64,000 nucleotides of DNA from the NCBI RefSeq assembly GCF_002939885.1, contig NZ_MDED01000003.1, positions 124,001 through 188,000 on the forward strand. Direction: 5' to 3'. Positions 1-64,000 of the stretch are shown here, one piece after another (the stretch's first letter is position 1; each line of letters begins with the position of its first letter). Below the pieces are notes generated by a model. It had not been told where the DNA came from, ran no database searches, and saw only the letters and a program-made list of their open reading frames with translations. This DNA comes from Xanthomonas cucurbitae. GTDB taxonomy: Bacteria; Pseudomonadota; Gammaproteobacteria; Xanthomonadales; Xanthomonadaceae. The position numbers and the translations under genes were made by a program.

Positions 1-2
1 TG

Positions 3-770
3 CATTACTACACCGTGCCCGGCGGCTGGCCGCCACGCGCCTCGTCCACCGATTTCGACGAGGCCGCATGGATCGACACGCTCTCGCGCACCCTGGTGAT
101 GGACGAGCTGATTACCAAGCACAGCGCCATCATGGACAAGTACGATCCGGGGAAGAAGGTTGCACTGGTAGTGGACGAATGGGGTACCTGGTACGCCGGC
201 CTGCCTGGCGCGAACCCAGGCTTCCTGCATCAGCAGAACAGCCTGCGCGATGCATTGGTGGCCGCGCTGAATATCGACATCTTCAGCGCGCATGCCGAGC
301 GCGTGCGCATGGCCAACATCGCGCAGATGGTCAACGTGCTGCAGGCGATGATCCTCACCGACGGCGACAAGATGGTGCTGACGCCGACCTACCACGTCTT
401 CGCGCTGTACAAGCCCTACCAGGACGCCACGCAGCTACCGCTCGAACTGCGCACGCCCGAGTACCGCCACGGCAGCGTACACGTGCCGGCAGTGCACGGG
501 TCGGCCGTTAAGGCCAAGGATGGGCATGTATATGTGGCGCTGACCAACCTGGATGCGGGCACAGCGGCTACCGTCAGCGTGAATGTGCAGGGATTGGCCG
601 CACGCCGTGTCGAAGGACAGATCCTCACCGCCCCCGCGATGACTGCGCACAACACCTTTGCGCAGCCGCGCGCGGTGGAGCCAACCGCGTTCAAGGGGGC
701 ACGCCTGCAAGGCAAGGCGCTGACCGTGGCGCTACCCGCACGCTCGGTGGTGATGCTCAGGCTTGAGTGA
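3..770 (+). CDS. alpha-N-arabinofuranosidase, GH51, C-terminal part
   Basis: The reading frame is open from the left edge, so the N-terminus lies outside the window; 255 codons are visible. The segment DEWGTWYAG carries a glutamate in the context of the GH51 catalytic nucleophile. It is followed by a helical stretch and the C-terminal beta-sandwich typical of GH51 arabinofuranosidases (motif LTPTYHVFALYKPYQ). Such enzymes release terminal L-arabinose from plant arabinans and arabinoxylans, which fits a plant-associated bacterium. The frame ends at TGA 768-770. The family call is firm; the exact substrate is not decidable here. Confidence 0.85.
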   Translation, partial: HYYTVPGGWPPRASSTDFDEAAWIDTLSRTLVMDELITKHSAIMDKYDPGKKVALVVDEWGTWYAGLPGANPGFLHQQNSLRDALVAALNIDIFSAHAERVRMANIAQMVNVLQAMILTDGDKMVLTPTYHVFALYKPYQDATQLPLELRTPEYRHGSVHVPAVHGSAVKAKDGHVYVALTNLDAGTAATVSVNVQGLAARRVEGQILTAPAMTAHNTFAQPRAVEPTAFKGARLQGKALTVALPARSVVMLRLE

Positions 771-1223
771 GTCACTGCCTGCCAATCCCACAACGTCAGA
801 CGCGTTGTCGCCTTCATCGGCATTGAACCTGGGCCTCATCGTTTCCCGCGACTCCATCGCCGCGGGGGATGCGGCGCCTGGCGCGGCCAAGCCGAAGATA
901 TACCTTGGTATATCGCACAGGTCCTCATGCCTGCTGGCAAGCACATAGCCGCAATGGGAAAATTCACGCTGTCGTCGGCTTGAATCAACGCGACAACACG
1001 CGCTTGGCAGCCGCCCATCGTGCAGGGCGAGTGGTGACATGGTGATTGAACAGAACTGGATAGGAAGACGTTTATGGATCCCGACCCGAGCAGGCGCGCG
1101 TGCGCGCCCAACAGCCAGCCCGATCAGCCCATGAACGCAACGACGTATCGGGCGCTAGCCCCAAGGCTCTCGCACGCCTGAGCGCGTGAGAGACCTCCCG
1201 GCTGCGTGCCCATGGAGGATCTC
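771..1223. other. gene-poor stretch between the arabinofuranosidase and a small ORF
   Basis: Short open frames occur on both strands, but none has a convincing start, codon pattern or recognisable product. I see no clear terminator or promoter. Confidence 0.5.
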
Positions 1224-1508
1224 ATGCCATTTCTCTACAACCATCGCACTGATGCTCCGCAAGGCGCACTGCACGCCGCTGCCGCATCCCATGGTGCCGC
1301 CGCACTTCGCGTCCTGCTGACATCGGACGGCAATCGGGCAATCGCAGGGGCGCTGTCCACACTGTTCGCATCGGATCGCGGTGCCGATCTGTGCCACCTG
1401 CCTTGCGCCTCGCGCAACCGTTTGTGTGAGGCAGAGGGTCTTCCTGCACAGGAGCCCTTACCCACGCGATCGGCCGCAGCCGCCTCGCCGCTGTTCCTGC
1501 TTTGGTAG
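1224..1508 (+). CDS. possible small protein upstream of RND efflux operon
   Basis: A 94-codon frame starts at ATG 1224, preceded by a near-perfect Shine-Dalgarno sequence (GGAGG at 1214-1218, 5 nt before the start). The product would be Ala-rich with scattered His and Cys residues (for example the run HLPCASRNRLC) and no signal peptide or known domain. It lies about 150 bp upstream of the efflux adaptor gene on the same strand, so a leader or metal-responsive role can be imagined, but nothing in the sequence proves it. Without the good ribosome-binding site I would have dismissed it. Confidence 0.3.
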   Translation: MPFLYNHRTDAPQGALHAAAASHGAAALRVLLTSDGNRAIAGALSTLFASDRGADLCHLPCASRNRLCEAEGLPAQEPLPTRSAAAASPLFLLW

Positions 1509-1660
1509 AGGGGCACGGAGAGCGAAGACGCCAACGGTTTCATCAGGGCATCCACGTCCGCCCTCTCCTGGTGCCAAGCCACGGCATCCCCCGTCCTCAG
1601 TTGGGAGCGAGGCGGTCAAGCCACGTCCATTCCACATCGACCCACGCCCTGGATGTTCCA

Positions 1661-2788
1661 ATGAAAACTACCACCCTGATCGCGACCTTCCTTTGCGCCG
1701 CATTACTGACGGCGTGCAGCGACAAGCATCCTGACGCCGATGCCTCCAATGGTAACGTGGCAGAGGCTGGCGACCTTCAGCGCCAGGGTGCACTGGTGAC
1801 AGTGCCGGCGGCGTCACCGCTGCGCAAGAGCCTGGTCGTCAGCCCGGTCGAGCAGCAGGCGTTCGCACAGACGATCGACGCGCCCGGAGTGATCCAGGCG
1901 GCACCCGAAAAGCTGGTGAAGATCACACCGCCGCTGACCGGCCGCATCGTGCGGCTGCACCACCAACTCGGCGATGCAGTCAGGGCTGGCGATGCACTGG
2001 TCACCATCGACTCACCCGACCTGGGTTCCGCCTACAGCGACCATAGTAAGGCGCAGGCAACGCTGACCCAGGCTCGCCAGGAGTTCGAGCGCCAAAAGGC
2101 GCTGCAGGACGAGGACATCTCGGCCAAGAAGGATTTCGAGGCCGCACAATTGGCATTGTTCGCAGCCGAAAGCGACGCGCGTGCGATCACCGATCGGCTG
2201 GCGCAACTCGGCGCCTCCGCTGCTGGCAACTCCCGACGCGAATACGTCATTCGCGCTCCCATCCCGGGACGGATCGTCGAAATGAACGGCGCGCTGGGCG
2301 GTTATTGGAACGAAAGCACTGCCTCCATCATGACCGTCGCAGACCTGTCCACTGTTTGGCTGTCGGCCAGCGTGCCGGAGAAGGACCTGTCGCAGATAGT
2401 CGTCGGCCAGGCCGCGCGCATCGTGCCCAACGCTTATGCCAATCAGGCATTCAACGGCAAGGTGCAGTACATCGGCGATTTACTCGACCCCGACACGCGC
2501 ACGGCGTCTGCCCGCGTCGCCATCGACAACCGCACGGGGCTGTTCAAGCCTGGCATGTTCGCCCGCGTCGGCTTCACCGGCGCCAGCCACCCGGCACTGC
2601 TCGCGCCCGCGAGCGCGCTATTGCAAAGCGGCCTCTATACGCGGGTCTTCGTCGAGCAGGCTCCGTTCCGATTCGAATCCCGTGTGGTCACTGTGGGTGT
2701 GACCGTCGGCAATCGCGTCGAGGTGCTGTCCGGGTTGAAGGCCGGTGAGCGTATCGTGACCAAGGGCGGAGTGCTGCTCAATGATTGA
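1661..2788 (+). CDS. RND efflux periplasmic adaptor lipoprotein (CzcB/CusB-like)
   Basis: A 375-residue membrane fusion protein bridging the inner-membrane RND pump and the outer-membrane channel. The start at ATG 1661 gives a lipoprotein signal with lipobox LLTAC (Cys19); the longer frame to 1502 would destroy it. After the signal come the lipoyl/barrel-sandwich half (residues about 85-125, LVKITPPLTGRIVRLHHQLG), an alpha-hairpin (about 125-190), the second lipoyl half (IRAPIPGRIVEMNG) and the beta-barrel (VWLSASVPEKDLSQI). It overlaps the downstream pump gene by 8 nt, so the two are translationally coupled. The family normally exports divalent metals or small hydrophobic compounds. Confidence 0.88.
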   Translation: MKTTTLIATFLCAALLTACSDKHPDADASNGNVAEAGDLQRQGALVTVPAASPLRKSLVVSPVEQQAFAQTIDAPGVIQAAPEKLVKITPPLTGRIVRLHHQLGDAVRAGDALVTIDSPDLGSAYSDHSKAQATLTQARQEFERQKALQDEDISAKKDFEAAQLALFAAESDARAITDRLAQLGASAAGNSRREYVIRAPIPGRIVEMNGALGGYWNESTASIMTVADLSTVWLSASVPEKDLSQIVVGQAARIVPNAYANQAFNGKVQYIGDLLDPDTRTASARVAIDNRTGLFKPGMFARVGFTGASHPALLAPASALLQSGLYTRVFVEQAPFRFESRVVTVGVTVGNRVEVLSGLKAGERIVTKGGVLLND

Positions 2789-5700
2789 TGCCATTGTCAG
2801 CACCTGCTTCCAGCGCCGCGGCATCGCCTGGCTGATCTTTGTCTTTGTTGCGTTGTACGGTGCATGGAGCTGGAAACAGCTTCCGGTCGAAGCCTACCCA
2901 GACATCGCCGACGTGACCTCGCAGATCGTCACCCAGGTACCCGGTCTCGGCGCCGAGGAGGTCGAGCAGCAGATCACCATCCCGCTGGAACGTGTTTTGC
3001 TCGGTACGCCGGGCATGCACGTGCTGCGCTCGCGTAGCTTGTTTGCGTTGTCGCTCATCACCGTTGTCTTCGAGGACGGCACCGATGGCTATTTCGCCCG
3101 CCAGCGGTTGCAGGAACGGTTGAACGAGGTATCGCTGCCTTACGGCGCCATGCCTGGCCTGGATCCTTACACCTCGCCGACCGGCGAGATCTTCCGCTAT
3201 ACGCTGGAGTCCACATCACGAAGCCTGCGCGAACTGTCCGAACTGCAGTTCTGGACCGTCATTCCCCGCATCCGGAAGGCGCCGGGGGTGGTGGACGTGA
3301 GCAATTTTGGCGGTGTGACGACGCAGTTCATGCTCGAACTCGAACCCGAGCGGCTCCGCCAGTACGACCTGTCGCTGCAGAACGTCAAGGACGCGATCAA
3401 CGCCAACAACGCCAACGGCGGCGGCAGCGTCGTCGATCGGGGCGAGCAGAGTTACGTGGTGCGCGGCGTCGGGTTGCTGCGCTCGCTCGAGGACATGGGC
3501 AACGTCGTCGTCAAGACCAAGAACGGCCTGCCCGTGCTGGTCAAGGATCTGGGTACGCTCACCTATGGCAACGTCGAACGCCGCGGTGTTCTCGGCAAGG
3601 ACGACAACCCCGACACAATCGAAGGCATCACCCTGCTACTGAAGGACTACAACACCTCGCAGGCGCTCGCCGGCATCCATGAGGCCGTGCACGACCTCAA
3701 CGAAAACCTGCTACCGAAGGATGTCAAGGTCGTTCCCTATCTCGACCGCACCTCGCTGATCGACGCCACCCTGCATACCGTGAGCTTTACGCTCGCCGAA
3801 GGCATGGTCCTGGTCAGCCTCGTCCTGCTGTTGTTCCTCGGCAGCCCGCGTGCAGCAGCGATCGTCGCATTGACGATTCCGTTGTCGCTGCTGATCGCGT
3901 TCGTGTTCATGCACCACTTCAAGATTCCTGCAAATCTGCTGTCGCTCGGCGCCATCGACTTCGGCATCCTGGTGGACGGCGCCGTCGTGCTGGTCGAGAA
4001 CATTCTGCGCAAGCGCGAGGAGAACGAGGACCGCCCCCTGCAGGCGCAGGACGCGATCCAGGCAACCTTGCAGGTGGCCAGGCCGATCTTTTTCGGCATG
4101 GCCGTGATCGTCTGCGCGTACCTGCCGCTGTTCGCCTTCCAGCGCATCGAGTACAAGCTATTTTCGCCGATGGCGTATGCGGTCGGCGCGGCACTCGCTG
4201 GCGCATTGATCGTGGCGCTCACGCTGATCCCGGCGCTGGCCTGGCTGGCATTTCGCAAGCCGCGCAAGGTGTTCCACAACCCGGTGATCGACGCGCTATC
4301 GCTGCGCTATGCCGGCTTCCTGGAGCGCACCTTGGGCAAGACGCGATGGCTCCTGGTCACCTGCGTGACCGCCGTGTTCGGACTGATCGTGCTGTTCTCC
4401 ACTATCGGGCGCGACTTCCTGCCGTATCTGGACGAAGGCTCGCTGTGGCTGCAAGTGCAGATGCCGCCGGGCATCACGCTGGACAAGGCGTCGGCGATGG
4501 CGAACGCGCTGCGGCGAGTCACGCTGAGGTTCCCGGAAGTGTCCTACATGGTGACCCAGACCGGCCGCAACGACGATGGCACGGATTATTGGACGCCCTC
4601 GCACATCGAGGTGAGCATCGGACTGCATCCGTACAAGGAATGGAAATCCGGCCTGACCAAACAGCAGTTGATCGCCAAACTGGCCGAGCGCTACGCGCAG
4701 ATGCCCGGTTACACGATCGGCTTCATGCAGCCAATGATCGACGGCGTGCAGGACAAGCTCTCGGGCGCCCATAGCGACCTCACGGTGAAGGTCTTCGGCG
4801 ACGACCTGACTGAAGTCCGCGGCATCGCCAACCGGCTGGCCGGCGTTCTCAAGCGCGTGCCCGGTTCGGCCGATGTTGCGGTGGACGTGGAGCCCCCGCT
4901 GCCCAACCTGAAGATCGAACTCGACCGCGCCGCGGCGGCACGGCACGGCATCAACGCAGCCGATGTCGCGGACCTGATCGCCACCGGCATCGGCGGCACA
5001 CCGATCGGCCACCTCTACGTCGGCGAAAAGAGCTACGACATGACCGTACGCTTTCCAGAGAAGTACCGATTCAGTCCGGATGTGATCGGCAACCTCACGC
5101 TGAAGGCGCCCACCGGCGAGCGGGTTCCGCTGTCGGACGTGGCACGCATCAGCACGGTTTCCGGTGAAAGCGTGATCGTGCGAGAAATGGCGCAGCGAAA
5201 CATCATCGTGCGCCTCAACGTGCGCGACCGGGACCTGGCAAGCTTCCTGAGCGACGCGCATGCCGCCGTCGCGCGCAACGTCCAGTTCGACCACAAGCGC
5301 ATCCAGATCAAGTGGGGCGGCCAATTCGAGAACCTGGAGCGGGCCGAGGCACGACTGGCGCTGATCCTGCCGATGACGCTGGGCATCATGTTCCTGCTGC
5401 TGTTCGGCGAGTTCCGCAACCTGCATCAGCCCTTGCTCGTGCTGGTTGCGGTACCACTGGCGATGCTCGGCGGATTGGCCGCGCTGCATCTGCGTGGCAT
5501 GACGCTCAACGTGTCCAGCGCAGTTGGATTCATCGCGCTGTTCGGCGTGGCCGTGCTCAACGGCGTGCTGATGATCGCGCAGATCAACCGGCTGCGCCAC
5601 GAGGAAGGCAAGTGCCTGCGCGACGCCGTACTCGAAGGCGCACGCAGCCGCATGCGCCCGGTATTGATGACCGCGACGGTCGCCGCGCTTGGCCTCACGC

Positions 5701-5897
5701 CGGCCATGCTTGCCACGGGACTGGGCAGCGACGTGCAGCGACCGCTCGCCACCGTCGTCGTGGGCGGCCTGCTGACCGCCACCGCCCTGACCCTGGTGCT
5801 GTTGCCCGCGCTCTACCACCTGATCGAAGACCGCATCGCGCGGCGCAACGCCAGGACCGCCGCCCTGATCGCATCCGAACAAGGAGCGCAACGATGA
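2781..5897 (+). CDS. HME-type RND efflux pump, inner-membrane permease (CzcA-like)
   Basis: A 1038-residue proton antiporter of the heavy-metal efflux RND subfamily. TM1 (AWLIFVFVALYGAW) is followed by the first periplasmic loop and TM2-6 from residue about 335. The TM4 motif DFGILVDGAVVLVEN carries the two Asp and one Glu that relay protons in CzcA-like pumps. The second half has TM8-12 from about residue 865, ending in a basic tail. The TM4 signature resembles the Zn/Co/Cd branch more than the Cu/Ag branch, but substrate cannot be fixed by reading. Length is as expected for the family. It is the middle gene of a three-gene operon and shares ATGA with the next gene. Confidence 0.9.
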   Translation: MIDAIVSTCFQRRGIAWLIFVFVALYGAWSWKQLPVEAYPDIADVTSQIVTQVPGLGAEEVEQQITIPLERVLLGTPGMHVLRSRSLFALSLITVVFEDGTDGYFARQRLQERLNEVSLPYGAMPGLDPYTSPTGEIFRYTLESTSRSLRELSELQFWTVIPRIRKAPGVVDVSNFGGVTTQFMLELEPERLRQYDLSLQNVKDAINANNANGGGSVVDRGEQSYVVRGVGLLRSLEDMGNVVVKTKNGLPVLVKDLGTLTYGNVERRGVLGKDDNPDTIEGITLLLKDYNTSQALAGIHEAVHDLNENLLPKDVKVVPYLDRTSLIDATLHTVSFTLAEGMVLVSLVLLLFLGSPRAAAIVALTIPLSLLIAFVFMHHFKIPANLLSLGAIDFGILVDGAVVLVENILRKREENEDRPLQAQDAIQATLQVARPIFFGMAVIVCAYLPLFAFQRIEYKLFSPMAYAVGAALAGALIVALTLIPALAWLAFRKPRKVFHNPVIDALSLRYAGFLERTLGKTRWLLVTCVTAVFGLIVLFSTIGRDFLPYLDEGSLWLQVQMPPGITLDKASAMANALRRVTLRFPEVSYMVTQTGRNDDGTDYWTPSHIEVSIGLHPYKEWKSGLTKQQLIAKLAERYAQMPGYTIGFMQPMIDGVQDKLSGAHSDLTVKVFGDDLTEVRGIANRLAGVLKRVPGSADVAVDVEPPLPNLKIELDRAAAARHGINAADVADLIATGIGGTPIGHLYVGEKSYDMTVRFPEKYRFSPDVIGNLTLKAPTGERVPLSDVARISTVSGESVIVREMAQRNIIVRLNVRDRDLASFLSDAHAAVARNVQFDHKRIQIKWGGQFENLERAEARLALILPMTLGIMFLLLFGEFRNLHQPLLVLVAVPLAMLGGLAALHLRGMTLNVSSAVGFIALFGVAVLNGVLMIAQINRLRHEEGKCLRDAVLEGARSRMRPVLMTATVAALGLTPAMLATGLGSDVQRPLATVVVGGLLTATALTLVLLPALYHLIEDRIARRNARTAALIASEQGAQR

Positions 5898-7405
5898 TCC
5901 GCACGGTTCGTTGCACCACGCTGGCGTTGCTGCTGGCGACGACGGCAGGCTGCGCCGTCGGGCCGGACTTCCAGCGTCCGGCGACCCCGGTCACGCATTC
6001 CTACGTCGCCGGGACGCTACCCGAGCAAACCGCCTCGGTATCCGGCCTCGCCAGCGAGGCGCAACGCTTCGCGCATGGCCAGGAGGTGCAGACACAGTGG
6101 TGGAAAGCCTTTGGCTCCCCAGAACTCGATGCGCTGGTCGCTGCCGCGCTGCAGGCCAATCCCGACCTGAAGGCGGCCGAAGCCGCACTGCGCGCCGCGC
6201 GCGAGACGGCGGCCGCGCAGCGGGGCGCCTTCTGGCCCAGCGTCGATGCCGGCGTCAATGCGACGAGGCAGCAGACACCGGGGCCGCTGGCGGGACCGCT
6301 GGTGGACGCGAACGTCACGCTCTACACACTGCACACCGCGCAGCTCAGCATCGGCTACGTGCCGGACGTGTTCGGCGGCAACCGGCGGCAAGCCGAAGCG
6401 CTCTCCGCCGAGGTGGACGTGCAGCGCTTCCAGCGCGAGGCCATCTACACGACGCTGGTTTCCAACGTCGTGAACGCGGCGATCGAGGAAGCTTCGTTGC
6501 GCGCGCAGATCGCCGCGACGCACGACCTCATCGGTCTGGCAACGCGACTGCTGGATATCTCGCATCGTGAACACCAGGCCGGCCAGATCGGTGGCGCCGA
6601 CGTCGCCGCACAGGAGGCGGCACTAGCGCAAGCACAAGCCGCTTTGCCGCCGCTGGAGAAGCGACTGGCCGGGCAGCACAACCAGCTCGCCGTACTGGCC
6701 GGACGGCTGCCCAGCGAGCAGGCCACCCAGCATTTCGAGCTAGCCTCACTCTCCCTTCCGTCAGAACTGCCAGTCAGCTTACCGTCCCGCTTGGTCGAGC
6801 AACGGCCAGACATCCGTGCGGCCGAAGCGCAGTTGCACGCGGCCAGCGCGCAGATCGGTGTCGCCACGGCCGCGCGGTTGCCCAACCTCACGCTGACGGC
6901 CACGTTGGGAAGCTCGGCACTCAATGTCTCGCAGCTCTTTCGCAGCGGTAGCGGGCTCTGGTCGGTTGGCGAGGATCTGCTGCAACCGATCTTCCAGGGC
7001 GGAACGCTGATGCACCAGCAACGCGCGGCTGAGGCGACCTATGACCAAGCGGCGGCGCAGTACCGCAGCACGGTCTTGACCGCGTTCCAGAACAGCGCAG
7101 ACGCTTTGCAGGCCATCGTCAGCGACGCAGACACCTTGCGTGCTGCCAGCGCCTCCGACGCCGCGGCGAAAAAGAGCCTGGCAATGGCCCGTCGTCAACA
7201 TGCGCTGGGAGCAACGACACAGGCGGAAGTGATCCTTGCCCAACAAACCTGTCAGCAAACCGCACTGACATTCGTCCAGGCCCAGGCCAGTCGCTACACC
7301 AACACCGTAGCGCTGTACGTGGCGCTTGGGGGATGGTGGCAGGAGCCGGAAGCCACCGACAGACAAATCAACGCAGATCACCTCGCACGGCCTACCGGCG
7401 ACTGA
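5894..7405 (+). CDS. outer-membrane efflux lipoprotein, NodT/OprM family
   Basis: A 503-residue TolC-like channel completing the efflux pump. The start at ATG 5894 overlaps the pump stop (ATGA) and produces a lipoprotein signal with lipobox TTAGC (Cys20), directly followed by the family hallmark VGPDFQRP. Two OEP repeats follow (QWWKAFGSPELDALVAAAL near 75-95, and a second half with LVEQRPDIRAAEAQLHAASAQIGVA near 300). The longer frame back to 5312 is an overlap artefact inside the pump gene. The motif ALGGWW near the C-terminus is usual for NodT-type channels. Confidence 0.9.
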   Translation: MIRTVRCTTLALLLATTAGCAVGPDFQRPATPVTHSYVAGTLPEQTASVSGLASEAQRFAHGQEVQTQWWKAFGSPELDALVAAALQANPDLKAAEAALRAARETAAAQRGAFWPSVDAGVNATRQQTPGPLAGPLVDANVTLYTLHTAQLSIGYVPDVFGGNRRQAEALSAEVDVQRFQREAIYTTLVSNVVNAAIEEASLRAQIAATHDLIGLATRLLDISHREHQAGQIGGADVAAQEAALAQAQAALPPLEKRLAGQHNQLAVLAGRLPSEQATQHFELASLSLPSELPVSLPSRLVEQRPDIRAAEAQLHAASAQIGVATAARLPNLTLTATLGSSALNVSQLFRSGSGLWSVGEDLLQPIFQGGTLMHQQRAAEATYDQAAAQYRSTVLTAFQNSADALQAIVSDADTLRAASASDAAAKKSLAMARRQHALGATTQAEVILAQQTCQQTALTFVQAQASRYTNTVALYVALGGWWQEPEATDRQINADHLARPTGD

Positions 7406-7658
7406 CTCGCGGATGCCCCGGCTTGCCGGCGATCAGAGGCAAGGCATCAACCAAGGCTTCGACCACCAGTGGAGCATGCCAGCGCTTGCCTAGACAGACC
7501 GATTTCAGCACCATGACCGACGCCCCGCTGGGCTGGATCCAATAGCGGCCTGACAAGCGTCCGCGCAAGAGATGCAGATTCACAACACCCCTCGAAGTCT
7601 TCTGCGAGGAAATCCCTAACAGCGCTGCGACTCAGAGTTGAATCCGCCAGGGTATTCC
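7406..7658. other. intergenic between efflux operon and sensor kinase
   Basis: 253 bp without a supportable gene. It must hold the end of the efflux transcript and probably the promoter of the kinase-regulator pair; no consensus promoter or strong hairpin stands out. Confidence 0.4.
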
Positions 7659-8735
7659 ATGCACGCCGATCACACGCAGCCGCCCTCACCACGAGACCAT
7701 CGCATTCTGAAAATTGCGTTGATCGCCGTCGTCATGGCGGCCATCTTCGTGGCAGACACCACCACGCGATACGAGGTCGCGGTGGCCGTGTTCTACACGG
7801 TGGTCATCTTTGTCTCGGCACGCACCCTACGTCGTCGAGGGTTGATTGCACTGGCTGCTGCGTGCATCGTGATGACGACAACCAGCTTCGCTCTGACACC
7901 GCACGGGAATCTGGAGGCGGGCCTGATTAATATGAGCATCAGCATCGCGGCGATTGTGATGATCTCCATCTTGATCCTGAAGGCGGACGCTGCGCGAACG
8001 GCGGCGCACGAGGCGCAGGCGCACTTGATGCGGATCGCGCGCGCCAAGAGTCTGGAAGGGCTGACCACTTCCATTGCGCATGAAGTCAATCAACCACTCG
8101 CGGCCATCGTGACCAGTGGCAATGCCTGTCAGCGCTGGCTGGCGCAGGAGCCACCAAATCTTGACAAGGCACGTCAGGCACTTGACCGGATACTGGGCGA
8201 CGCCGGCCGTGCAAGCAGCATCATTGCCCGCGTACGCAGCCTCACCCGTGGGGAGCACCCACACAGGAGCACGTTCGATTTCAACGAGGCCATTGTCGAG
8301 ATCATCGCTCTTTCTCAGGCCGAAATGGTGCGCACCGGCATTCACCTGACGACCGAGCTAAGTCCCGACCTACCTCCCGCGTTGGCCGAGCGGATTCAGA
8401 TACAGCAAGTAATCGGCAACTTGCTATTGAACGCCATCGAGGCATTGGCCTCAGTCCCTGAGCCAACGCGAAGCATGCGGATCACGTCGGAGACCAAGGA
8501 AGGCGCCATCGTATTCAGCGTTTTTGATTCCGGCACGGGCATCCCAACTGGGGTGCACGAGCACTTGTTCGAAGCCTTCTGGACCACAAAGCAAGAAGGC
8601 ATCGGGATCGGCCTAAGTATCAGCAGAGCGATTGTCGAATCCAATGACGGGCAAATATGGGCCGAGCCAAATGTGGGCAGCGGTGCAGTCTTTCGATTCA
8701 GCGTGCCGGGAACTTCGCAGGAGAAGCACCTATGA
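7659..8735 (+). CDS. membrane sensor histidine kinase (FixL/TodS-like kinase core)
   Basis: A 358-residue kinase with about four N-terminal transmembrane helices (residues about 20-115) and almost no periplasmic domain, so it probably senses within or through the membrane. The dimerisation/phospho-acceptor box is [12 protein letters not shown], the HEVNQPL form seen in FixL, DctB and TodS-type kinases. The ATPase domain shows [10 protein letters not shown] (N box), DSGTGIP (G1) and [13 protein letters not shown] (G2). ATG 7659 is preferred over the upstream TTG at 7638. The stop overlaps the next start (ATGA), forming a cognate pair. The pair lies 250 bp behind the efflux operon, so control of that operon is possible but unproven. 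Confidence 0.87.
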
Positions 8736-9361
8736 CGAAGCAGTCGACAATTGCATCGGACACTCCGACTGTCTATATCGTTGACGACGATATCTCAGTC
8801 CGCGCAGCACTCGAAGATTTGTTGGCCTCGGTCGGGCTGAGGGCGCTGACCTTTAGCTCGACCAAGGATATTCTGGCCTACACGATGGAGGATGTGCCGG
8901 GGTGCCTTGTTCTGGATGTCCGCATGCCGGAACAGAGCGGCATGGACTTCCATCGAAAAATGGCCACCCTGGGAATGACGCTTCCGGTCGTGTTCATCAC
9001 AGGCCACGGCGACATTGCCATGGGGGTCGATGCCATGAAAAATGGTGCGATCGAGTTCCTGACAAAGCCCTTCAAGGATCAGGCATTGCTCGACGCGATT
9101 CATAACGGCATCGACAAGGATCGTGAGCGACGCAGGATCGCAGCGCTTGCATCCGAGCTTCAAGCAAGATGGGCGTCGCTGACGACCGGCGAGCAGGATG
9201 TGACGCGCTTGGTCGTACAGGGCCTTTTGAACAAGCAGATCGCATCACGGTTGAATATTAGCGAGATTACCGTAAAGGTTCGACGAGGGCACGCCATGCG
9301 CAAGATGCAGGCAAGGTCGTTGGCAGAACTGGTGAGGATGACCGAGAAGTTGGCAATCTAG
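8732..9361 (+). CDS. FixJ/NarL-family response regulator
   Basis: A 209-residue two-domain regulator. The receiver (residues about 15-130) has the acidic pair in VYIVDDDIS, the phospho-acceptor Asp in LVLDVRMP and the switch lysine in LTKPFKD. The C-terminal LuxR-type helix-turn-helix (about 140-205) contains [28 protein letters not shown]. The start at ATG 8732 follows AGGAG with good spacing; the frame to 8657 runs inside the kinase. Translationally coupled to the upstream kinase, which is its probable phosphodonor. Overall arrangement matches FixJ/TodT/StyR regulators. Confidence 0.9.
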
Positions 9362-9567
9362 CGGATGAGGGCACCCGCGGGCGAACGCGCTACCGCGATC
9401 ACAGGTCATCGGGGGCGGTAGTTTTCGGCCGTACCGTCAGGACGCTACCCTGGACGCACAAGGACGGCGCCATGTTGGCAGGGCACAGCGAATATCGTAA
9501 ACCGGTGGCGCTTGAGAGGGCGATACACAGTCGCCAGGCGCCGGCGACAGAGAGTCTTCATCCAGTG

Positions 9568-9936
9568 TCAGGCGTTAGCCGCAACACCTTTCAACAGGTC
9601 GATGAGCTGGCGCAGGCGATACGGCTTGGGCAGGAAATCGACCCGCGCCGGCAAAGGCGGCAGTTGTGCCTTCGCAAAGCCCGAGGCCAGGATCACGCGT
9701 GCCTGCGGCAACAGCTGTGCCACTTGCTCGCTCAATTCGATGCCCGACATGCCGTTGGGCATGCGGACGTCGCTAAACACCACATCGTAGGGTCCGTGCT
9801 CGCGCAGCATGCGCAACGCAGCATGACCATCGTCGGCGGTATCGACGGTGATGCCTGCATCGCGCAGCGCTTCGCCGATCAACTCGCGCAGTTCTTCCTG
9901 GTCTTCCACCATCAGCAGGCGTAGGGATTCAGTCAT
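9568..9936 (-). CDS. single-domain response regulator (receiver only)
   Basis: A 122-residue stand-alone receiver with no output domain. It shows the acidic pair in MVEDQEE, phospho-acceptor Asp in VVFSDVRMPNG, conserved Ser in ILASGFAK and switch lysine in FLPKPYR. The family of receivers ending in a short basic tail often accompanies PAS-HK proteins and works by docking to partners or by phosphate transfer. Its start overlaps the stop of the upstream PAS kinase by 8 nt, so the two are co-translated and almost certainly form a pair. Confidence 0.88.
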   Translation of the reverse strand: MTESLRLLMVEDQEELRELIGEALRDAGITVDTADDGHAALRMLREHGPYDVVFSDVRMPNGMSGIELSEQVAQLLPQARVILASGFAKAQLPPLPARVDFLPKPYRLRQLIDLLKGVAANA

Positions 9937-11200
9937 GCTTGGCCTCCTCGACGGCCGGAAGAAACAGGGTCACTGTGGTCCCGCCTCCCGGTGCGGTCTG
10001 AATCTGCGCAAATCCACCGGACTGGGATGCAAAGCCGAACACCTGGCTCAAACCCAGGCCGGCGCCTTTGCCCACGTCCTTGGTGGTGAAGAATGGTTCG
10101 CTGGCGCACTGTGCCACATGCTGCGGCATGCCCGGGCCGTCGTCGCGCACTGCGATGCCAACATAGCAACGCGCCACGCCATGTGGATCCGATGGCGCCA
10201 CGCGCCACTGCACGGCCGTCTCCAATGTAATGGTGCCGCCGCCAGGCATCGCATCGCAGCTGTTGAACACCAGGTTGAGCAGCGCCGATGCCAGTTGGCT
10301 GACATCAACGCAGATCTCAGGCACTGCATCGGACAGCGCCAACGTCAGGCCGGTTCCAGCCGGACACGCACGACGCAACAGTTCCAGCGTCCGCGTCACC
10401 ACCACGTTGGCCGCCTGTCGTTCGGGTACCAGGTGTTGGCCGCGTGCAAAGCACAACAGCTGCCGCGTCAGCAGCGTGCCACGATCCACCGCCGTCTGCG
10501 CCGCCTCCACCAGCATGCGCGTGCGCGCATCATCGCCGGTACGCAGCGCAATCAATTCCAGGCTGGTCATCATCACCGTGAGCAGGTTGTTGAAGTCGTG
10601 CGCGATGCCCAGCGTCAGCCTGCCCAACGCCTCGGTCTTGTGCAACTGCGACAGTGCCTGCTGCGCTTGTTGCAACAGACAGTGCGCTTGGTGGCGTTCG
10701 GTGACGTCGCGTGTGATCTTGGCAAAGCCGACCAGCACGCCGAACTCCTGCACCGGTTCGATCACCACGCTGGCCCAGAAACGGCTGCCATCCTTGCGCA
10801 AACGCCAGCCCTCTGCGGCCAGTCGCCCCTGCTGCTGGGCAAGCTCGAGATTGCGCATGGGCTCGTCGCGCTGCACGTCTTCAGGCAGATAGAAGCGCGA
10901 AACGTGCAATCCCAGTACTTCGTCGGCGCAATAGCCATGGATGCGCTCGCCGCCAGGATTCCAGCTGCGCACATGCCCCGCAATATCGAGCATGTAGATG
11001 GCAGAATCGGAAACGCTCTGCACCAACAGCTGGCACTGCCGGCTGTCGCACGACAGTGGCCCTGCGTCCTCGATGGCCGTCCCCGCATCCACCTGGCACT
11101 GTCCCCCGGGAAAACGCGCGACCTTAGTGACATATACGTGAAGATTGCGTGCAAGCCGACACGACAGGAAACACCTTGAAATTGCGGCAGATGGGTGCAC
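9929..11200 (-). CDS. PAS-domain sensor histidine kinase, cytoplasmic
   Basis: 423 residues without transmembrane segments. One PAS domain lies at residues about 60-170 (IYMLDIAGHVRSWNPGGERIHG; closing PAC segment VGFAKITRDVTER). The kinase core has the phospho-acceptor box LGIAHDFNNLL (about 205) and ATPase boxes NLVFNSCDAM, RDDGPGMP and GKGAGLGLSQVFG. The WNPGGERIHGY PAS type can bind haem, flavin or other ligands; none can be assigned. The first about 55 residues look poorly conserved, so the true start may be downstream. It is divergent from the large hybrid kinase gene only 48 bp away, so both promoters share that gap. Confidence 0.86.
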   Translation of the reverse strand: MHPSAAISRCFLSCRLARNLHVYVTKVARFPGGQCQVDAGTAIEDAGPLSCDSRQCQLLVQSVSDSAIYMLDIAGHVRSWNPGGERIHGYCADEVLGLHVSRFYLPEDVQRDEPMRNLELAQQQGRLAAEGWRLRKDGSRFWASVVIEPVQEFGVLVGFAKITRDVTERHQAHCLLQQAQQALSQLHKTEALGRLTLGIAHDFNNLLTVMMTSLELIALRTGDDARTRMLVEAAQTAVDRGTLLTRQLLCFARGQHLVPERQAANVVVTRTLELLRRACPAGTGLTLALSDAVPEICVDVSQLASALLNLVFNSCDAMPGGGTITLETAVQWRVAPSDPHGVARCYVGIAVRDDGPGMPQHVAQCASEPFFTTKDVGKGAGLGLSQVFGFASQSGGFAQIQTAPGGGTTVTLFLPAVEEAKHD

Positions 11201-11248
11201 GAACCTTATCGGCTACCATGACCACCCTCCCCGTTTGGTCCTTGCCTC

Positions 11249-14200
11249 ATGCAGAACATCTCGACCCCACGCGACCGCTGGATCTGGGTGATCGCAGGGG
11301 CCTTGATGGCCGGAACCCTGAGCGCAGAATTGGTGACGCCGCTCGGCTATGCAGTCTGGCTGACCTACTTCGTGGCCGTCGGCGTCACCGTATTCCAGAA
11401 CCGCCAGCAGGCCCCCATCGTGGTCGGCGTACTGTCGTGCGTACTGCTGGCAACCGGCTTTCATCTGGCTCCGCCCAGCACCAACTCGAGTTTCTCTTCA
11501 ATCAATCGCAGCATCGGCGGCGTGTCGTTCCTGGCGATGGCGTTTGTGGTGATGCAGGCGATTCGCGCCCGCCGCCAGGCCGAAGTGGCCTTGTGGCTGC
11601 AGCAGGCAGAAAACACCGTGGAAGCCAGCCTGCGTGGCGAACAGAGCCCGCAAGAGCTCGCCGATGCCGCCATGCGCGCGCTGTGCGACGTGCTGGATGC
11701 GCAGGTCGGCGCGCTGTATCGCATCGAAGGCGATCGCCTGCGCCTGACCGGCGGTGCCGCGCTGCCGGTGGACATGCCGTCCTCGCTGCCAACCAATGCC
11801 GGCCAATGGGGTGAAGTCCTGCAACGGGCGGCGGTGCGCCGGGTGCGCGGCGTGGAGGCCGGGCATCTGCAGATCGTCACCGGCCTGGGACAGAGCGCCT
11901 GCCAGGAGCTGTTGCTGGCACCGGTCACCGCCGATGGCCAGGTGATCGGCCTGCTGGAGCTGGGCCGTGTCAGTGATGCGCGCCCGGCCGCCATGCGCGA
12001 GGAAGATCTGCTGACACGCTGTGGCGAAAACATCGGCCTGGCCTTGCGCACCGCGCTGCTGCGCGCACAGTTGATGGCCCTGCTGGAAGAAACCCAGCGC
12101 CAGAGCGAGGAACTGCAGACGCAGCAGGAAGAATTGCGCGTTGCCAATGAAGAACTGGAAGAACAGAGCCGCAGCCTGCAGCAGTCGCAGAGCGATCTGG
12201 AGCAGCAGCAGGCCGAGCTGGAACAGACCAACGTGCAGCTGGAAGAGCGCACCCAGGCACTGGAAGCGCAGAAGCAGGCCTTGCTGGTGGCGCAAGGCCA
12301 ACTGGTGCGTAATGGCAACGCATTGGCGACCGCATCGCGCTACAAGTCCGAGTTCCTGGCCAATATGTCGCACGAACTGCGCACCCCGCTCAACAGCGCG
12401 CTGATCCTGGCCAAGCTGCTGGCCGACAACAAGGACGGCACGCTCAGCGCCGAACAGGTGAAGTACGCGCAGGCGATTCTGTCTTCCAACAACGACCTGC
12501 TGGCGCTCATCAACGACATCCTGGATCTGTCCAAGATCGAGGCCGGGCATGTGGAGCTGGCCGATGAAACCATCGACACCGGCAGCATCGTGCAGCGGCT
12601 GCGCGACACCTTCGAACCGCTGGCGCGGCAGAAGGGACTGACGCTGGAGATTGGCGCCGAGATCGGCGCCCCCAGCCACCTGGTGGTCGACAACCAGCGC
12701 CTGCAGCAAATCCTCAAGAACCTGCTCGCCAATGCGGTCAAGTTCACCGAGCACGGCACGGTGCGTCTGTCGATCCAGGCGCATCCGCCCGGGCGGGTGC
12801 TGTTCAAGGTGGAAGACACCGGCATCGGCATTGCACGCGAGCAGACCGAAGTGATCTTCGAAGCCTTCCGGCAGGCCGATGGCAGTACGCGGCGGCGCTA
12901 CGGTGGCACTGGTTTGGGTCTGTCGATCTCGCGCGATCTGGCGCAACGCATGGGCGGTGGCATCGGTGTGGACAGCGAGCCGGGACGCGGCAGCTGTTTC
13001 ACGCTGGAGCTGCCCATCGACGGTGCGCCTGCCGAGAGCGTTGCCGCCCCGCAAATCGACACTGTTACGGCTGGGCCAGCAGTTGCAGCGGAGTCCGCAC
13101 AACGCCCACACGCAAGCGTGATCGCTCCCGCATGGCTTGGCGCTGCCAGCACCGCCATCTCTTCCATGCCGCCGTTACCGATTCCCGCCGCAAGTGCCGT
13201 GCCGCTGCAGCCTGCTCAGGACGATCGCGATCAACGGCTGCGGCCGGGCCGCCTGATCCTGGCAGTGGAGGACGACACCCGCTTTGCGCAGGCGCTGGTG
13301 GATCTGGCGCATGAACTGGATTTCGACTGCGTGGTGGCGCCCAGTGCCGAAGAAGCGCTGCGCCTGGCCACCGAACTGCGCCCCAGCGGCATCCTGCTGG
13401 ACATCGGCCTGCCGGATGCCTCCGGCCTGAGCGTGCTCGAACGCCTCAAGCGCGACCCGGCCACCCGCCATATCCCGGTGCATGTGGTGTCCGCGCTGGA
13501 ACGCAGCCAGATTGCGCTGAAACTGGGCGCAGTGGGCTACCTGATAAAGCCGGCCACGCGCGAATTGCTGGCCGGTGCGATCCGCCAGCTGGAAGAAACC
13601 AACGAACGTGCAGTGCGACGCTTACTGATCGTCGAAGACGACAGCGCCTTGCGTGCCAATCTCCAACTGCTGCTGGCGCGCGACCAATTGGAGATCGTGG
13701 CCGTGGGTACGATTGCCCAAGCGATGGAGCAACTGGCAAGCTCCACCTTCGACTGCATGGTCACCGACCTGGCCTTGCCCGACGGCAGTGGCTACGACCT
13801 GCTCGAACGCATGGCCGGCAACGATGCAGTGGCCTTCCCACCGGTGATCGTCTACACCGGCCGCGCGTTGACGCGCGACGAAGAGCAGCGCCTGCGCCGT
13901 TATTCCAAGAGCATCATCATCAAGGGCGTGCGTTCGCCCGAGCGGCTGCTCGACGAAGTGACACTGTTCCTGCACAGCGTGGAAGCCTCGCTGCCCAGCG
14001 ACCAGCAACGCCTGCTGCGCGAAGCGCGTCGCCGCGATGCGGTGCTCGACGGTGCCACCGTGCTGCTGGCCGAAGACGATGTGCGCAACATCTTCGCGTT
14101 GTCCAGCGTGCTCGAACCGCTGGGCGTGACGCTGGAAATCGCCCGCAATGGGCGCGAAGCACTGGAACGCCTGGCAACACGCGACGTGGACCTGGTGCTG

Positions 14201-14419
14201 ATGGACATCATGATGCCGGAGATGGATGGCCTGACCGCGATGCGCCAGATCCGCGCCAATCGGCAATGGCAGGATCTGCCCATCATCGCGCTCACTGCCA
14301 AAGCCATGGCCGACGACCGCGAACACTGTCTGGAAGCCGGTGCCAACGACTACATCGCCAAGCCCATCGACGTGGACAAGCTGGTGTCGCTGTGCCGGGT
14401 CTGGTGCTCGCGGCAATGA
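11249..14419 (+). CDS. GAF-domain hybrid histidine kinase with three receivers
   Basis: A 1056-residue membrane kinase. Three hydrophobic helices lie in the first 110 residues, then a GAF domain (about 130-265), a long Gln/Glu-rich coiled coil (about 270-355), HisKA with LANMSHELRTPLNS (about 368), HATPase with NLLANAVKF and GTGLGLSISRDLAQRMGG, and three receivers (about 665-785, 790-910 and 930-1050) with Asp in LLDIGLPD, VTDLALPD and LMDIMMPEMD. No Hpt domain is present, so one must be supplied in trans if a full phosphorelay operates. The stop overlaps the next start (ATGA). It heads an operon with CheR, CheB and a receiver-kinase. Confidence 0.9.
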   Translation: MQNISTPRDRWIWVIAGALMAGTLSAELVTPLGYAVWLTYFVAVGVTVFQNRQQAPIVVGVLSCVLLATGFHLAPPSTNSSFSSINRSIGGVSFLAMAFVVMQAIRARRQAEVALWLQQAENTVEASLRGEQSPQELADAAMRALCDVLDAQVGALYRIEGDRLRLTGGAALPVDMPSSLPTNAGQWGEVLQRAAVRRVRGVEAGHLQIVTGLGQSACQELLLAPVTADGQVIGLLELGRVSDARPAAMREEDLLTRCGENIGLALRTALLRAQLMALLEETQRQSEELQTQQEELRVANEELEEQSRSLQQSQSDLEQQQAELEQTNVQLEERTQALEAQKQALLVAQGQLVRNGNALATASRYKSEFLANMSHELRTPLNSALILAKLLADNKDGTLSAEQVKYAQAILSSNNDLLALINDILDLSKIEAGHVELADETIDTGSIVQRLRDTFEPLARQKGLTLEIGAEIGAPSHLVVDNQRLQQILKNLLANAVKFTEHGTVRLSIQAHPPGRVLFKVEDTGIGIAREQTEVIFEAFRQADGSTRRRYGGTGLGLSISRDLAQRMGGGIGVDSEPGRGSCFTLELPIDGAPAESVAAPQIDTVTAGPAVAAESAQRPHASVIAPAWLGAASTAISSMPPLPIPAASAVPLQPAQDDRDQRLRPGRLILAVEDDTRFAQALVDLAHELDFDCVVAPSAEEALRLATELRPSGILLDIGLPDASGLSVLERLKRDPATRHIPVHVVSALERSQIALKLGAVGYLIKPATRELLAGAIRQLEETNERAVRRLLIVEDDSALRANLQLLLARDQLEIVAVGTIAQAMEQLASSTFDCMVTDLALPDGSGYDLLERMAGNDAVAFPPVIVYTGRALTRDEEQRLRRYSKSIIIKGVRSPERLLDEVTLFLHSVEASLPSDQQRLLREARRRDAVLDGATVLLAEDDVRNIFALSSVLEPLGVTLEIARNGREALERLATRDVDLVLMDIMMPEMDGLTAMRQIRANRQWQDLPIIALTAKAMADDREHCLEAGANDYIAKPIDVDKLVSLCRVWCSRQ

Positions 14420-15240
14420 ATCCGGTGGAACTGTTCGACCTGGAGCTGCGGGTGCTGCTGGAGGCGGTTTACCAGCGCTACCACTACGATTTCCGCGATT
14501 ACGCGATGTCCTCGCTGCGGCGGCGCATGCGCCATGCAATGGCACGCTTCGAGTGCGCGCGGGTGGCCGATCTGCAGCACCGCCTGCTGCACGAGCCGGA
14601 CACCTTCGCACAGGCGATGCAGTTCTTCACTGTGCAGGTGTCGGAGATGTTCCGCGACCCGGCGTACTTCCGGGTGCTGCGCGAGCATGCGTTGCCGGTG
14701 TTGCGCACCTATCCTTCGATCAAGCTGTGGGTGGCCGGCTGCAGTACCGGCGAGGAAGTCTGGTCACTGGCAATCCTGCTGCACGAAGAAGGCATGCTGG
14801 AAAAAGCGGTGATCTACGCCACCGATATCAATCCCGAGGCGCTTGGCATGGCCGAAGCCGGTGCCTACGGCATCGACCGCATAGCGCAGTTCAGCCGCAA
14901 CTACCTGGATGCCGGAGGCCTGGGCTCGCTGTCGGATTACTACACCACCGCCTACGACGGTGCGGTGTTCGACCGTCGTCTGAGGCGCAACATCGTGTTC
15001 GCCGATCACAGCCTGGCGACCGATACGGTCTTCTCGGAGGTGCATCTGGTGTCGTGCCGTAACGTACTGATCTATTTCAACCGCAGCCTGCAGGACCGCG
15101 CGGTGGGCCTGTTCTTCGAGGCACTGGTGCACCGCGGGTTCCTGGGTCTGGGCAGCAAGGAATCGCTGCAGTTCGGTGCGCATGCAAGGGCGTTCGAGCC
15201 CTGTGCGCGCGAACAACGCCTGTATCGGAAGGCCGCATGA
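14416..15240 (+). CDS. CheR-type protein-glutamate O-methyltransferase
   Basis: 274 residues. The N-terminal all-helical CheR domain (about 1-75, with YDFRDYAMSSLRRRM) precedes a SAM-binding Rossmann domain with motif WVAGCSTGEEVWSLAI and the family signature VSCRNVLIYFN. It transfers methyl groups from SAM to glutamates. It starts inside the stop of the hybrid kinase and overlaps the CheB gene by 4 nt. There is no methyl-accepting chemoreceptor in the window, so the substrate may be the partner kinase's coiled coil or a receptor encoded elsewhere (inference). Confidence 0.92.
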   Translation: MNPVELFDLELRVLLEAVYQRYHYDFRDYAMSSLRRRMRHAMARFECARVADLQHRLLHEPDTFAQAMQFFTVQVSEMFRDPAYFRVLREHALPVLRTYPSIKLWVAGCSTGEEVWSLAILLHEEGMLEKAVIYATDINPEALGMAEAGAYGIDRIAQFSRNYLDAGGLGSLSDYYTTAYDGAVFDRRLRRNIVFADHSLATDTVFSEVHLVSCRNVLIYFNRSLQDRAVGLFFEALVHRGFLGLGSKESLQFGAHARAFEPCAREQRLYRKAA

Positions 15241-15821
15241 GCGCCCGGCCCGGGCACCTGCGATTCGATGCGATGGTGATCGGCGCGTCGGCTGGCGGCG
15301 TGTCTGCATTGCAGGCATTGTTGTCCAGCCTGCCGGCGACGCTGCCGATGCCGGTACTGGTGGTACTGCACCTGCCGCGCGACCGCGCCAGTCACTTGGC
15401 CGAACTGATGGATGCGCGCTGCGTGCTGCCGGTGCGCGAGGCCGAAGACAAGCAGCCGTTGCTGGCAGGCACCGTCACCATCGCTCCGCCCGATTACCAC
15501 CTGCTGGTGGAAAGCGGCACCAGCCTGGCGCTGTCGATGGATGCACCGGTGCTGTTTTCGCGCCCGGCGATCGACCCGCTGTTCGAATCGGCCGCCGATG
15601 TGTTTGCCGAGCGCCTGCTGGCGATCCTGCTCACTGGCGCCAGTAGCGATGGCAGCGCCGGCGTGGCGGCCGTGCGCGCCGCTGGCGGCACGGCCTGGAT
15701 CCAGCTGCCCGACGATGCGGCCTCCCCTTTGATGCCCGCCTCTGCGCTCGCCCACGCCGGCGCCGATGCGGTGCTCACCCTGCAGGCGATCTGCAGCGAA
15801 CTGGAAACCTTTCACCCATGA
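15237..15821 (+). CDS. CheB-type methylesterase domain protein
   Basis: 194 residues comprising only the CheB catalytic domain, with no N-terminal receiver as in classical CheB. The catalytic Ser is in IGASAGGVSAL, the His in VVLHLPRDRASHLAEL and the Asp in LLTGASSDGSAG; QLPDDAASPLMPASAL is the conserved late segment. It removes methyl groups (and may deamidate glutamines) from the targets of the adjacent CheR. Because it has no receiver, its activity would have to be controlled by the neighbouring receiver proteins or by complex formation. Confidence 0.92.
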   Translation: MSARPGHLRFDAMVIGASAGGVSALQALLSSLPATLPMPVLVVLHLPRDRASHLAELMDARCVLPVREAEDKQPLLAGTVTIAPPDYHLLVESGTSLALSMDAPVLFSRPAIDPLFESAADVFAERLLAILLTGASSDGSAGVAAVRAAGGTAWIQLPDDAASPLMPASALAHAGADAVLTLQAICSELETFHP

Positions 15822-16942
15822 ATCTCATCGCGACCGGCCCTGCTGCACCGGGCGAGGAACCCGCCAAGATCCTGATCGTGGACGATGTGCCGCAGAACCT
15901 GGTGGCGATGGAAGCGCTGCTGCAACGCGGCGGCATCGAAGTACTGTGTGCCGCCTCCGGTGCGCAGGCGCTGGAGCTGCTGCTCGAACACGACGTGGCG
16001 CTGGCCCTGCTCGATGTGCATATGCCGGAAATGGATGGCTTCTCGTTGGCCGAGCTGATGCGCGGCTCACAGCGTACCCGGCATGTGCCGATCATTTTCC
16101 TGACCGCTTCACCGAGCGACCCGATGCGCGCTTTCCAGGGCTACGAGACCGGGGCAGTGGATTTCCTGCACAAGCCCATCGAGCCGCAAGTGATCCTGAG
16201 CAAGGTCAACGTGTTCATCGAGTTGTATCAGCAGCGACGCCTGCTCAAGGCACGCAACGCCTCGCTGGAACGCGCGCTCACGCTCAACGAAACCATGATG
16301 GCGGTACTCACCCACGACCTGCGCACGCCGCTGTCGGTGATCCTGTTGTGCACCGACAAGCTCAGTCTGGACGTGGAGGCCGACAGCTCGGCGGCACGCA
16401 CGCTCGACCATCTTGAAAGCAGCGCGCGCCGCATGGCGCGCATGGTCGAACAGTTACTGGATTTTTCGCGCCTGCGCACCGACGGCTTACCGATGCAGTT
16501 CGGCCCCTGCAATTTCGGCGAGGTGGCGCATGGCGTGGTCGGCGAAGTGGCGCAGGCCAATCCGCATACCACCATCGACCTGCGCACCGAGGGCGACCTG
16601 CAAGGCGATGGCGACGGCGATCGGTTGGCACAGGTGGTGTCCAACCTGGTCGGCAATGCCGTGCTGCATGGCGGCCAGCATCCGGTGCAGGTGCATCTGG
16701 ACGGGCGCGAGGCCGACACGCTGCGGCTGTCGGTACGCAATGCCGGGCATCTCCCGGACAGCCTGATGCCGCGCCTGTTCGAGCCATTCAAGGCGAGCTT
16801 TCACGCCAGCCAGGGTCTGGGGCTGGGTCTGTTCATTGCCGACCAGTTCGTCAAGGCGCACGGCGGTACCTTGCAGGCCCGCAACGAAGGCGACGAGGTG
16901 GTGTTCGAAGCCCGGCTGCGCCGCCACAACCTGGCCGCCTGA
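15818..16942 (+). CDS. receiver-histidine kinase (Rec-HisKA-HATPase)
   Basis: 374 residues. The N-terminal receiver (about 20-140) has acidic residues in LIVDDVPQN, phospho-acceptor Asp in ALLDVHMPEMDG and switch lysine in FLHKPIEP. A short coiled coil leads to HisKA with LTHDLRTPLSVIL and an HATPase with NLVGNAVLHGG and GLGLGLFIADQFVKAHGG. With no sensor domain, it is probably driven by phosphorylation of its own receiver by the hybrid kinase at the head of the operon. It is the last gene of the four-gene overlapping set. Confidence 0.9.
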   Translation: MNLIATGPAAPGEEPAKILIVDDVPQNLVAMEALLQRGGIEVLCAASGAQALELLLEHDVALALLDVHMPEMDGFSLAELMRGSQRTRHVPIIFLTASPSDPMRAFQGYETGAVDFLHKPIEPQVILSKVNVFIELYQQRRLLKARNASLERALTLNETMMAVLTHDLRTPLSVILLCTDKLSLDVEADSSAARTLDHLESSARRMARMVEQLLDFSRLRTDGLPMQFGPCNFGEVAHGVVGEVAQANPHTTIDLRTEGDLQGDGDGDRLAQVVSNLVGNAVLHGGQHPVQVHLDGREADTLRLSVRNAGHLPDSLMPRLFEPFKASFHASQGLGLGLFIADQFVKAHGGTLQARNEGDEVVFEARLRRHNLAA

Positions 16943-17301
16943 CCGCCGCGCGGGTTCCGGTGCCCGCACCTCACAGTGGGCACCGACCGCATTCTGCAGG
17001 GGCAGCCACCCACCGATGGAGGTCCTGCCCGAGCAGCGAAGTTTGGGGGCTGCCATCGGCCAAACCCAGCCAGCGCCAGCCATCCGCAGCCGTGCGAGCA
17101 AGCCCGACCGGCGTTGCCAGCGGCATACAGCGCGTGACAGCCAACTCAAGCAGTGCCGACCGGCCGCAGGCACCGTATGCTCGTGCGGCAAGTGCGCTGG
17201 ATGCACGCTCCTGCCCGCACTGCGTCCCACGTTCTTGGTCGCACTAACATCCCTTGCTCATCCTCGGGTGCACGCCATGCACCCTGTCTGCGGAGGTGGT
17301 T
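16943..17301. other. intergenic, 359 bp
   Basis: No gene, RNA or clear terminator seen. The last bases carry the ribosome-binding site of the DUF1428 gene. Confidence 0.4.
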
Positions 17302-17667
17302 ATGTCGTATATTGATGGGTTTGTGCTTGCCGTGCCGACGGCCAACAAGGACGCCTTCATCGCGCACGCCCGCATGGGCGATGCGCTCATCATGGAATAT
17401 GGCGCGCTGCGCGTGGTGGAGTGCTGGGGCGATGATGTCCAGCACGGGCAATGGACCGACTTCTATCGCGCGATCCAGGCCACCGAGGACGAGACCGTGG
17501 TGTTTTCCTGGATCGAATGGCCGGACAAGGCCACCCGCGACGAAGGCATGCGCAAGATGATGGAGGACCCGCGCATGGACCCGTCGGTCAACCCGATGCC
17601 CTTCGACGGCAAGCGCATGATCTACGGCGGCTTCGTTCCGACCGTGGTGCTGGGGCAGTCGGCCTGA
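17302..17667 (+). CDS. DUF1428 family protein (YbaA-like)
   Basis: A 121-residue small soluble protein of the dimeric alpha/beta-barrel fold. Signature segments are the N-terminal YIDGFVLAVPTANKDAF, the central VVFSWIEWPDKATRDEGM and the C-terminal MPFDGKRMIYGGF. ATG 17302 follows a strong Shine-Dalgarno (GGAGG, 17292-17296). The family is widespread in proteobacteria and has no established biochemical function. It seems to be a single-gene unit. Confidence 0.88.
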   Translation: MSYIDGFVLAVPTANKDAFIAHARMGDALIMEYGALRVVECWGDDVQHGQWTDFYRAIQATEDETVVFSWIEWPDKATRDEGMRKMMEDPRMDPSVNPMPFDGKRMIYGGFVPTVVLGQSA

Positions 17668-17833
17668 GCACGCGGCGTGGGCTCCAGCCGCAGTGCACCA
17701 TGCAGTACGGTGCGGCTGGGGGCATGACGCCGCCGTCGCGCGTCGTGGTGGCTACACTGGCGGCCTGTCGCCGCGTTCGCCGCCACGGTGGCGCAACCAG
17801 GCGAGCGCCCTGCCCGACCACCGGAGACCCTGC

Positions 17834-18280
17834 ATGACCGACGCCCCGCTGCTGATTGCCTGCCCGAGCTGCGCGTCAATGAACCGCATTGCGCGGGCGC
17901 GTCTGCACGATGCGCCCAACTGCGGCCACTGCCATCGCCCGTTGTTTCTCGGTGCGCCGGTGGCCTTGTCAGGCGTCGATTTCGACAAGCACGCCGTGCG
18001 CAGCCAGCTGCCACTGGTGGTGGATTTCTGGGCGCCGTGGTGCGGGCCATGCCTGAGCATGGCACCGCAATTCGCCGCGGCCGCAGTGACGCTGGAGCCG
18101 CAGGTGCGGCTGGCCAAGGTGGACACCGACCTGCATCCGGCGCTGGGCACGCGCTTTGGCATTCGCAGCATTCCCACCCTGCTGGTGCTGCGCGGCGGGC
18201 ACGAGATCGGCCGGCATTCCGGCGCAGTGAGCAGCGCGCAGATAGTCAGCTGGGTGCGTTCAGTCCTGAGCCAACGCTGA
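17834..18280 (+). CDS. trxC: thioredoxin 2 with N-terminal zinc finger
   Basis: 148 residues. Two CxxC pairs (Cys10/13 and Cys30/33) form the zinc-binding N-terminal domain that separates TrxC from TrxA; the thioredoxin fold follows with active site WCGPC at 69-73 and the cis-proline segment IRSIPTLLV. It reduces disulfides in the cytoplasm and in Escherichia coli is induced by oxidative stress; zinc loss may tune it. ATG 17834 is the start that keeps the zinc finger. It ends at a bidirectional terminator shared with the convergent receptor gene. Confidence 0.93.
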   Translation: MTDAPLLIACPSCASMNRIARARLHDAPNCGHCHRPLFLGAPVALSGVDFDKHAVRSQLPLVVDFWAPWCGPCLSMAPQFAAAAVTLEPQVRLAKVDTDLHPALGTRFGIRSIPTLLVLRGGHEIGRHSGAVSSAQIVSWVRSVLSQR

Positions 18281-18284
18281 CCTG

Positions 18285-18322
18285 AAAAGAACCAGCGGCG
18301 CCTCCACGCCGCTGGCTTTGCT
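18285..18322. terminator. bidirectional terminator between trxC and TonB receptor
   Basis: A perfect 9-bp stem (CCAGCGGCG at 18292-18300, CGCCGCTGG at 18307-18315) with a 6-nt loop. It is followed by CTTTGCT on the plus strand and TTCTTTTC on the minus strand, so it can serve both convergent genes. Confidence 0.8.
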
Positions 18323-18339
18323 GGTGCAACAGGCAGGGG

Positions 18340-20706
18340 TTACTGCCAGTTGACGTTGACTGACACGCCCACGATGCGCGGTTCGTTATAGACCGCCGCC
18401 ATGTAGTTTTCGATCACACCCTTGACGTTCTTTTCGTTGGTGATGTTGCGCGCGAATGCCGCCACTTCCCACGCTCCGTAGCCGCCGGTATAGCCCAGCT
18501 TGAGGCCGCCTTCGAAATTGCCGTCGGCGCGGAACTCGGTGGAGTCGTACAGCACGAAGCTGGTCTCGCCCTGCCTGTTCCAGTCGGTGGACACGAAGAA
18601 CGCACCGTCGTTGCCCACCGGAATATCGTAGCGCGCGGCCAGGTTGAGGTTGTACTTGGGCGCATTGGGCAACGGGTTGCCGTCGATCTGCGCAAAGGTG
18701 TTGGCACCCACGCGGATGGTGGGGTCGTTGACCGTGCACACCACCACGCCATTGAGCGCGCACGCCTGCGCAAACACGCGCGTGTCGTTGATTTCGCTAT
18801 GCAGCAGGCTCAGGCCGGCGGTGAGCGACAGGTTGGAGATCGGGCGCCAGTCCAGATCCGCTTCCAGGCCGTAGGCCTTGGCCTTGTCGGCGTTGAAAAG
18901 CACGCCGTTGCCGTCCGAATCGTTGCCGTTGAGCTGGATGTCATCCACGGTGTAGGTGAAGCCGCTGACATTCAAACGCAGGCGATTGTCGAACAGGCTG
19001 CTCTTGATGCCGGCTTCCCAGGACAGGATGGTTTCCGAATCGGCGGTGGTGAAATCCGAATTGAATACCGCGCTGCGGCCCTGGATGGTAGGGCCGCGGA
19101 AGCCGCGCGCAACGCGTGCATACACACTCAGCTCCGGGTTGAACGCATACATGGCGCTGAGGTCCCAGCTAGGCTGGGTGTCGGACAGGCGCACGTCGCG
19201 ACGGCCGCGGTAGGTCACCACGCCGGCGGCGGTGTCGGCGCTCTTGAGCAGGCGGGTTTCCTTGCTGTCCTTGGTCTGGCGGATGCCGGCGGTCAGCGTC
19301 AGTGCGTCGGTGGCCTTGTAGCTGAGCTGGCCGAAGCCGGCCCACGAGGTGTTGGTATTGCGCAGGCGCACCCAGTTGTTGGGATTGCGCGCGGCGGTCT
19401 GCAGGAAATACGCACGCTGATAGAAATCGGTGGTGTCGCGGCCGTCGAAGTAGAACGCGCCTACCTGCCATTGCAGCGCCTGGTCGCCTTGGCTGGCCAG
19501 ACGCAGTTCCTGGGTGTACTGGTCCAGGTCGCGGATCTGGCCCATCGACTGACCGAACCCGTTCGGCACGCAATTGACCGGGAAGTTGGCCGCCGCACCG
19601 CCATCGGTGTCGCCACGGCTGTAGCCGGAGGTGGTTTCGTAGGCGGTGATCGAGGTCAGCGACACGCCGCCGAAGTCGTAGATCGCCTTAAGTGAGCCGC
19701 CGTCGGTCTGGTACGCCTGCGGATTGTCGTGCGCTTCATCGTAGGCCACCCGATCGCGCGGCACGTCCACGGTGTCGCTGCCACGGGTGACCGCATTGCG
19801 CAGGAACAGCGTGGAGGTACCGTCGTAGTCCCGCGTATGCACCGAGCCCAGCACCGAAAACGCCTCGTTGGGCTTCAACAGCACTTGCAGGCGCGCGTTG
19901 CGGTCGTTGTAGCCGCCCATCGCGTCCTTGCGCGGGGTGCGCGTGCCGTCGGCGCTGCTGCCGGCGAAGGTGTTGTCCACCCAGTCGTCGCGATGCTGGT
20001 ACAACGCCGAGACGCGGAACGACAGCACATCGTTGATAGGCCCGCCGAAGCCGCCATCCAGCGACACCGTGTTGTAGCTGCCGTAACTGGCATCGAGGCG
20101 GCCGGTATAGGTGTCGCTGGGCTTGACGGTGTCGAACTTGACGATGCCGGCGGTGGTGTTGCGGCCGAACAGGGTGCCCTGCGGGCCGCGTAGCACTTCG
20201 ACCTGGTCCACGTCGTAGACCGGGTTGGACTTGAGCACCACATGCTCCAGCACCACGTCGTCCTGGATGATGGACACCGGCTGCGAGGCACCAAGATAGA
20301 AGTCGATGTTGCCCAGGCCACGGATGTAGAAGCGCGGGAAGATGCGCCCGGTGGTGGTCTCGGCATAGAAGCCCGGCACGCGGCCGGACAGCGCCAGCAA
20401 GGTGTCGTCGCCACCGGCGGTGTACTGGCGCATGGCCGCGCCCTGCACCACACCCACCGAGATCGGCACCTCCTGCAGGTTCTGCTCGCGGTGCTCGGCG
20501 GTGACGGTCACCGCATCCAGCGCCGTCGGGCTGCCCTCACCCTGGCTTGCCGGTGTTTGCTGCGCCGATGCGGCGGCCGCCATCGAAGCCAGCAGCAGGC
20601 CGGCGCAGGCGCGTGCCAGCGGCGTGCGCTGCACTACGGTGCGGCAGCGCACGGCATGCGAGGTAGCGGGCGTCAGCGACGGCGAGACAGGCGAGTACAG
20701 CGGCAT
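18340..20706 (-). CDS. TonB-dependent outer-membrane receptor
   Basis: 788 residues from ATG 20706, chosen because AAGGA precedes it by 8 nt; the frame is open to 20793. The signal peptide ends at ASAQQ. A TonB-box-like stretch (LDAVTVTAEHREQNLQEVPISV) is followed by the plug domain with RGPQGTLFGRN and then the 22-strand barrel, ending in the outer-membrane signature GVSVNVNWQ with terminal aromatic residue. The plug type (VTAEHREQNLQEVPISV) belongs to the large class often importing plant-derived or aromatic compounds and siderophores; the substrate is unknown. No neighbouring enzymes or regulator reveal the ligand. Confidence 0.9.
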   Translation of the reverse strand: MPLYSPVSPSLTPATSHAVRCRTVVQRTPLARACAGLLLASMAAAASAQQTPASQGEGSPTALDAVTVTAEHREQNLQEVPISVGVVQGAAMRQYTAGGDDTLLALSGRVPGFYAETTTGRIFPRFYIRGLGNIDFYLGASQPVSIIQDDVVLEHVVLKSNPVYDVDQVEVLRGPQGTLFGRNTTAGIVKFDTVKPSDTYTGRLDASYGSYNTVSLDGGFGGPINDVLSFRVSALYQHRDDWVDNTFAGSSADGTRTPRKDAMGGYNDRNARLQVLLKPNEAFSVLGSVHTRDYDGTSTLFLRNAVTRGSDTVDVPRDRVAYDEAHDNPQAYQTDGGSLKAIYDFGGVSLTSITAYETTSGYSRGDTDGGAAANFPVNCVPNGFGQSMGQIRDLDQYTQELRLASQGDQALQWQVGAFYFDGRDTTDFYQRAYFLQTAARNPNNWVRLRNTNTSWAGFGQLSYKATDALTLTAGIRQTKDSKETRLLKSADTAAGVVTYRGRRDVRLSDTQPSWDLSAMYAFNPELSVYARVARGFRGPTIQGRSAVFNSDFTTADSETILSWEAGIKSSLFDNRLRLNVSGFTYTVDDIQLNGNDSDGNGVLFNADKAKAYGLEADLDWRPISNLSLTAGLSLLHSEINDTRVFAQACALNGVVVCTVNDPTIRVGANTFAQIDGNPLPNAPKYNLNLAARYDIPVGNDGAFFVSTDWNRQGETSFVLYDSTEFRADGNFEGGLKLGYTGGYGAWEVAAFARNITNEKNVKGVIENYMAAVYNEPRIVGVSVNVNWQ

Positions 20707-21012
20707 GCGGGTGAGTCCTTGGATGAGTGAGGCGAGAATGAGTCCGTTCGGCATGGGCATGCCGGAAGGGGCGCAGCAGGGTGCCGCGCGCACGATATGT
20801 CAGCGATGTTGCAGCGAGGTGGCAGCTACGGCTCCCCCCTGCAAACCGGCGGTAGATCGCTGCGTTTTCAACGCACGACCTGGTACTGCATGCTACGCAG
20901 GGCACGCAGGCGGCAATCGCAACAGGCCGTTTTGAGAAAGCTGGATAGCGGCTCGTGCAATGAGTGCCGCTGCCTGCAGGCACACGCACTGCCATCCGTC
21001 ACGGCCACCGCG
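20707..21012. other. intergenic upstream of TonB receptor
   Basis: 306 bp holding the leader and presumably the promoter of the receptor gene. The receptor ribosome-binding site is visible; no Fur-box-like or other named operator was recognised. Confidence 0.4.
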
Positions 21013-22968
21013 CTACGCGCGCTTCAGCGCACTGCAGTCGAGCATCTGCCCAACCGTATTGAGCAGGTCGTTGAGACTGAATGGCTTGGGTAGCAGGGCC
21101 ATGCCGTCGGCAAGGAACTCCTGCCGGGTGATCGCGTTTTCTGCATAGCCGGTGATGAACAGGATCGGCAACCCGGGGCGCAGCGTGCGCGCCACGTCGG
21201 CCATGTCGCGCCCGTTCATGCCCGGCAGGCCGACGTCCGACACCAGCAGGTCGATCGGCACCTCGGTGCGCAGATGGGTCAGTGCGCCGTTGGCATCTTC
21301 GGCTTCCAGCACCAGGTAGCCGGCATCGGTGAGGACTTCGCTCACCATCATGCGCACCACGTCGGTGTCGTCCACCAGCAGGATGCGTGCATTGTGCGTG
21401 CGCGGGTTGCTCGCTACCGGCGCCGGCGGCAGCTCGCTGGCGGTCATCCCGCGCGGCAACAGCAGCGTCACCGTGGTGCCCTTGCCCAGCTGGCTGGTGA
21501 TGCGCGCGGTGCCACCGGACTGACGGGCAAAGCCATAGGTCATCGACAACCCCAGGCCGGTGCCTTCGCCGATGGGTTTGGTGGTGAAAAACGGCTCGAA
21601 CACCTGATCGAGGATGGCCGGTGCGATCCCGCTGCCGTTGTCGATCACCTTCACCGCCACGTAATCGCCGTCGTCCAGCTCGGGGTCGTCGTGGGCGGTA
21701 TGCGCGGCGGTCTGCACGCGGATACGGCCTTGCCCCTGCACGGCATCGCGGGCGTTGATGACCAGGTTGAGCACCACGTTTTCCAGCTGGTTGGCATCGG
21801 CCACCGCCACCAACGTGGCCTCGGCCAGCTCCAGGTCCAGCACGACGTTCTCTCCAATCGAACGGCGCAGCATGTCTTCCAGCGAGCGCACGCGCAGGTT
21901 CACGTCGAACGGCTGCGCATCCAGCGATTGCTTGCGCGCAAAGGCCAGCATGCGCTGGGTCAGCGCCGCCGCGCGGTGCGCCGAACCGGTAGCGATTTCG
22001 GCAAGCCGTGGCACCCGTTCGACGCGATTGGATTCCACCGCCAGCTGGATCATGTCCAGGCCGGAGATGATGCTGGTCAGCAGGTTGTTGAAGTCGTGCG
22101 CGATGCCGCCGGTGAGCTTGCCCAGCGCTTCCATCTTCTGCGCCTGCAGCAGCTGGATCTCGGTGCGCTGGCGCTCGGCGATCTGGTGCGCCAGTTCGGT
22201 GGTGGCGGTATCCAGCTCCTGACGTTGCGCGCGCTCGCGCTGGCGCTGCTCGGTGACGTCTCCAACCATCAGCAAGCCCAGATCCGGCTCGCGGTATGGC
22301 GAGACCCGCCATTCGGTCTCGCGCGGCTTGCCATCGCGCAGGATGGTCAACGCCCCGCTCCAGCGTTCGCGCTGCGCCAGCGCGGCGGTCAATGCCTGCA
22401 CGGTGGCCGCCTGATCCGAGGCTGCGGCACGGATCGCCTCGCTCAGGCTGGCCTCGCCAATCAGCCGCTGGAAGGCCGCGTTGCTCTCGTGCATGCGCAA
22501 TTGCGCGTCCACCACCGCGATCGGTGCACTGATGTGTTCGAAGATCTCGCGAAAGCGCGCCTCGCTGACGCGCAACGCATCCTCCGCTTCGCGCGCGCGC
22601 AGCAGCGTGCGCAGCGTGGCGACCAGCACATTGGGGTCCACCGGATGGATCAGGTACGCATCGGCGCCGGCATCCAGCCCGGTAATCATGTCGCCAGTGG
22701 CGATCGAGGCGGCCGAGACGTGCACCACCGGCAGCAACGCGGTGCGCGGCGTGGCTCGCAGCGTGCGCACGATGTCGAAACCGCTCATGTCCGGCAGGTT
22801 GACGTCCAGTACCACCGCCGCGAAGGGCTGGGCGTCCAGCCTGGCCAGGCCTTCGCCACCGGTACCGGCCTCTTCCACCACAAAACGATGATGCTCGAGC
22901 ACGCGCCGCACCGAATAGCGCGTCACCGCGTTGTCGTCCACGACCAGGATGTGCTGGTTACTGGCCAA
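21013..22968 (-). CDS. hybrid histidine kinase: receiver-PAS-kinase-receiver
   Basis: 651 residues. Order: receiver (1-125; ILVVDDNA, VVLDVNLPDMSG), PAS (about 135-255, FREIFEHISAPIAVVDAQ), coiled coil, HisKA with GGIAHDFNNLL (about 295), HATPase with NLVINARDAV and GEGTGLGLSMTYGFARQSGG, and C-terminal receiver (about 525-650; ILLVDDTDVVR, LLVSDVGLPGMNG, LLPKPFS). It starts 11 nt inside the preceding kinase gene and is the last gene of the stressosome operon. Receivers at both ends suggest it collects phosphate from the upstream kinase and passes it on. Confidence 0.9.
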   Translation of the reverse strand: MASNQHILVVDDNAVTRYSVRRVLEHHRFVVEEAGTGGEGLARLDAQPFAAVVLDVNLPDMSGFDIVRTLRATPRTALLPVVHVSAASIATGDMITGLDAGADAYLIHPVDPNVLVATLRTLLRAREAEDALRVSEARFREIFEHISAPIAVVDAQLRMHESNAAFQRLIGEASLSEAIRAAASDQAATVQALTAALAQRERWSGALTILRDGKPRETEWRVSPYREPDLGLLMVGDVTEQRQRERAQRQELDTATTELAHQIAERQRTEIQLLQAQKMEALGKLTGGIAHDFNNLLTSIISGLDMIQLAVESNRVERVPRLAEIATGSAHRAAALTQRMLAFARKQSLDAQPFDVNLRVRSLEDMLRRSIGENVVLDLELAEATLVAVADANQLENVVLNLVINARDAVQGQGRIRVQTAAHTAHDDPELDDGDYVAVKVIDNGSGIAPAILDQVFEPFFTTKPIGEGTGLGLSMTYGFARQSGGTARITSQLGKGTTVTLLLPRGMTASELPPAPVASNPRTHNARILLVDDTDVVRMMVSEVLTDAGYLVLEAEDANGALTHLRTEVPIDLLVSDVGLPGMNGRDMADVARTLRPGLPILFITGYAENAITRQEFLADGMALLPKPFSLNDLLNTVGQMLDCSALKRA

Positions 22969-23833
22969 GTGCCTTCTCCGCTGCCGGCGTCACCGGCAGC
23001 ACCACGAAAAATTCCGACCCCTGCCCCACCACGCTGTTGATACCCACCCGCCCGCCCAGCAATTCGGCGAAACGCTTGCAGATCGACAGACCCAGCCCGG
23101 TGCCGGTCAGGCGCTTCTGCAACGGCGAGTCCACCTGTACGAAATCCTCGAACAAGGCCTCGTGAAGCTCGGGCGCGATGCCGATGCCGGTGTCCTGTAC
23201 GCTGAAGCGCACATGGTGCTCGTCCTGCAGCTGCGCCATCACGCGCACCTGGCCTTGCGGGGTGAACTTGAGCGCGTTGGAGATGAAGTTGCGCAGGATC
23301 TGCGCCAGCTTCTTGTCATCGGTGTACAGCATCGGCAGCACCGGCGGATCTTCGAAGATCAAGGTGGTGGTGCCGACATCGGTGAGCGGGCGGAACATGC
23401 CGCGCAATGCGGCGAACAGGTCCATCAGGTCGAACCAGCCCGGCGAGATGGTGATGCGCCCGGCCTCGATCTTGGCCAGGTCCAGCAGGTCGTCCACCAT
23501 CTCGCTGAGCTCGCGCGTGGAGGCGCTGACAAAGCGCACCTGCTTGAGCTGTTCGTCGTTGAGCGGACCGTCCATGCCATCTTCCAGCAGCCGGGTGATG
23601 CTCAGGATCGAGCCCAGCGGGGTGCGGAACTCATGGCTCATGTACGACAGGAAGCGGCTCTTGAGCTCGGAAACGTCACGCAGCTGTTCGGCCTGCTGGT
23701 CCAATTCCGCATACAACGCGAGCACGCCCTGGTTGGTTTCTTCCAGTTCCTCGCGCAGGGCCTGGTTCTGCTGGCGCAGGGCGTCCAGCTCGGCCATCGG
23801 ATCGTTGACCGGTATCGCACCGGATGCAGTCAT
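22958..23833 (-). CDS. sensor histidine kinase with N-terminal coiled coil
   Basis: 291 residues from ATG 23833, which overlaps the phosphatase stop (ATGA); the frame extends to 24346 only as a shadow of that gene. A coiled coil (about 12-65) leads to HisKA with YMSHEFRTPLGSILS and an HATPase with NFISNALKF, DTGIGIAPE and GTGLGLSICKRFAELLGG. There is no membrane or sensory domain, so the signal probably comes through protein contact, most likely from the stressosome proteins encoded just upstream. Confidence 0.88.
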   Translation of the reverse strand: MTASGAIPVNDPMAELDALRQQNQALREELEETNQGVLALYAELDQQAEQLRDVSELKSRFLSYMSHEFRTPLGSILSITRLLEDGMDGPLNDEQLKQVRFVSASTRELSEMVDDLLDLAKIEAGRITISPGWFDLMDLFAALRGMFRPLTDVGTTTLIFEDPPVLPMLYTDDKKLAQILRNFISNALKFTPQGQVRVMAQLQDEHHVRFSVQDTGIGIAPELHEALFEDFVQVDSPLQKRLTGTGLGLSICKRFAELLGGRVGINSVVGQGSEFFVVLPVTPAAEKALGQ

Positions 23834-24840
23834 TGCATGGCTCCCAGGCGCATGACGAAAACGCAGGCATCGTCGCGGCCGCGCGCGTAATCGCGCATCA
23901 GCACCGCCGCAATGAGACGTGGATGGCGCGACAGCAGCCCCGGGTGATCGCGCAGGTTCCAGCGCGATTGCAGGCCGTCGCTGTGCATGACCAGTACCTT
24001 GCCGGCGGCCTGTGAAAAATCGAACGGTTGCGCCTTGCGGAACTGCACGCCGACGATGCCCGGATGCGAGGGCATGCCGCGCACGCCGTCGCCATCGCAC
24101 AGCATCGCGGCGATATTGCCCACTCCGGCAAAGCGCGCCCTGCCGGTGTCGGCATCGAACTGCATGACCGCCACCGCGCCGCCACGGCTGCCGGACATGG
24201 CGGCATGCAGCCGCGCCAGACGCTCGCTGGGCTCGCCGCTGGCCACCGCAGCGGCATGGGCGCCCGCATCGGCGGCATCGGCCGCGCCCGGGCCGTGGCC
24301 CAGGCCATCGATCACGGTGACGGTGACGCGCTGCGCATCGACGCACAACTGCCAGGCGTCGCCGCAGACGGTTTCGCCATGCAACGGCAGGCGGATCGCA
24401 CCGTAAGGCAGGTCCGCCGCGGTCTCGGGAGCGGCGTAGACGCGCGCCAGCACCACCGCACCGGTCGCATCCGAATACGCATCCAGCAGGGCCGCCTGCC
24501 GCTGTACGGCGCCAAGGCCATTACCGGGCGTGCTGCCGGTGGAATAGCCGTCCGGCAGGCAGTCGGCAAGCACGAAGCCCGGGCCGTGATCGAGCGCGCA
24601 CAACTCCACGCCAGGACCATCGCGGCCAGCCACGCGACACAGCTGCACCTGCCCGCCACCGGCATGGTTGAGCAGGTTGGTGCACAGCTCGGTGGCCACC
24701 AGCGCCACGCGCCCGCAGGCGGCTTCGTCGAATCCGCAGGCCTGGGCCAGCGCCACCGCGGCGCGGCGCACCTGCCCTACCTGGGTGATCTCTTCGACGC
24801 GGATCAGCTGGGTGAGCGCGCCGGCAACCGTCACTTCCAT
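23830..24840 (-). CDS. RsbW-like ATPase fused to SpoIIE/RsbX-type phosphatase
   Basis: 336 residues from ATG 24840, overlapping the RsbT-like gene. The N-terminal half (about 10-140) is a GHKL ATPase of the anti-sigma-factor type (ATELCTNLLNHAGGG; ALDHGPGF). The C-terminal half (about 150-335) is a PP2C-like SpoIIE phosphatase with metal-binding aspartates in VIDGLGHGPGAADAAD and LVMHSDGLQSRW. In Bacillus subtilis the phosphatase RsbX resets the stressosome by dephosphorylating RsbR and RsbS; position and domain make that the likely role here. The upstream extension to 25263 is out of frame with the real neighbours and should be ignored. Confidence 0.85.
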   Translation of the reverse strand: MEVTVAGALTQLIRVEEITQVGQVRRAAVALAQACGFDEAACGRVALVATELCTNLLNHAGGGQVQLCRVAGRDGPGVELCALDHGPGFVLADCLPDGYSTGSTPGNGLGAVQRQAALLDAYSDATGAVVLARVYAAPETAADLPYGAIRLPLHGETVCGDAWQLCVDAQRVTVTVIDGLGHGPGAADAADAGAHAAAVASGEPSERLARLHAAMSGSRGGAVAVMQFDADTGRARFAGVGNIAAMLCDGDGVRGMPSHPGIVGVQFRKAQPFDFSQAAGKVLVMHSDGLQSRWNLRDHPGLLSRHPRLIAAVLMRDYARGRDDACVFVMRLGAMQ

Positions 24841-25226
24841 TTGGTGATGGTGATGCGGGTGCCCGTGCCGGCTGCACTCTCCAGAACGAAATCGTCCACC
24901 AGGCGCCGGCTGCCGGACAGCCCCAACCCCAGTCCGCTGCCGGAGGTCCAGCCATCGGTGAGTGCCAGATCCAGGTCCGCAATGCCCGGGCCTTCGTCGC
25001 GGAAGGTCAGCTGCACGCCCTTGCGGATGCCGCTCTCCACCAATGCCCAGTCCATGTCGCCGCCACCGCCGTAGATCACGGTGTTGCGCGCCAGCTCGCT
25101 GGCCGCAGTCACCAGCTTGGTCTGATCGACCAGCCGCAGCCCGCATTGCACCACCAGCTTGCGGACGGTCTGTCGTGCCAGCACCACGTCCTGTTCGGTA
25201 CGCACCGGTTGCGAGCCGGCCGTCAT
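24831..25226 (-). CDS. rsbT: RsbT-like serine/threonine kinase (switch protein)
   Basis: 131 residues of GHKL fold. N box ASELARNTVIYGGGG, G1 box RDEGPGIADL and G2 box GLGLGLSGSRRLVDDF are all present. In the B. subtilis stressosome RsbT phosphorylates RsbR and RsbS and is then released to activate a downstream partner. The gene overlaps the RsbS gene by 4 nt and the phosphatase gene by 10 nt, so stoichiometry is probably fixed by coupling. No RsbU is encoded here, so its target on release is open; the downstream fused ATPase-phosphatase or kinases are candidates. Confidence 0.9.
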   Translation of the reverse strand: MTAGSQPVRTEQDVVLARQTVRKLVVQCGLRLVDQTKLVTAASELARNTVIYGGGGDMDWALVESGIRKGVQLTFRDEGPGIADLDLALTDGWTSGSGLGLGLSGSRRLVDDFVLESAAGTGTRITITKWK

Positions 25227-25585
25227 GAATGCCGGTCGGGTTGCTGCAGCAGGCGCATGCCACGTTCGACGTCGAGCGCGGTGCGTACCGACGGCAGGGT
25301 CAACCCCAGCTCCACCAGAGTGATCGCCACCGCCGGCTGCATTCCCACGACCACGGTCTGCGCACCCATCAGCGCGGCCAGACCCGAGATGGTACTAATC
25401 ATGCGGCCGATGAACGAATCGACGATCTCCAGTGCGGAAATATCGATCAGCACGCCGCGCGCGGAAGTGAAGCTGATCTTTTCCGACAGGTCTTCCTGCA
25501 GCTGCAGCGCCAGCTGGTCGTGCATGTCCACCTGGATGGTGACCAGCAACAGCTGGCCCATGCGCAGGATCGGGATGCGCTCCAT
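25223..25585 (-). CDS. rsbS: RsbS-like stressosome scaffold (STAS domain)
   Basis: A 120-residue single STAS domain. The motif GVLIDISALEIVDSFIGRM carries Ser57, matching the regulatory phospho-serine (Ser59) of B. subtilis RsbS. RsbS and RsbR build the megadalton stressosome shell that sequesters RsbT. It lies 1 nt after the RsbR gene and overlaps the RsbT gene by 4 nt. Confidence 0.92.
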   Translation of the reverse strand: MERIPILRMGQLLLVTIQVDMHDQLALQLQEDLSEKISFTSARGVLIDISALEIVDSFIGRMISTISGLAALMGAQTVVVGMQPAVAITLVELGLTLPSVRTALDVERGMRLLQQPDRHS

Positions 25586-25586
25586 G

Positions 25587-26435
25587 TCAGCCTGCCTTGC
25601 TCACGGTCAGACCGGTGCGCTTGAGCGCCAGCGCCAGCGCCAGCGCATCGGCCAGGTTGGCCTTGGTCACGATGCCCTGCAGGTCCAGCCCCAGGTGCAC
25701 GATGGTCTGCGCAATCTGCGGGCGTACGCCGCTGATGATGGCGTCGGCGCCCATCAGCCGGATCGCGGTGACGGTCTTGAGCAGGTGCTGCGCCACCAGG
25801 GTGTCCACGGTAGGCACGCCGGTGATGTCGATGATGGCGATCTCAGCGCCGGTATCGACGATGCGCTGCAGCAGCGACTCCATCACCACCTGGGTACGCT
25901 GCGAATCCAGCGTGCCGATCATCGGCAGCGCCAGCACCCCGTCCCATAGCTTCACCACCGGCGTGGACAACTCCAGCATCTCTTCCTGCTGGCGCACGAT
26001 GATGTCTTCGCGGGTCTTCTGGAACGTCTTGACGGTGTACAGGCCCAGGCGATCGAGCAGCTCGGACAGCGCCCACAGCTGCTGGCCCAGCTCGTCCGGG
26101 GCACTGGCGTATTCGCGCTGCACCAGCGCAAACAACACGCGCTTGAGTGAGAAGATGAAGTTGGCGGTTTCCTGCGAATCGAAGCCGCGGGTGGCGCGGT
26201 CGCGCGAGAGGGTTTCCAGGAAACGACGGACCTCGCTCCATTCGGCACTGTCCAGGCTGCTACCACCGTCCTTCAACGCGGCCACCAGCAGGTTCAGGAA
26301 TTGTGCGCTCTGGGTTTCCAGCTCCTGCCGGGGCAGGCGCGCATCGTTGCCCACAGCGGAGCCTAGCCAGGCCGCCAACAAGGCCTGTTCCTGGCCACGA
26401 ATCGTGTCGATCGAGCGCTGCTGCAATGCCACCAT
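25587..26435 (-). CDS. rsbR: RsbR-like stressosome sensor (N-terminal sensor + STAS)
   Basis: 282 residues from ATG 26435, placed 6 nt after GGGTGAT, which pairs with the 16S rRNA tail; earlier in-frame starts lack support. The N-terminal half (1-150) is all-helical and carries an RsbR-type sensor region; the STAS domain (about 165-280) has VDTLVAQHL and RPQIAQTIVHLG, matching the two threonines (Thr171 and Thr205) phosphorylated in B. subtilis RsbRA. It is the first gene of the operon and probably defines the signal, which cannot be inferred (the sensor is not a recognisable globin or PAS). Confidence 0.9.
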   Translation of the reverse strand: MVALQQRSIDTIRGQEQALLAAWLGSAVGNDARLPRQELETQSAQFLNLLVAALKDGGSSLDSAEWSEVRRFLETLSRDRATRGFDSQETANFIFSLKRVLFALVQREYASAPDELGQQLWALSELLDRLGLYTVKTFQKTREDIIVRQQEEMLELSTPVVKLWDGVLALPMIGTLDSQRTQVVMESLLQRIVDTGAEIAIIDITGVPTVDTLVAQHLLKTVTAIRLMGADAIISGVRPQIAQTIVHLGLDLQGIVTKANLADALALALALKRTGLTVSKAG

Positions 26436-26817
26436 GAGATCACCCGCCAGAAGATTAAAGAAAAAGCCAAGCATGCAGGCCGGATGCGCCCTTGACGACG
26501 CGGCGCCCCCACGCCGATGCGCAGCAGGGTAAAACAATTCAGATTCGGCAACCAGCGAGCCAACCTGTCGCAGTCAGCCAGGGCCGGAATGCGTTGCGAC
26601 CGCGCAGCAGCGCTGGCGTCACGGTCATGGGGCCTCGGACACGCGTAGAGCGTGCATCGCGTCCTGCGGGGCCAGGTTGCCTGTTCGACGCCGCAGCCGG
26701 ATCCGACGTCACAAAATCGCTCCACGCGGCCTCGTGTCCGGCTGGAATCTTTTGTGGGCGGCTCTGGATAGCGGGTCGTGGCGAAGCGATGCCGTCACAC
26801 CATCGTGCAAAGACCCG
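26436..26817. other. intergenic between hipA and the stressosome operon
   Basis: 382 bp. It must contain the stressosome promoter (minus strand). No sigma-70 consensus, terminator or small gene could be supported by eye. Confidence 0.4.
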
Positions 26818-28044
26818 CTAACCGCCGCGACAGCGCCGCGCGTTGCTGGCGACGGCACCTGCAATGTCGCCCACCGTCTCGCGCCGCACCGCGGCCTCGC
26901 GCAGCGCCATGGGCACCCCCTCCGAGACGGCGCAGGTTCGGTCGATGATGTGCTGCACCTCGCCAACACGCAGGCCCAACTTGGCCGCCAGGGCCAACAG
27001 GTGGGTTCTGCCAGGCGCAAGCGCCTCGCCCATCACCGACGTCTGGTGATAGCCGCCCGGGCCAGGATTGAAGGTCAGGTCGTAGCCTGGCGCGAAATCC
27101 CAGCGATGCTGCGCGTTCATCCGCAGCGAGAAATTCCTGGCGTGGTCGTCCCGGTTATTGAACACCACGTTGAATACGCACAGCCGGAAGGCGGCCATCA
27201 CCTCATGGGCGTTCTGGGTGAAAAAAGCGGTGGCGCGCAGCACGGTCTCATAGTCCAGGCAGGGGACGCGGAAGTCGGCATGCAGGGCACCCGCCAGAGA
27301 ATGCACAGGCACCCGTAACTGTCCCACCCGATCAAACCGCTGGGTGCCGAAGGCCGCGAGGTTTTCGCCCAGTGCGAAGTATTCGGTCGGCCCCATGACG
27401 ATCCCGCATTCGCGCGCCATCTGCGCATAGACGTGCTCGATGGCACAGACCTCGCGATGCTCGGAGTGGGCTGGAAACTTCACCAGCCAGGGCTCGCCAG
27501 CGGCATCGTTGGCGGTGCTCACGATGCGGGTCGTGGCGTCGAACATGACCAGCGCCTTGGGACGGGCGCCGTGTGGCGAGCCACCGGCCTGGGCCAGCAT
27601 GCGCAGCGCGACCACGTCGTCGTCGGCGAGGTTCTGCGCCGCCTGCGCCAGTTGCTGCAAGCTCCACTGGGCCGCGCGCGCACCATCGTCGCGTGGCGGG
27701 ACGAACGTCAGCGCACCCATCGCACTCGCGCCGATGAAGGCCAGACGGTCCAGTGGCGAAACGCGCGCCGGGTCAAGCCCGGCCTTGCGAAACAGGCGAT
27801 CCATCAGCAGCAGCCCCCAGCCATCGGGCAGGCAGTCGTAGACCAGGCCCGGCAGGTAGCCGACGTCTTTCGGAAACGGCCCGTAGGCCTCGGCCCGCAG
27901 CCTCAGGTGCCTGGGTGAGAACTCGATACCGTTGGCAAGCGCGTCTGCCGAATACTCGAAGATGATCCGGCGCCCGTCGTCTGCCAAGGTGCCCAGGGGC
28001 CAGTGCTGGGCCCAGCCTTCGTAGCAGACGGTGAGCTTCTTCAT
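26818..28044 (-). CDS. hipA: HipA-family serine/threonine kinase toxin
   Basis: 408 residues, full length for the family with the N-terminal HipA_N/couple domain (about 1-110, including LPGLVYDCLPDGWGLLLMD) and the C-terminal kinase fold. The catalytic segment NNRDDHARNFSL holds the catalytic Asp and metal-binding Asn, and DFAPGYDLTFNPG contains the DxT-like metal motif. In E. coli HipA phosphorylates GltX and causes persistence; HipB neutralises it. The gene overlaps hipB by 4 nt (ATGA). All visible catalytic residues are intact, so the toxin is probably active. Confidence 0.9.
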   Translation of the reverse strand: MKKLTVCYEGWAQHWPLGTLADDGRRIIFEYSADALANGIEFSPRHLRLRAEAYGPFPKDVGYLPGLVYDCLPDGWGLLLMDRLFRKAGLDPARVSPLDRLAFIGASAMGALTFVPPRDDGARAAQWSLQQLAQAAQNLADDDVVALRMLAQAGGSPHGARPKALVMFDATTRIVSTANDAAGEPWLVKFPAHSEHREVCAIEHVYAQMARECGIVMGPTEYFALGENLAAFGTQRFDRVGQLRVPVHSLAGALHADFRVPCLDYETVLRATAFFTQNAHEVMAAFRLCVFNVVFNNRDDHARNFSLRMNAQHRWDFAPGYDLTFNPGPGGYHQTSVMGEALAPGRTHLLALAAKLGLRVGEVQHIIDRTCAVSEGVPMALREAAVRRETVGDIAGAVASNARRCRGG

Positions 28045-28373
28045 GGCCGGCCCTTCGACGCAGACCTGAGAGGATGGCGAACGCGCTGTCGCTGCGCGGC
28101 CTGCGCCTTCTCCATGGCGGCGATACTGGCGGTCGGCTGCAAGCTGAACAGGTCGGCAAGCGCATCGACAAGGCCCAGGGCATGGACGATGCGTACCATG
28201 GTCTCCAGGGTCGTGGCGCCAGTGGATTCCAGGGTCTTGATGGCGCTGCCCGATACGCCGGCGCGCGTGGCCAGCTCCGACTGGGTCAGGGACTGTGCGA
28301 TGCGTTGGGAACGCAGGCGCTGGCCCAGAACCTCCATAAGCTCCGGGACAGTGGCAAAGCTGACGTCGCGCAT
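28041..28373 (-). CDS. hipB: HipB-like antitoxin and autorepressor (XRE helix-turn-helix)
   Basis: 110 residues from ATG 28373, preceded by a purine-rich GAGGGGGG sequence. The helix-turn-helix spans about residues 14-68 (LTQSELATRAGVSGSAIKTLESTG). HipB proteins bind HipA and repress their own operon. The longer frame to 28427 would begin at the -35 element of the promoter and is rejected. The C-terminal tail (about 70-110) is Gln/Arg-rich and probably wraps HipA or is degraded. Confidence 0.88.
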   Translation of the reverse strand: MRDVSFATVPELMEVLGQRLRSQRIAQSLTQSELATRAGVSGSAIKTLESTGATTLETMVRIVHALGLVDALADLFSLQPTASIAAMEKAQAAQRQRVRHPLRSASKGRP

Positions 28374-28398
28374 GAGCCCCCCCTCTTTAAGGGGCCTA

Positions 28399-28427
28399 AT
28401 TGTAGCTGATAACGTCAGTTTTCGCAA
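28399..28427 (-). promoter_or_regulatory. hipBA promoter with operator-like repeat in the spacer
   Basis: On the minus strand, TTGCGA (28422-28427) and TACAAT (28399-28404) are separated by exactly 17 bp, a good sigma-70 match. Inside the spacer (28406-28418) sits the interrupted inverted repeat CTGA-N5-TCAG, well placed for HipB autorepression. The leader to ATG 28373 would be only about 20 nt. Confidence 0.7.
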
Positions 28428-28549
28428 ATAAGAGTTTGAATAAAATCCTTTAAATGCGCCACAGGAAGACTGGCCCGGCGGAGTTCTACGGTATCGACGC
28501 CGTCATCGGCTACATCGCGCCGTTCGCGCGGTCCTGGCGATGGCCTGGC

Positions 28550-30874
28550 CTACAACCCATAACGCTCCAGGGCCTGCAGGTGCGGGCGCGGGTCCTGACC
28601 GCAGGCTTCGGCCAGCCGCAGCCAGCACATCGGGTGCGGCCACTGCGCGGTGGTGGCGAGCAAGGCGCCATGCAGCTCCAGCGGTGCAGCCGCCTCCGGG
28701 AGCGCCACGGTGAACAACACGCCCTGCAGGCCCGCGTCGGCGTTCTCCGGATCGAAGCGCTCCGGGTCGGCTGGGTCGATCACCCGGTAATCGTCGCGGC
28801 TATGCACCCACAGCGTCCAGCCACGCGCCTGGATGTCCGCGCGCAGCGCCTCGATCGCCGCTTCTCCGGGATGCGCACCATCCACCAGCCAGCTGCTGCC
28901 ATAGCCACCGGGCTGCAGCACATGCACCTGCGCATAGGTCGGCACGAACCGTTCGCGCTCGGCGGCGTCTTCCGGCGGCGCGTGCAGCAGTTCGGCATCG
29001 AACACCACCCAATCGCCAACCTGCTGCCGCCGATGGGCGGGCGCGTTCTCGACGATGCGTGCGGTGACCGGGCCCGTGCGGCGGGCGTAATACTCGACCG
29101 CTTCGCCATCGTCCACGCAACGCACGATCACCCACCCCAACGCCTCCTCGACAACGCCCTCGGCGCTGCACAGATCCAGACCGACCGCCTGCGCCGATGC
29201 CCGTACCGCCGCCCAATCCTGTGCAGCGCTGGCGGCGGTCATATGGTCCCAGTGCGCGGAACGCGGTTCGTCCATCAGCCGCGTGAGCTGCCAGTAGACG
29301 GCCGCAGCATCGGCAAAGCGGCCGGTCTCCAGATACATGCGCGCCAGCAACCCACGCGCGCCATGCGAACCGGGCGACTGTTGCAACAAGTCCATGCAGG
29401 CCTGTTCCAGTGCCGGCCAGTCGGCCAGTCGCTGCGCCAGCTGCGCCTGGCACCACAACGCCACCACCGGCACCTGCGGGCGATACAGCTGCGCCAGCCG
29501 GCGCACGCCGGCCTCCTCGCCCCGCCCCAGCAGCAGATGCATCAGCCGGAAGGTCGGGCCGGTTTCGCGATCGGCATGCCGCTGCACGAAATCCCACAGC
29601 AGGGCGATGGCCTGCTCGTCGGCGGCACAGGCACTCAATGCCGATGCCGTGGTGTCGACCAGTTCGGCATCGTCGGGCCGCTCGTCCACGGCCTGCAGCA
29701 ACCATTGCGCTTCACGCTCGGGATTGCGCACGCTCTGCTCGCCCTGCCGGTTCAGCCACTCCAGCAACTGCCCGGCAGGCACTGGCGACGGCTCGCCCGT
29801 CGGCGCGGCGTCGATGCGCGCCGCCAGACCATCCAGCAGCTGCGCCGCGCCGCGGTCCCGACGCAAGCGGGGCAGCTGCGCACGCGCCAATGCCAGATGC
29901 CGCCGCGCGGTCCAGGTCGCGCCGCGGCGCAACGCCAGCTCGATCGCCAGCTCGGCCGCTTCGATCAGGATGCGGTACGCTCCGACCTGGGCGTAATGGT
30001 CCAGCATCGTCTGCAGCCGACCACCCAGCTCCCAGGTATTGCGCTCCGGCGCACGCGCCGCCAGCAGCGCCACCGCGCGCAACCAGTGCAGGCGGTAACG
30101 CGGTGCCACCTCGCGCCACGGCAGCAGGGCCTCCAGCGCGGCATCGTCGCGATACAGCAATGCCAGCGCCCGTGCCTTCTGCAGGCGACGCGGCTGGCTG
30201 CAGTTGGCCCACTCCACGCCCTCGCGCGCTGCTTCGCGTTCACGCTGCTCGATCAGCGCCAGCGCCGCTTCCGCACGCCCTAGCGACAACAGGATCGAGA
30301 TGCGCATGTCCGGCACGCCATCGTAGATCTCGCCACCGTGCGCCAGGATGGTCTGCGATTGCTGTTCCAGATACTGCAGCGCCGCTTCGCCGCGCCCATC
30401 GTCAAGCAGCGCATCGGCCTTTTCGCAGCTCAGGCATTGATAGCACGACCAACCCGGATCGATACGCGCCAGGGTTTCATCGCAGACCTCGATGCGCTCG
30501 TCCACCCACCCCGGGCCGTCGACATTGGCGTAGCAGGCGGCCAGGTCCTGGGTCACGCAGATCGACTGCGGGCATTCCACCGCATCGGGGCGATGCGCAC
30601 GCTCGAACAGCGTCACTGCATCGCCCAGCGCACGCTCGCCCTCGCAGAGATTGCCGACCCGGTTGCGCATCTCCCAATGACCGACGAACACCTCCAGCCA
30701 CGGATTGGCGAGCGTCCTGCCCAGCGCGCGCGCTTCCGGCAACAAGGCCTCGGCACGCTCGATCTGCAGATCGCAGATGTAATCGGTCAGGCGCGTCAGC
30801 AGCTGGGCGTTCTGCGGCTGCCCTGCCTCGCTTAGGTCGTCCTGCAGCTTTTCCACCCAGTTCCAGATTTCCAC
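28550..30874 (-). CDS. large TPR-repeat protein linked to an HSP90 homologue
   Basis: 774 residues, soluble, almost wholly helical through residue about 560 with repeated TPR-like units (for example ALDYLEQQ-type helices, AREARWLLQAV- and GARGLLARMYLETGRFADAA-like units). The C-terminal 200 residues are different: mixed beta/alpha with DWVVFDAELLHAPPEDAAERE and WTLWVHSRDDYRVIDP. I do not recognise a named family for that part. It begins 24 bp after the HSP90-like gene on the same strand, so the two form an operon. Eukaryotic HSP90 co-chaperones use TPR domains, which makes a co-chaperone or client-adaptor role an attractive but unproven idea. Confidence 0.75.
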   Translation of the reverse strand: MEIWNWVEKLQDDLSEAGQPQNAQLLTRLTDYICDLQIERAEALLPEARALGRTLANPWLEVFVGHWEMRNRVGNLCEGERALGDAVTLFERAHRPDAVECPQSICVTQDLAACYANVDGPGWVDERIEVCDETLARIDPGWSCYQCLSCEKADALLDDGRGEAALQYLEQQSQTILAHGGEIYDGVPDMRISILLSLGRAEAALALIEQREREAAREGVEWANCSQPRRLQKARALALLYRDDAALEALLPWREVAPRYRLHWLRAVALLAARAPERNTWELGGRLQTMLDHYAQVGAYRILIEAAELAIELALRRGATWTARRHLALARAQLPRLRRDRGAAQLLDGLAARIDAAPTGEPSPVPAGQLLEWLNRQGEQSVRNPEREAQWLLQAVDERPDDAELVDTTASALSACAADEQAIALLWDFVQRHADRETGPTFRLMHLLLGRGEEAGVRRLAQLYRPQVPVVALWCQAQLAQRLADWPALEQACMDLLQQSPGSHGARGLLARMYLETGRFADAAAVYWQLTRLMDEPRSAHWDHMTAASAAQDWAAVRASAQAVGLDLCSAEGVVEEALGWVIVRCVDDGEAVEYYARRTGPVTARIVENAPAHRRQQVGDWVVFDAELLHAPPEDAAERERFVPTYAQVHVLQPGGYGSSWLVDGAHPGEAAIEALRADIQARGWTLWVHSRDDYRVIDPADPERFDPENADAGLQGVLFTVALPEAAAPLELHGALLATTAQWPHPMCWLRLAEACGQDPRPHLQALERYGL

Positions 30875-30898
30875 GGCGTTGTTCCTGCGGTGCAGCGC

Positions 30899-32767
30899 TC
30901 AGTGCGCCAGCAGTTGGGTCACTGCCTCGGCGAGATCGCCCAAGGCCTTGTTCAGATCCGAACCGCCCGCTTCGGTGCTACCGGGCGGCGACGGCGTGCG
31001 CCCTTGCGCCGACACGATCACCTTCAGTGCGCGCAACAGCTGCGCCGCCACTGCCGCCTGCGGATTGCCTTGGCGCCATGCCGCCAGCAAGGCCTGCAAG
31101 GCCGGATTGTCGAGATTGAGATACAGACGCCGGGTCTGGCGCGCGTCGATGCGTGCGGTGAACTGCCGCGCCAGCCGCAATGCCGCAGTCGAGACGCGCT
31201 TGTCGTTCTCATCCTGTTCCAGGCGGTGCTTGAGTTCGGCCTCGCGGTCGGGCACCACCACCAGGGGTAGCGCTTCGGGGCTGAAGCGTGCCGGCACCAG
31301 CGCTTCGCCATCGCCCAGATGCTGCTCCAGCCATGCCAGTTCGTCGGCAGGCAATCCCTCCAGCCGAAACAGCTGCCGATTGCCCTGCTCGGTTCCCAGC
31401 TCGACCAGGCGCACACCCTTGGCCTGTGCCCAGCGGCGCAGGAAAGGCACCACCGCATAGCGGTTTCCGTACGCCACCGGCACGCCCATCGCACGGAACA
31501 GCATCTCCTCGAAACCGCTGTCGCTCTCCAGGATCACGTGGACCGCGCCGCGCGAGGGCAGCTGGTGGGCCGGCAAATCGCCCTGCGAGGTCGGCACCCG
31601 CACATGCTCCAGCAACAGGTCGAACAGGCGCTCGTCACACAGCGCCGCGCCCAGCAGCGCTTCGTTATGCCTGAGCAGGATGCGCCGCCAGGCCTCCGGC
31701 TGCTGCCGTGCGACCTCCGCCAGGCCCTGCACCAAGGCTTCGGACAAGGCATGCTGGACTGCACCGTACACCGCATCGCGCTGCAGCTCCTCGCGGCTGG
31801 CGGTTGGCGTCAAGCGGTCCGATTCGATCACTCCACCGATGAAGCCGGCCCAGGACGGGAGCAATTCGCGCGCGTTGTCGTCCAGCAGCATCCCGCGCAG
31901 GAACACCGACAGAGTGCGGTTGTCGCTGGTGCCATAGGTGGCGCCATCCTGTACCCAGAGCAACCCCACCGCATCGCTGCTGTCGTGCGCGCGCACCGGC
32001 AAACAGCACAGCGGTTCGAAGTTGCGCTCGAAACGCGCCGCGAACTCGCGTTGCAAACGCCAGCCCTGCACCGGATGCAGCGGCACCGCAGCATGCATGC
32101 GCCACGGCGGCGGCTCGGGATTGAGGGATCGCGCCTGCGCACCCACCCAGATCGGCTCGCGCAACAGCGCGCAGTACCGCGACAGAATCTCGTGCAGCCG
32201 CGCGTCATGGGCCAGCGCCAGGTACTGATCGTGCAACTCCAGCACCACTTCCGTTCCCACCTGCGCACGCGCCGGGATCACGCTGACCGTGTACTGCTCG
32301 GCGGTGCTGGACACGTAGCAATGACCCAGCGTCGGCGTCTGGTAGGAGGTGGTGCGCAAGGTCACACGCCGCGCCAACACGAAGGCCGACAGAAAGCCCA
32401 GCCCGAACATGCCGATCAGGCCGCTGTCTTCGTGCCCACCCTGACGCAATCCACGCGTGTAACCCACGCCCACGGTCGCCAGGTAGTCGTGGATTTCGTG
32501 CCGGGTCAATCCTGCACCGGTATCGACGATGCGCACGATGCCCTGCGCAGGATCGGCGTAGACATGGATCCGCGCCATCCCGGTCCACCCGGGTTGTTCC
32601 AGCCGACGCCGCAGGATCGAATCGTGCGCGTTCTGCACCAATTCGCGCAGCGCCACCACCGGCGTGGAGTACAGGTATTTGCCCAGCACGGACATCAGCC
32701 CAGTGAGATCGACCCCGGCACGGCGGATCTGTGAGGCGTCCGTCGCCTCGGGGGTGTGATCTTGCAT
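30899..32767 (-). CDS. divergent HSP90-family (HtpG-like) ATPase
   Basis: About 622 residues. The N-terminal GHKL ATPase has ALRELVQNAHDSILRRR (N box), IVDTGAGLT (G1) and GMFGLGFLSAFVLA (glycine-rich lid motif). The middle domain includes VFLRGMLLDDNARELLPSW and SREELQRD, both HSP90 hallmarks. The C-terminal dimerisation part is present but diverged. It is unlike canonical HtpG at the very start (no [20 protein letters not shown]-type segment), so it is a paralogue rather than the housekeeping chaperone. The start is uncertain: ATG 32767, 32776 and 32800 are in frame and none has a clear ribosome-binding site. Confidence 0.82.
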   Translation of the reverse strand: MQDHTPEATDASQIRRAGVDLTGLMSVLGKYLYSTPVVALRELVQNAHDSILRRRLEQPGWTGMARIHVYADPAQGIVRIVDTGAGLTRHEIHDYLATVGVGYTRGLRQGGHEDSGLIGMFGLGFLSAFVLARRVTLRTTSYQTPTLGHCYVSSTAEQYTVSVIPARAQVGTEVVLELHDQYLALAHDARLHEILSRYCALLREPIWVGAQARSLNPEPPPWRMHAAVPLHPVQGWRLQREFAARFERNFEPLCCLPVRAHDSSDAVGLLWVQDGATYGTSDNRTLSVFLRGMLLDDNARELLPSWAGFIGGVIESDRLTPTASREELQRDAVYGAVQHALSEALVQGLAEVARQQPEAWRRILLRHNEALLGAALCDERLFDLLLEHVRVPTSQGDLPAHQLPSRGAVHVILESDSGFEEMLFRAMGVPVAYGNRYAVVPFLRRWAQAKGVRLVELGTEQGNRQLFRLEGLPADELAWLEQHLGDGEALVPARFSPEALPLVVVPDREAELKHRLEQDENDKRVSTAALRLARQFTARIDARQTRRLYLNLDNPALQALLAAWRQGNPQAAVAAQLLRALKVIVSAQGRTPSPPGSTEAGGSDLNKALGDLAEAVTQLLAH

Positions 32768-32975
32768 GATCGTCATCGTTTCTGGAGCGATCACATCCAT
32801 CCTCGGAAGCGCCGCGCGGAGTGGAAGAGCAAGCCGGCAAGAGTAACCCCAAGCCACTGCCTACGCGCGCCCGGTCCTTCCAGATGCACCACACATCGCC
32901 GAAACCGGCCCCCACCCGGCTGCCACGACACGCGCCATGGCCCGACGTTGCTGCCGGACCATGGCGCACGCCTGC

Positions 32976-34406
32976 TCAGCGCTGCAGGGTTTCCATCGGT
33001 GCCTCGTTGAAGTGCTGGCGATAGCCCTTGGCCAGCGCCGAGCGACTCCCGACCCCCCAGCGGCTGGCCGCCTGCAACACGCTGCCGCAGCCACCTTCGG
33101 CCAGCAACTCGTCGCGAATGCTCTGCATGCGATAACGCCGCAGCACCTGCGTCGGCGACAACCCGGTGGCAGACTTGAAGGCCTGCTGCAACGCGCGGCC
33201 GGTGACGCCGATCTGCGCGGCCACCTCGTTGATCGACAGGTCCGAGCGGTGTGCGTTGGCAATCATGTAACCGTAGGCGCGCCGGTACTTGGCGGGCAAC
33301 CGTGCCGAGATGTCATCGCTGACATGCGCCGGCGCCCCGCTCTCCAGCAACCGCGGTGCCTGCACTTCGCTGCGCAGGCATTGCACCGCGCCCAACGCAT
33401 AGCGGTTGTACAACAACAGGGCCTGTTCGGTGCGCCCCAGCGCCTGACTGATCTTGGCCTGGCAGTATTCGAACTCAAGATTCCAGCGCGGCGCGTGATG
33501 CCGGCCGGCACCGGCCAATGCACGCTCGGCCAGGTCGGCGCGCCCCACCGCCAGGGCCGCCAGCGCCAGCTCCACCTGGGCGTCCTGCCGCGCGCAGGGC
33601 GGGCAACCGGTTGCCGCTGCCGGCAGTGCATCGATCTGGGCATCGAAGCCGAAGGTGTCGCCGCCGGCGATCCGCAACAGATTGCGCACATGGCGCATGC
33701 GCTGCGCCAGGACCGGCATGGTGGCGGTCAGATCGGCGATACAGGCGCGCAAATCGCTGGGTTCGAAGGCATGCGCGGCATCTTCGTGGCGTAGCGTGGC
33801 CTGCCAGAACACATGGTCGCTCATCCGGTCGGCGCGGCGGATACGCAGTTGCGCCAGCATGTCCAGACGCAGCGCGGACGCAATCCGCTGCCATTCCGAT
33901 GCATTGACCTCCAGCTCCGACAGCACGTCCTGGGCACGCTCCAGGGTCTGCAGGGCGAGCGTGCTCTGACCCAGATGGAAATGCGTCAGCGCCTTTCCGA
34001 GCAAGCCTTCGCCGCGCAGGCAGGCCGGGGTGTCGCGATCCATCGCCAGCTGCGCGAAGCAGTTCAGCGCCGCGCTCAGACGGCGCTGGCTCAGCATCAG
34101 CCAGGCGGTGTTGCGGCACGACAGCAGCCGCAACTGCCGCTGCTGGCCCCGCACGGCCTTCAGCGCATGGCGGTAGGCGTCCTCGGCTTCCTCTTGATAC
34201 TCCAGGATCAGCAGCGCATCGCCACTGGCGCCGAGCAGGGCAACCTCGTCATCGGGCGTGTCGGGCGCGGCCTGTCCGTCACGTCGTTGTTGAAGATGTT
34301 GCAGACCTTGTGGCCAGGCACCTACCAGCATCCTGCTCGTATAGATAGGAAGACGGTCTGCGTAGGACAACGCAGAAATCGCTGCGAAGTACGTGGAAAG
34401 GATCAT
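32976..34406 (-). CDS. hrpX: HrpX, AraC-family master activator of type III secretion
   Basis: The start at ATG 34406 gives 476 residues, the length known for Xanthomonas HrpX, with the characteristic N-terminus ILSTYFAAISALSYADRL. A long TPR-like N-terminal region (about 1-350) precedes the AraC-type DNA-binding domain (about 370-476; DLSINEVAAQIGVTGRALQQAF and TGLSPTQVLRRYRM). HrpX binds PIP boxes upstream of hrp operons and effector genes and is itself activated by HrpG. It is divergent from hrpG across an 815-bp gap, the standard Xanthomonas arrangement. Confidence 0.95.
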   Translation of the reverse strand: MILSTYFAAISALSYADRLPIYTSRMLVGAWPQGLQHLQQRRDGQAAPDTPDDEVALLGASGDALLILEYQEEAEDAYRHALKAVRGQQRQLRLLSCRNTAWLMLSQRRLSAALNCFAQLAMDRDTPACLRGEGLLGKALTHFHLGQSTLALQTLERAQDVLSELEVNASEWQRIASALRLDMLAQLRIRRADRMSDHVFWQATLRHEDAAHAFEPSDLRACIADLTATMPVLAQRMRHVRNLLRIAGGDTFGFDAQIDALPAAATGCPPCARQDAQVELALAALAVGRADLAERALAGAGRHHAPRWNLEFEYCQAKISQALGRTEQALLLYNRYALGAVQCLRSEVQAPRLLESGAPAHVSDDISARLPAKYRRAYGYMIANAHRSDLSINEVAAQIGVTGRALQQAFKSATGLSPTQVLRRYRMQSIRDELLAEGGCGSVLQAASRWGVGSRSALAKGYRQHFNEAPMETLQR

Positions 34407-35221
34407 GCCAAGCTCTCTCAGTGGGGGATGCGCAAAAAACCGCAATGCGCCGTTGTATTGGCGCAACCGATTGTATGCAGCCGATCCAATGGAAACCCTC
34501 ACTCCCGAACGCGCTAAACATCAAAAATTCTCAACCTGTCTTCCTGCACGCGCCGCAGACGTTTTGCTGTTGGATGGGGTATCTGGCATGCGGAAACCCA
34601 CGCCATCTGCCGAACACGACACGCCGTATGGCGGCGTATTGCCCTGCGAGAAGCCGCGCACGCAGCCCTAAACTATGTAAAGTTCTCTCAGGATGTGCGA
34701 CATCAACGACAAGTTACCGGTGTCATTACATTTCCCACGTCTGTCCTGCTGATGTCGCCCGCGCGTGGTGTGCAGCCGCGTCGTCACCCCGCGCTACAGC
34801 TGCCTCATCATCCATCTCCGCCCGGCGTATTCCGCCAAACGGCAGAATCTCTGCTGAATCGCAATAGATTGGTCTAGACCTTTCCAGACCTTCGTCGGAT
34901 TCCGCGCTCGTCGTCCGGAATGACCTGCCCGCCTCTGCAGCACACTGCTCATGCCTGTTTGGTCAGAGTAGCGTTACGCGTACATGAGCGCACATTAAAG
35001 CCCGGTGACTCCAACCCGAAGAAAAGTACGCGGGAGTGAAACTTTCCACTCCCGCAATGGTACATACCAATGCGTCCGAGTTCGACCGGACACATTCCCT
35101 GTCAACTGGATGGTATGGCGATGCACTTCTCGTTCCTGGTCTGCACGGCCTTCCCGCCCGGCGCCTGGCGTCGGTTTGCCGGACCCGTCCTGTGCGAGAT
35201 CGAGCAGGGGGAAGATACCTG
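34407..35221. other. hrpX-hrpG divergent intergenic region
   Basis: 815 bp with no credible gene. It contains both promoters and a presumably long hrpG leader. GGA motifs, the core of RsmA/CsrA sites, occur at several places including the purine-rich run just before the hrpG start (35205-35213). A strong hairpin lies at 35030-35055 (separate entry). Confidence 0.6.
35030..35055 (-). terminator. hairpin upstream of hrpG, terminator-like on the minus strand
   Basis: Perfect 9-bp inverted repeat GCGGGAGTG / CACTCCCGC with an 8-nt loop. On the minus strand it is followed by GTACTTTTCTTC, so it could end a leftward transcript; on the plus strand it would be a leader hairpin with no T-tract. No leftward gene is known before it. 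Confidence 0.45.
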
Positions 35222-36007
35222 ATGCACGGCAACCCTCCGGTTACCCAGGGGTCGGTGTTCCTGCTGAGCCAGGACGCACGCCTGACCTCGCAGATCCACG
35301 CCAGCCTGGCCACCCTGGCTGCGCACTTCGCGGTGTTTTCCGACGAACTGGAACTGTTGCGCTTCCTGCGTCATTCCCCCTGCGAATTGCTGATTTTCGA
35401 TGCAACCTGCGTGGCCTGCGACGAGAGTTCCGTGCTGGCGTGGCAGCGATGCCATGGCGATCACCCGATGCCGTTGATCGTCCTGGGGCGCTTCGATTGC
35501 GCCAACGACATCCTGGCCTGGTACCGCGCAGGGGCGCAGGAAGTGCTGGCGCTGCCGGTTAATTCGCACGAACTACAGGTGCGGGCGACACTGGCAACCG
35601 CCCCGATGGCTGCCGCCTGTGAGCAGGCGCAGCAGCTCAACGTCGGCCCCTATCGCCTGATCCGTGAGCAAAACACGGTCTACCTGCACGGCAAGCCGAT
35701 CGTCCTGACGGCACGCGAGTTTTCGATCGCCTGGCTGCTGTTTTCCAGCCCCGGAGTCTGCTTTCGTCGTTGTCAGCTGGCCAAGGCCGTGTGGGGCAGC
35801 CATACCGAATTCACCGACCGCACGATGGAGCAGCACATCTACAAGCTGCGCAAGAAATTGCAGCTGTGCAATCACACTGGCCCGGTGCGCATCAGAACCG
35901 TGTATTCGCACGGCTACAAGCTGGAACTTGCCCTGCAGGACAAGGATGCAACGCTACCCGGCAAGGGCAGCAACCAGAGCCCGGGGCATCATTCGGCGGC
36001 CTGCTGA
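35222..36007 (+). CDS. hrpG: HrpG, OmpR-family regulator at the top of the hrp cascade
   Basis: 261 residues from ATG 35222, which follows a purine-rich AGGGGGA run. The receiver (about 8-125) has a candidate phospho-acceptor Asp60 in ELLIFDATC, but only one acidic residue where OmpR proteins have a pair (LLSQDARL), so its phosphorylation pocket is atypical. The winged-helix output domain (about 140-240) contains LTAREFSIAWLLF and DRTMEQHIYKLRKKL. HrpG activates hrpX and hrpA in planta. Frame extension to 35036 is not needed. The sequence and the divergent partner make the call very secure. Confidence 0.95.
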   Translation: MHGNPPVTQGSVFLLSQDARLTSQIHASLATLAAHFAVFSDELELLRFLRHSPCELLIFDATCVACDESSVLAWQRCHGDHPMPLIVLGRFDCANDILAWYRAGAQEVLALPVNSHELQVRATLATAPMAAACEQAQQLNVGPYRLIREQNTVYLHGKPIVLTAREFSIAWLLFSSPGVCFRRCQLAKAVWGSHTEFTDRTMEQHIYKLRKKLQLCNHTGPVRIRTVYSHGYKLELALQDKDATLPGKGSNQSPGHHSAAC

Positions 36008-36042
36008 GCGAGCCGGCCTACAGGTCCGGTGCCGCGTAGCCG

Positions 36043-36085
36043 CACCGACGCCGTTCCAGCACCGACGTCGTTCCAGCACAGACGT
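36043..36085. repeat. 17-bp tandem repeat, 2.5 copies
   Basis: CACCGACGCCGTTCCAG (36043-36059) is followed by a copy with one change (36060-36076) and the start of a third (36077-36085). It lies between hrpG and the DUF805 remnant and has no assigned role. Confidence 0.7.
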
Positions 36086-36126
36086 GAGGCGCGCCTTGCC
36101 GGGCCGCATGCCGTTGCCAGTGAAAA

Positions 36127-36155
36127 GAAAGACGGCGCAGGCTTCCCTGCGCCGT
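36127..36155 (-). terminator. rho-independent terminator after the DUF805 remnant
   Basis: A 10-bp perfect stem (36132-36141 with 36146-36155) and 4-nt loop, followed on the minus strand by CTTTCTTTTCA. It sits 26 bp after the stop of the remnant. Confidence 0.8.
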
Positions 36156-36180
36156 TTCCGTTCGCCCAGGCAATCGGGTA

Positions 36181-36264
36181 TTACTGCTTCGGATCTTCGC
36201 CGTATTCGTTCGGCCCCGGCGTGCCTTCCAGGCACATGAATACCAGCACGACAAGGCCGCCCAC
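36181..36264 (-). pseudogene. C-terminal remnant of a DUF805 membrane protein
   Basis: On the minus strand the last 27 codons read as VGGLVVLVFMCLEG followed by TPGPNEYGEDPKQ and TAA. This is the end of the last helix plus the invariant GTPGPN-YG-DP tail of DUF805 family proteins. Upstream in this frame the sequence (SPAPCEAPH) has no membrane helices and there is room for only about 50 bp before radA, so the first three-quarters of the gene is gone. Its own terminator remains. It is probably the scar of a deletion between this gene and radA. Confidence 0.6.
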
Positions 36265-36312
36265 GTGCGGTGCCTCGCAGGGAGCCGGCGAGGCCACCCC
36301 AGCCCGGCGGCC

Positions 36313-37704
36313 TCAGTCCGCCGCCGCCTCCAGCGCCTGGCTCAGCCGCTCGACCGCGACGATCTCCATTCCCTTGATGCTGGAGGTCTTGGGGGCGTTG
36401 GCACGCGGCACGATGGCGCGTTTGAATCCGTGCGTGGCGGCCTCCTTCAACCGGTCCTCGCCATTGGGCACCGGGCGGATCTCGCCGGACAGCCCCACCT
36501 CGCCGAAAGCGATGGTTTTTTCCGACAGTGGCCGGTCGCGCAGCGAGGACAGCACTGCCAGCAGCACCGGCAGGTCGGCGGCGGTTTCCTGCACGCGGAT
36601 GCCGCCGACCACGTTGACGAACACGTCCTGGTCACCGACCACGATGCCGCCATGACGATGCAGCACCGCCAGCAGCATCGCCAGCCGGTTCTGCTCCAGC
36701 CCCACCGCCACCCGACGCGGGTTGGACAAGGGCGAGGCGTCCACCAGTGCCTGTACTTCGACCATCAGCGGCCGGGTACCTTCGCGCGTCACCATCACGC
36801 AGCTGCCCGGCTGTTGCGTGCTGCCGCCGGACAGGAAGATTGCCGACGGGTTGGAGACCTCCTTGAGTCCCTTTTCGCCCATCGCAAACACGCCCAATTC
36901 GTTGACCGCGCCGAAGCGATTCTTGAAGGCACGCAGCAAGCGGAACCGACTGCCGCTCTCACCTTCGAAATACAGCACCGCATCGACCATGTGTTCGAGC
37001 ACGCGGGGGCCGGCGATGCCGCCCTCCTTGGTGACATGCCCGACCAGGAACACGGCGGTGCCGGTTTCCTTGGCGAAGCGCACCAGCCGCGCCGCGCTCT
37101 CGCGCACCTGGCTGACCGAGCCTGGCGCGGCGGTCAGCGATTCGGTCCACAGCGTCTGCACCGAATCGGCCACGATCAGCTTCGGTCGCGCCGCGCTGGC
37201 ATGCTGCAGGATATGTTCGATGCCGGTTTCGGCCAATGCATTCAAGCCTTCCAGCGGCAGATCCAGGCGCACCGCGCGCCCGGCGACCTGGGCCAGCGAT
37301 TCCTCGCCGGTGACGTACAGCACCGGCAGCGTGCCGGCCATGCTGGCCAACGCCTGCAGCAACAGCGTCGATTTACCGATACCGGGGTCGCCACCGATCA
37401 GCACCACCGCGCCTTCGACCAACCCGCCGCCCAGCACGCGATCGAACTCGCCGATGCCGGTGGACACGCGCGCCTGTTCGGTCTGCCGTACATCCTTCAG
37501 CGCAGTGATTTTGGGCGCCTCGGCCTTGCCAGCCCAGCCGCTGCGCCGTGACGCCGCTGGCGACGCCTTGCCGCCGGCAGTGGCGCTTTCGAGCACGATT
37601 TCGCTGAGCGTATTCCACACCCCGCACTCGGTGCACTGCCCCTGCCACTTGGTGTATTCGGCGCCGCATTCGCCGCAGACATAGGCCGTTTTCGCCTTCG
37701 CCAT
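36313..37704 (-). CDS. radA: DNA repair ATPase RadA
   Basis: 463 residues from ATG 37704 (MAKAKTAY). The N-terminal zinc finger uses Cys10, Cys13, Cys24 and Cys27. The RecA-like core has Walker A GDPGIGKST, Walker B LIVADSVQTL and the RadA-specific KNRFG motif; the C-terminal Lon-protease-like domain (about 280-463) carries VGLSGEIRPVPNGEDRLKEA. RadA drives branch migration of recombination intermediates. The frame upstream of 37704 is not conserved and should be dropped. Confidence 0.95.
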   Translation of the reverse strand: MAKAKTAYVCGECGAEYTKWQGQCTECGVWNTLSEIVLESATAGGKASPAASRRSGWAGKAEAPKITALKDVRQTEQARVSTGIGEFDRVLGGGLVEGAVVLIGGDPGIGKSTLLLQALASMAGTLPVLYVTGEESLAQVAGRAVRLDLPLEGLNALAETGIEHILQHASAARPKLIVADSVQTLWTESLTAAPGSVSQVRESAARLVRFAKETGTAVFLVGHVTKEGGIAGPRVLEHMVDAVLYFEGESGSRFRLLRAFKNRFGAVNELGVFAMGEKGLKEVSNPSAIFLSGGSTQQPGSCVMVTREGTRPLMVEVQALVDASPLSNPRRVAVGLEQNRLAMLLAVLHRHGGIVVGDQDVFVNVVGGIRVQETAADLPVLLAVLSSLRDRPLSEKTIAFGEVGLSGEIRPVPNGEDRLKEAATHGFKRAIVPRANAPKTSSIKGMEIVAVERLSQALEAAAD

Positions 37705-37832
37705 GGATGTTGACTCGTTCGACAATGCGGCAGCATAGTCTGCCGCTGTCGCATCCGGCGAGACGTAGGAAGATCCGCGCGACAGGATCGGCAGCGCGCC
37801 GTCGGACCACCCAAACCGACGGCGCGCTGCCC

Positions 37833-39152
37833 TCAGCAATTGCCGACCACGCGGAGGCCACCGGCGCTGTATTGCCGCCAGAGACCATCGATGCCATCGG
37901 CCAGACGGTCGATGTCATCACGCGTGTGCGTGCACATCAGGCTGATGCGCAAGCGTTCCTGGCCGCGTGGCACCGCAGGATAATGCACGGGATTGATGAA
38001 CAGACCCTGCTCATGCAGATAAGCACTTGCCCTCCTGATATCCATTTGCGGCGGCGTCGGCACGATCAGGATCGCCGAGTCGGTATGCAAGGTGAAGCCC
38101 CAGGGCAAGGCGTTGAGTGCCGCCAGCGCATAGGCCACGTTGTCGTGCAACGCCTGCATGCGCTCAGGCTCGCTTTCAATGACATCAAGCGCGCCATGCA
38201 CCGCCGCGATGGTAGGCGGCGGCAGTGCCGCAGAAAACACGTACGAGCGCGACATGCAGCGTAGATATTCGATCAATGGCCGCGATGCGCAGACGAAGCC
38301 GCCGCTGACCGCCAGCGCCTTGCTGAAGGTACCCATCAGCACGTCGATCTGCGAGGCCACGCCGAAGTGCTCGCCTGCACCGCAACCATGCGCGCCGATA
38401 ACGCCGGTGCCATGCGCATCGTCGACCACCAACAGCGCGCCATAACGACGACAGAGCGGCGCAATGCGGTCCAGTGGTGCCAGATCGCCGTCCATTGAAT
38501 AAACGCCCTCCACCGCCACGAACACATCCTGTCGACTGGAGCGGGGCTTTGCCAGCATTGCCTCCAGACGCGACACATCGTTGTGCGGAAAGCGCTTGGC
38601 GGGAATGTCACCAAGCCGCAGGCCATCGAACAACGAGGCATGCGAATATTCATCGTAGTAAATGCAATCGGTACGCCGCGCCAGCGCCCCGGGCAAGGCC
38701 AGATTGGCGCTGAAGCCGCTGGAAAAAATCATCGCATCTTCTTGCTGCTTGTGCGCCGCCAGGCGTTCTTCCAGCTGACGGGTAATGCGTAGATATCCAT
38801 TGAGCAATGGCGGGCCACCGATGCCGGTGCCGTATTGATCGATGGCGCGCATCACCCGCTCGCGCACCTTAGGATGGGTGGCCAGTCCCAGATAGTTGTT
38901 GGAACCAAACATCAATAATCGCTGTACTCCCACGCCATCGCGATCATGCACCAATACTTCCCGGCCAGCCGCCGAGCCGATCACGCGGTGATAGGGCATC
39001 CGCCCATCGGCGCGATCCTGTCGCACCATTGTATCGATATACACAGCGCGTTGTGCGAGCGTCAAATCACGTCCGTCGAACAGCGCTGCGGGATCGAAGT
39101 TCTCGCCGCTACGCGGCATTTCAAAGTCCGTGCAATCTACTGCAGAATTCAT
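37833..39152 (-). CDS. PLP-dependent alpha-oxoamine synthase family enzyme
   Basis: 439 residues from ATG 39152, preceded by AAGGTG at good spacing. The fold is that of BioF, Kbl, ALA synthase and serine palmitoyltransferase: YLGLATHPKV, GTGIGGPPLLNGYLRITRQLE, the cofactor-binding VVDDAHGTGVIG and the PLP lysine in MGTFSKALAVSGG. These enzymes condense an amino acid with an acyl-CoA or acyl-ACP and release CO2. An N-terminal extension of about 60 residues distinguishes it from BioF and Kbl. No neighbour from biotin or haem synthesis is present, so the product is open; lipid or signal-molecule (CqsA-like) synthesis are options. Confidence 0.8.
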   Translation of the reverse strand: MNSAVDCTDFEMPRSGENFDPAALFDGRDLTLAQRAVYIDTMVRQDRADGRMPYHRVIGSAAGREVLVHDRDGVGVQRLLMFGSNNYLGLATHPKVRERVMRAIDQYGTGIGGPPLLNGYLRITRQLEERLAAHKQQEDAMIFSSGFSANLALPGALARRTDCIYYDEYSHASLFDGLRLGDIPAKRFPHNDVSRLEAMLAKPRSSRQDVFVAVEGVYSMDGDLAPLDRIAPLCRRYGALLVVDDAHGTGVIGAHGCGAGEHFGVASQIDVLMGTFSKALAVSGGFVCASRPLIEYLRCMSRSYVFSAALPPPTIAAVHGALDVIESEPERMQALHDNVAYALAALNALPWGFTLHTDSAILIVPTPPQMDIRRASAYLHEQGLFINPVHYPAVPRGQERLRISLMCTHTRDDIDRLADGIDGLWRQYSAGGLRVVGNC

Positions 39153-39641
39153 TGAACACCTTACATTTGCCGTATCGCCGGCTATCGGCCTGCACACAGT
39201 TGCAGCCGAACAAGATTGCGCGCCCCAAGCGTAAAGATGCAATCCAGGATTAAGTCTGCCAGCGTAAATACTGCGTAATTCAAGGGCAATGAAGTAAATG
39301 CATTTAGCCTACAATTCAATAGTATTATTTATTTATCCATATAAACTATGGGCTGAAGCTGAAAGTCAAGGCAGATCAACTTCACTAGCGTCCCAGCAGA
39401 CGGCCGCGTCGCCCGCACTGCGCTTGGTCCAACTACTGCCACCTCAGCGCCGTGTTACACCGCAAACGGCAACCGCACCTGCTACGGGCATTGACTGCCC
39501 GCAGCGACATCTCGGATGCAAACATGCGGCATGCCCGACAGTGGCAGACTCAGTGGACGACTGCCCGGCAAACAACACACATGACAACGACCACCACGCT
39601 GCAAGCGCCGACTTGGACAGGCGCAAGCCGGCGCCTGCCCA
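39153..39641. other. intergenic with an AT-rich patch
   Basis: 489 bp. About 39270-39350 is strikingly AT-rich for this genome (runs such as TATTATTTATTTATCC). It lies upstream of the oxoamine synthase, so it may be its promoter region and a target for H-NS-like silencing. A plus-strand frame from 39298 is not convincing. Confidence 0.5.
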
Positions 39642-41522
39642 TCACCGTGCCCGGTACAACTCGCTCAACCGATCCGGCTTGCCGGCGATACGCTCCAGAT
39701 GCGGATACAGCAAGCCGCCGTGGTAATCGAGACGGACGGTCTCGTAGCGATCGCCACGCTTGACCAGCAGCTCGATCGGCGACGTGGTGCCCTTTGCGGC
39801 CTTGATCGCGTCCTTGATGACCTCGCCCCCGAACGCGCGGCCGTTGACGGCCGCGATGGTGTTGCCGCCGACCAGCCCCGCATTGAATGCCGGGCTGTCC
39901 CATAGCACCTCGTTGATCTCGCCCGAGCTTTCCAGCGACAAGCCGATCGAGTAGGTCAGGCTCACGTCGTTCTCGTTACTCTCGTAGTTCTTGATGACCA
40001 GGTTCGGCTCGTCGGTATAGACCAGCTTCCAGCCATTGGCCTCGATCCCTCCATTCAAGGAACCATGCCCGTCCATGCGGCTGCGCAACAGGCTGGCCCA
40101 GTCGTAGGCAGCCACGCCGTTGAGAGTGGCGACGATGTCGTCGAAGGTGTACGGGTTGACGTCCCAGTCGCCGTTCTTCATGCCGAAGAAGGCCTTGCCG
40201 AAGTCGTCGATCGAGCGCTTGTTGTTGGTCAGTGCACGCAGCTTGCTGTCCACCTCCAGCCACATCATCTGCCCGCCGGAATAATAGTCTTCCGACATCT
40301 GATAGCTGCGGTAGGCCTTGGGCCGGCGCAGCGACATGGTGGGGTCGTTGGTGGTGTCCTGCACCGTGCGCCAGGCCATGCCCGGGCGACCGCGCTCATA
40401 GGTTGCAGCCACGCCGGCCAGCATGTCGCGCGCCTGCTCCTGCGTCCACAAGCCCGAACGCGCTGCCATCACCTCGCCCCAAAACTGGGTCTGCCCCTCG
40501 TACAGCCACAGCAAACTGTCGCCCATGGGCACATTGAAATTGGGCGTTGCCAGGTCGGCGCCGCGGCGGTACTTGCCGTTCCAGGAGTGGTTGAATTCGT
40601 GCGCGAGAAGATCGCGTCCGGTCCAGCTCTTGTCCCACTCGGTGAAGTAATTGGTCGGGCCGCTGTTTTCGCTGGAGCGGTGGTGCTCCAGGCCGATGCC
40701 ACCCAGCTTCTTGGTCAGCGCCAACAGGAATTCGTAATGATCGAAATGGCGCGCGCCATACAGCTTGTCCATCTGCTGCACCAGCGCCGCGTGCGCCTTG
40801 ATCTGCTCGGGCTTGGCCTCCAGCGCCTTGGCCTCGTCGGCGAACACGTTGAGATAGACCGGCTGCTTGCCGGCGCTCAGCTCCACCCGCTTGTAGTACT
40901 TGCCGGCAAACATCGGCGAGTCGACCAGATCGTCGAAATCGATCGGCTTGAAAGTGACCGTGTCGCCCACGCGGCGATCGGTCTCCAGCGCGGTGGCATA
41001 ACTCCAGCCAGCCGGCAGGGTGACGCTGGCCTGCGCCTTGATGTTGCGCGCGAAGTACCCAGCCGGATAGATCGCCGTGGTGTTCCACTGCAGGTTGAGC
41101 ATTTCCGGGGTCATCATCACCCGGCCCTGGTTGGGGGCCTGCGGCGAGAGGAACTTGAACTCGGCCGTCAGCTCGGTGGCGCCCTGCGGCACATCCACCT
41201 TGAAGGCGTAGACATCGAATTGGTCGCGCGTCCATGGCACCACCTTGCCATCCACCTTGACCACCAGGCCGGCAAGCTTGTCGATCGGCCCGGTCGGCGA
41301 GTGATTGCCGGGAATCCACTGCGGATACAGCAGCGTCATCGGGCCAGGCTTGGCCGGCATGCTGGTCCTGACCTTGAAGATGCGGCGCACCAGGTCGGTG
41401 GCATCGACGTCGATCTTCAGGGTGCCCTCGAACGGCACGTCCTGTGGCGGCGCGGTTTGCGCCGCCGCCGGCAAGGACAACGCCGCCAGCAGCGACACGG
41501 ACAACAGGGTGGGCATCTTCAT
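39642..41522 (-). CDS. secreted M61-family (glycyl aminopeptidase-like) peptidase with PDZ domain
   Basis: 626 residues from ATG 41522, preceded by GGAG. The signal peptide ends near PAAAQT. A beta-rich N-terminal domain (about 25-190) precedes the gluzincin catalytic part with zinc motif HEFNHSWNGKYRRG and the downstream glutamate in LLWLYEGQTQFWGE. A PDZ domain (about 510-600) includes VLWDSPAFNAGLVGGNTIAAVNG. M61 enzymes act in the periplasm or outside the cell on peptides with N-terminal glycine or alanine. The frame beyond 41522 belongs to overlapping sequence of the cyo region. Confidence 0.9.
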   Translation of the reverse strand: MKMPTLLSVSLLAALSLPAAAQTAPPQDVPFEGTLKIDVDATDLVRRIFKVRTSMPAKPGPMTLLYPQWIPGNHSPTGPIDKLAGLVVKVDGKVVPWTRDQFDVYAFKVDVPQGATELTAEFKFLSPQAPNQGRVMMTPEMLNLQWNTTAIYPAGYFARNIKAQASVTLPAGWSYATALETDRRVGDTVTFKPIDFDDLVDSPMFAGKYYKRVELSAGKQPVYLNVFADEAKALEAKPEQIKAHAALVQQMDKLYGARHFDHYEFLLALTKKLGGIGLEHHRSSENSGPTNYFTEWDKSWTGRDLLAHEFNHSWNGKYRRGADLATPNFNVPMGDSLLWLYEGQTQFWGEVMAARSGLWTQEQARDMLAGVAATYERGRPGMAWRTVQDTTNDPTMSLRRPKAYRSYQMSEDYYSGGQMMWLEVDSKLRALTNNKRSIDDFGKAFFGMKNGDWDVNPYTFDDIVATLNGVAAYDWASLLRSRMDGHGSLNGGIEANGWKLVYTDEPNLVIKNYESNENDVSLTYSIGLSLESSGEINEVLWDSPAFNAGLVGGNTIAAVNGRAFGGEVIKDAIKAAKGTTSPIELLVKRGDRYETVRLDYHGGLLYPHLERIAGKPDRLSELYRAR

Positions 41523-41626
41523 CGCAACTCCGCAGGGGACCTGGAACAGGCAAGCCCACGATGCTAAGCGGCAACGGGCGCCTGCCCGCATGCCATTGGT
41601 CATGCCACCCACGAAATCGTGCATCC

Positions 41627-41656
41627 AAAAAAGCCGCCAGGCGATGGGGGCTTTTT
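41627..41656 (-). terminator. terminator of the cyo operon
   Basis: AAAAAGCC (41628-41635) and GGCTTTTT (41649-41656) form an 8-bp stem; read leftwards it ends in a T-run. It lies 22 bp after the cyoD stop. Confidence 0.75.
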
Positions 41657-41677
41657 GGGGTCCGGCCGGCAGCCGTC

Positions 41678-42013
41678 TCAATGCATCATATTGACGTTCA
41701 TGTTGTGCAACACCCACAGCGAGCCGACGATCACGATGCCGATGATGAGCAACGAGAACAGGCCCACCTGGACGTTGGAACGCTGCTCCGGCGAGCGGTC
41801 CATGTGCAGGAAATAGACCATGTGCACCAGCATCTGCACCGCCGCCATCAGCGAGATCACGACCACGGTCACGCCCTTGGAGAACGCGCCGCTCATCACC
41901 ATCGCGAACGGAATGACGGTCAGGATCACCGCCATGACGAAGCCGATCAGGTAGGACTTGAGACCGCCAGCATGTGCATCGGCGGTATTTTCGGTGTGGT
42001 GGTGATTGGCCAT
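41678..42013 (-). CDS. cyoD: cytochrome bo ubiquinol oxidase subunit IV
   Basis: 111 residues from ATG 42013, whose A is shared with the cyoC stop. Three membrane helices are visible (YLIGFVMAVILTVIPF; VVVISLMAAVQMLVHMVYF; LLIIGIVIVGSLWVL). The N-terminus is His-rich (HHHTENTADAH). It assists copper-B site assembly in subunit I. No cyoE follows; instead a terminator and the M61 peptidase. Confidence 0.92.
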   Translation of the reverse strand: MANHHHTENTADAHAGGLKSYLIGFVMAVILTVIPFAMVMSGAFSKGVTVVVISLMAAVQMLVHMVYFLHMDRSPEQRSNVQVGLFSLLIIGIVIVGSLWVLHNMNVNMMH

Positions 42014-42645
42014 TACAGCGCTCCCAGCAGATAGACGACGGTGAACACACCGATCCAGATGATGTCCAGGAAGTGCCAGAACAGGCTCAGGCACGCCAGG
42101 CGCGTGCTGTTGCGCGCGGTCAGGCCGTGCCTGGAGATCTGGATCACCAGCACCGCCATCCACAGCAGGCCCGAGGCAACGTGCAGGCCGTGAGTCCCCA
42201 CCAGGGTGAAGAACGCCGACAGGAACGCGCTGCGACCCGGGCCTGCGCCTTCATGGATCAGGTGGTTGAACTCCCAGATTTCCATGCACAAAAAACCGAT
42301 GCCCAGCAGCGCGGTGACGGCCAGCCAACCATACAGGCCGCCCATCTTGCGCTTGTGCGCGGCGATCATCGCAAAGCCGAAGCTCAGGCTGCTGAACAAC
42401 AGCAGGAAGGTTTCCACCAGGACGAACTTGAGATCGAACAGCTCCTTGGCCGTCGGCCCGTCCACCGTGGCGCCGGACAGCACCGCGTAGGTGGCGAACA
42501 GGCCGGCGAACAGCAGGCAGTCGCTCATCAGGTAGACCCAGAACCCGAAGACGGTGTTGCCACCGGCGTCGTGATGTTCGTGGTCGTGATCGTGGCCACC
42601 CGCGTGGGCGGCGTGGTCAAGCGTGGTCGAGGAAGCCATGGTCAT
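42013..42645 (-). CDS. cyoC: cytochrome bo ubiquinol oxidase subunit III
   Basis: 210 residues with five membrane helices, from [21 protein letters not shown] to [18 protein letters not shown], the family's terminal signature. The first 28 residues are very His-rich ([16 protein letters not shown]), which may bind metal. It overlaps the cyoB stop by 4 nt; ATG at 42639 is an alternative start. Confidence 0.93.
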
Positions 42646-44642
42646 ACCACCTTCGCGGGCTGCGCCGCCTGTTGCTGTTCGAGCAGGGCAAAGCGTGCGT
42701 TCTCGATCCGCTCCACTTCTTCGGCCGGCACCCAGTAATCGATGTCGTTATCGAAGGTGCGCGCAATGAAGCTGCCGATCATGCCCACCAGGCCGACGAT
42801 GGCCAGCCACCAGATGTGCCAGGTCAGGCCGAAGCCCAGCAGCACGCTGAAGGCACCCATGTACACGCCCGCACCGGTGTTGCGCGGCATGTGGATGGCT
42901 TCGTACTTGGACGGACGCACCCAGCCCTTGCCGTTCTGCTTGTCGGCCCAGAACTGATCGCGGTCGTCGATGTGCGGCAGCACGGCGAAGTTGTAGAACG
43001 GCGGCGGCGAGGAGGTCGCCCATTCCAGCGTGCGGCCATCCCACGGATCGCCGGTGTAGTCCATGTGCTCCTTGCGCTTCCACACGCTGTAGCCGATCTG
43101 CACCAGGTTCAGGAAGATGCCCATGCCGATGATCGCCGCACCCACCGCAGCGACGTACAGCCACGGCGCCCACTCCGGGTGGTTGTAGGTGTTCATGCGC
43201 CGGGTCATGCCCATGAAACCGAGCACGTACAGCGGCATGAAGGCCACGAAGAAACCCACGATCCAGCACCAGAACGAGGCCTTGCCCAGCTTCTCGTTGA
43301 GCTTGAAGCCGAACGCCTTGGGGAACCAATAGGTCAGGCCTGCCAGGTAACCGAACACCACGCCGCCGATGATGACGTTATGGAAGTGCGCGATCAGGAA
43401 CAGGCTGTTGTGCAGCACGAAGTCCACGGCCGGAATCGCCAGCATCACGCCGGTCATGCCGCCGATGGTGAAGGTGATGATGAAGCCGATCGTCCACAGC
43501 ACCGGCGAGGTCATGTGCACGCGGCCGCGGAACATGGTGAACAACCAGTTGAAGATCTTCACGCCGGTCGGGATCGAGATGATCATCGTCGTGATGCCGA
43601 AGAAGGCATTGACGTTGGCACCCGAGCCCATGGTAAAGAAGTGGTGCAACCACACCACGAACGACAGCACGCCGATGCACGAGGTCGCGTACACCATCGA
43701 GGTATAGCCGAACAGGCGCTTGCGGCTGTAGGTGGCGATCAACTCGGAGAAGATGCCAAACGCCGGCAGGATCAGGATGTAGACCTCCGGGTGACCCCAG
43801 ATCCAGATCAGGTTGACGTACATCATGGCGTTGCCGCCACCGTCGTTGGTGAAGAAGTGCGTGCCCAGGTAGCGGTCGGCACCCAGCAACGCCAGCGCCA
43901 CGGTCAGGATCGGGAACGCGGCGATGATCAGGATGTTGGTAATCAGCGCAGTCCAGGTGAAGATCGGCATGCGCATCAAGGTCATGCCCGGCGCACGCAT
44001 GCGCATGATCGTCACGAAGAAGTTCACGCCGGTCAGCAAGGTGCCCAACCCGGAGATCTGCAACGCCCAGATGTAGTAGTCCACCCCGACGCCCGGACTG
44101 TATTCCAGCCCCGACAACGGCGGATACGCCAGCCAGCCGGTCTGCGCGAATTCACCCACGCCCAGCGAGATGTTGATCAACGCCGCGCCGGCCACGAACA
44201 GCCAGAAGCTCAGCGAGTTCAGGAACGGGAACGCCACGTCGCGCGCACCGATCTGCAACGGCACGATCAGGTTCAACAGGCCGGTCATGAACGGCATGGC
44301 CATGAAGAAGATCATGATGACGCCGTGCGCGGTAAAGATCTGGTCGTAGTGGTGCGGCGGCAGCACGCCTTCGCCACCGTTACCGGCCAGCGCCTGCTGG
44401 GCGCGCATCATCGCCGCATCGGCAAAGCCGCGCAGCAGCATGACCAGCGCCACGATGATGTACATCACACCGATGCGCTTGTGATCCACCGAGGTGAACC
44501 ACTCCTTCCACAGGTAGCCCCACAGCTTGTACTTGGTGAGGGCGCCCGCGATGAGCAGGCCGAGCAGGCCGGCACCACCCAGCGCGACCATGATGATCGG
44601 CTCGTGGTACGGAACTGCCTCGATCGTAAGTTTGCCTAGCAT
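42642..44642 (-). CDS. cyoB: cytochrome bo ubiquinol oxidase subunit I
   Basis: 666 residues from ATG 44642. Haem-copper ligands are visible: [16 protein letters not shown] (low-spin haem), [13 protein letters not shown] (copper-B His, cross-linked Tyr), LHHFFTMG (two copper-B His) and HFHNVIIGG (haem ligands). Fifteen membrane helices are expected. It reduces oxygen to water with proton pumping. Start and cyoA stop share one base (TGATG). Confidence 0.96.
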
Positions 44643-45580
44643 CACTTGTCTCCGGAAGTGCACATGGCGACCGGCTCTGCAGCCGGTGCCTGATGGTCGC
44701 CGTGGTTGCCCTTGTTATGGCCCGGACCATTCATGTATTTGTCGACCAGCGCGCGGAACATGCCCTCCTGCACCGACGAGTAGTAGGTGACCGGATACTG
44801 TTCCTTGTCGTTGCGATTGGCCGCCAGCACCTGGTATTCGGCTGCGTTCAATGCGGTCGGCGACGCCTTGACCTTGGCCACCCACGCCTCGAAGCCGGCC
44901 TGGTCGAGCGCATGCGCCTTGAAGCTCATCTTCGAGAAGCCGTGGCCGCTGTAGTTGGTGGACAGGCCGAAGTACTCGCCCGGCTCGTCGGCCACCAGAT
45001 GCAGCTTGGTTTCCATGCCCGCCATGGCGTAGATCATGGTGCCCAGGTGCGGAATGAAGAACGAGTTCATCACCGTGTCGGAGGTGATCTTGAAGTTCAG
45101 CGGCGTATGCACCGGAAACGCGATTTCGTTGACGGTAGCGATGTTCTGGTCGGGATAGATGAACATCCACTTCCAGTCCAGCGACACCGCTTCGATGTTG
45201 ATCGGCTTGACGTCCGAATCCAGCGGCCGGTACGGGTCCAGCGCGTGCGACGAGCGCCAGGTCAGCACCGCCAGCACCAGGATGATGACGCACGGGATCG
45301 ACCACACCACCACTTCGATGGCGGTGGAGTGCGACCAGTCCGGCTCATAGCGGGCCTTGGTGTTGGAAGCGCGATACTTCCACGCGAACGCAATCGTCAT
45401 CACGATCACCGGGATGACCACGATCAGCATCAGCACCACCGAGGTGATGAGCAACTGCTTCTCGTCGTGGCCGATCTGGCCTTTCGGATTGAGGATGGCC
45501 GAGTTGCAGCCTGCCAGCAGCAGGAACGGCAACATCAGGCCTGGACGAAGTAAACGCCCGAGATGTTTCAGCGGAATCAT
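44642..45580 (-). CDS. cyoA: cytochrome bo ubiquinol oxidase subunit II (lipoprotein)
   Basis: 312 residues from ATG 45580; a TTG at 45592 is in frame but unnecessary. The lipobox LLLAGC gives acylated Cys25, then two membrane helices and a periplasmic cupredoxin domain ([17 protein letters not shown]). The CuA ligands of cytochrome c oxidases are absent, which marks a quinol oxidase. It is the first gene of cyoABCD. Confidence 0.94.
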
Positions 45581-45892
45581 CGGTCGATCCAAGTGCGAAG
45601 GAACGCCAGCCTCGTTCGTCGTATCCGGTGGGGGGACTTGTCCACGGCTGCGCTTTTTGGATGGAAGGCGCCGCGCAGACCGAAGACACGGGTTAGCTGC
45701 CTAATTTTAAACTTTGCTGCACCTGCACGAAACCCATTGGCAATGATCTGCCGCAATAAAATACGTGCAACGTTGTGCGACATGTTGTCGCAGCGCAGGC
45801 AAACGTCGCAGTGCGCCCTGGCACCTGCCCGCAACGATCTGAAAGTGACCTGCGCACAGGCGCAGCGACGGCGCGGATTGACTACACGCCTG
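45581..45892. other. intergenic upstream of cyoA
   Basis: 312 bp between the cyo operon start and the displaced tRNA terminator. It should hold the cyo promoter; no confident consensus was found. Confidence 0.4.
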
Positions 45893-45929
45893 GCAAAACG
45901 CAACCGGGCCGGCCAAGGGCCGACCCGGT
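45893..45929 (-). terminator. probable native terminator of tRNA-Thr, now detached from the gene
   Basis: On the minus strand a long GC stem (arms at 45903-45913 and about 45918-45929, one mismatch) is followed by TGCGTTTTGC. It sits 11 bp beyond the displaced tRNA 3' half, exactly where a tRNA terminator would have been before the element inserted. Confidence 0.65.
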
Positions 45930-45939
45930 GCGAGCGTGC

Positions 45940-45985
45940 TGGTGCCGGAAATAGGAATCGAACCTACGACCTACGCATTACGAAT
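45940..45985 (-). repeat. attL: displaced 3' half of tRNA-Thr
   Basis: 46 bp matching 57031-57076 with three mismatches. The last 19 bp (CGACCTACGCATTACGAAT as written on the plus strand, 45967-45985) are identical. Two of the mismatches form a compensated base pair in the T-stem, so this is a genuine, folded tRNA half rather than random similarity. There is no 5' half next to it. Confidence 0.85.
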
Positions 45986-46114
45986 CGCTGCGTGCGCAGT
46001 TTGCCATGATTTGGTATCAGATGGCCTAAGTGCGCTTACAGCAAGGGAAAACCGCGACCTAATGAGGCTTCAGGGGCACTTACGGCGCGTCTGAACACGG
46101 CACCTTGTGGTGCG

Positions 46115-46129
46115 AAACCGTGTCCGTGC
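46115..46129 (+). repeat. candidate integrase arm-type site, left
   Basis: AAACCGTGTCCGTGC, matched in the same orientation with one change at 56961-56975 near the other end of the element. It lies about 130 bp inside the core repeat, just before the integrase gene. Confidence 0.45.
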
Positions 46130-46156
46130 CGTGGCCCCGCCACTCACGGAGCCAGC

Positions 46157-47341
46157 ATGAAGTCGAAGATCACCCAGTCCCTCGTCGAAAGGGCGCCCCG
46201 GCCCGAGCCGGGCAAGTCGGTCCTATACGCTGACACCGAGATGAGGGGGTTCTACCTCATCGTCACCGCCACCAAGCGCAGCTTCTACGTGCAGTCCCTC
46301 GTCAACGGCCGCCAGGTCAGGACGAAGCTGGGCGACCACCCGGCGATGGACGCCAAGCAGGCCCGCGACGCCGCCCGGCAGACGCTGGTCGGCATGCGCG
46401 GCGGGGTCAACCCGAACGAGGAGCGCCGACGGGCGCGTGCGCGCGGGATCACCCTGCGCGAGGCGCTCGACCTCCACCTGGCGGCCAAGCCGCTGTCCCC
46501 GAGGACCAAGGACGACTACCGCTACAACTGCGAGCAGTACCTGTCCGACTGGCTCGACCGTCCGTTGGCCGAGCTCGGCGCGGACCGCTCGGGCGTGCGC
46601 GACAGGCACCGCCGGATCACCGATCGGCACGGCGCACCCTCGGCGGACAACGCCTTCCGCATCTTCCGGGCCGTGTACAACCGGGGTCTGCGGGAGCACC
46701 CGGACCTGCCGCCGAACCCCTGCGGGAACGTTGACTACCACGGGCTGCGGCGCCGCAAGGTGGACGCCCCGGCGGACAGGCTCAGGGCGTGGGGCAAGGC
46801 GGTGCTCGGCCTCCACCCGGTGCGGCGCGACCTGCACCTCTTCATGGTGCTCACGGGCATGCGGCGCACGTCGGCCTGCGAGGCCCGCGCCTCGGACCTG
46901 GACCTCGCCTCCGGGCGCCTGCACGTGCCCAAGCCCAAGGGCGGATCGACCAGAGCGTTCGACCTGCCGCTGTCTGGGCCGCTCGCCGACCTGCTCGGCC
47001 ACCGGGTCGAGGAGAACCCTCGGCTGCACAGAAAGACGCCGTGGCTATTCCCCGCAGAGTCGAAGTCGGGTCACGTCGCCGAGGTCGCGCAGCACGAGTT
47101 GGACGGACTGACGGGCCACGCCCTGCGGCATACGTTCGCCACGCTGGCCGTGCAGGCGGGCGTCCCGCTGCTTGAGCTGAAGTACCTGCTCAACCACGCG
47201 GCGAGCAACGTCACGATGGGCTACATCCATGTCGGCCCCGAGCACCTGCGCAAGCACCAGGAGACGGCGTCGCGATACATCCTCGAACAGCTCGGCCTCG
47301 AGCACGAACCGGGACAGTGGCCGCCGAGGCTCAAGGAATAG
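46157..47341 (+). CDS. int: P4-type tyrosine recombinase (integrase)
   Basis: 394 residues. The N-terminal arm-binding domain (about 1-95) has the P4-integrase pattern SVLYADTEMRGFYLIVT followed by RSFYVQ. The core-binding domain follows, then the catalytic domain with Arg in LTGMRRTSACEARASDL, HALRHTFAT (His-x-x-Arg box), LLNHAASNVTMGYIHV (second His and nucleophile Tyr). All visible catalytic residues are intact. The gene starts 170 bp inside attL and reads into the element, so integration is expected at the tRNA core repeat. Confidence 0.93.
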   Translation: MKSKITQSLVERAPRPEPGKSVLYADTEMRGFYLIVTATKRSFYVQSLVNGRQVRTKLGDHPAMDAKQARDAARQTLVGMRGGVNPNEERRRARARGITLREALDLHLAAKPLSPRTKDDYRYNCEQYLSDWLDRPLAELGADRSGVRDRHRRITDRHGAPSADNAFRIFRAVYNRGLREHPDLPPNPCGNVDYHGLRRRKVDAPADRLRAWGKAVLGLHPVRRDLHLFMVLTGMRRTSACEARASDLDLASGRLHVPKPKGGSTRAFDLPLSGPLADLLGHRVEENPRLHRKTPWLFPAESKSGHVAEVAQHELDGLTGHALRHTFATLAVQAGVPLLELKYLLNHAASNVTMGYIHVGPEHLRKHQETASRYILEQLGLEHEPGQWPPRLKE

Positions 47342-47657
47342 CCGCACGGCCTCACCAGGCGGCCCGTGTCGTGTCCGGGGCCGAGCGGCCTGATACCGAG
47401 CAGCCAGGACCGAACCGGACGACACGGACACACCGGGGAGTCCGGGCGCAATGCTGGTATTAACGTGAGCGCGCCTCTGGCAGTATTTGATTCGTCGGCG
47501 CCACCAGCCGCCGACGCCAGGCTTTCGGTGGCCTACAAGACCGAGACCCGCCCCGCCGACTGAGGGGAGCAAACGGGTCCATCTCTGCGACGCAAAGCAG
47601 GCAGTCCCCGCAAGGCACGTCGCCGTGCGGGGATCGCACCTGCACGGAGTCCAGAAG
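47342..47657. other. intergenic between integrase and AlpA-like gene
   Basis: 316 bp without a supportable gene. It probably holds the promoter for the replication genes; GGAG precedes the next start. Confidence 0.4.
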
Positions 47658-47954
47658 ATGGCCTACGAACCCAAGAAGTTCTCCCCCGCGGAGCTCGCCG
47701 AGCTCCACGCACTCCCCGACGACTCGCTGCTGACCGCCCAGGAGGCGGCGGCCTTCCTGCGCCTGAAGTACGGGACGTTGGCTTGGTATCGCTGCCAGGG
47801 CGGCGGCCCGACGTTCACCCGAGTCGGGCCGAAGCTGATCCGCTACAAGCTGGGCGACCTGCGCGACTACGCGAAGGGCCAGCCGATGGGCGAAGGCGTC
47901 CGGCGCGCCGCAACGGCGATGCTCGCCGCACGCACCGCCAACGCGGAGGGCTGA
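47658..47954 (+). CDS. AlpA/excisionase-like helix-turn-helix protein
   Basis: 98 residues from ATG 47658. A MerR-like winged helix spans about 22-75: LLTAQEAAAFLRLKYGTLAWYRC, then GGPTFTRVGPKLIRYKLGDLRDYA, the pattern of excisionases and AlpA regulators. In satellites such proteins control excision or switch on replication. It ends 3 nt before the primase start, so it is the first gene of a replication operon. Confidence 0.8.
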   Translation: MAYEPKKFSPAELAELHALPDDSLLTAQEAAAFLRLKYGTLAWYRCQGGGPTFTRVGPKLIRYKLGDLRDYAKGQPMGEGVRRAATAMLAARTANAEG

Positions 47955-47957
47955 CCG

Positions 47958-50036
47958 ATGGCCGCACATGAAAACGCCCACGGCGTGCTAGACCGTGGGC
48001 GTAAGGGTGCAACCGACCGGGAGACGGAGCCTGCCAGAGCTCACGGGGTCAATGATGCCGCGGGGTCTGCCGCCTCGACGCCATCATTTGAGGCCGCGGC
48101 CCAGTACCGCGACGTCCGCCTCGACCTGATTCCCCTGCGCCGCCGCGACAAGATGCCCGCCGATAAGCGGTGGCAGGAACGCGCCTACGACCAGGGCGAG
48201 GTGCTGGAGCGTGCGAGGCGCGACGGCCTTAACCTGGGCGTGCGCCTTCCCGCCGACGTGGTCGTGGTGGACGTGGACCCGCGCAACTTCCCCGCGGGGC
48301 GCGACAGCCTGGCCGAGCTGGCCGCGACCTTCGGCCTGCCGCTCACCTCGGCACCGCACGTCCTGACCGGCAACCTCGAACACCCCGGCCACCACTTCTA
48401 CTTCCGCAAGCCCGGGGGCGCCCTGCTGCTGGACAGCGTGGACGGTTTCGCGGGCGTCGAGTTCAAGTCGCTCGGCCGCCAGGTTGTCGCCCCTGGCTCG
48501 GTGCACCCGACCGGCGGCGTGTACCGCTGGGCGCCAGATTCGCCCCCGCTGCACCGAATGCCGGATCTGCCCGCAAGGCTGGTCGAGGCGGCGCGCAGGC
48601 CGGAGAGGAAGCGAACCACGGGCGCAGGCGAGATCACCGCCGAGCAGCTGGCCGCTTCGCTTGAACACCTGGACCCGACGGACTTCCGTGAGCACGACGC
48701 ATGGTGCGAGCTGATGATGGCGTGCCACCACGCCACCGACGGCGCGGGGCGGCAGGAGTTCATCGACTGGAGCACGTCCGACCCGAAGTTCGCGGACCAC
48801 GAATGGATCGTCGGCCGCCGCTGGGACTCGCTGCACGCCGGCCGCGACGACGCTGTGACCATCGCGACGCTGCGCAGGCGCCTCAACGAGGCCGGGTCCG
48901 ACATCGCGCCGCCCGACGCGGCCGACGACTTCGACGTGTGGGACGAGGTCGAACCGATCGAGCCGCGCGCCCGCAGGCGCTTCCTCAACGTGAACGACCT
49001 GAAGGCACTGCCGCCGCCGCGGTGGCTCGTGCCCGGCCTGCTGGTCGAGGACAGCGTCGCGGCCATCTACGGCGCGCCCGAATCGGGCAAGTCGTTCCTT
49101 GCACTCGACATCGCGATGGCCGTCGCGGGCGGCGTGGACTGGCACGGCCGCCGGGTGACCGACGGCGGCGTCCTGTACGTCGCGGCTGAGGGCGCCTCTG
49201 GCCTCGGCAAGCGCGTCCGCGCGTGGGAGATCGACCGCGGCATCGACGTGGGCACGTTCCCGCTCTGGCTGGACCACGGCGAGATCAACCTGGCCGCCGA
49301 GCGCGACGGCGGCGTCCGCGCCTTCGTCAGCGACGTGGTCGAGGAGCTCGGGCCGCTGCGCCTGGTTGTCATCGACACGCTGAACCAGACGGCCGCGGGT
49401 GCCGACGAGAACTCGGCGAAGGACATGGGTCGCTACATCGCGAGCATGAAGCGCATCCGCGACGAGACGGGCGCGACCGTCGTGGTCGTGCATCACTCCG
49501 GTAAGGATCCCGGCAAGGGCATGCGCGGCAGCTCGTCTCTGCTCGGTGCAATGGACACCACGGTCGAGGTGATCCGCGACAAGGAAATGCGCGCCATCAC
49601 CGTGACCGTGCACAAGCAGAAGGACGCGGAGCGCGAGCCGCCGATGCGGTTCAATCTGGAGCGCGTGGACCTTCCAGGGGAACCCGACTGGAACGGCAGG
49701 CCGCCGTCGTCGCTCGTGCTCCGTCCGACTTTGATGGTCGACGCGACCTCCGACGTCGGGGGCGAGGCGACGGCGGACGACGGGCTGACTGCCCTGGCGT
49801 GCGAGCTGGGCGCAAAGGACGGGACGGTGAAGGCATCCGAGCTGCTCGACGCCGCCACCAAGCGCCTGGGCATGAGCAAGAGCTCAGCGCAGCGCGCGGT
49901 GGCAGACAAGATCCCCGAGGGTCGCATCGACGCCGTGCGCGCAAGCTGGGGCGGTCGCCACTTCTGGCTGTGGTGCGAGCGCGTCGGCAAGCACTCCACG
50001 GCGCCGAAGGTGGTGCGGGTCGAGGCCACGTCATGA
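47958..50036 (+). CDS. primase-polymerase/helicase replication protein
   Basis: 692 residues. The N-terminal prim-pol domain (about 45-215) has the catalytic acidic motif VVVVDVDPRNF and GHHFYFRKP. A PriCT-like linker (about 230-300, EFIDWSTSDPKFADHEW) leads to a RepA-type ATPase with Walker A YGAPESGKSFLALDIAM (about 375), Walker B LRLVVIDTLNQ and a VVVVHHSGKDPGKGMRGSS sensor segment. A C-terminal winged-helix-like part (about 620-692) may bind the origin. It would open and prime the adjacent iteron array, allowing autonomous replication after excision. Confidence 0.85.
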   Translation: MAAHENAHGVLDRGRKGATDRETEPARAHGVNDAAGSAASTPSFEAAAQYRDVRLDLIPLRRRDKMPADKRWQERAYDQGEVLERARRDGLNLGVRLPADVVVVDVDPRNFPAGRDSLAELAATFGLPLTSAPHVLTGNLEHPGHHFYFRKPGGALLLDSVDGFAGVEFKSLGRQVVAPGSVHPTGGVYRWAPDSPPLHRMPDLPARLVEAARRPERKRTTGAGEITAEQLAASLEHLDPTDFREHDAWCELMMACHHATDGAGRQEFIDWSTSDPKFADHEWIVGRRWDSLHAGRDDAVTIATLRRRLNEAGSDIAPPDAADDFDVWDEVEPIEPRARRRFLNVNDLKALPPPRWLVPGLLVEDSVAAIYGAPESGKSFLALDIAMAVAGGVDWHGRRVTDGGVLYVAAEGASGLGKRVRAWEIDRGIDVGTFPLWLDHGEINLAAERDGGVRAFVSDVVEELGPLRLVVIDTLNQTAAGADENSAKDMGRYIASMKRIRDETGATVVVVHHSGKDPGKGMRGSSSLLGAMDTTVEVIRDKEMRAITVTVHKQKDAEREPPMRFNLERVDLPGEPDWNGRPPSSLVLRPTLMVDATSDVGGEATADDGLTALACELGAKDGTVKASELLDAATKRLGMSKSSAQRAVADKIPEGRIDAVRASWGGRHFWLWCERVGKHSTAPKVVRVEATS

Positions 50037-50044
50037 ACGCCCGC

Positions 50045-50242
50045 GAAGTCTCCTGAAGTCTGATTTTGGAGTCTCGAGACTTCGGAGACTTCGCGACGTC
50101 CTGAAGTCTGAAGTCTGTTCCGAATCAGCAGCTTATGCGCCCACTCGATTCGCAGACTTCGGACGAGAATTCGGCCACGGCAGACGAGACTTCGCAGCTT
50201 TCACTTTCTTAAGAAAGTGAAAGCGAAGTCTGCCCGGAGTCT
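50045..50242. repeat. iteron array, probable replication origin of the element
   Basis: The heptamer GAAGTCT or its complement AGACTTC occurs exactly nine times in about 190 bp (starts at 50045, 50055, 50077, 50086, 50103, 50110, 50154, 50187, 50225), with GGAGTCT variants at 50068 and 50236. Orientations are mixed. It starts right after the replication-protein gene, the usual position of satellite and plasmid origins. Confidence 0.8.
50198..50223. promoter_or_regulatory. 26-bp perfect palindrome inside the iteron array
   Basis: Arms CTTTCACTTTCTT and AAGAAAGTGAAAG form a perfect dyad centred on TTAA. It is framed by outward iterons AGACTTCG (50187-50194) and CGAAGTCT (50224-50231), which extend the symmetry with a 3-nt offset. 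It is AT-richer than its surroundings and is a good candidate for the melting site or replication-protein dimer site. Confidence 0.8.
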
Positions 50243-50482
50243 GATTCTTGAATAACTCCACAAACAGTGAGCGCGTGGACGGATGCGTCCAACCTTGCGT
50301 GCCGTGTCCCTCGCGCGCGAGGCGAACTTTCCAGGTCGTCCCGCCGATGCGCGCCGCCTAATCAGACATGAGAGGGCCGACGCCATCCAAGCCATTGATC
50401 CGACTGCTTGAACGATGGCGTGCCTGCGCGCGTAAGCACGACACCATCACGCCGTAAGCCACTTTTCACCCCGGAGGCGACC
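50243..50482. other. spacer between origin and terminase-like gene
   Basis: 240 bp with no credible gene. A weak DnaA-box-like sequence (AACTCCACA, 50254-50262) is present but matches the consensus at only about six of nine positions. Confidence 0.35.
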
Positions 50483-51001
50483 GTGCTTTCCATCCCGAAC
50501 ACCTTCACGCCCGAGCGGCGCGAGCTGTTCTTCCAGGTGCTGGAGGACACGTGCTCGCCCAAGCAGGCCGCCGCCGCGGCGGGCATCAGCAGGCAGACGG
50601 CCTTCTACCACAAGGCCAACGACATCGAGTTCCGCACCCGGTGGGAGAAGGCGGTCGAGGTCGCCCTGGACGCGCTGCTCGACGAGGCCTACAGGCGCGC
50701 GGCGATCGGCTACGACGAGCCAGTCATCCACCAGGGACGACTCGCCACCACCGCAGACCCGGCGACCGGCGAGGAGCGGCCGCTGACGGTGCGCAAGCAC
50801 AGCGACAGGCTCCTGGAGGTCCTCCTGAAGTTCCGCTACGGCGAGCAGATGGCCGACAGGCTGCGCGTCAGGGTCGAGGACACGGGCCTCTCGGCCGACG
50901 CCCTGCTGGCGATGCCCGCCGACGAGCGCGCCCAGCTCGTGGCGCTGCTCTCCAAGTACAACGCGGCGCGGCCGCACGACGAGGAGCACGACGATGAGTG
51001 A
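50483..51001 (+). CDS. terminase small subunit-like DNA-binding protein
   Basis: 172 residues from GTG 50483, chosen because GGAGG lies 5 nt before it; the open frame begins at 50408. An N-terminal helix-turn-helix (about 8-45; SPKQAAAAAGISRQTAFYHK) is followed by a helical segment and the stretch LTVRKHSDRLLEVLLKFRYGEQMADR, a pattern I know from small terminases (KYSDxLLxxLLKxxxPxKYxDR). The small subunit selects DNA for packaging. In satellites it redirects helper-phage packaging to the satellite genome. No large terminase is present, which fits a satellite; an ordinary regulator is the alternative. Confidence 0.55.
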   Translation: MLSIPNTFTPERRELFFQVLEDTCSPKQAAAAAGISRQTAFYHKANDIEFRTRWEKAVEVALDALLDEAYRRAAIGYDEPVIHQGRLATTADPATGEERPLTVRKHSDRLLEVLLKFRYGEQMADRLRVRVEDTGLSADALLAMPADERAQLVALLSKYNAARPHDEEHDDE

Positions 51002-51239
51002 CAGGCTGAGCGTCGCCGAGGCCCTGGCCAAGGCGGAGCAGATCGAGGTCATGCTGGGCGCGATCGAGGGCACGGCGCCCGAGGCGGTCGAAGCGATGGG
51101 CGGGCGCGACGCCCTGGCACGCCGCAGCGAGATGACCTGCCTCGGCCCCGTGCCGCGCCTGGACGCGGACGAGTGGGAGCGCATGTCGCTGGAGTACGAG
51201 GCGCGGCGCGAGCATGGCAGCGTCAACCGGGGGCACTAA
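50994..51239 (+). CDS. small unknown protein of the element
   Basis: 81 residues, helical and acidic (SVAEALAKAEQIEVMLGAIEG). It overlaps the terminase-like gene by 8 nt and the next gene by 26 nt, so it is part of a coupled set. No domain recognised. Confidence 0.6.
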   Translation: MSDRLSVAEALAKAEQIEVMLGAIEGTAPEAVEAMGGRDALARRSEMTCLGPVPRLDADEWERMSLEYEARREHGSVNRGH

Positions 51240-51657
51240 CGGGCACGCGGTCGCCGTGGAGGTGGACGGGGTGCGATACCCCTCCGCGAGGTCGGCGGCC
51301 CAGGCGCTCGGCATCGGGTACAGCACGGTCACCGCCCGCGCGCACGACCCCAGGCACCCGAGCTACCGCTGGCTCGGCGCCACGCCCGGCCGGCGGGAGC
51401 TGACGCCCGAGGACAGGCGCATCGCAAGGCCCCTCACCGAGCCCGAGCGGTGGCCGAACGACGGCGGCGCGCGACGCGCCCCCGTGATGGACCCCAACTA
51501 CGACCCGCCCAGGGTCGTGCGCCGGGTCGGCTGGCTCCGCTGCATGTGCTGCGGGCGGTCCCACTTCTCCGAGGACGTGGCCCGCGCCCGCATGTGCCAG
51601 GAGTGCGGCGGCGTCGGCGGCATGCCGACTGGGCCGCGTCCCGACTGGGACGCCTGA
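51214..51657 (+). CDS. small protein with NUMOD-like helix-turn-helix and zinc ribbon
   Basis: 147 residues. The N-terminal part (about 14-55: VDGVRYPSARSAAQALGIG followed by YSTVTARAHD) looks like the NUMOD/AP2-type DNA-binding helix found next to phage endonuclease and packaging genes. The C-terminal part carries two Cys pairs (CMCC near 110 and CQEC near 130), likely a zinc ribbon. Function unknown; a regulator or packaging accessory would fit the location. Confidence 0.55.
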   Translation: MAASTGGTNGHAVAVEVDGVRYPSARSAAQALGIGYSTVTARAHDPRHPSYRWLGATPGRRELTPEDRRIARPLTEPERWPNDGGARRAPVMDPNYDPPRVVRRVGWLRCMCCGRSHFSEDVARARMCQECGGVGGMPTGPRPDWDA

Positions 51658-51882
51658 CATTCCATCGGCGGGCGGCGCGACGACAAGCCCATGATCCGCA
51701 AGCCGCAGTGACGGCGGCAGATCCGAGGGAAACACGCCTGGAGAACGATGGCGTCCGCGGCCAGCGCACCCCGACACATTGAACGCATCCGGTCAGCGCA
51801 TTGGCGCGCAGACCACCCCACGGCTGGGGATGCGCTCGTGACAGGCGACCGGAGGACCACAACCCACCGGAGCACACGAGCA

Positions 51883-52608
51883 ATGAAGATCGAACTCAGC
51901 GACACCCCCCTCCTCAACACCCAGCAGATCGGCGATCTCGCCTCGACCCTGGACCTGCTGCACAAGCGCACCCTCGCCGCGATCGAGCGGCTGAACAAGG
52001 ACATCGCGGCCCGCAAGCAGCAGATCGCCGCGCGCTGGAAGAATGCCCCCGGCATCGGCATGGCCGACGTGGCGCGCTTCGCCGAGCACGAGACCCTCGC
52101 CAGCGTCCGCGAGATCAAAGACAACTCCAAGGCCGAGCTGGACAAGATCATGAAGGAGGCCGGCGCGCCGCACGCGCAGCTGGTCGGCCAGCGCCAGTTC
52201 TACGACTCCCCGGCCAAGGTCCTGGCCCGCGCGGCCCTGGGCGACCCCAAGCGCACCGAGTACCTCCAGCAGCTCCAGCACGCCGGCCCAGCCGAGCTCG
52301 GCCACATGGCCCAGGTCGCCGTCGGCACCCGGAACGTCGCCCTGGCCTCGGCCGTGCTGTCCCTGATCGACCGCCTGCCCACCAAGGACCGCCCGGTCGG
52401 CCCGGTCGAGCTGGCGACCGCGATGAGGCAGGACGACTTCCTGAAGGTGCAGGAGTACATCAAGTTGGGCGACGCGCGCCTCCAGGGCATCCTGGTCGCC
52501 ATCCGCGCCTGGAACGCCGGCCGCTCGAACCCGCTCGGCTCGGTGCAGCTCGCCATGCGCGAGCGGGACATCGACCACGACCTGATCGGGGGCGACGGCG
52601 ATGACTGA
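51883..52608 (+). CDS. unknown protein of the element with N-terminal coiled coil
   Basis: 241 residues from ATG 51883 (KIELSDTPLLN), with GGAG about 10 nt upstream; the open frame begins at 51748. The first 60 residues are predicted helical and coiled-coil-like (LASTLDLLHKRTLAAIERLNK), the remainder is helical and charged. No known domain. It sits after the terminase-like gene, where satellites often carry capsid-size or packaging modifiers, but that is only context. Confidence 0.6.
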   Translation: MKIELSDTPLLNTQQIGDLASTLDLLHKRTLAAIERLNKDIAARKQQIAARWKNAPGIGMADVARFAEHETLASVREIKDNSKAELDKIMKEAGAPHAQLVGQRQFYDSPAKVLARAALGDPKRTEYLQQLQHAGPAELGHMAQVAVGTRNVALASAVLSLIDRLPTKDRPVGPVELATAMRQDDFLKVQEYIKLGDARLQGILVAIRAWNAGRSNPLGSVQLAMRERDIDHDLIGGDGDD

Positions 52609-52882
52609 CCGACGCGCCCACTACCCGCCGTGCCACCCGGCGATGCTGGCACTCGCCGCCCTGGTCGCGGCGATCCAGCACAGGTGCGACCCGTTCCCCG
52701 AGCTTGAGGCCGCCGCGGCCCGCAACGGCGTGGCCGTCGGCTCCGAGGAGTTCGACGAGGCAGCGGCGCTGGCCGGGCAGCCCTACTGCCGCGCGCTGGA
52801 CCTGTACGTGGACCGCGAGACCAAGCGCAGGGCTGACGCCCTCGGGCCGGGGATGGCGCACCTGGCCTTCCTCCCGGCCTGA
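52601..52882 (+). CDS. small unknown protein of the element
   Basis: 93 residues, overlapping the previous gene by 8 nt. Mostly helical (MLALAALVAAIQHRCDPF, near the N-terminus), soluble, no known domain. It is followed by a strong terminator, so it ends the operon. Confidence 0.6.
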   Translation: MTDRRAHYPPCHPAMLALAALVAAIQHRCDPFPELEAAAARNGVAVGSEEFDEAAALAGQPYCRALDLYVDRETKRRADALGPGMAHLAFLPA

Positions 52883-52948
52883 CCCGAGCAAACCCGGCCG
52901 GGTTGGTTAGGTGCGCAGAGGGCAACGGGTGGCCCGGCCGTGTTTCGG

Positions 52949-52981
52949 AGGGGATGTCTTCACGGCATCCCCTTCTTTTTC
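52949..52981 (+). terminator. terminator after the packaging-region genes
   Basis: AGGGGATG (52949-52956) and CATCCCCT (52966-52973) form an 8-bp stem followed by TCTTTTT. Confidence 0.85.
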
Positions 52982-53104
52982 ATGCACTTGGGATCCCCCA
53001 CCCGCCGACGGGCAATTAGAACCCTGAATTTTGGACCTACCCCGGCTCCCGTATCTCACCCGGCGCGACACGATGCCCCTACAACCCAACCGTAGGAGAG
53101 CACC

Positions 53105-53614
53105 ATGAAGCTGGAAGATATGCCGACCAAGGAACTGCTGGCCCTGCACAACCGCATCGCCGACAAGCCCGCCGGCCCGAAGACGTTCGCGACTCGGGCC
53201 AAGATCGTCGCGCGGATCGAGCAGATCGCGGCAGCCAAGGACATCGACCTGGCCGCGTCCGGGCAGCCGAAGAAGCCCAAGGCGGCCGCTAAGCGCGCAG
53301 AGCCGAAGGCCGAGGTCGTCGAGGCGCCCGAGGCCACCGAGAGGAAGCCGCGCGGCCTCGGTGTCGGAGCGCTCGCCCGCGCGATCCTGATGGACCCTGC
53401 CGGCTACCCGCACGCCCTCATCGCGGCGATGGTCAATGCACAGGTCGAGGGCGCGGCCGCGACGGACAAGAGCGTCCGCTGGTATGCGAACGACATGCGC
53501 AAGAAGGGCGTCGAGGTGCCGCCCCGCCAGAAGCACCACCCTGCCGAGATGGACGAGGAGCAGTCGGCGGCTGCGCTGCGCACCGTGACCGTTGTCAGCG
53601 AGGGGGGCGAGTGA
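53105..53614 (+). CDS. unknown protein of the element, SAP-like N-terminus
   Basis: 169 residues preceded by TAGGAGAG. The N-terminal 40 residues (MPTKELLALHNRIADKP) resemble a SAP-like helical DNA-binding motif, then an Ala/Lys/Pro-rich linker (about 55-80) and a compact C-terminal domain (about 85-145; LARAILMDPAGYPHALIAAMV and SVRWYANDMRKKGVEV) that looks like a winged helix. Probably a DNA-binding regulator. It ends 2 bp from the convergent restriction enzyme gene. Confidence 0.6.
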   Translation: MKLEDMPTKELLALHNRIADKPAGPKTFATRAKIVARIEQIAAAKDIDLAASGQPKKPKAAAKRAEPKAEVVEAPEATERKPRGLGVGALARAILMDPAGYPHALIAAMVNAQVEGAAATDKSVRWYANDMRKKGVEVPPRQKHHPAEMDEEQSAAALRTVTVVSEGGE

Positions 53615-53616
53615 AG

Positions 53617-54729
53617 TCAGTCCTCGCCGCTCACCAACCCCGCAAAGCGGGCAGCCCCGAGGATGTGCGCCTGCGTCGCGTCCTTGACGCGCGCCTTCAT
53701 CATCGCCGAATCGACAAAGGCCCACACCTCGTCGGCGGACACTTCGGGCGGGGCGAGTCCCGCGCACATCGCGAAGAACTGCTCGACGTCCACGAAGGAC
53801 ACCCGGACTCTCTGGTCATCCGCAATCTTGATGACGAGGTCTTGGCTGCGAAAAGCCCCTTGCGACCTTGGTCCACACACGAAGTAAAACGCACCAAGCC
53901 CAGCATGCGCCACTTTGAGTGCCGCATGGCCGACGTCGTTGGGACTGAACTCCTTATCCTTGACCTCTGCCGCATAGGTCACCACCTCATCGGAAAGGAC
54001 ATCGACGTCGAGCACCTCGTTAGACGAGGAGCCGGCCTGATTCACGGGGTGGACCTTGATCTCGAACTCCCGGCCAGTTCCGCGACCCAGCAGGAAGAAC
54101 GCGAGGCCGGTCACGATCGCGCACGACTCGCCCTCACAGGACTGCGCGACCGCGGCGCTCACGAACTTTGTCAGGACCTTGTGGAGCGTGGCGTCGCCGT
54201 CGAGTTCGGCGGCCTCTCCGACCAGCGACTCGCGCTGCATCGTGTAATAGATCGCGTCGATCAGCGCGTGCTCGGCGTCGGCCGCGTCTCGCAGGTTGCC
54301 GAGAATGTCGATGCACTTCCCGAGGATGCTGCGGTCGTACCCGCGCCGCACGGCGTTCTCGGCGGTGAGAGCGGTGTATCGCGCGGGCTTGTTCAGGTAC
54401 GGCTCGTTGGAACGGCCGAGCTTGCCCGCAAGCTGGTTCGGGTCGCGGTCAAAATCCACCACGACCTTGTGACAAAGGGAGCGGGAGTCGAACGCGCCAT
54501 TCAGGTCGGCGCCTGCTTGCAGCGCAAGCCCGTTGGCGCGGCCATTGGTCGCCTTCGCGAGCAGGTTGGTGAGCAGGATGTAGCGATAGGTGAGGTGGCG
54601 CCCGAGCATGACGTCCGAGATGGCATCGCTCTTCACGTGTTGCGGCTGAAAACCGTCAGCCTTCGCGGCCGAAAGTGCGCTCTTCAGCTTCTCGCGGGCA
54701 GCCGCGTGGTCAATAATGGCCTGCGTCAA
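53617..54729 (-). CDS. type II restriction endonuclease, SacI family
   Basis: 370 residues. The segments LLTNLLAKATNGRANGLALQ, AFDSRSLCHKVVVDF and GRSNEPYLNKPARYT follow the SacI-family pattern. The nuclease core is seen in VLDVDVLSDEVVTYAAEVKDKEF: Asp, then Glu-x-Lys (PD-(D/E)xK type). SacI cuts GAGCTC; a shared specificity here is likely but not proved. It is divergent from the methyltransferase across a 107-bp gap containing an inverted repeat, so both are probably controlled together. Its GC content is lower than the rest of the element, which suggests separate acquisition. Confidence 0.78.
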   Translation of the reverse strand: MTQAIIDHAAAREKLKSALSAAKADGFQPQHVKSDAISDVMLGRHLTYRYILLTNLLAKATNGRANGLALQAGADLNGAFDSRSLCHKVVVDFDRDPNQLAGKLGRSNEPYLNKPARYTALTAENAVRRGYDRSILGKCIDILGNLRDAADAEHALIDAIYYTMQRESLVGEAAELDGDATLHKVLTKFVSAAVAQSCEGESCAIVTGLAFFLLGRGTGREFEIKVHPVNQAGSSSNEVLDVDVLSDEVVTYAAEVKDKEFSPNDVGHAALKVAHAGLGAFYFVCGPRSQGAFRSQDLVIKIADDQRVRVSFVDVEQFFAMCAGLAPPEVSADEVWAFVDSAMMKARVKDATQAHILGAARFAGLVSGED

Positions 54730-54734
54730 GTTGA

Positions 54735-54757
54735 GATTCCCCCTAGTCTAGGGAATC
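54735..54757. promoter_or_regulatory. inverted repeat between restriction and methyltransferase genes
   Basis: GATTCCC (54735-54741) and GGGAATC (54751-54757) are complementary across a 9-bp centre that continues the symmetry (CCTAG/CTA). It begins 6 bp from the restriction gene start and is a candidate operator for timing expression of the two enzymes. Confidence 0.55.
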
Positions 54758-54836
54758 GGACGTTGCCCGATGACGCGAGGCAAGTCAAGATGAATAGCGG
54801 ATGCCGATCCGTCCCAATGGTTTTGAGAGGTTATCG

Positions 54837-55934
54837 ATGAAGGCTGTATCCCTTTTCACAGGCGCCGGTGGCATGGACGTCGGGTTCCGCAACGCGGGGT
54901 TCGAGGTCGCCTGGGCCAATGACTTCGACAAGGATGCCTGCGAGACCTACCGCCTCAACCACGGTGACCACATCCACCATGGCAGCATCGATGACCTGAT
55001 GCCCGAGCTAAAGGCTCTGGGGCGCGACGGGGACGTCGCCTGTCTGTTCGGCGGCCCTCCGTGTCAGGGCTTCTCCGTGGCCGGCAAGATGGATGCCCAC
55101 GATCCGCGCAGCAAGCTTGTCTGGTCTTACATGGAGGCGGTCAAGCTGATTCGACCCGCCGCCTTTGTCATGGAGAACGTCAAGTCACTAGCCACGCTTG
55201 AGAAGTTCAGCGCGGTACGAGAGGGTCTCTTCAAGGAGGCAAACAAGCTGGGCTACAACGTGGAGCTGGTGGTCCTCAACTCCAAGGACTTCGGCATCCC
55301 ACAGGGCCGCGAGCGCATGTTTCTAGTCGGCTTCCGTGACAGGCCCAATCGCTTCCGCGACTTGATCGACGATCACAGACGCTCGGCTCCGAAGCTCCGC
55401 GATGTTCTGCTAGGAGTAGGCAAGATCGGCTCACCCACTAACAACCGGATATGCCGCGCGAAGGTCACCGCCGCCGCGAGTCCCGTGATGCGCCGCTCAC
55501 CGTATGCAGGGATGCTGTTCAACGGGCAGGGGCGGCCGCTTAACCTCGACGGGCACGCGTCCACCCTGCCCGCGAGCATGGGCGGCAACAGAACCCCCAT
55601 CATCGACGACGCAGCGCTCTACGGCAACGAGACGCCGTGGGTCGAGGATTACCACGCCCACCTGATGGATGGCGGCGACCCGATCGACTGGCAGACGGTG
55701 CCCGAGCGACTGCGCCGCCTCACCGTGGATGAGGCTATCGCGATCCAGACCTTCCCGCGGGACTACAGGTTCGCCGGCCCGCAGAGTTCGGTGTTCAAGC
55801 AGATCGGGAACGCGGTGCCATGCCTGCTCGCCGAAGCAGTGGCCTCAGTGGTGTTCGAGCTGCTATCCGAAAGCCCCAGCGCGACGAAGAAGCGGCGACG
55901 AACGTCCGACGAATTGGAGCTGGAAATCGCTTGA
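54837..55934 (+). CDS. DNA (cytosine-5)-methyltransferase of the restriction system
   Basis: 365 residues from ATG 54837, preceded by GAGAGG. Motif I is LFTGAGGMDVGF, motif IV GGPPCQGFSVAG with catalytic Cys76, motif VI FVMENVKSL, motif VIII GIPQGRERMF, and motif X QIGNAVPCLLAEA. It methylates the recognition site so that the paired nuclease does not cut. The target recognition region lies between motifs VIII and IX (about 195-275). It is followed by a clean terminator. The C-terminal tail is basic (ATKKRRRTSDELE). Confidence 0.93.
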   Translation: MKAVSLFTGAGGMDVGFRNAGFEVAWANDFDKDACETYRLNHGDHIHHGSIDDLMPELKALGRDGDVACLFGGPPCQGFSVAGKMDAHDPRSKLVWSYMEAVKLIRPAAFVMENVKSLATLEKFSAVREGLFKEANKLGYNVELVVLNSKDFGIPQGRERMFLVGFRDRPNRFRDLIDDHRRSAPKLRDVLLGVGKIGSPTNNRICRAKVTAAASPVMRRSPYAGMLFNGQGRPLNLDGHASTLPASMGGNRTPIIDDAALYGNETPWVEDYHAHLMDGGDPIDWQTVPERLRRLTVDEAIAIQTFPRDYRFAGPQSSVFKQIGNAVPCLLAEAVASVVFELLSESPSATKKRRRTSDELELEIA

Positions 55935-55939
55935 AGAGA

Positions 55940-55962
55940 GGCCGCCGACGAGGCGGCCTTTT
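55940..55962 (+). terminator. terminator of the methyltransferase gene
   Basis: GGCCGCC (55940-55946) and GGCGGCC (55952-55958) with a 5-nt loop and a TTTT tail, 6 bp after the stop. Confidence 0.85.
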
Positions 55963-56108
55963 CATTTCTGCGGGACTAACCGCGCGCGATGATGCGCCGT
56001 CCATAAACGAATTGACGCCTGCAAACAGGGTCTCCACTTGCTCTGCTCCAGCTTAGTCGCAGGGCTGTGAAAGCGAGAGTGGCAGCCAACCCGGCTGCCC
56101 TTCAACGA

Positions 56109-56570
56109 CTACAAGCAAGCTCTAGCCCAAGCATCAGCGATGTTGTCCCGCCCCTCAAGGATCACGCTCTTGCCGCCCGAAACGAAGCGCCGAAAGCCGG
56201 TGTACCCGCCGAGCTCGTTCTTGCCGTTGACCCGGCCGCAGACGACAACACCGAACTCCTCGGTGTAGTTGGCGCGCACCTCCTTGAACTGTGCGGCGTC
56301 CGGGTCCTTCAGCTCGGCCCTCACAGCGCGCTCGGCCGCCACGATCATCTCAGCGCCGAACCACTTCTCGTGCTGCGCTTTCTTCTCCGCTACCGTCAGC
56401 GGGCGCTCCGGCTCTGGCTTCGACACTTCTGCCTGCTGGGCTTGCTTCTGCGGCGCTTCGGCCACTACGGCAGGCGTGGAGGCATCTGCAGGCTCGCTGC
56501 GCGGCACCAGCCCTGACCCGATCCAGGCCAGGACAACAAGGACGACTAGTAGAACCCCTACGCGCTTCAT
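56109..56570 (-). CDS. membrane-anchored periplasmic protein of unknown function
   Basis: 153 residues. A single N-terminal helix (MKRVGVLLVVLVVLAWIGSG) is followed by an Ala/Pro/Glu-rich linker (about 25-60) and a folded C-terminal part (about 70-153) with LKDPDAAQFKEV, VVVCGRVNGKNELGGYTGF and a final Cys. The DPD-AQF and C-G-VN-KN--GGY-GF signature recurs in small exported proteins of many proteobacteria and their phages. In an integrated element a superinfection-exclusion role is conceivable. Divergent from the XRE gene. Confidence 0.65.
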   Translation of the reverse strand: MKRVGVLLVVLVVLAWIGSGLVPRSEPADASTPAVVAEAPQKQAQQAEVSKPEPERPLTVAEKKAQHEKWFGAEMIVAAERAVRAELKDPDAAQFKEVRANYTEEFGVVVCGRVNGKNELGGYTGFRRFVSGGKSVILEGRDNIADAWARACL

Positions 56571-56592
56571 GTGCTTCCCTTCGGCTTTGATG

Positions 56593-56613
56593 AATAGTCC
56601 ATTTTGGACTATT
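56593..56613. promoter_or_regulatory. perfect inverted repeat between the divergent membrane protein and XRE genes
   Basis: AATAGTCC (56593-56600) and GGACTATT (56606-56613) around ATTTT. The AGTCC/GGACT arms resemble the C-box half-sites of restriction-modification controller proteins. It lies 22 bp from one start and 44 bp from the other, so a single repressor could control both. Confidence 0.65.
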
Positions 56614-56657
56614 CCAATCCGAACTTTAGCGTGTGATGACCATCAAGTCATCGCACG

Positions 56658-56948
56658 ATGCCTCAATCGACGCACAACTCCGACTACCAGCTTCTGCTAG
56701 CCGTTCTCAAAGCGGCTCGTAAGCGTGCGGGAGTGTCGCAGGTCGATTTGGCTAGCCGCTTGGGCAACACACAGACTTTCGTCTCGAAGTGCGAGCGCGG
56801 TGAGCGTCGCATTGACGCCGTGGAGCTGGTCGAGTTCGCCGAAGCACTGGGAATTGCACCGCAAAACCTACTTGCCGAGTATCTAGAACAGCGCGGCGGC
56901 TCGTCTTCAGCGAAGGCGCGCAAAGGCAAGAAGTCGCACGGGAACTGA
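56658..56948 (+). CDS. XRE-family regulator (possible controller or immunity repressor)
   Basis: 96 residues. The helix-turn-helix (about 10-65) is clear: LKAARKRAGVSQVDLASRLG followed by NTQTFVSKCERGERRIDAVEL. The tail is short and basic (SAKARKGKKSHGN). Size fits C-proteins of restriction-modification systems, and the inverted repeat upstream resembles a C-box, but the gene is separated from the enzyme genes by the membrane protein. Alternatives are a satellite immunity repressor or a copy-control regulator. Confidence 0.8.
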   Translation: MPQSTHNSDYQLLLAVLKAARKRAGVSQVDLASRLGNTQTFVSKCERGERRIDAVELVEFAEALGIAPQNLLAEYLEQRGGSSSAKARKGKKSHGN

Positions 56949-56960
56949 GCATTCGTGCTC

Positions 56961-56975
56961 AAACCGTGTTCGTGC
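56961..56975 (+). repeat. candidate integrase arm-type site, right
   Basis: AAACCGTGTTCGTGC, same orientation as 46115-46129 with one change; about 83 bp inside the attR core. Confidence 0.45.
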
Positions 56976-56979
56976 GCAT

Positions 56980-57016
56980 CCCTGAAAAGCATTTAGGCCG
57001 CCCGAAGGCAGCCTAA
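56980..57016 (-). terminator. element-borne terminator for tRNA-Thr
   Basis: On the minus strand a 10-bp stem (56993-57002 with 57007-57016, one wobble pair) is capped by a TTCG tetraloop and followed by ATGCTTTTC. It lies 14 bp after the tRNA 3' end, inside the element, so it replaces the native terminator left behind at 45.9 kb. Confidence 0.75.
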
Positions 57017-57030
57017 GTGCTTGATGTACA

Positions 57031-57076
57031 TGGTGCCGGAAACAGGAGTCGAACCTGCGACCTACGCATTACGAAT
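57031..57076 (-). repeat. attR: 3' half of the intact tRNA-Thr
   Basis: Partner of 45940-45985; the identical 19-bp core is 57058-57076 and covers the anticodon loop, its 3' stem and the variable loop. Crossover in this core regenerates a functional tRNA. Confidence 0.85.
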
Positions 57077-57106
57077 GCGCCGCTCTACCAACTGAGCTAT
57101 TCCGGC
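57031..57106 (-). tRNA. tRNA-Thr (anticodon CGU)
   Basis: A complete 76-nt cloverleaf read on the minus strand: acceptor GCCGGAA/TTCCGGC, D-arm GCTC/GAGC, anticodon stem GCGCA/TGCGT with loop TTCGTAA (anticodon CGT), T-arm GCAGG/CCTGT with loop TTCGACT, and encoded ACCA. The 3' 46 nt overlap attR, so part of the gene was supplied by the element. Confidence 0.96.
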
Positions 57107-57115
57107 GAGCCGCCA

Positions 57116-57145
57116 ATTGTAGGAGCGTGGACAGCGTGCGGTCAA
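57116..57145 (-). promoter_or_regulatory. promoter of tRNA-Thr
   Basis: On the minus strand TTGACC (57140-57145) and TACAAT (57116-57121) are 18 bp apart; the -10 box ends 9 bp before the mature tRNA. Confidence 0.75.
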
Positions 57146-57190
57146 TCTCCAGCAACTGGCGCGCCGGCTGGCGGCACATACCTGCCCCGC

Positions 57191-58141
57191 TCAGCTGACC
57201 AGGCGCAGCCGCAGCTCCTTGGGCAATGCGAATACCATCGATTCCGGCTCGCCCTGCAGTTCGGAGACGCCCGCCGCGCCGAGCTCGCGCAGCCGCGCCA
57301 GCACGCCATCGACCAGCACCTGTGGCGCCGAGGCGCCGGCGGTCAGGCCAATGTGCTGCTTGCCGACGATCCAGGCCGGATCGATCTCGCTGGCGTTGTC
57401 GATCAGGTACGACTCCACCCCGTCGCGCCGGGCCAGCTCGCTCAGGCGATTGGAATTGGAGCTGTTGGGCGAGCCCACCACCAGCACCAGATCGCACTGC
57501 CGCGCCAGGTCGCGCACCGCATCCTGGCGGTTCTGGGTGGCATAGCAGATGTCGTCGTGCCGCGGCCCCTGCATGGCCGGATAGCGCGCACGCAACGCCT
57601 CGATGATGCCCATGGTGTCGTCCACCGACAGCGTGGTCTGGGTGGTGTAGGCAAGATTGTCCGGCTGGTCGATCTGCAGCGTGGCGACCTGCTCGATGTC
57701 TTCCACCAGATAGATCTTGCCGGCGCCGCGTTCGCGGCTCCACTGCCCCATCGTGCCTTCCACTTCCGGATGCCCGGCGTGGCCGATCAGCACCACGTCG
57801 CGGCCGGCCCGGCAATGCCGCGCCACCTCGAAATGCACCTTGGTGACCAGCGGGCAGGTGGCGTCGAACACCTTCAGCCCACGCCGCTCGGCCTCCTGGC
57901 GCACCGCCTGCGAGACGCCGTGCGCGCTGAAGATCACCGTGGCCGCATCTGGTACTTCGTCCAGTTCCTCGACGAAGATCGCGCCGCGTTCCTTGAGATC
58001 GTCAACTACAAAACGGTTGTGCACCACTTCGTGCCGTACGTAGATCGGCGCGCCCAGCGTCTCGATCGCACGCTTGACGATCTCGATCGCGCGATCGACA
58101 CCGGCACAGAAACCGCGGGGATTGGCGAGCAGGACGTCCAT
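57191..58141 (-). CDS. ispH: 4-hydroxy-3-methylbut-2-enyl diphosphate reductase
   Basis: 316 residues from ATG 58141 (an upstream ATG at 58150 is also possible). Iron-sulfur cysteines are at 12 ([16 protein letters not shown]), in [13 protein letters not shown] and in [11 protein letters not shown]. The substrate-binding segments [25 protein letters not shown] and [15 protein letters not shown] are conserved. It makes IPP and DMAPP in the last step of the MEP pathway. It follows lspA in the same direction, as in many proteobacteria. Confidence 0.96.
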
Positions 58142-58205
58142 GACGGGCATTCTACGGCAATGGGGAAGTGGGATCGGCTGGAATGATAGAAGCCGGCAAC
58201 CGGCT

Positions 58206-58724
58206 TCAGCCTCGATTCCCGATTCCCGGTTCCCGATTCCCGTGCTTGTCGAACAGACCGAACACGGCGATTCCGATGGCGCCCCCCACGATCGCCGAAT
58301 CGGCGATGTTGAAGGACGGCCAGGTGTGGCTGCCGATGTACCACTGGATGAAATCGACCACGTGGCCGTGCATCAGCCGGTCGATCACGTTACCGATCGC
58401 CCCGCCGATCACCAGCGCGTACGGCAGTGCGCTGCGCCAATCCGCGCGCGCGGTGCGCGACAGCCAGAAGGCAAGCAGGCCGCTGATGCCCACCGCCAGC
58501 GCGGTGAAGAACCACAGCTGCCAGCCGCCGGCATCGCTCAGAAAACTGAAGGCCGCACCGGTGTTGTAGGTGCGGTACCAGTTCCAAAAACCCTCGATGA
58601 CCGGCACCGGCGTGTACTCAGGCAGGCTGGACAGCACCCAGGCCTTGCTCCATTGGTCCAGCCCGATCACCACGGCCGACAGCAACAGCCAGATCAATGC
58701 GGAGGGTTTAGGTCTTGCGGTCAT
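58206..58724 (-). CDS. lspA: lipoprotein signal peptidase II
   Basis: 172 residues with four membrane helices. Catalytic aspartates are in [15 protein letters not shown] and NIADSAI, and NTGAAFSFL is the conserved loop. It cleaves prolipoprotein signal peptides after diacylation; several lipoproteins in this window are substrates. The last ten residues ([10 protein letters not shown]) come from a repeat-like sequence common in Xanthomonas intergenic DNA and may be a recent extension. Confidence 0.95.
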
Positions 58725-58840
58725 GAAATCACCTTAGGTGGTGCGACTCCCGGGGTCGGGAGACGCTGGCCGACGGGCACATCGGCAGGCAGCGCCGGAT
58801 GCGCCAAGTACGGCCCTCATCCGGCGCTGCGCGCCACCTT

Positions 58841-58948
58841 CTCCCGCTTGCGGGAGAAGGAGTATTGGAACCGACTCCCGCTTGCGGGAGAAGGAGTATT
58901 GGAACGGACTCCCGCTTGCGGGAGAAGGAGTATTGGAACCGACTCCCG
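58841..58948. repeat. 34-bp tandem repeat, three copies plus a start of a fourth
   Basis: Copies at 58841-58874, 58875-58908 and 58909-58942, then CTCCCG. Each begins with a self-complementary CTCCCGCTTGCGGGAG and can form a hairpin. The flanking CTCATCCGGCGCTGCGCGCC sequence resembles REP-like elements scattered in Xanthomonas. Located between ileS and lspA. Confidence 0.9.
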
Positions 58949-58959
58949 CAATCAATCCA

Positions 58960-61791
58960 TCAGAACCAACGACGGTTCTCGCCGGGGCCTTCAATGTTGC
59001 TGACGCAGCGGCTGCACAGCTCCGGATGCCGCAGGTCGCTGCCCACGCTGGCCTGGTGGTGCCAGCAGCGCACGCACTTGGACTTGGTGGTCGGCTGTGC
59101 ACTGACGAAGATGTCGTCGGTGCTGGCCGCAGTCACGGTCACATCGCCACTGATGAACAGGAAGCGCAATTCCTGGCTCAGCGGCTGCCAGCGCGCGGCG
59201 GTCTGCGCATCGGCGGCCACGGTGATCTCCGCTTCCAGTGCCGCGCCGATGGCGCCATTGGCACGCATCGGCTCCAGCACCTTGGCCACCTGCTCGCGCA
59301 GGGCCAGCAGCTTGTCGAAGTCCGCACTGGTCAAGGCGGCATCGGCCGGCAACGGCGCCAGGCCGTCGTACCAGGTGGCAAACAGCACGTTGCCGGCATG
59401 CTCGCCCGGCAGATAGGCCCATAGCTCGTCGGCGGTGAAGCTCAGCACCGGCGCAACCCAGCGCACAAACGCCTCGGCCACGTGATACATCGCGCTCTGC
59501 GCCGAACGCCGTCCGCGCGAATCCTCGGCCATCGTGTACAGACGGTCCTTGGTGACGTCCAGGTACAGCGAGCCCAGGTCCACGCTGCAGAAGTTCAGCA
59601 GTGCCTGCACGATCTCGGCGAAGTCGTAGCGCGCGTAGGCGGCCACGATCTTTTCCTGCAGTTCGTATGCGCGATGCACGATCCAGCGGTCCAGCAGCAC
59701 CATGTCCTCCAGCGCCACCAGGTGCTGGCGTGGATCGAAGCCATGCAGGTTGCCGAGCAAAAACCGCGCGGTATTGCGCAGACGACGATACGCATCGGCA
59801 TTGCGCTTGAGGATTTCCTGCGACAGCGACATCTCGTTGCTGTAGTCGGCCGAAGCGATCCACAGGCGCAGGATGTCCGCGCCCAGGGTCTTCATGATGT
59901 CCTGCGGCTCGATCCCGTTGCCCAACGACTTGGACATCTTGCGGCCGTGCTCGTCTACGGTGAAGCCGTGGGTCAGGCACTGCTTGTACGGTGCCGCCTT
60001 GTCCATCGCCACGCCGGTCAACAGCGAGGACTGGAACCAGCCGCGATGCTGGTCCGAGCCTTCCAGGTAGAGGTCGGCCGGCTTGGGCAGGCCGCGGTCC
60101 ACCAGCACTGCCTCGTGGGTGACGCCGGAATCGAACCACACATCCAAGATGTCGGTGATCTTGTCGTAGTCGGCGGCCTCCTCGCCCAGCAGCTCGGCCG
60201 CGTCCAGCGTGTACCACACGTCCACACCGCCCTGCTCCACCCGGTCAGCCACCTGGCGCAGTAGTTCGGTGCTGCGCGGATGCGGCTCGCCGGTTTCGCG
60301 GTGCACGAACAGCGCGATCGGCACGCCCCAGGTGCGCTGGCGCGAAATGGTCCAGTCCGGGCGGCCCTCGACCATCCCGGCGATGCGCGCCTGGCCCCAG
60401 GACGGATACCAGGTCACGCCTTCGATGGCCTTGAGCGCATCGGCACGCAAACCGGCCTTTTCCATCGAGAAAAACCACTGCGGCGTGGCGCGGAAGGCGA
60501 TCGGCGTCTTGTGGCGCCAGCAGTGCGGGTAGCTGTGCTCCATCTTGCTCGCCGCCAGCACCACACCGGTGTCGCGCAAGGCCTCGATGATGATCTCGTT
60601 GGCCTTCCAGATATGCAGCCCGGCCAGCACGGTGTCGCCCAGCGGCGGGGTCGACGGCAGGTACACGCCGCGCCCGTCCACCGGGTTGATCTGCGCGGCG
60701 CCATAGCGCTCCAGCAGGCCGTACTGCTTGGACACCTGGTAGTCCTCCTGGCCATGGCCAGGCGCGGTGTGCACGGCACCGGTGCCGTCCTCGGCCGACA
60801 CGTGGTCGCCCAGCAGCAGCGGGATCTCGCGCTCGGCATAGAACGGGTGCGCCAGCAGCAGTTGCTCCAGCGCCGCACCCTTGGCATGGCCATGCACCAC
60901 GACCTCGTCCACGCCGTAGCGGGCCAGCGCCTTGGCCGCCAGCGCCTCGGCCACCACCAGCCAGCGCGGCTGGCCGCGATCGACCGGGCCTTGAACCAGC
61001 ACATAATCCAGCTCCGCACCCAGACTCACCGCCAGCGAGGCCGGCAGCGTCCAGGGCGTGGTGGTCCAGATCGGCACCGCCACACCCACGCCGGCCGGCA
61101 AGCGCGCGCCGAAGGCAGCAGCCATAGCCGCCGGATCACGCGCCGGATAGGCGATATCCACCGTCGGCGACACCTTGTCGGCATATTCGATCTCGGCCTC
61201 GGCCAGCGCCGAACCGCAGTCGAAGCACCAGTGCACCGGCTTCACGCCACGGGTGAGGTGGCCGTTGTCGACGATCTTCGCCAGCGCACGGATCTCGTTG
61301 GCTTCGAAGTGGAAATCCAGCGTCTTGTACGGGTTGTCCCAATCGCCGATCACACCCAATCGCTTGAAGTCGCGGCGCTGCAGATCGATCTGCTCGGTCG
61401 CGTATTCGCGGCACTTCTGCCGGAACTGCGCAGCATCGAGCTTGACGCCGACCTTGCCGTACTTCTTTTCGATCGCGATCTCGATCGGCAGGCCATGGCA
61501 ATCCCAGCCCGGGATAAACGGCGCATCGAAGCCAGCCAGATACTTGGACTTGACGATGATGTCCTTGAGGATCTTGTTGACCGCATGGCCGAGGTGGATC
61601 TGGCCGTTGGCATACGGCGGGCCATCGTGCAGCACGAACAGCGGGCGCCCGGCCGCGTTGGCGCGCAGCTGCGCATACAGCCCCTCGCGCTCCCAGCGGT
61701 CCAGCATCGCCGGCTCGCGCTTGGGCAGGTCGCCGCGCATCGGAAATTCCGTCGCAGGCAGATGGAGAGTGGCTTTGTAGTCTTGGGTCAC
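58960..61791 (-). CDS. ileS: isoleucyl-tRNA synthetase
   Basis: 943 residues, the usual bacterial length. HIGH-type motif in [19 protein letters not shown], editing domain near 200-390, KMSKS in [11 protein letters not shown] and the C-terminal zinc finger KCVRCWHHQ with SRCVSNI. It charges tRNA-Ile. It lies between ribF and lspA, a conserved gene order, with only 12 bp to ribF. Confidence 0.97.
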
Positions 61792-61803
61792 AGGAATCTA
61801 CCG

Positions 61804-62808
61804 TTACGCTGCGTTGTCTGGAGTGTCGGCACGTGTGCGTGCAGACGCTTGTGGATGGCTCACGGGTGTTGCAGAAGGCGCATGCTCAAGCAACACGGCA
61901 CGCGCCTGTTCGGCATCGCGATGCATCTGCACGGTCAGCGCCTCCAGGCCATCGAACTTTTCCTCGTCGCGCAGCTTGGCGACGAATTCGACCTCCAGAT
62001 GCCGGCCATACAGATCGCCCTGAAAATCGAACAGATGCGCCTCCAGCAGCGGCTCCACGCCAGCCACGGTCGGCCGCGTGCCGAAGCTGGACACCGATGG
62101 CCATGGCTGCGCGGCCACGCCATGCACCCAGGTTGCATAGATGCCCGACAGCGCCGGCGTGCGCGAAAACCGCAGATTCGCAGTGGGATACCCCAGCGTG
62201 CGCCCCAGCTGTTTGCCGCGCACCACCCGTCCTCCGATGGCATACGGGCGGCCGAGCAGATCGGCGGCATGCGCAAACTCGCCTGTCACCAGCAGCTCGC
62301 GGATGCGCGTGGCGGAAATGCGCTCGCCATGCAGATGCACCGGCGCGATCTCCCCGGCCGCAAATCCGTGCTGTTCGCCCAGGGTGCGCAGCAAGGCGAT
62401 GTCGCCGCCGCGGCGATGGCCAAAACGGAACTCCGGGCCAATCCATACCTCGCGGGCGCAGAGCCGGCCAACCAGCGCCAGGCGCACGAAATCCTCGGCA
62501 CTCATCGCCGACAGGTGGCCATCGAAGCGGATCAGGCCCACGCTGTCGGCGCCGAAGCCGAGCAAGCCTTCGATCTTGGCGCGTGCCAGGGTCAGCCGCG
62601 GCGGCGGAGCGGCCGGGGCGAAGAACTCGCGCGGCAATGGCTCGAAACTCAACGCCACCGCCGGCACGCCCAGCGCGCGCGCGCGGTCAACTGCGTGTTG
62701 CACCAATGCCCGATGCCCCAGGTGCAGGCCATCGAAGGCGCCGATGCAGACCACGCTTCCGTGCGGGAACAGCGTCCCGCCCTCGACGTCTCTAAACAGC
62801 CTGCTCAT
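61804..62808 (-). CDS. ribF: bifunctional riboflavin kinase / FAD synthetase
   Basis: 334 residues from ATG 62808, preceded by GAGGA; the frame to 62901 is unnecessary. The N-terminal nucleotidylyltransferase has VVCIGAFDGLHLGHRAL and ISATRIRELL; the C-terminal kinase has GKQLGRTLGYPTANL and the PTV segment SSFGTRPTV. It converts riboflavin to FMN and FAD. Located between murJ and ileS, the common proteobacterial order. The C-terminal tail (PSATPVSHPQASART) is unconserved. Confidence 0.95.
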   Translation of the reverse strand: MSRLFRDVEGGTLFPHGSVVCIGAFDGLHLGHRALVQHAVDRARALGVPAVALSFEPLPREFFAPAAPPPRLTLARAKIEGLLGFGADSVGLIRFDGHLSAMSAEDFVRLALVGRLCAREVWIGPEFRFGHRRGGDIALLRTLGEQHGFAAGEIAPVHLHGERISATRIRELLVTGEFAHAADLLGRPYAIGGRVVRGKQLGRTLGYPTANLRFSRTPALSGIYATWVHGVAAQPWPSVSSFGTRPTVAGVEPLLEAHLFDFQGDLYGRHLEVEFVAKLRDEEKFDGLEALTVQMHRDAEQARAVLLEHAPSATPVSHPQASARTRADTPDNAA

Positions 62809-63101
62809 TCCTCGATCCAAACAGATGCCGGCCTGTGGCCGACCCTCGTTGATGCATAACGCGTAAGTATAGCCGTGCCTGTCAACCCGCATGGCCCGCA
62901 CCGAGCACGCCAGCGCTTACCGGCACGACGCCGAGCCGGCCCTCAGCAGGCACCGCGCAGGCAGGCGTCGGCTGGCAACCGACCGTCGGCCGTCACCGTC
63001 GGCACGCACTACAGTGGACTTTCCACGCCTGCACGGTCCTTGCCGACTCCAGATCCAGGCAGCATTCGCCCAGGAATCACCGCAGAACTCGAAATCCACA
63101 C
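62809..63101. other. intergenic between murJ and ribF
   Basis: 293 bp without a gene or clear signal. Confidence 0.4.
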
Positions 63102-64000
63102 TCAGCTCTCGCGCAGATGCCGTGGCCGCAAGCCCAGCGCCAGCTGCGCCATCACGTAGGTGAGCCCGCCACTGCCAACCAGCACCGCCAGCCAACCGAT
63201 CCGCTGCCATTTGTCCATCCCGGTGAACGACGGCAACCACCACAACAGGCCCAACAGCACCACGCCCATCGCCGCACACGCCAGCGCCAGACGCAGCACA
63301 TAGCCGCCCCAGCCCGGCCGGCGCTGGTACACGCCAGATTTGCCCAGCCAATACCACAGCAACCCCAGGTTGAGATAGCTCGACAGCGCACTGGCAATTC
63401 CCAGCGCCAGGTGCAGCCCCGGCTGCTTGCCCAGCGCCTGCATCACGCCCTGCGCCTTGAGCTCGGGCGGCACCATGAGCTGGTACAGCACTGCCAGCAA
63501 CACGACGTTGAAGACCATATTGGCTACCAGCGCCGCCACGCCGGCGCGCACCGGGGTGCGGGTATCCTGGCGCGCATAGAACGCCGGCAGCACCACCTTG
63601 AGCATCGCGTACGCCGGCAGGCCGAAGCTCAGCCCGTACACCGACATCGCCGTCATCCGGGTATCGAAGGCAGTGAACTGGCGGTACTGGAACAACGTTG
63701 CCACCAGCGGCTCGGCCAGCAACAACAACCCCAGCATCGCCGGCATGGCGATCAGCAAGGTGGTCCGGAAGCCCCAGTCCAGTGCGCCAGAAAACGCGGC
63801 GCGGTCGGTCTTGACGTGATGCCGCGCCAACGCCGGCAGGATCACCGTGCCCAATGCCACGCCAAACACGCCCAGCGGCAGCTCCAGGAAACGGTCGGCC
63901 AGCGACAGCCACGACTGCGAGCCGTCGATCAGCCTGGCGGCGATGACGGTGTCCAGCAGCAGGTTGATCTGCGCCACCGAAGAGCCGAACAGGGTCGGCA
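63102..64000 (-). CDS. murJ: lipid II flippase MurJ, C-terminal part
   Basis: The frame is open to the right edge; about 299 codons are visible. PTLFGSSVAQINLLLDT and LGVFGVALGTVILPAL are MurJ signatures, followed by about eight membrane helices. It translocates the peptidoglycan precursor lipid II across the inner membrane. The true start lies outside the window. Confidence 0.93.
   Translation of the reverse strand, partial: PTLFGSSVAQINLLLDTVIAARLIDGSQSWLSLADRFLELPLGVFGVALGTVILPALARHHVKTDRAAFSGALDWGFRTTLLIAMPAMLGLLLLAEPLVATLFQYRQFTAFDTRMTAMSVYGLSFGLPAYAMLKVVLPAFYARQDTRTPVRAGVAALVANMVFNVVLLAVLYQLMVPPELKAQGVMQALGKQPGLHLALGIASALSSYLNLGLLWYWLGKSGVYQRRPGWGGYVLRLALACAAMGVVLLGLLWWLPSFTGMDKWQRIGWLAVLVGSGGLTYVMAQLALGLRPRHLRES

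Follow-up and report, generated by a model that had tools for sequence, protein, structure and literature searches.

Gene content and boundaries of the element

In Xanthomonas cucurbitae, the tRNA-Thr(CGT) gene is occupied by an 11.2-kb element, located at positions 45940-57106 of the 64,000-nucleotide stretch of DNA analysed here (the window). Its features are as follows.

45940-45985, no strand: attachment site on the int side, made of the host tRNA-Thr 3' half, now displaced (direct repeat; core 45967-45985)
46157-47341, plus: tyrosine integrase, int (PF00589 7.6e-16; Arm-DNA-bind_3 3e-11)
47487-47954, plus: AlpA-like HTH_17 regulator/excisionase, alpA, true start uncertain (HTH_17 4e-6; PHROG 66 excisionase/regulator 0.00098)
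47958-50036, plus: primase-helicase, predicted replication initiator (Prim-Pol, PriCT_2, AAA_25; best 1.1e-44)
50037-50407, no strand: iterons (AGACTTC/GAAGTCT, 9 copies), probably the replication origin (covariation with the primase C-terminus)
50408-51001, plus: terminase small subunit, TerS (PHROG 4044 1.4e-27; phage TerS matches; tree)
50994-51239, plus: core ORF o81, no assigned function, conserved next to terS
51214-51657, plus: core ORF o147, conserved, weak HTH match (HTH_50 0.00088, below the Pfam cut-off)
51883-52608, plus: core protein o241, predicted all-helical (229 relatives; model pLDDT 87)
52601-52882, plus: core ORF o93, conserved in relatives
53105-53614, plus: core ORF o169, related to the Bradleyvirinae protein AXL1 gp57 (PHROG 16873 3.4e-9)
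53617-54729, minus: SacI-family type II restriction endonuclease, cargo (RE_SacI PF09566 4.7e-69; PADLOC REase_II 7.8e-79)
54801-55934, plus: C5-cytosine DNA methyltransferase, cargo (C5 DNA methylase PF00145 4.1e-65)
56109-56570, minus: o153, small protein without assigned function (PHROG 2320 7.6e-19, unknown function)
56658-56948, plus: XRE-type HTH regulator, candidate repressor (HTH_3 3.1e-11)
57031-57106, minus: tRNA-Thr(CGT) (ARAGORN; Rfam RF00005; direct repeat; core 57058-57076)

Direct repeats of 46 nt (45940-45985 and 57031-57076, 93% identical), sharing an identical 19-nt core (45967-45985 and 57058-57076), border the element. The right copy lies within the 3' half of tRNA-Thr(CGT). 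The tRNA gene at 57031-57106 is probably made of the host 5' half and a 3' half brought by the element. An earlier, sequence-only reading had placed intact att repeats at the limits 45967-57076. The repeats are real, but these limits run from core to core only; the full element, with both tRNA parts, extends over 45940-57106. The same reading had proposed looking for empty tRNA-Thr sites in related Xanthomonas. A survey of 35 genomes of the genus returned 30 loci, one of them the window, and five genomes gave no locus. The site is empty in 28 of the 29 other loci, where coxII, tRNA-Thr and lytB are contiguous; in the remaining one (L047), the contig ends.

The gene content read earlier from the letters was confirmed. 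Pfam and PHROG matches, together with the iteron count, bear out the integrase, the AlpA-like regulator, the primase-helicase, the iterons and the terminase-small-like protein, the Pfam match of TerS to Sf6_terminase being below cut-off. Capsid, tail and large terminase genes had been noted as missing; likewise, searches for structural, lysis and large-terminase genes gave no match (Pfam on 13 element ORFs, PHROGs on 10 of these). The ORF enclosing o241 (o286) opens at 51748. o153, which adjoins the tRNA end, is common to several relatives, and the XRE-type regulator is also present in relatives devoid of SacI-like cargo.

A family of related elements

Using TerS, we found 32 loci of the same family (11 viral contigs and 21 genome contigs). 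They are small integrated elements that share the core and in which the cargo, largely defence genes, is swapped. Besides TerS, o241 and the primase are each found in 31 of the 32 loci, alpA in 29 and int in 26; the six loci without int (L003, L017, L021, L024, L032 and L034) all stop at a contig end. The window integrase is 68-98% identical to those relatives having a full-length match. Relative to int, the core is found in either of two orientations within the family. TerS has the same neighbours across genera, and 86 invariant columns are kept between the window TerS and those of eight relatives; in one relative (L010/L032), TerS is shortened. The family is spread over several families of bacteria, with a similar TerS encoded by the host and by only one of the 60 other genomes searched around it. 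Overall, the satellite family looks widespread, with members in Xanthomonadales, Betaproteobacteria and Pseudomonas. Fulvimonas soli DSM 14263 also harbours an element, at 91% identity. A limited literature search found no earlier description of it. PMC11680222 mentions seven defence islands of S. maltophilia with putative phage satellites, which may or may not belong to this family.

Many relatives of the window element follow a tRNA-integration route in which the tRNA is split and a complete spare one is supplied. A near-identical whole element is present in two genera: the copies in Azospira (L019) and Azonexus (L020) share 11,392 bp at 99.85% identity, a match that begins at the split tRNA and reaches the att on the other side. 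On the left, about 4 kb of flanking DNA is without match; on the right, just 117 bp of L020 is available for comparison. Comparing L020 with L019, we considered tRNA-Thr(TGT) as a further target of the element, with an anticodon swap; this was dropped because one such genome has a CGT tRNA that bears the stem in question and is intact.

As to a circular form, no exact terminal repeat was found in eight viral contigs (L001-L008). Lengths of the longest contig were counted by eye, among the 120 relatives listed, in bins of 7.5-10, 10-12.5 and 12.5-15 kb. The counts are 5, 19 and 3 for o241, 12, 11 and 2 for TerS and, as a contrast, 11, 7 and 5 for the SacI-family enzyme. The o241 peak, at element size, would fit free or flank-broken copies, but for TerS the counts simply fall beyond 12.5 kb, with no peak, and these sizes were not retained as proof.

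The 7-mer AGACTTC/GAAGTCT occurs 9 times in the 375 nt between the primase gene and terS. In 100 base shuffles of this stretch, the commonest 7-mer averages 2.2 occurrences, with a maximum of 5. Across loci, the iteron sequence and the C-terminus of the primase vary together. Over its last 52 residues, the primase is 90-94% identical in the loci sharing this iteron (L012 and L028), compared with 29-33% at the seven loci where the iteron is GACAATC. The N-terminus behaves differently, with 77-90% identity in these seven loci but only 60% in L028. The origin specificity of the primase-helicase thereby becomes mappable to its last 50-150 residues.

Phage kinship, predicted helper and restriction cargo

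For three proteins of the element, TerS, the primase (N-terminus) and o169, the best phage matches are proteins of Mesyanzhinovviridae/Bradleyvirinae. TerS matches 79 phage records, all below 60% identity and about 40% at best, the best-listed ones being Bradleyvirinae or near relatives. Residues 2-311 of the primase are 48-56% identical to the 30 phage records listed; none of 1638 phage records reaches 80% coverage of the primase. Relatives of o169 occur in six records of four phages, plus AXL1. o241, one of the best-conserved proteins, has no match in 50,697 phage records and one weak match in 72,556 plasmid records. In a tree, a 100/100 branch splits 30 satellite TerS from eight phage TerS, placing the satellite proteins in one clade apart from these eight. 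From these kinships, Mesyanzhinovviridae/Bradleyvirinae phages are predicted to be the likely helpers. A search of the host genome with DLP4 TerL, run without positive control, gave no match, so that no resident helper is known. The predicted helpers are obtainable, thought to be mainly virulent, and have modified DNA. How satellites of such phages find their helpers and package into them becomes a testable question.

In our view, the element is quite probably an integrated PICI-like phage satellite with a helper of the Mesyanzhinovviridae/Bradleyvirinae type. After induction by the helper, the integrase and the AlpA-like protein would excise the element from tRNA-Thr. The C-terminus of the primase-helicase would bind the iterons adjoining its own gene, and the circle would be replicated. 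The satellite TerS would then tag the element's DNA for the helper's large terminase and capsid. Regions flanking the core may be places where genes are exchanged, mostly defence genes, the SacI-family pair in the present case. The satellite interpretation already put forward in the sequence-only reading is supported. Weighing against it are the low identity of TerS to phages, the incomplete phage coverage of the primase, the lack of phage matches for o241, the lack of exact terminal repeats in the viral contigs, the negative DLP4 TerL search and the rarity of a similar TerS in the other genomes searched. That reading was to be abandoned if homologues occurred only in prophages or conjugative elements; the homologues are small integrated elements with a common core, and o241 is absent from the phage records searched, with one weak match among plasmids.

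Alternatively, the element could be a defence island in which TerS and primase are relics, its movement being due to the integrase and, now and then, to transduction, generalised or other. The predominance of defence cargo and the shortened TerS of one relative fit this idea, and the I55 island, which has int, alpA and a restriction cargo, is known to be carried by a jumbo phage (PMC12595487). We nevertheless find it improbable, because relics would have to account for the invariant TerS columns, for TerS staying beside the same neighbours across genera, and for iterons and primase C-termini that stay matched.

A decayed Bradleyvirinae-like prophage would explain why phage DLP4 also has primase, a gap and terS in this order. 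This origin is very unlikely: the compact core recurs in 32 loci, int, alpA and o241 have no counterpart (E 1e-2) in the compared stretches of DLP4, Mallos and AAT-1, satellite TerS group together in the tree, and correctly classified Mesyanzhinovviridae phages are reported to be without integrases (PMC11946847). Mobilisation by conjugation, suggested by the spread over bacterial families and by a match of o169 to NCBIfam TraF far below cut-off (16.3 bits; cut-off 294), is equally hard to believe given the single weak plasmid match of o241 and no match to relaxase or mobilisation families (13 element ORFs with Pfam; those given to PHROGs and NCBIfam).

Returning to the satellite and its cargo, SacI sites are not depleted in the element (8 observed, 8.2 expected) or in AXL1 (49 in 50 kb, 49.4 expected), as compared with 5 observed and 11.6 expected in the rest of the window. 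Site avoidance was set aside; the lack of depletion by itself says nothing on protection. Bosavirus phages, which belong to the predicted helper group, are described as having modified cytosine: 5-methylcytosine replaces all cytosines in Xp12, and a modification is suspected in AXL1. Five of 31 enzymes are reported to cut AXL1 DNA, SacI not being named among them. A search of PMC7653180 found nothing on SacI, and NaeI only for T4gt. The satellite's own methyltransferase is likewise a C5 enzyme.

We tentatively raise the possibility, less probable than the satellite reading itself, of helper-sparing restriction, in which the satellite would arm its host with an enzyme whose sites are already masked in helper DNA. 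As SacI sites are as frequent in AXL1 as expected, without SacI being listed among the reported cutters, a helper of this type could propagate with the satellite on board at the expense of unmodified rivals, which would be cut. The SacI-type cargo announced earlier is present, with RE_SacI and a C5 methyltransferase, but its restriction may leave the helper untouched instead of keeping out all kinds of phages. If so, helper base modification would decide which defence cargo a satellite keeps. Whether a satellite can carry a defence that hurts rivals but not its helper can now be tested.

C5 methyltransferases are encoded in the window, L001 and L002 (Pfam) and in L005, L008, L012 and L014 (similarity), and N6/N4-type enzymes in L022 and L025. 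Because members share cargo in pairs, these counts are no test, and enrichment in C5-type cargo was rejected as support for helper sparing. The idea does not explain the N6/N4 cases, nor the reverse transcriptase, SLATT and TIR cargo.

Comparison with known satellites and islands

P4-like satellites are also small and have a primase-helicase. Their accessory genes include psu, sid and delta, for which Pfam and PHROG profiles gave no match in the element. Within these profile searches, nothing P4-specific was seen to back the P4-like comparison made earlier. Tycheposons integrate in tRNA genes, as the window family does, and carry a complete tRNA gene, as many of its members do; unlike this family, they belong to marine cyanobacteria and have different core genes. 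They are named in PMC11389934.

I55-type islands resemble the element by int, alpA and a type II restriction-modification cargo benefiting the host. They differ by their tmRNA site, jumbo phage helper and larger size (18 kb for the shared region alone), and the main text describing them never uses the word terminase (PMC12595487). PICMIs of Vibrionaceae share int, alpA and primase, and their helpers are virulent phages (PMC10803314). Their model requires a DUF3987/DUF5906 primase and insertion beside fis (optional in one version), whereas the window has Prim-Pol and AAA_25 in tRNA-Thr; terminase is not a word of that main text either. SaPIs with TerS redirect packaging by means of their own TerS (PMC6092414), a role predicted from the genes for the window TerS. 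SaPIs have other hosts and other replication genes, and the window element has no Stl-type divergent regulator adjoining int.

PICIs are described with the order int, regulator, primase/initiator, ori and sometimes terS, and a size typically around 15 kb (Fillol-Salom et al. 2018, PMC6092414). Their criteria include an att site never used by prophages, and phage-dependent induction, interference and packaging. In agreement with the sequence-only reading, the window element has this order (int, alpA, primase-helicase, origin, terS, cargo). It is somewhat smaller, is free of structural and lysis genes in the searches above, and has an apparently element-specific gene, o241 (31 of the 32 related loci, none of the 50,697 phage records, one weak match in the 72,556 plasmid records). 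The divergent regulator pair beside int, described for Gram-positive cocci, is replaced by co-directional int and alpA, with the XRE regulator at the other end. Gram-negative PICIs such as EcCICFT073 and PmCI172 are alike in having int, alpA, primase-initiator, origin and sometimes terS, no structural or lysis genes, and cargo at one end; the helpers described for them are prophages such as lambda and phi80 (PMC6092414). Compared with them, the window family is characterised by its position in tRNA-Thr, its genes in common with Bradleyvirinae and its two core orientations relative to int and, in the window element, by int and alpA running in the same direction with the candidate repressor at the far end.

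Anatomy and borders of the element

The element is delimited by two tRNA-derived ends. Its coordinates in the window, and those of its core ORF o241, are:

45940 to 57106: element, from a displaced tRNA fragment (45940) to the end of tRNA-Thr(CGT) (57106)
51883-52608: o241, among the most conserved core proteins

The replication and packaging part encodes an integrase (int), an HTH_17/AlpA-like protein (alpA), a Prim-Pol/PriCT_2/AAA_25 primase-helicase and a terminase small subunit (TerS), with iterons between primase and terS. The rest consists of five short core ORFs, an endonuclease of the SacI family, a C5 methyltransferase and two further genes, one for a small protein and one for an XRE regulator. 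The analysis recovered every component named in the sequence-only reading (integrase, AlpA-like regulator, primase-helicase, iterons, terminase-small, SacI-type cargo). Its claim that capsid, tail and large terminase genes are absent also held, as none of the 13 element ORFs scanned gave a significant match to a structural, lysis, large-terminase or conjugation family. One sub-cut-off match of o169 to TraF was observed.

The att repeats, seen as intact in that reading, are two 46-nt copies, 93% identical. The anticodon loop lies within their 19-nt identical core. The proposed search for empty sites in related Xanthomonas covered 35 genomes of the genus and gave 30 loci, one being the window; five genomes gave no locus. 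The cytochrome oxidase subunit II gene, the tRNA-Thr and lytB are contiguous, hence the site empty, in 28 of the 29 other loci; the last shows a contig end at the tRNA. A search of 60 genomes besides the host's gave a similar TerS in just one, G031 (62%, along a shortened stretch); the tRNA-Thr(CGT) site of that genome (L060) is empty.

Together with the related elements described below, this anatomy points to a PICI-like satellite. The phage-satellite reading is thereby supported as to anatomy and family; the satellite lifestyle itself is putative.

o241 is predicted to be all-helical. It had no match in 50,697 phage records and no clear match in a fold search. The longest contigs of its 120 listed relatives peak at 10-12.5 kb, the size of the element (19, versus 5 and 3 in the adjoining 2.5-kb bins). 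For the TerS relatives listed, the same three bins hold 12, 11 and 2.

A family with variable cargo

TerS searches led to 32 contigs, 11 of them viral and 21 from genomes (L-numbers denote loci compared with the window). By their record titles, the genome contigs belong to Fulvimonas, Xanthomonas, Lysobacter, Luteimonas, Pseudoxanthomonas, Stenotrophomonas, Vulcaniibacterium, Azospira, Azonexus, Zoogloea and Ottowia, as well as to a strain of Alcaligenaceae and to several metagenome bins, one of which bears the label Planctomycetota. Pseudomonas aeruginosa is also named among the protein matches. The core int-alpA-primase-terS-o81-o147-o241-o93-o169 recurs in these relatives, with primase and o241 each in 31/32 loci, alpA in 29/32 and int in 26/32. 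All six loci lacking int are cut off by contig ends. The same element, SacI pair included, is present in Fulvimonas soli (L012), with 91.4% identity across 10.1 kb from the att site on. L019 (3991-15380) and L020 (3995-15380), from two genera, share 11,392 bp at 99.85% identity; the left flanks, about 4 kb, do not match, and on the right L020 has just 117 bp. For L021, from a Thauera bin, identity is 99.3% along 7.4 kb, as far as the contig end. The near-identity of these three sequences indicates recent movement of the whole element. A TerS relative with about 115 alignable residues is found in L010 and L032 (10001-10339), the L032 element sitting at tRNA-Thr(TGT).

Genes adjoining the core vary from member to member. 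From 147 candidate cargo ORFs, 30 were scanned with Pfam and 10 with PADLOC. Pfam hits of restriction type include C5 methyltransferases (L001, L002), NaeI endonuclease (L001, L005) and N6/N4-type methylases (L022, L025). Other hits include reverse transcriptase (L016), SLATT effectors (L019, L027), TIR/SEFIR (L030), PRTase-CE (L033), DUF3644 (L005), DUF5343 (L029), HTH (L031), a ParA-type ATPase (L013) and an Hjc-like match (L028); 14 of the 30 had no Pfam family at E 0.001. PADLOC matched four ORFs (type II endonuclease in L025, RT in L016, PDC-S42 in L030 and, weakly, PRTase in L033) and left six unmatched. The cargo slots largely serve defence genes, SacI not being alone. An ORF of 165-178 residues adjoins int in several elements (L002:9889-10386, like-placed in L001, L014, L016, L018, L022 and L030); the one copy tested had no Pfam or PHROG match.

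By eye, the core from alpA to o169 reads towards int, opposite to the window, in 18 of the 27 loci with int, window included (e.g. L001, L002, L005, L013, L014, L016), and reads away from int in eight (window, L004, L006, L008, L012, L027, L029, L030). On the integrase tree (25 rows: 7 + 18), orientation takes at fewest 4 changes (bootstrap 3-5), with 12-13 of 500 shuffles as low; strongly supported branches force only 1. In L015 (303-4684), terS and the o81-o169 block are convergent, an arrangement that the other loci do not show and that stems either from a real inversion or from an assembly error.

The iteron AGACTTC is common to the window, L012 and L028, and GACAATC to L013, L016, L017, L018, L019, L021 and L029. 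Primases of the GACAATC group are 77-90% identical to that of the window at the N-terminus and 29-33% at the C-terminus. The L028 primase, which goes with the window's iteron, has the lowest N-terminal identity of these ten (60%) and is 90% identical over the last 52 residues. Because iteron type covaries with C-terminal, not N-terminal, identity in these ten primases, we infer that iteron recognition sits in the C-terminal part. The other 19 primases compared have unlike AAA parts (13-18% identical); L026 and L035 show other strong repeats and the remaining 17 lack any 7-mer in more than 6 copies.

The tRNA end

Integration is described as reconstituting an intact tRNA (PMC8371274, a review), and likewise as leaving one in PMC4383910. 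This usual restoration, a single tRNA-Thr running on from 5' to 3' half, is found in the window, L001, L016, L017, L018, L023 and L032; five of these unbroken tRNA-Thr are TGT. In 15 of 25 loci examined, a break at the anticodon loop divides the host tRNA, and the element supplies a complete tRNA-Thr about 150 bp inside its end:

L002:81-301: split tRNA and spare tRNA-Thr; similar ends in L004, L012, L014, L019-L022, L024-L026, L028, L031, L033, L035

Fourteen were recognised by two 5' halves; L024 was called from a single broken half together with ARAGORN. L027 and L068, with one intact tRNA each, stand apart from both groups, and L030 has no tRNA at the element end. L019 and L020 hold nearly the same element in two tRNA-Thr genes whose anticodon stems differ. 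A spare tRNA gene would release the element from the need to match the stem.

Predicted helper phages

TerS matched 79 phage records at E 0.001, every one below 60% identity. The best matches listed are Xanthomonas, Stenotrophomonas, Pseudomonas, Variovorax and Janthinobacterium phages. DLP4, Elanor, DoCa5, AXL1 and Donnerlittchen are Mesyanzhinovviridae, Bradleyvirinae per their records; those of phiH1 and PaMx74 say Pamexvirus only, which PMC11946847 groups with these, and that of VBv52 is without such rank. These phages also give the best matches to the primase N-terminus. Relatives of o169 occur in six records of four phages, plus AXL1 gp57 (same PHROG). In DLP4, primase and terS adjoin in the same order as in the element, with 628 nt between. 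Satellites and phages share the hosts Xanthomonas, Stenotrophomonas and Pseudomonas. These observations make Mesyanzhinovviridae/Bradleyvirinae the predicted helper group, with AXL1-like phages as putative helpers. In the TerS tree, 30 satellite rows and 8 phage rows lie on two sides of one branch (support 100/100); judging from this placement, TerS was not captured repeatedly among the sampled sequences.

The restriction cargo could conceivably spare its own helper, whose DNA would resist, but we consider this rather unlikely. The first 50 kb of AXL1 contain 49 SacI sites versus 49.4 expected, and SacI was not among the five of 31 enzymes reported to cut its DNA. Hence, going by the reported digest, AXL1 DNA resists SacI, namesake of the cargo enzyme's family. 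From its family, the window endonuclease probably cuts GAGCTC. Xp12, listed in Bosavirus alongside AXL1 and DoCa6 (PMC11946847), is described as having 5-methylcytosine in place of cytosine (PMC11946847, PMC7653180), and its DNA as resistant, if very partial digestion is counted as resistance, to 196 of 218 enzymes (PMC7653180). However, AXL1 DNA is cut by KpnI, so that masking is not general, and N6/N4-type methylases or defences other than restriction occur in other members of the family.

The element constitutes a new family variant, whose predicted helper group is unusual. According to PMC11946847, this phage family is viewed as mostly virulent, with lysogeny reports cited for LK3 and DLP4. 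Virulent phages with satellites are already known (PMC10803314).
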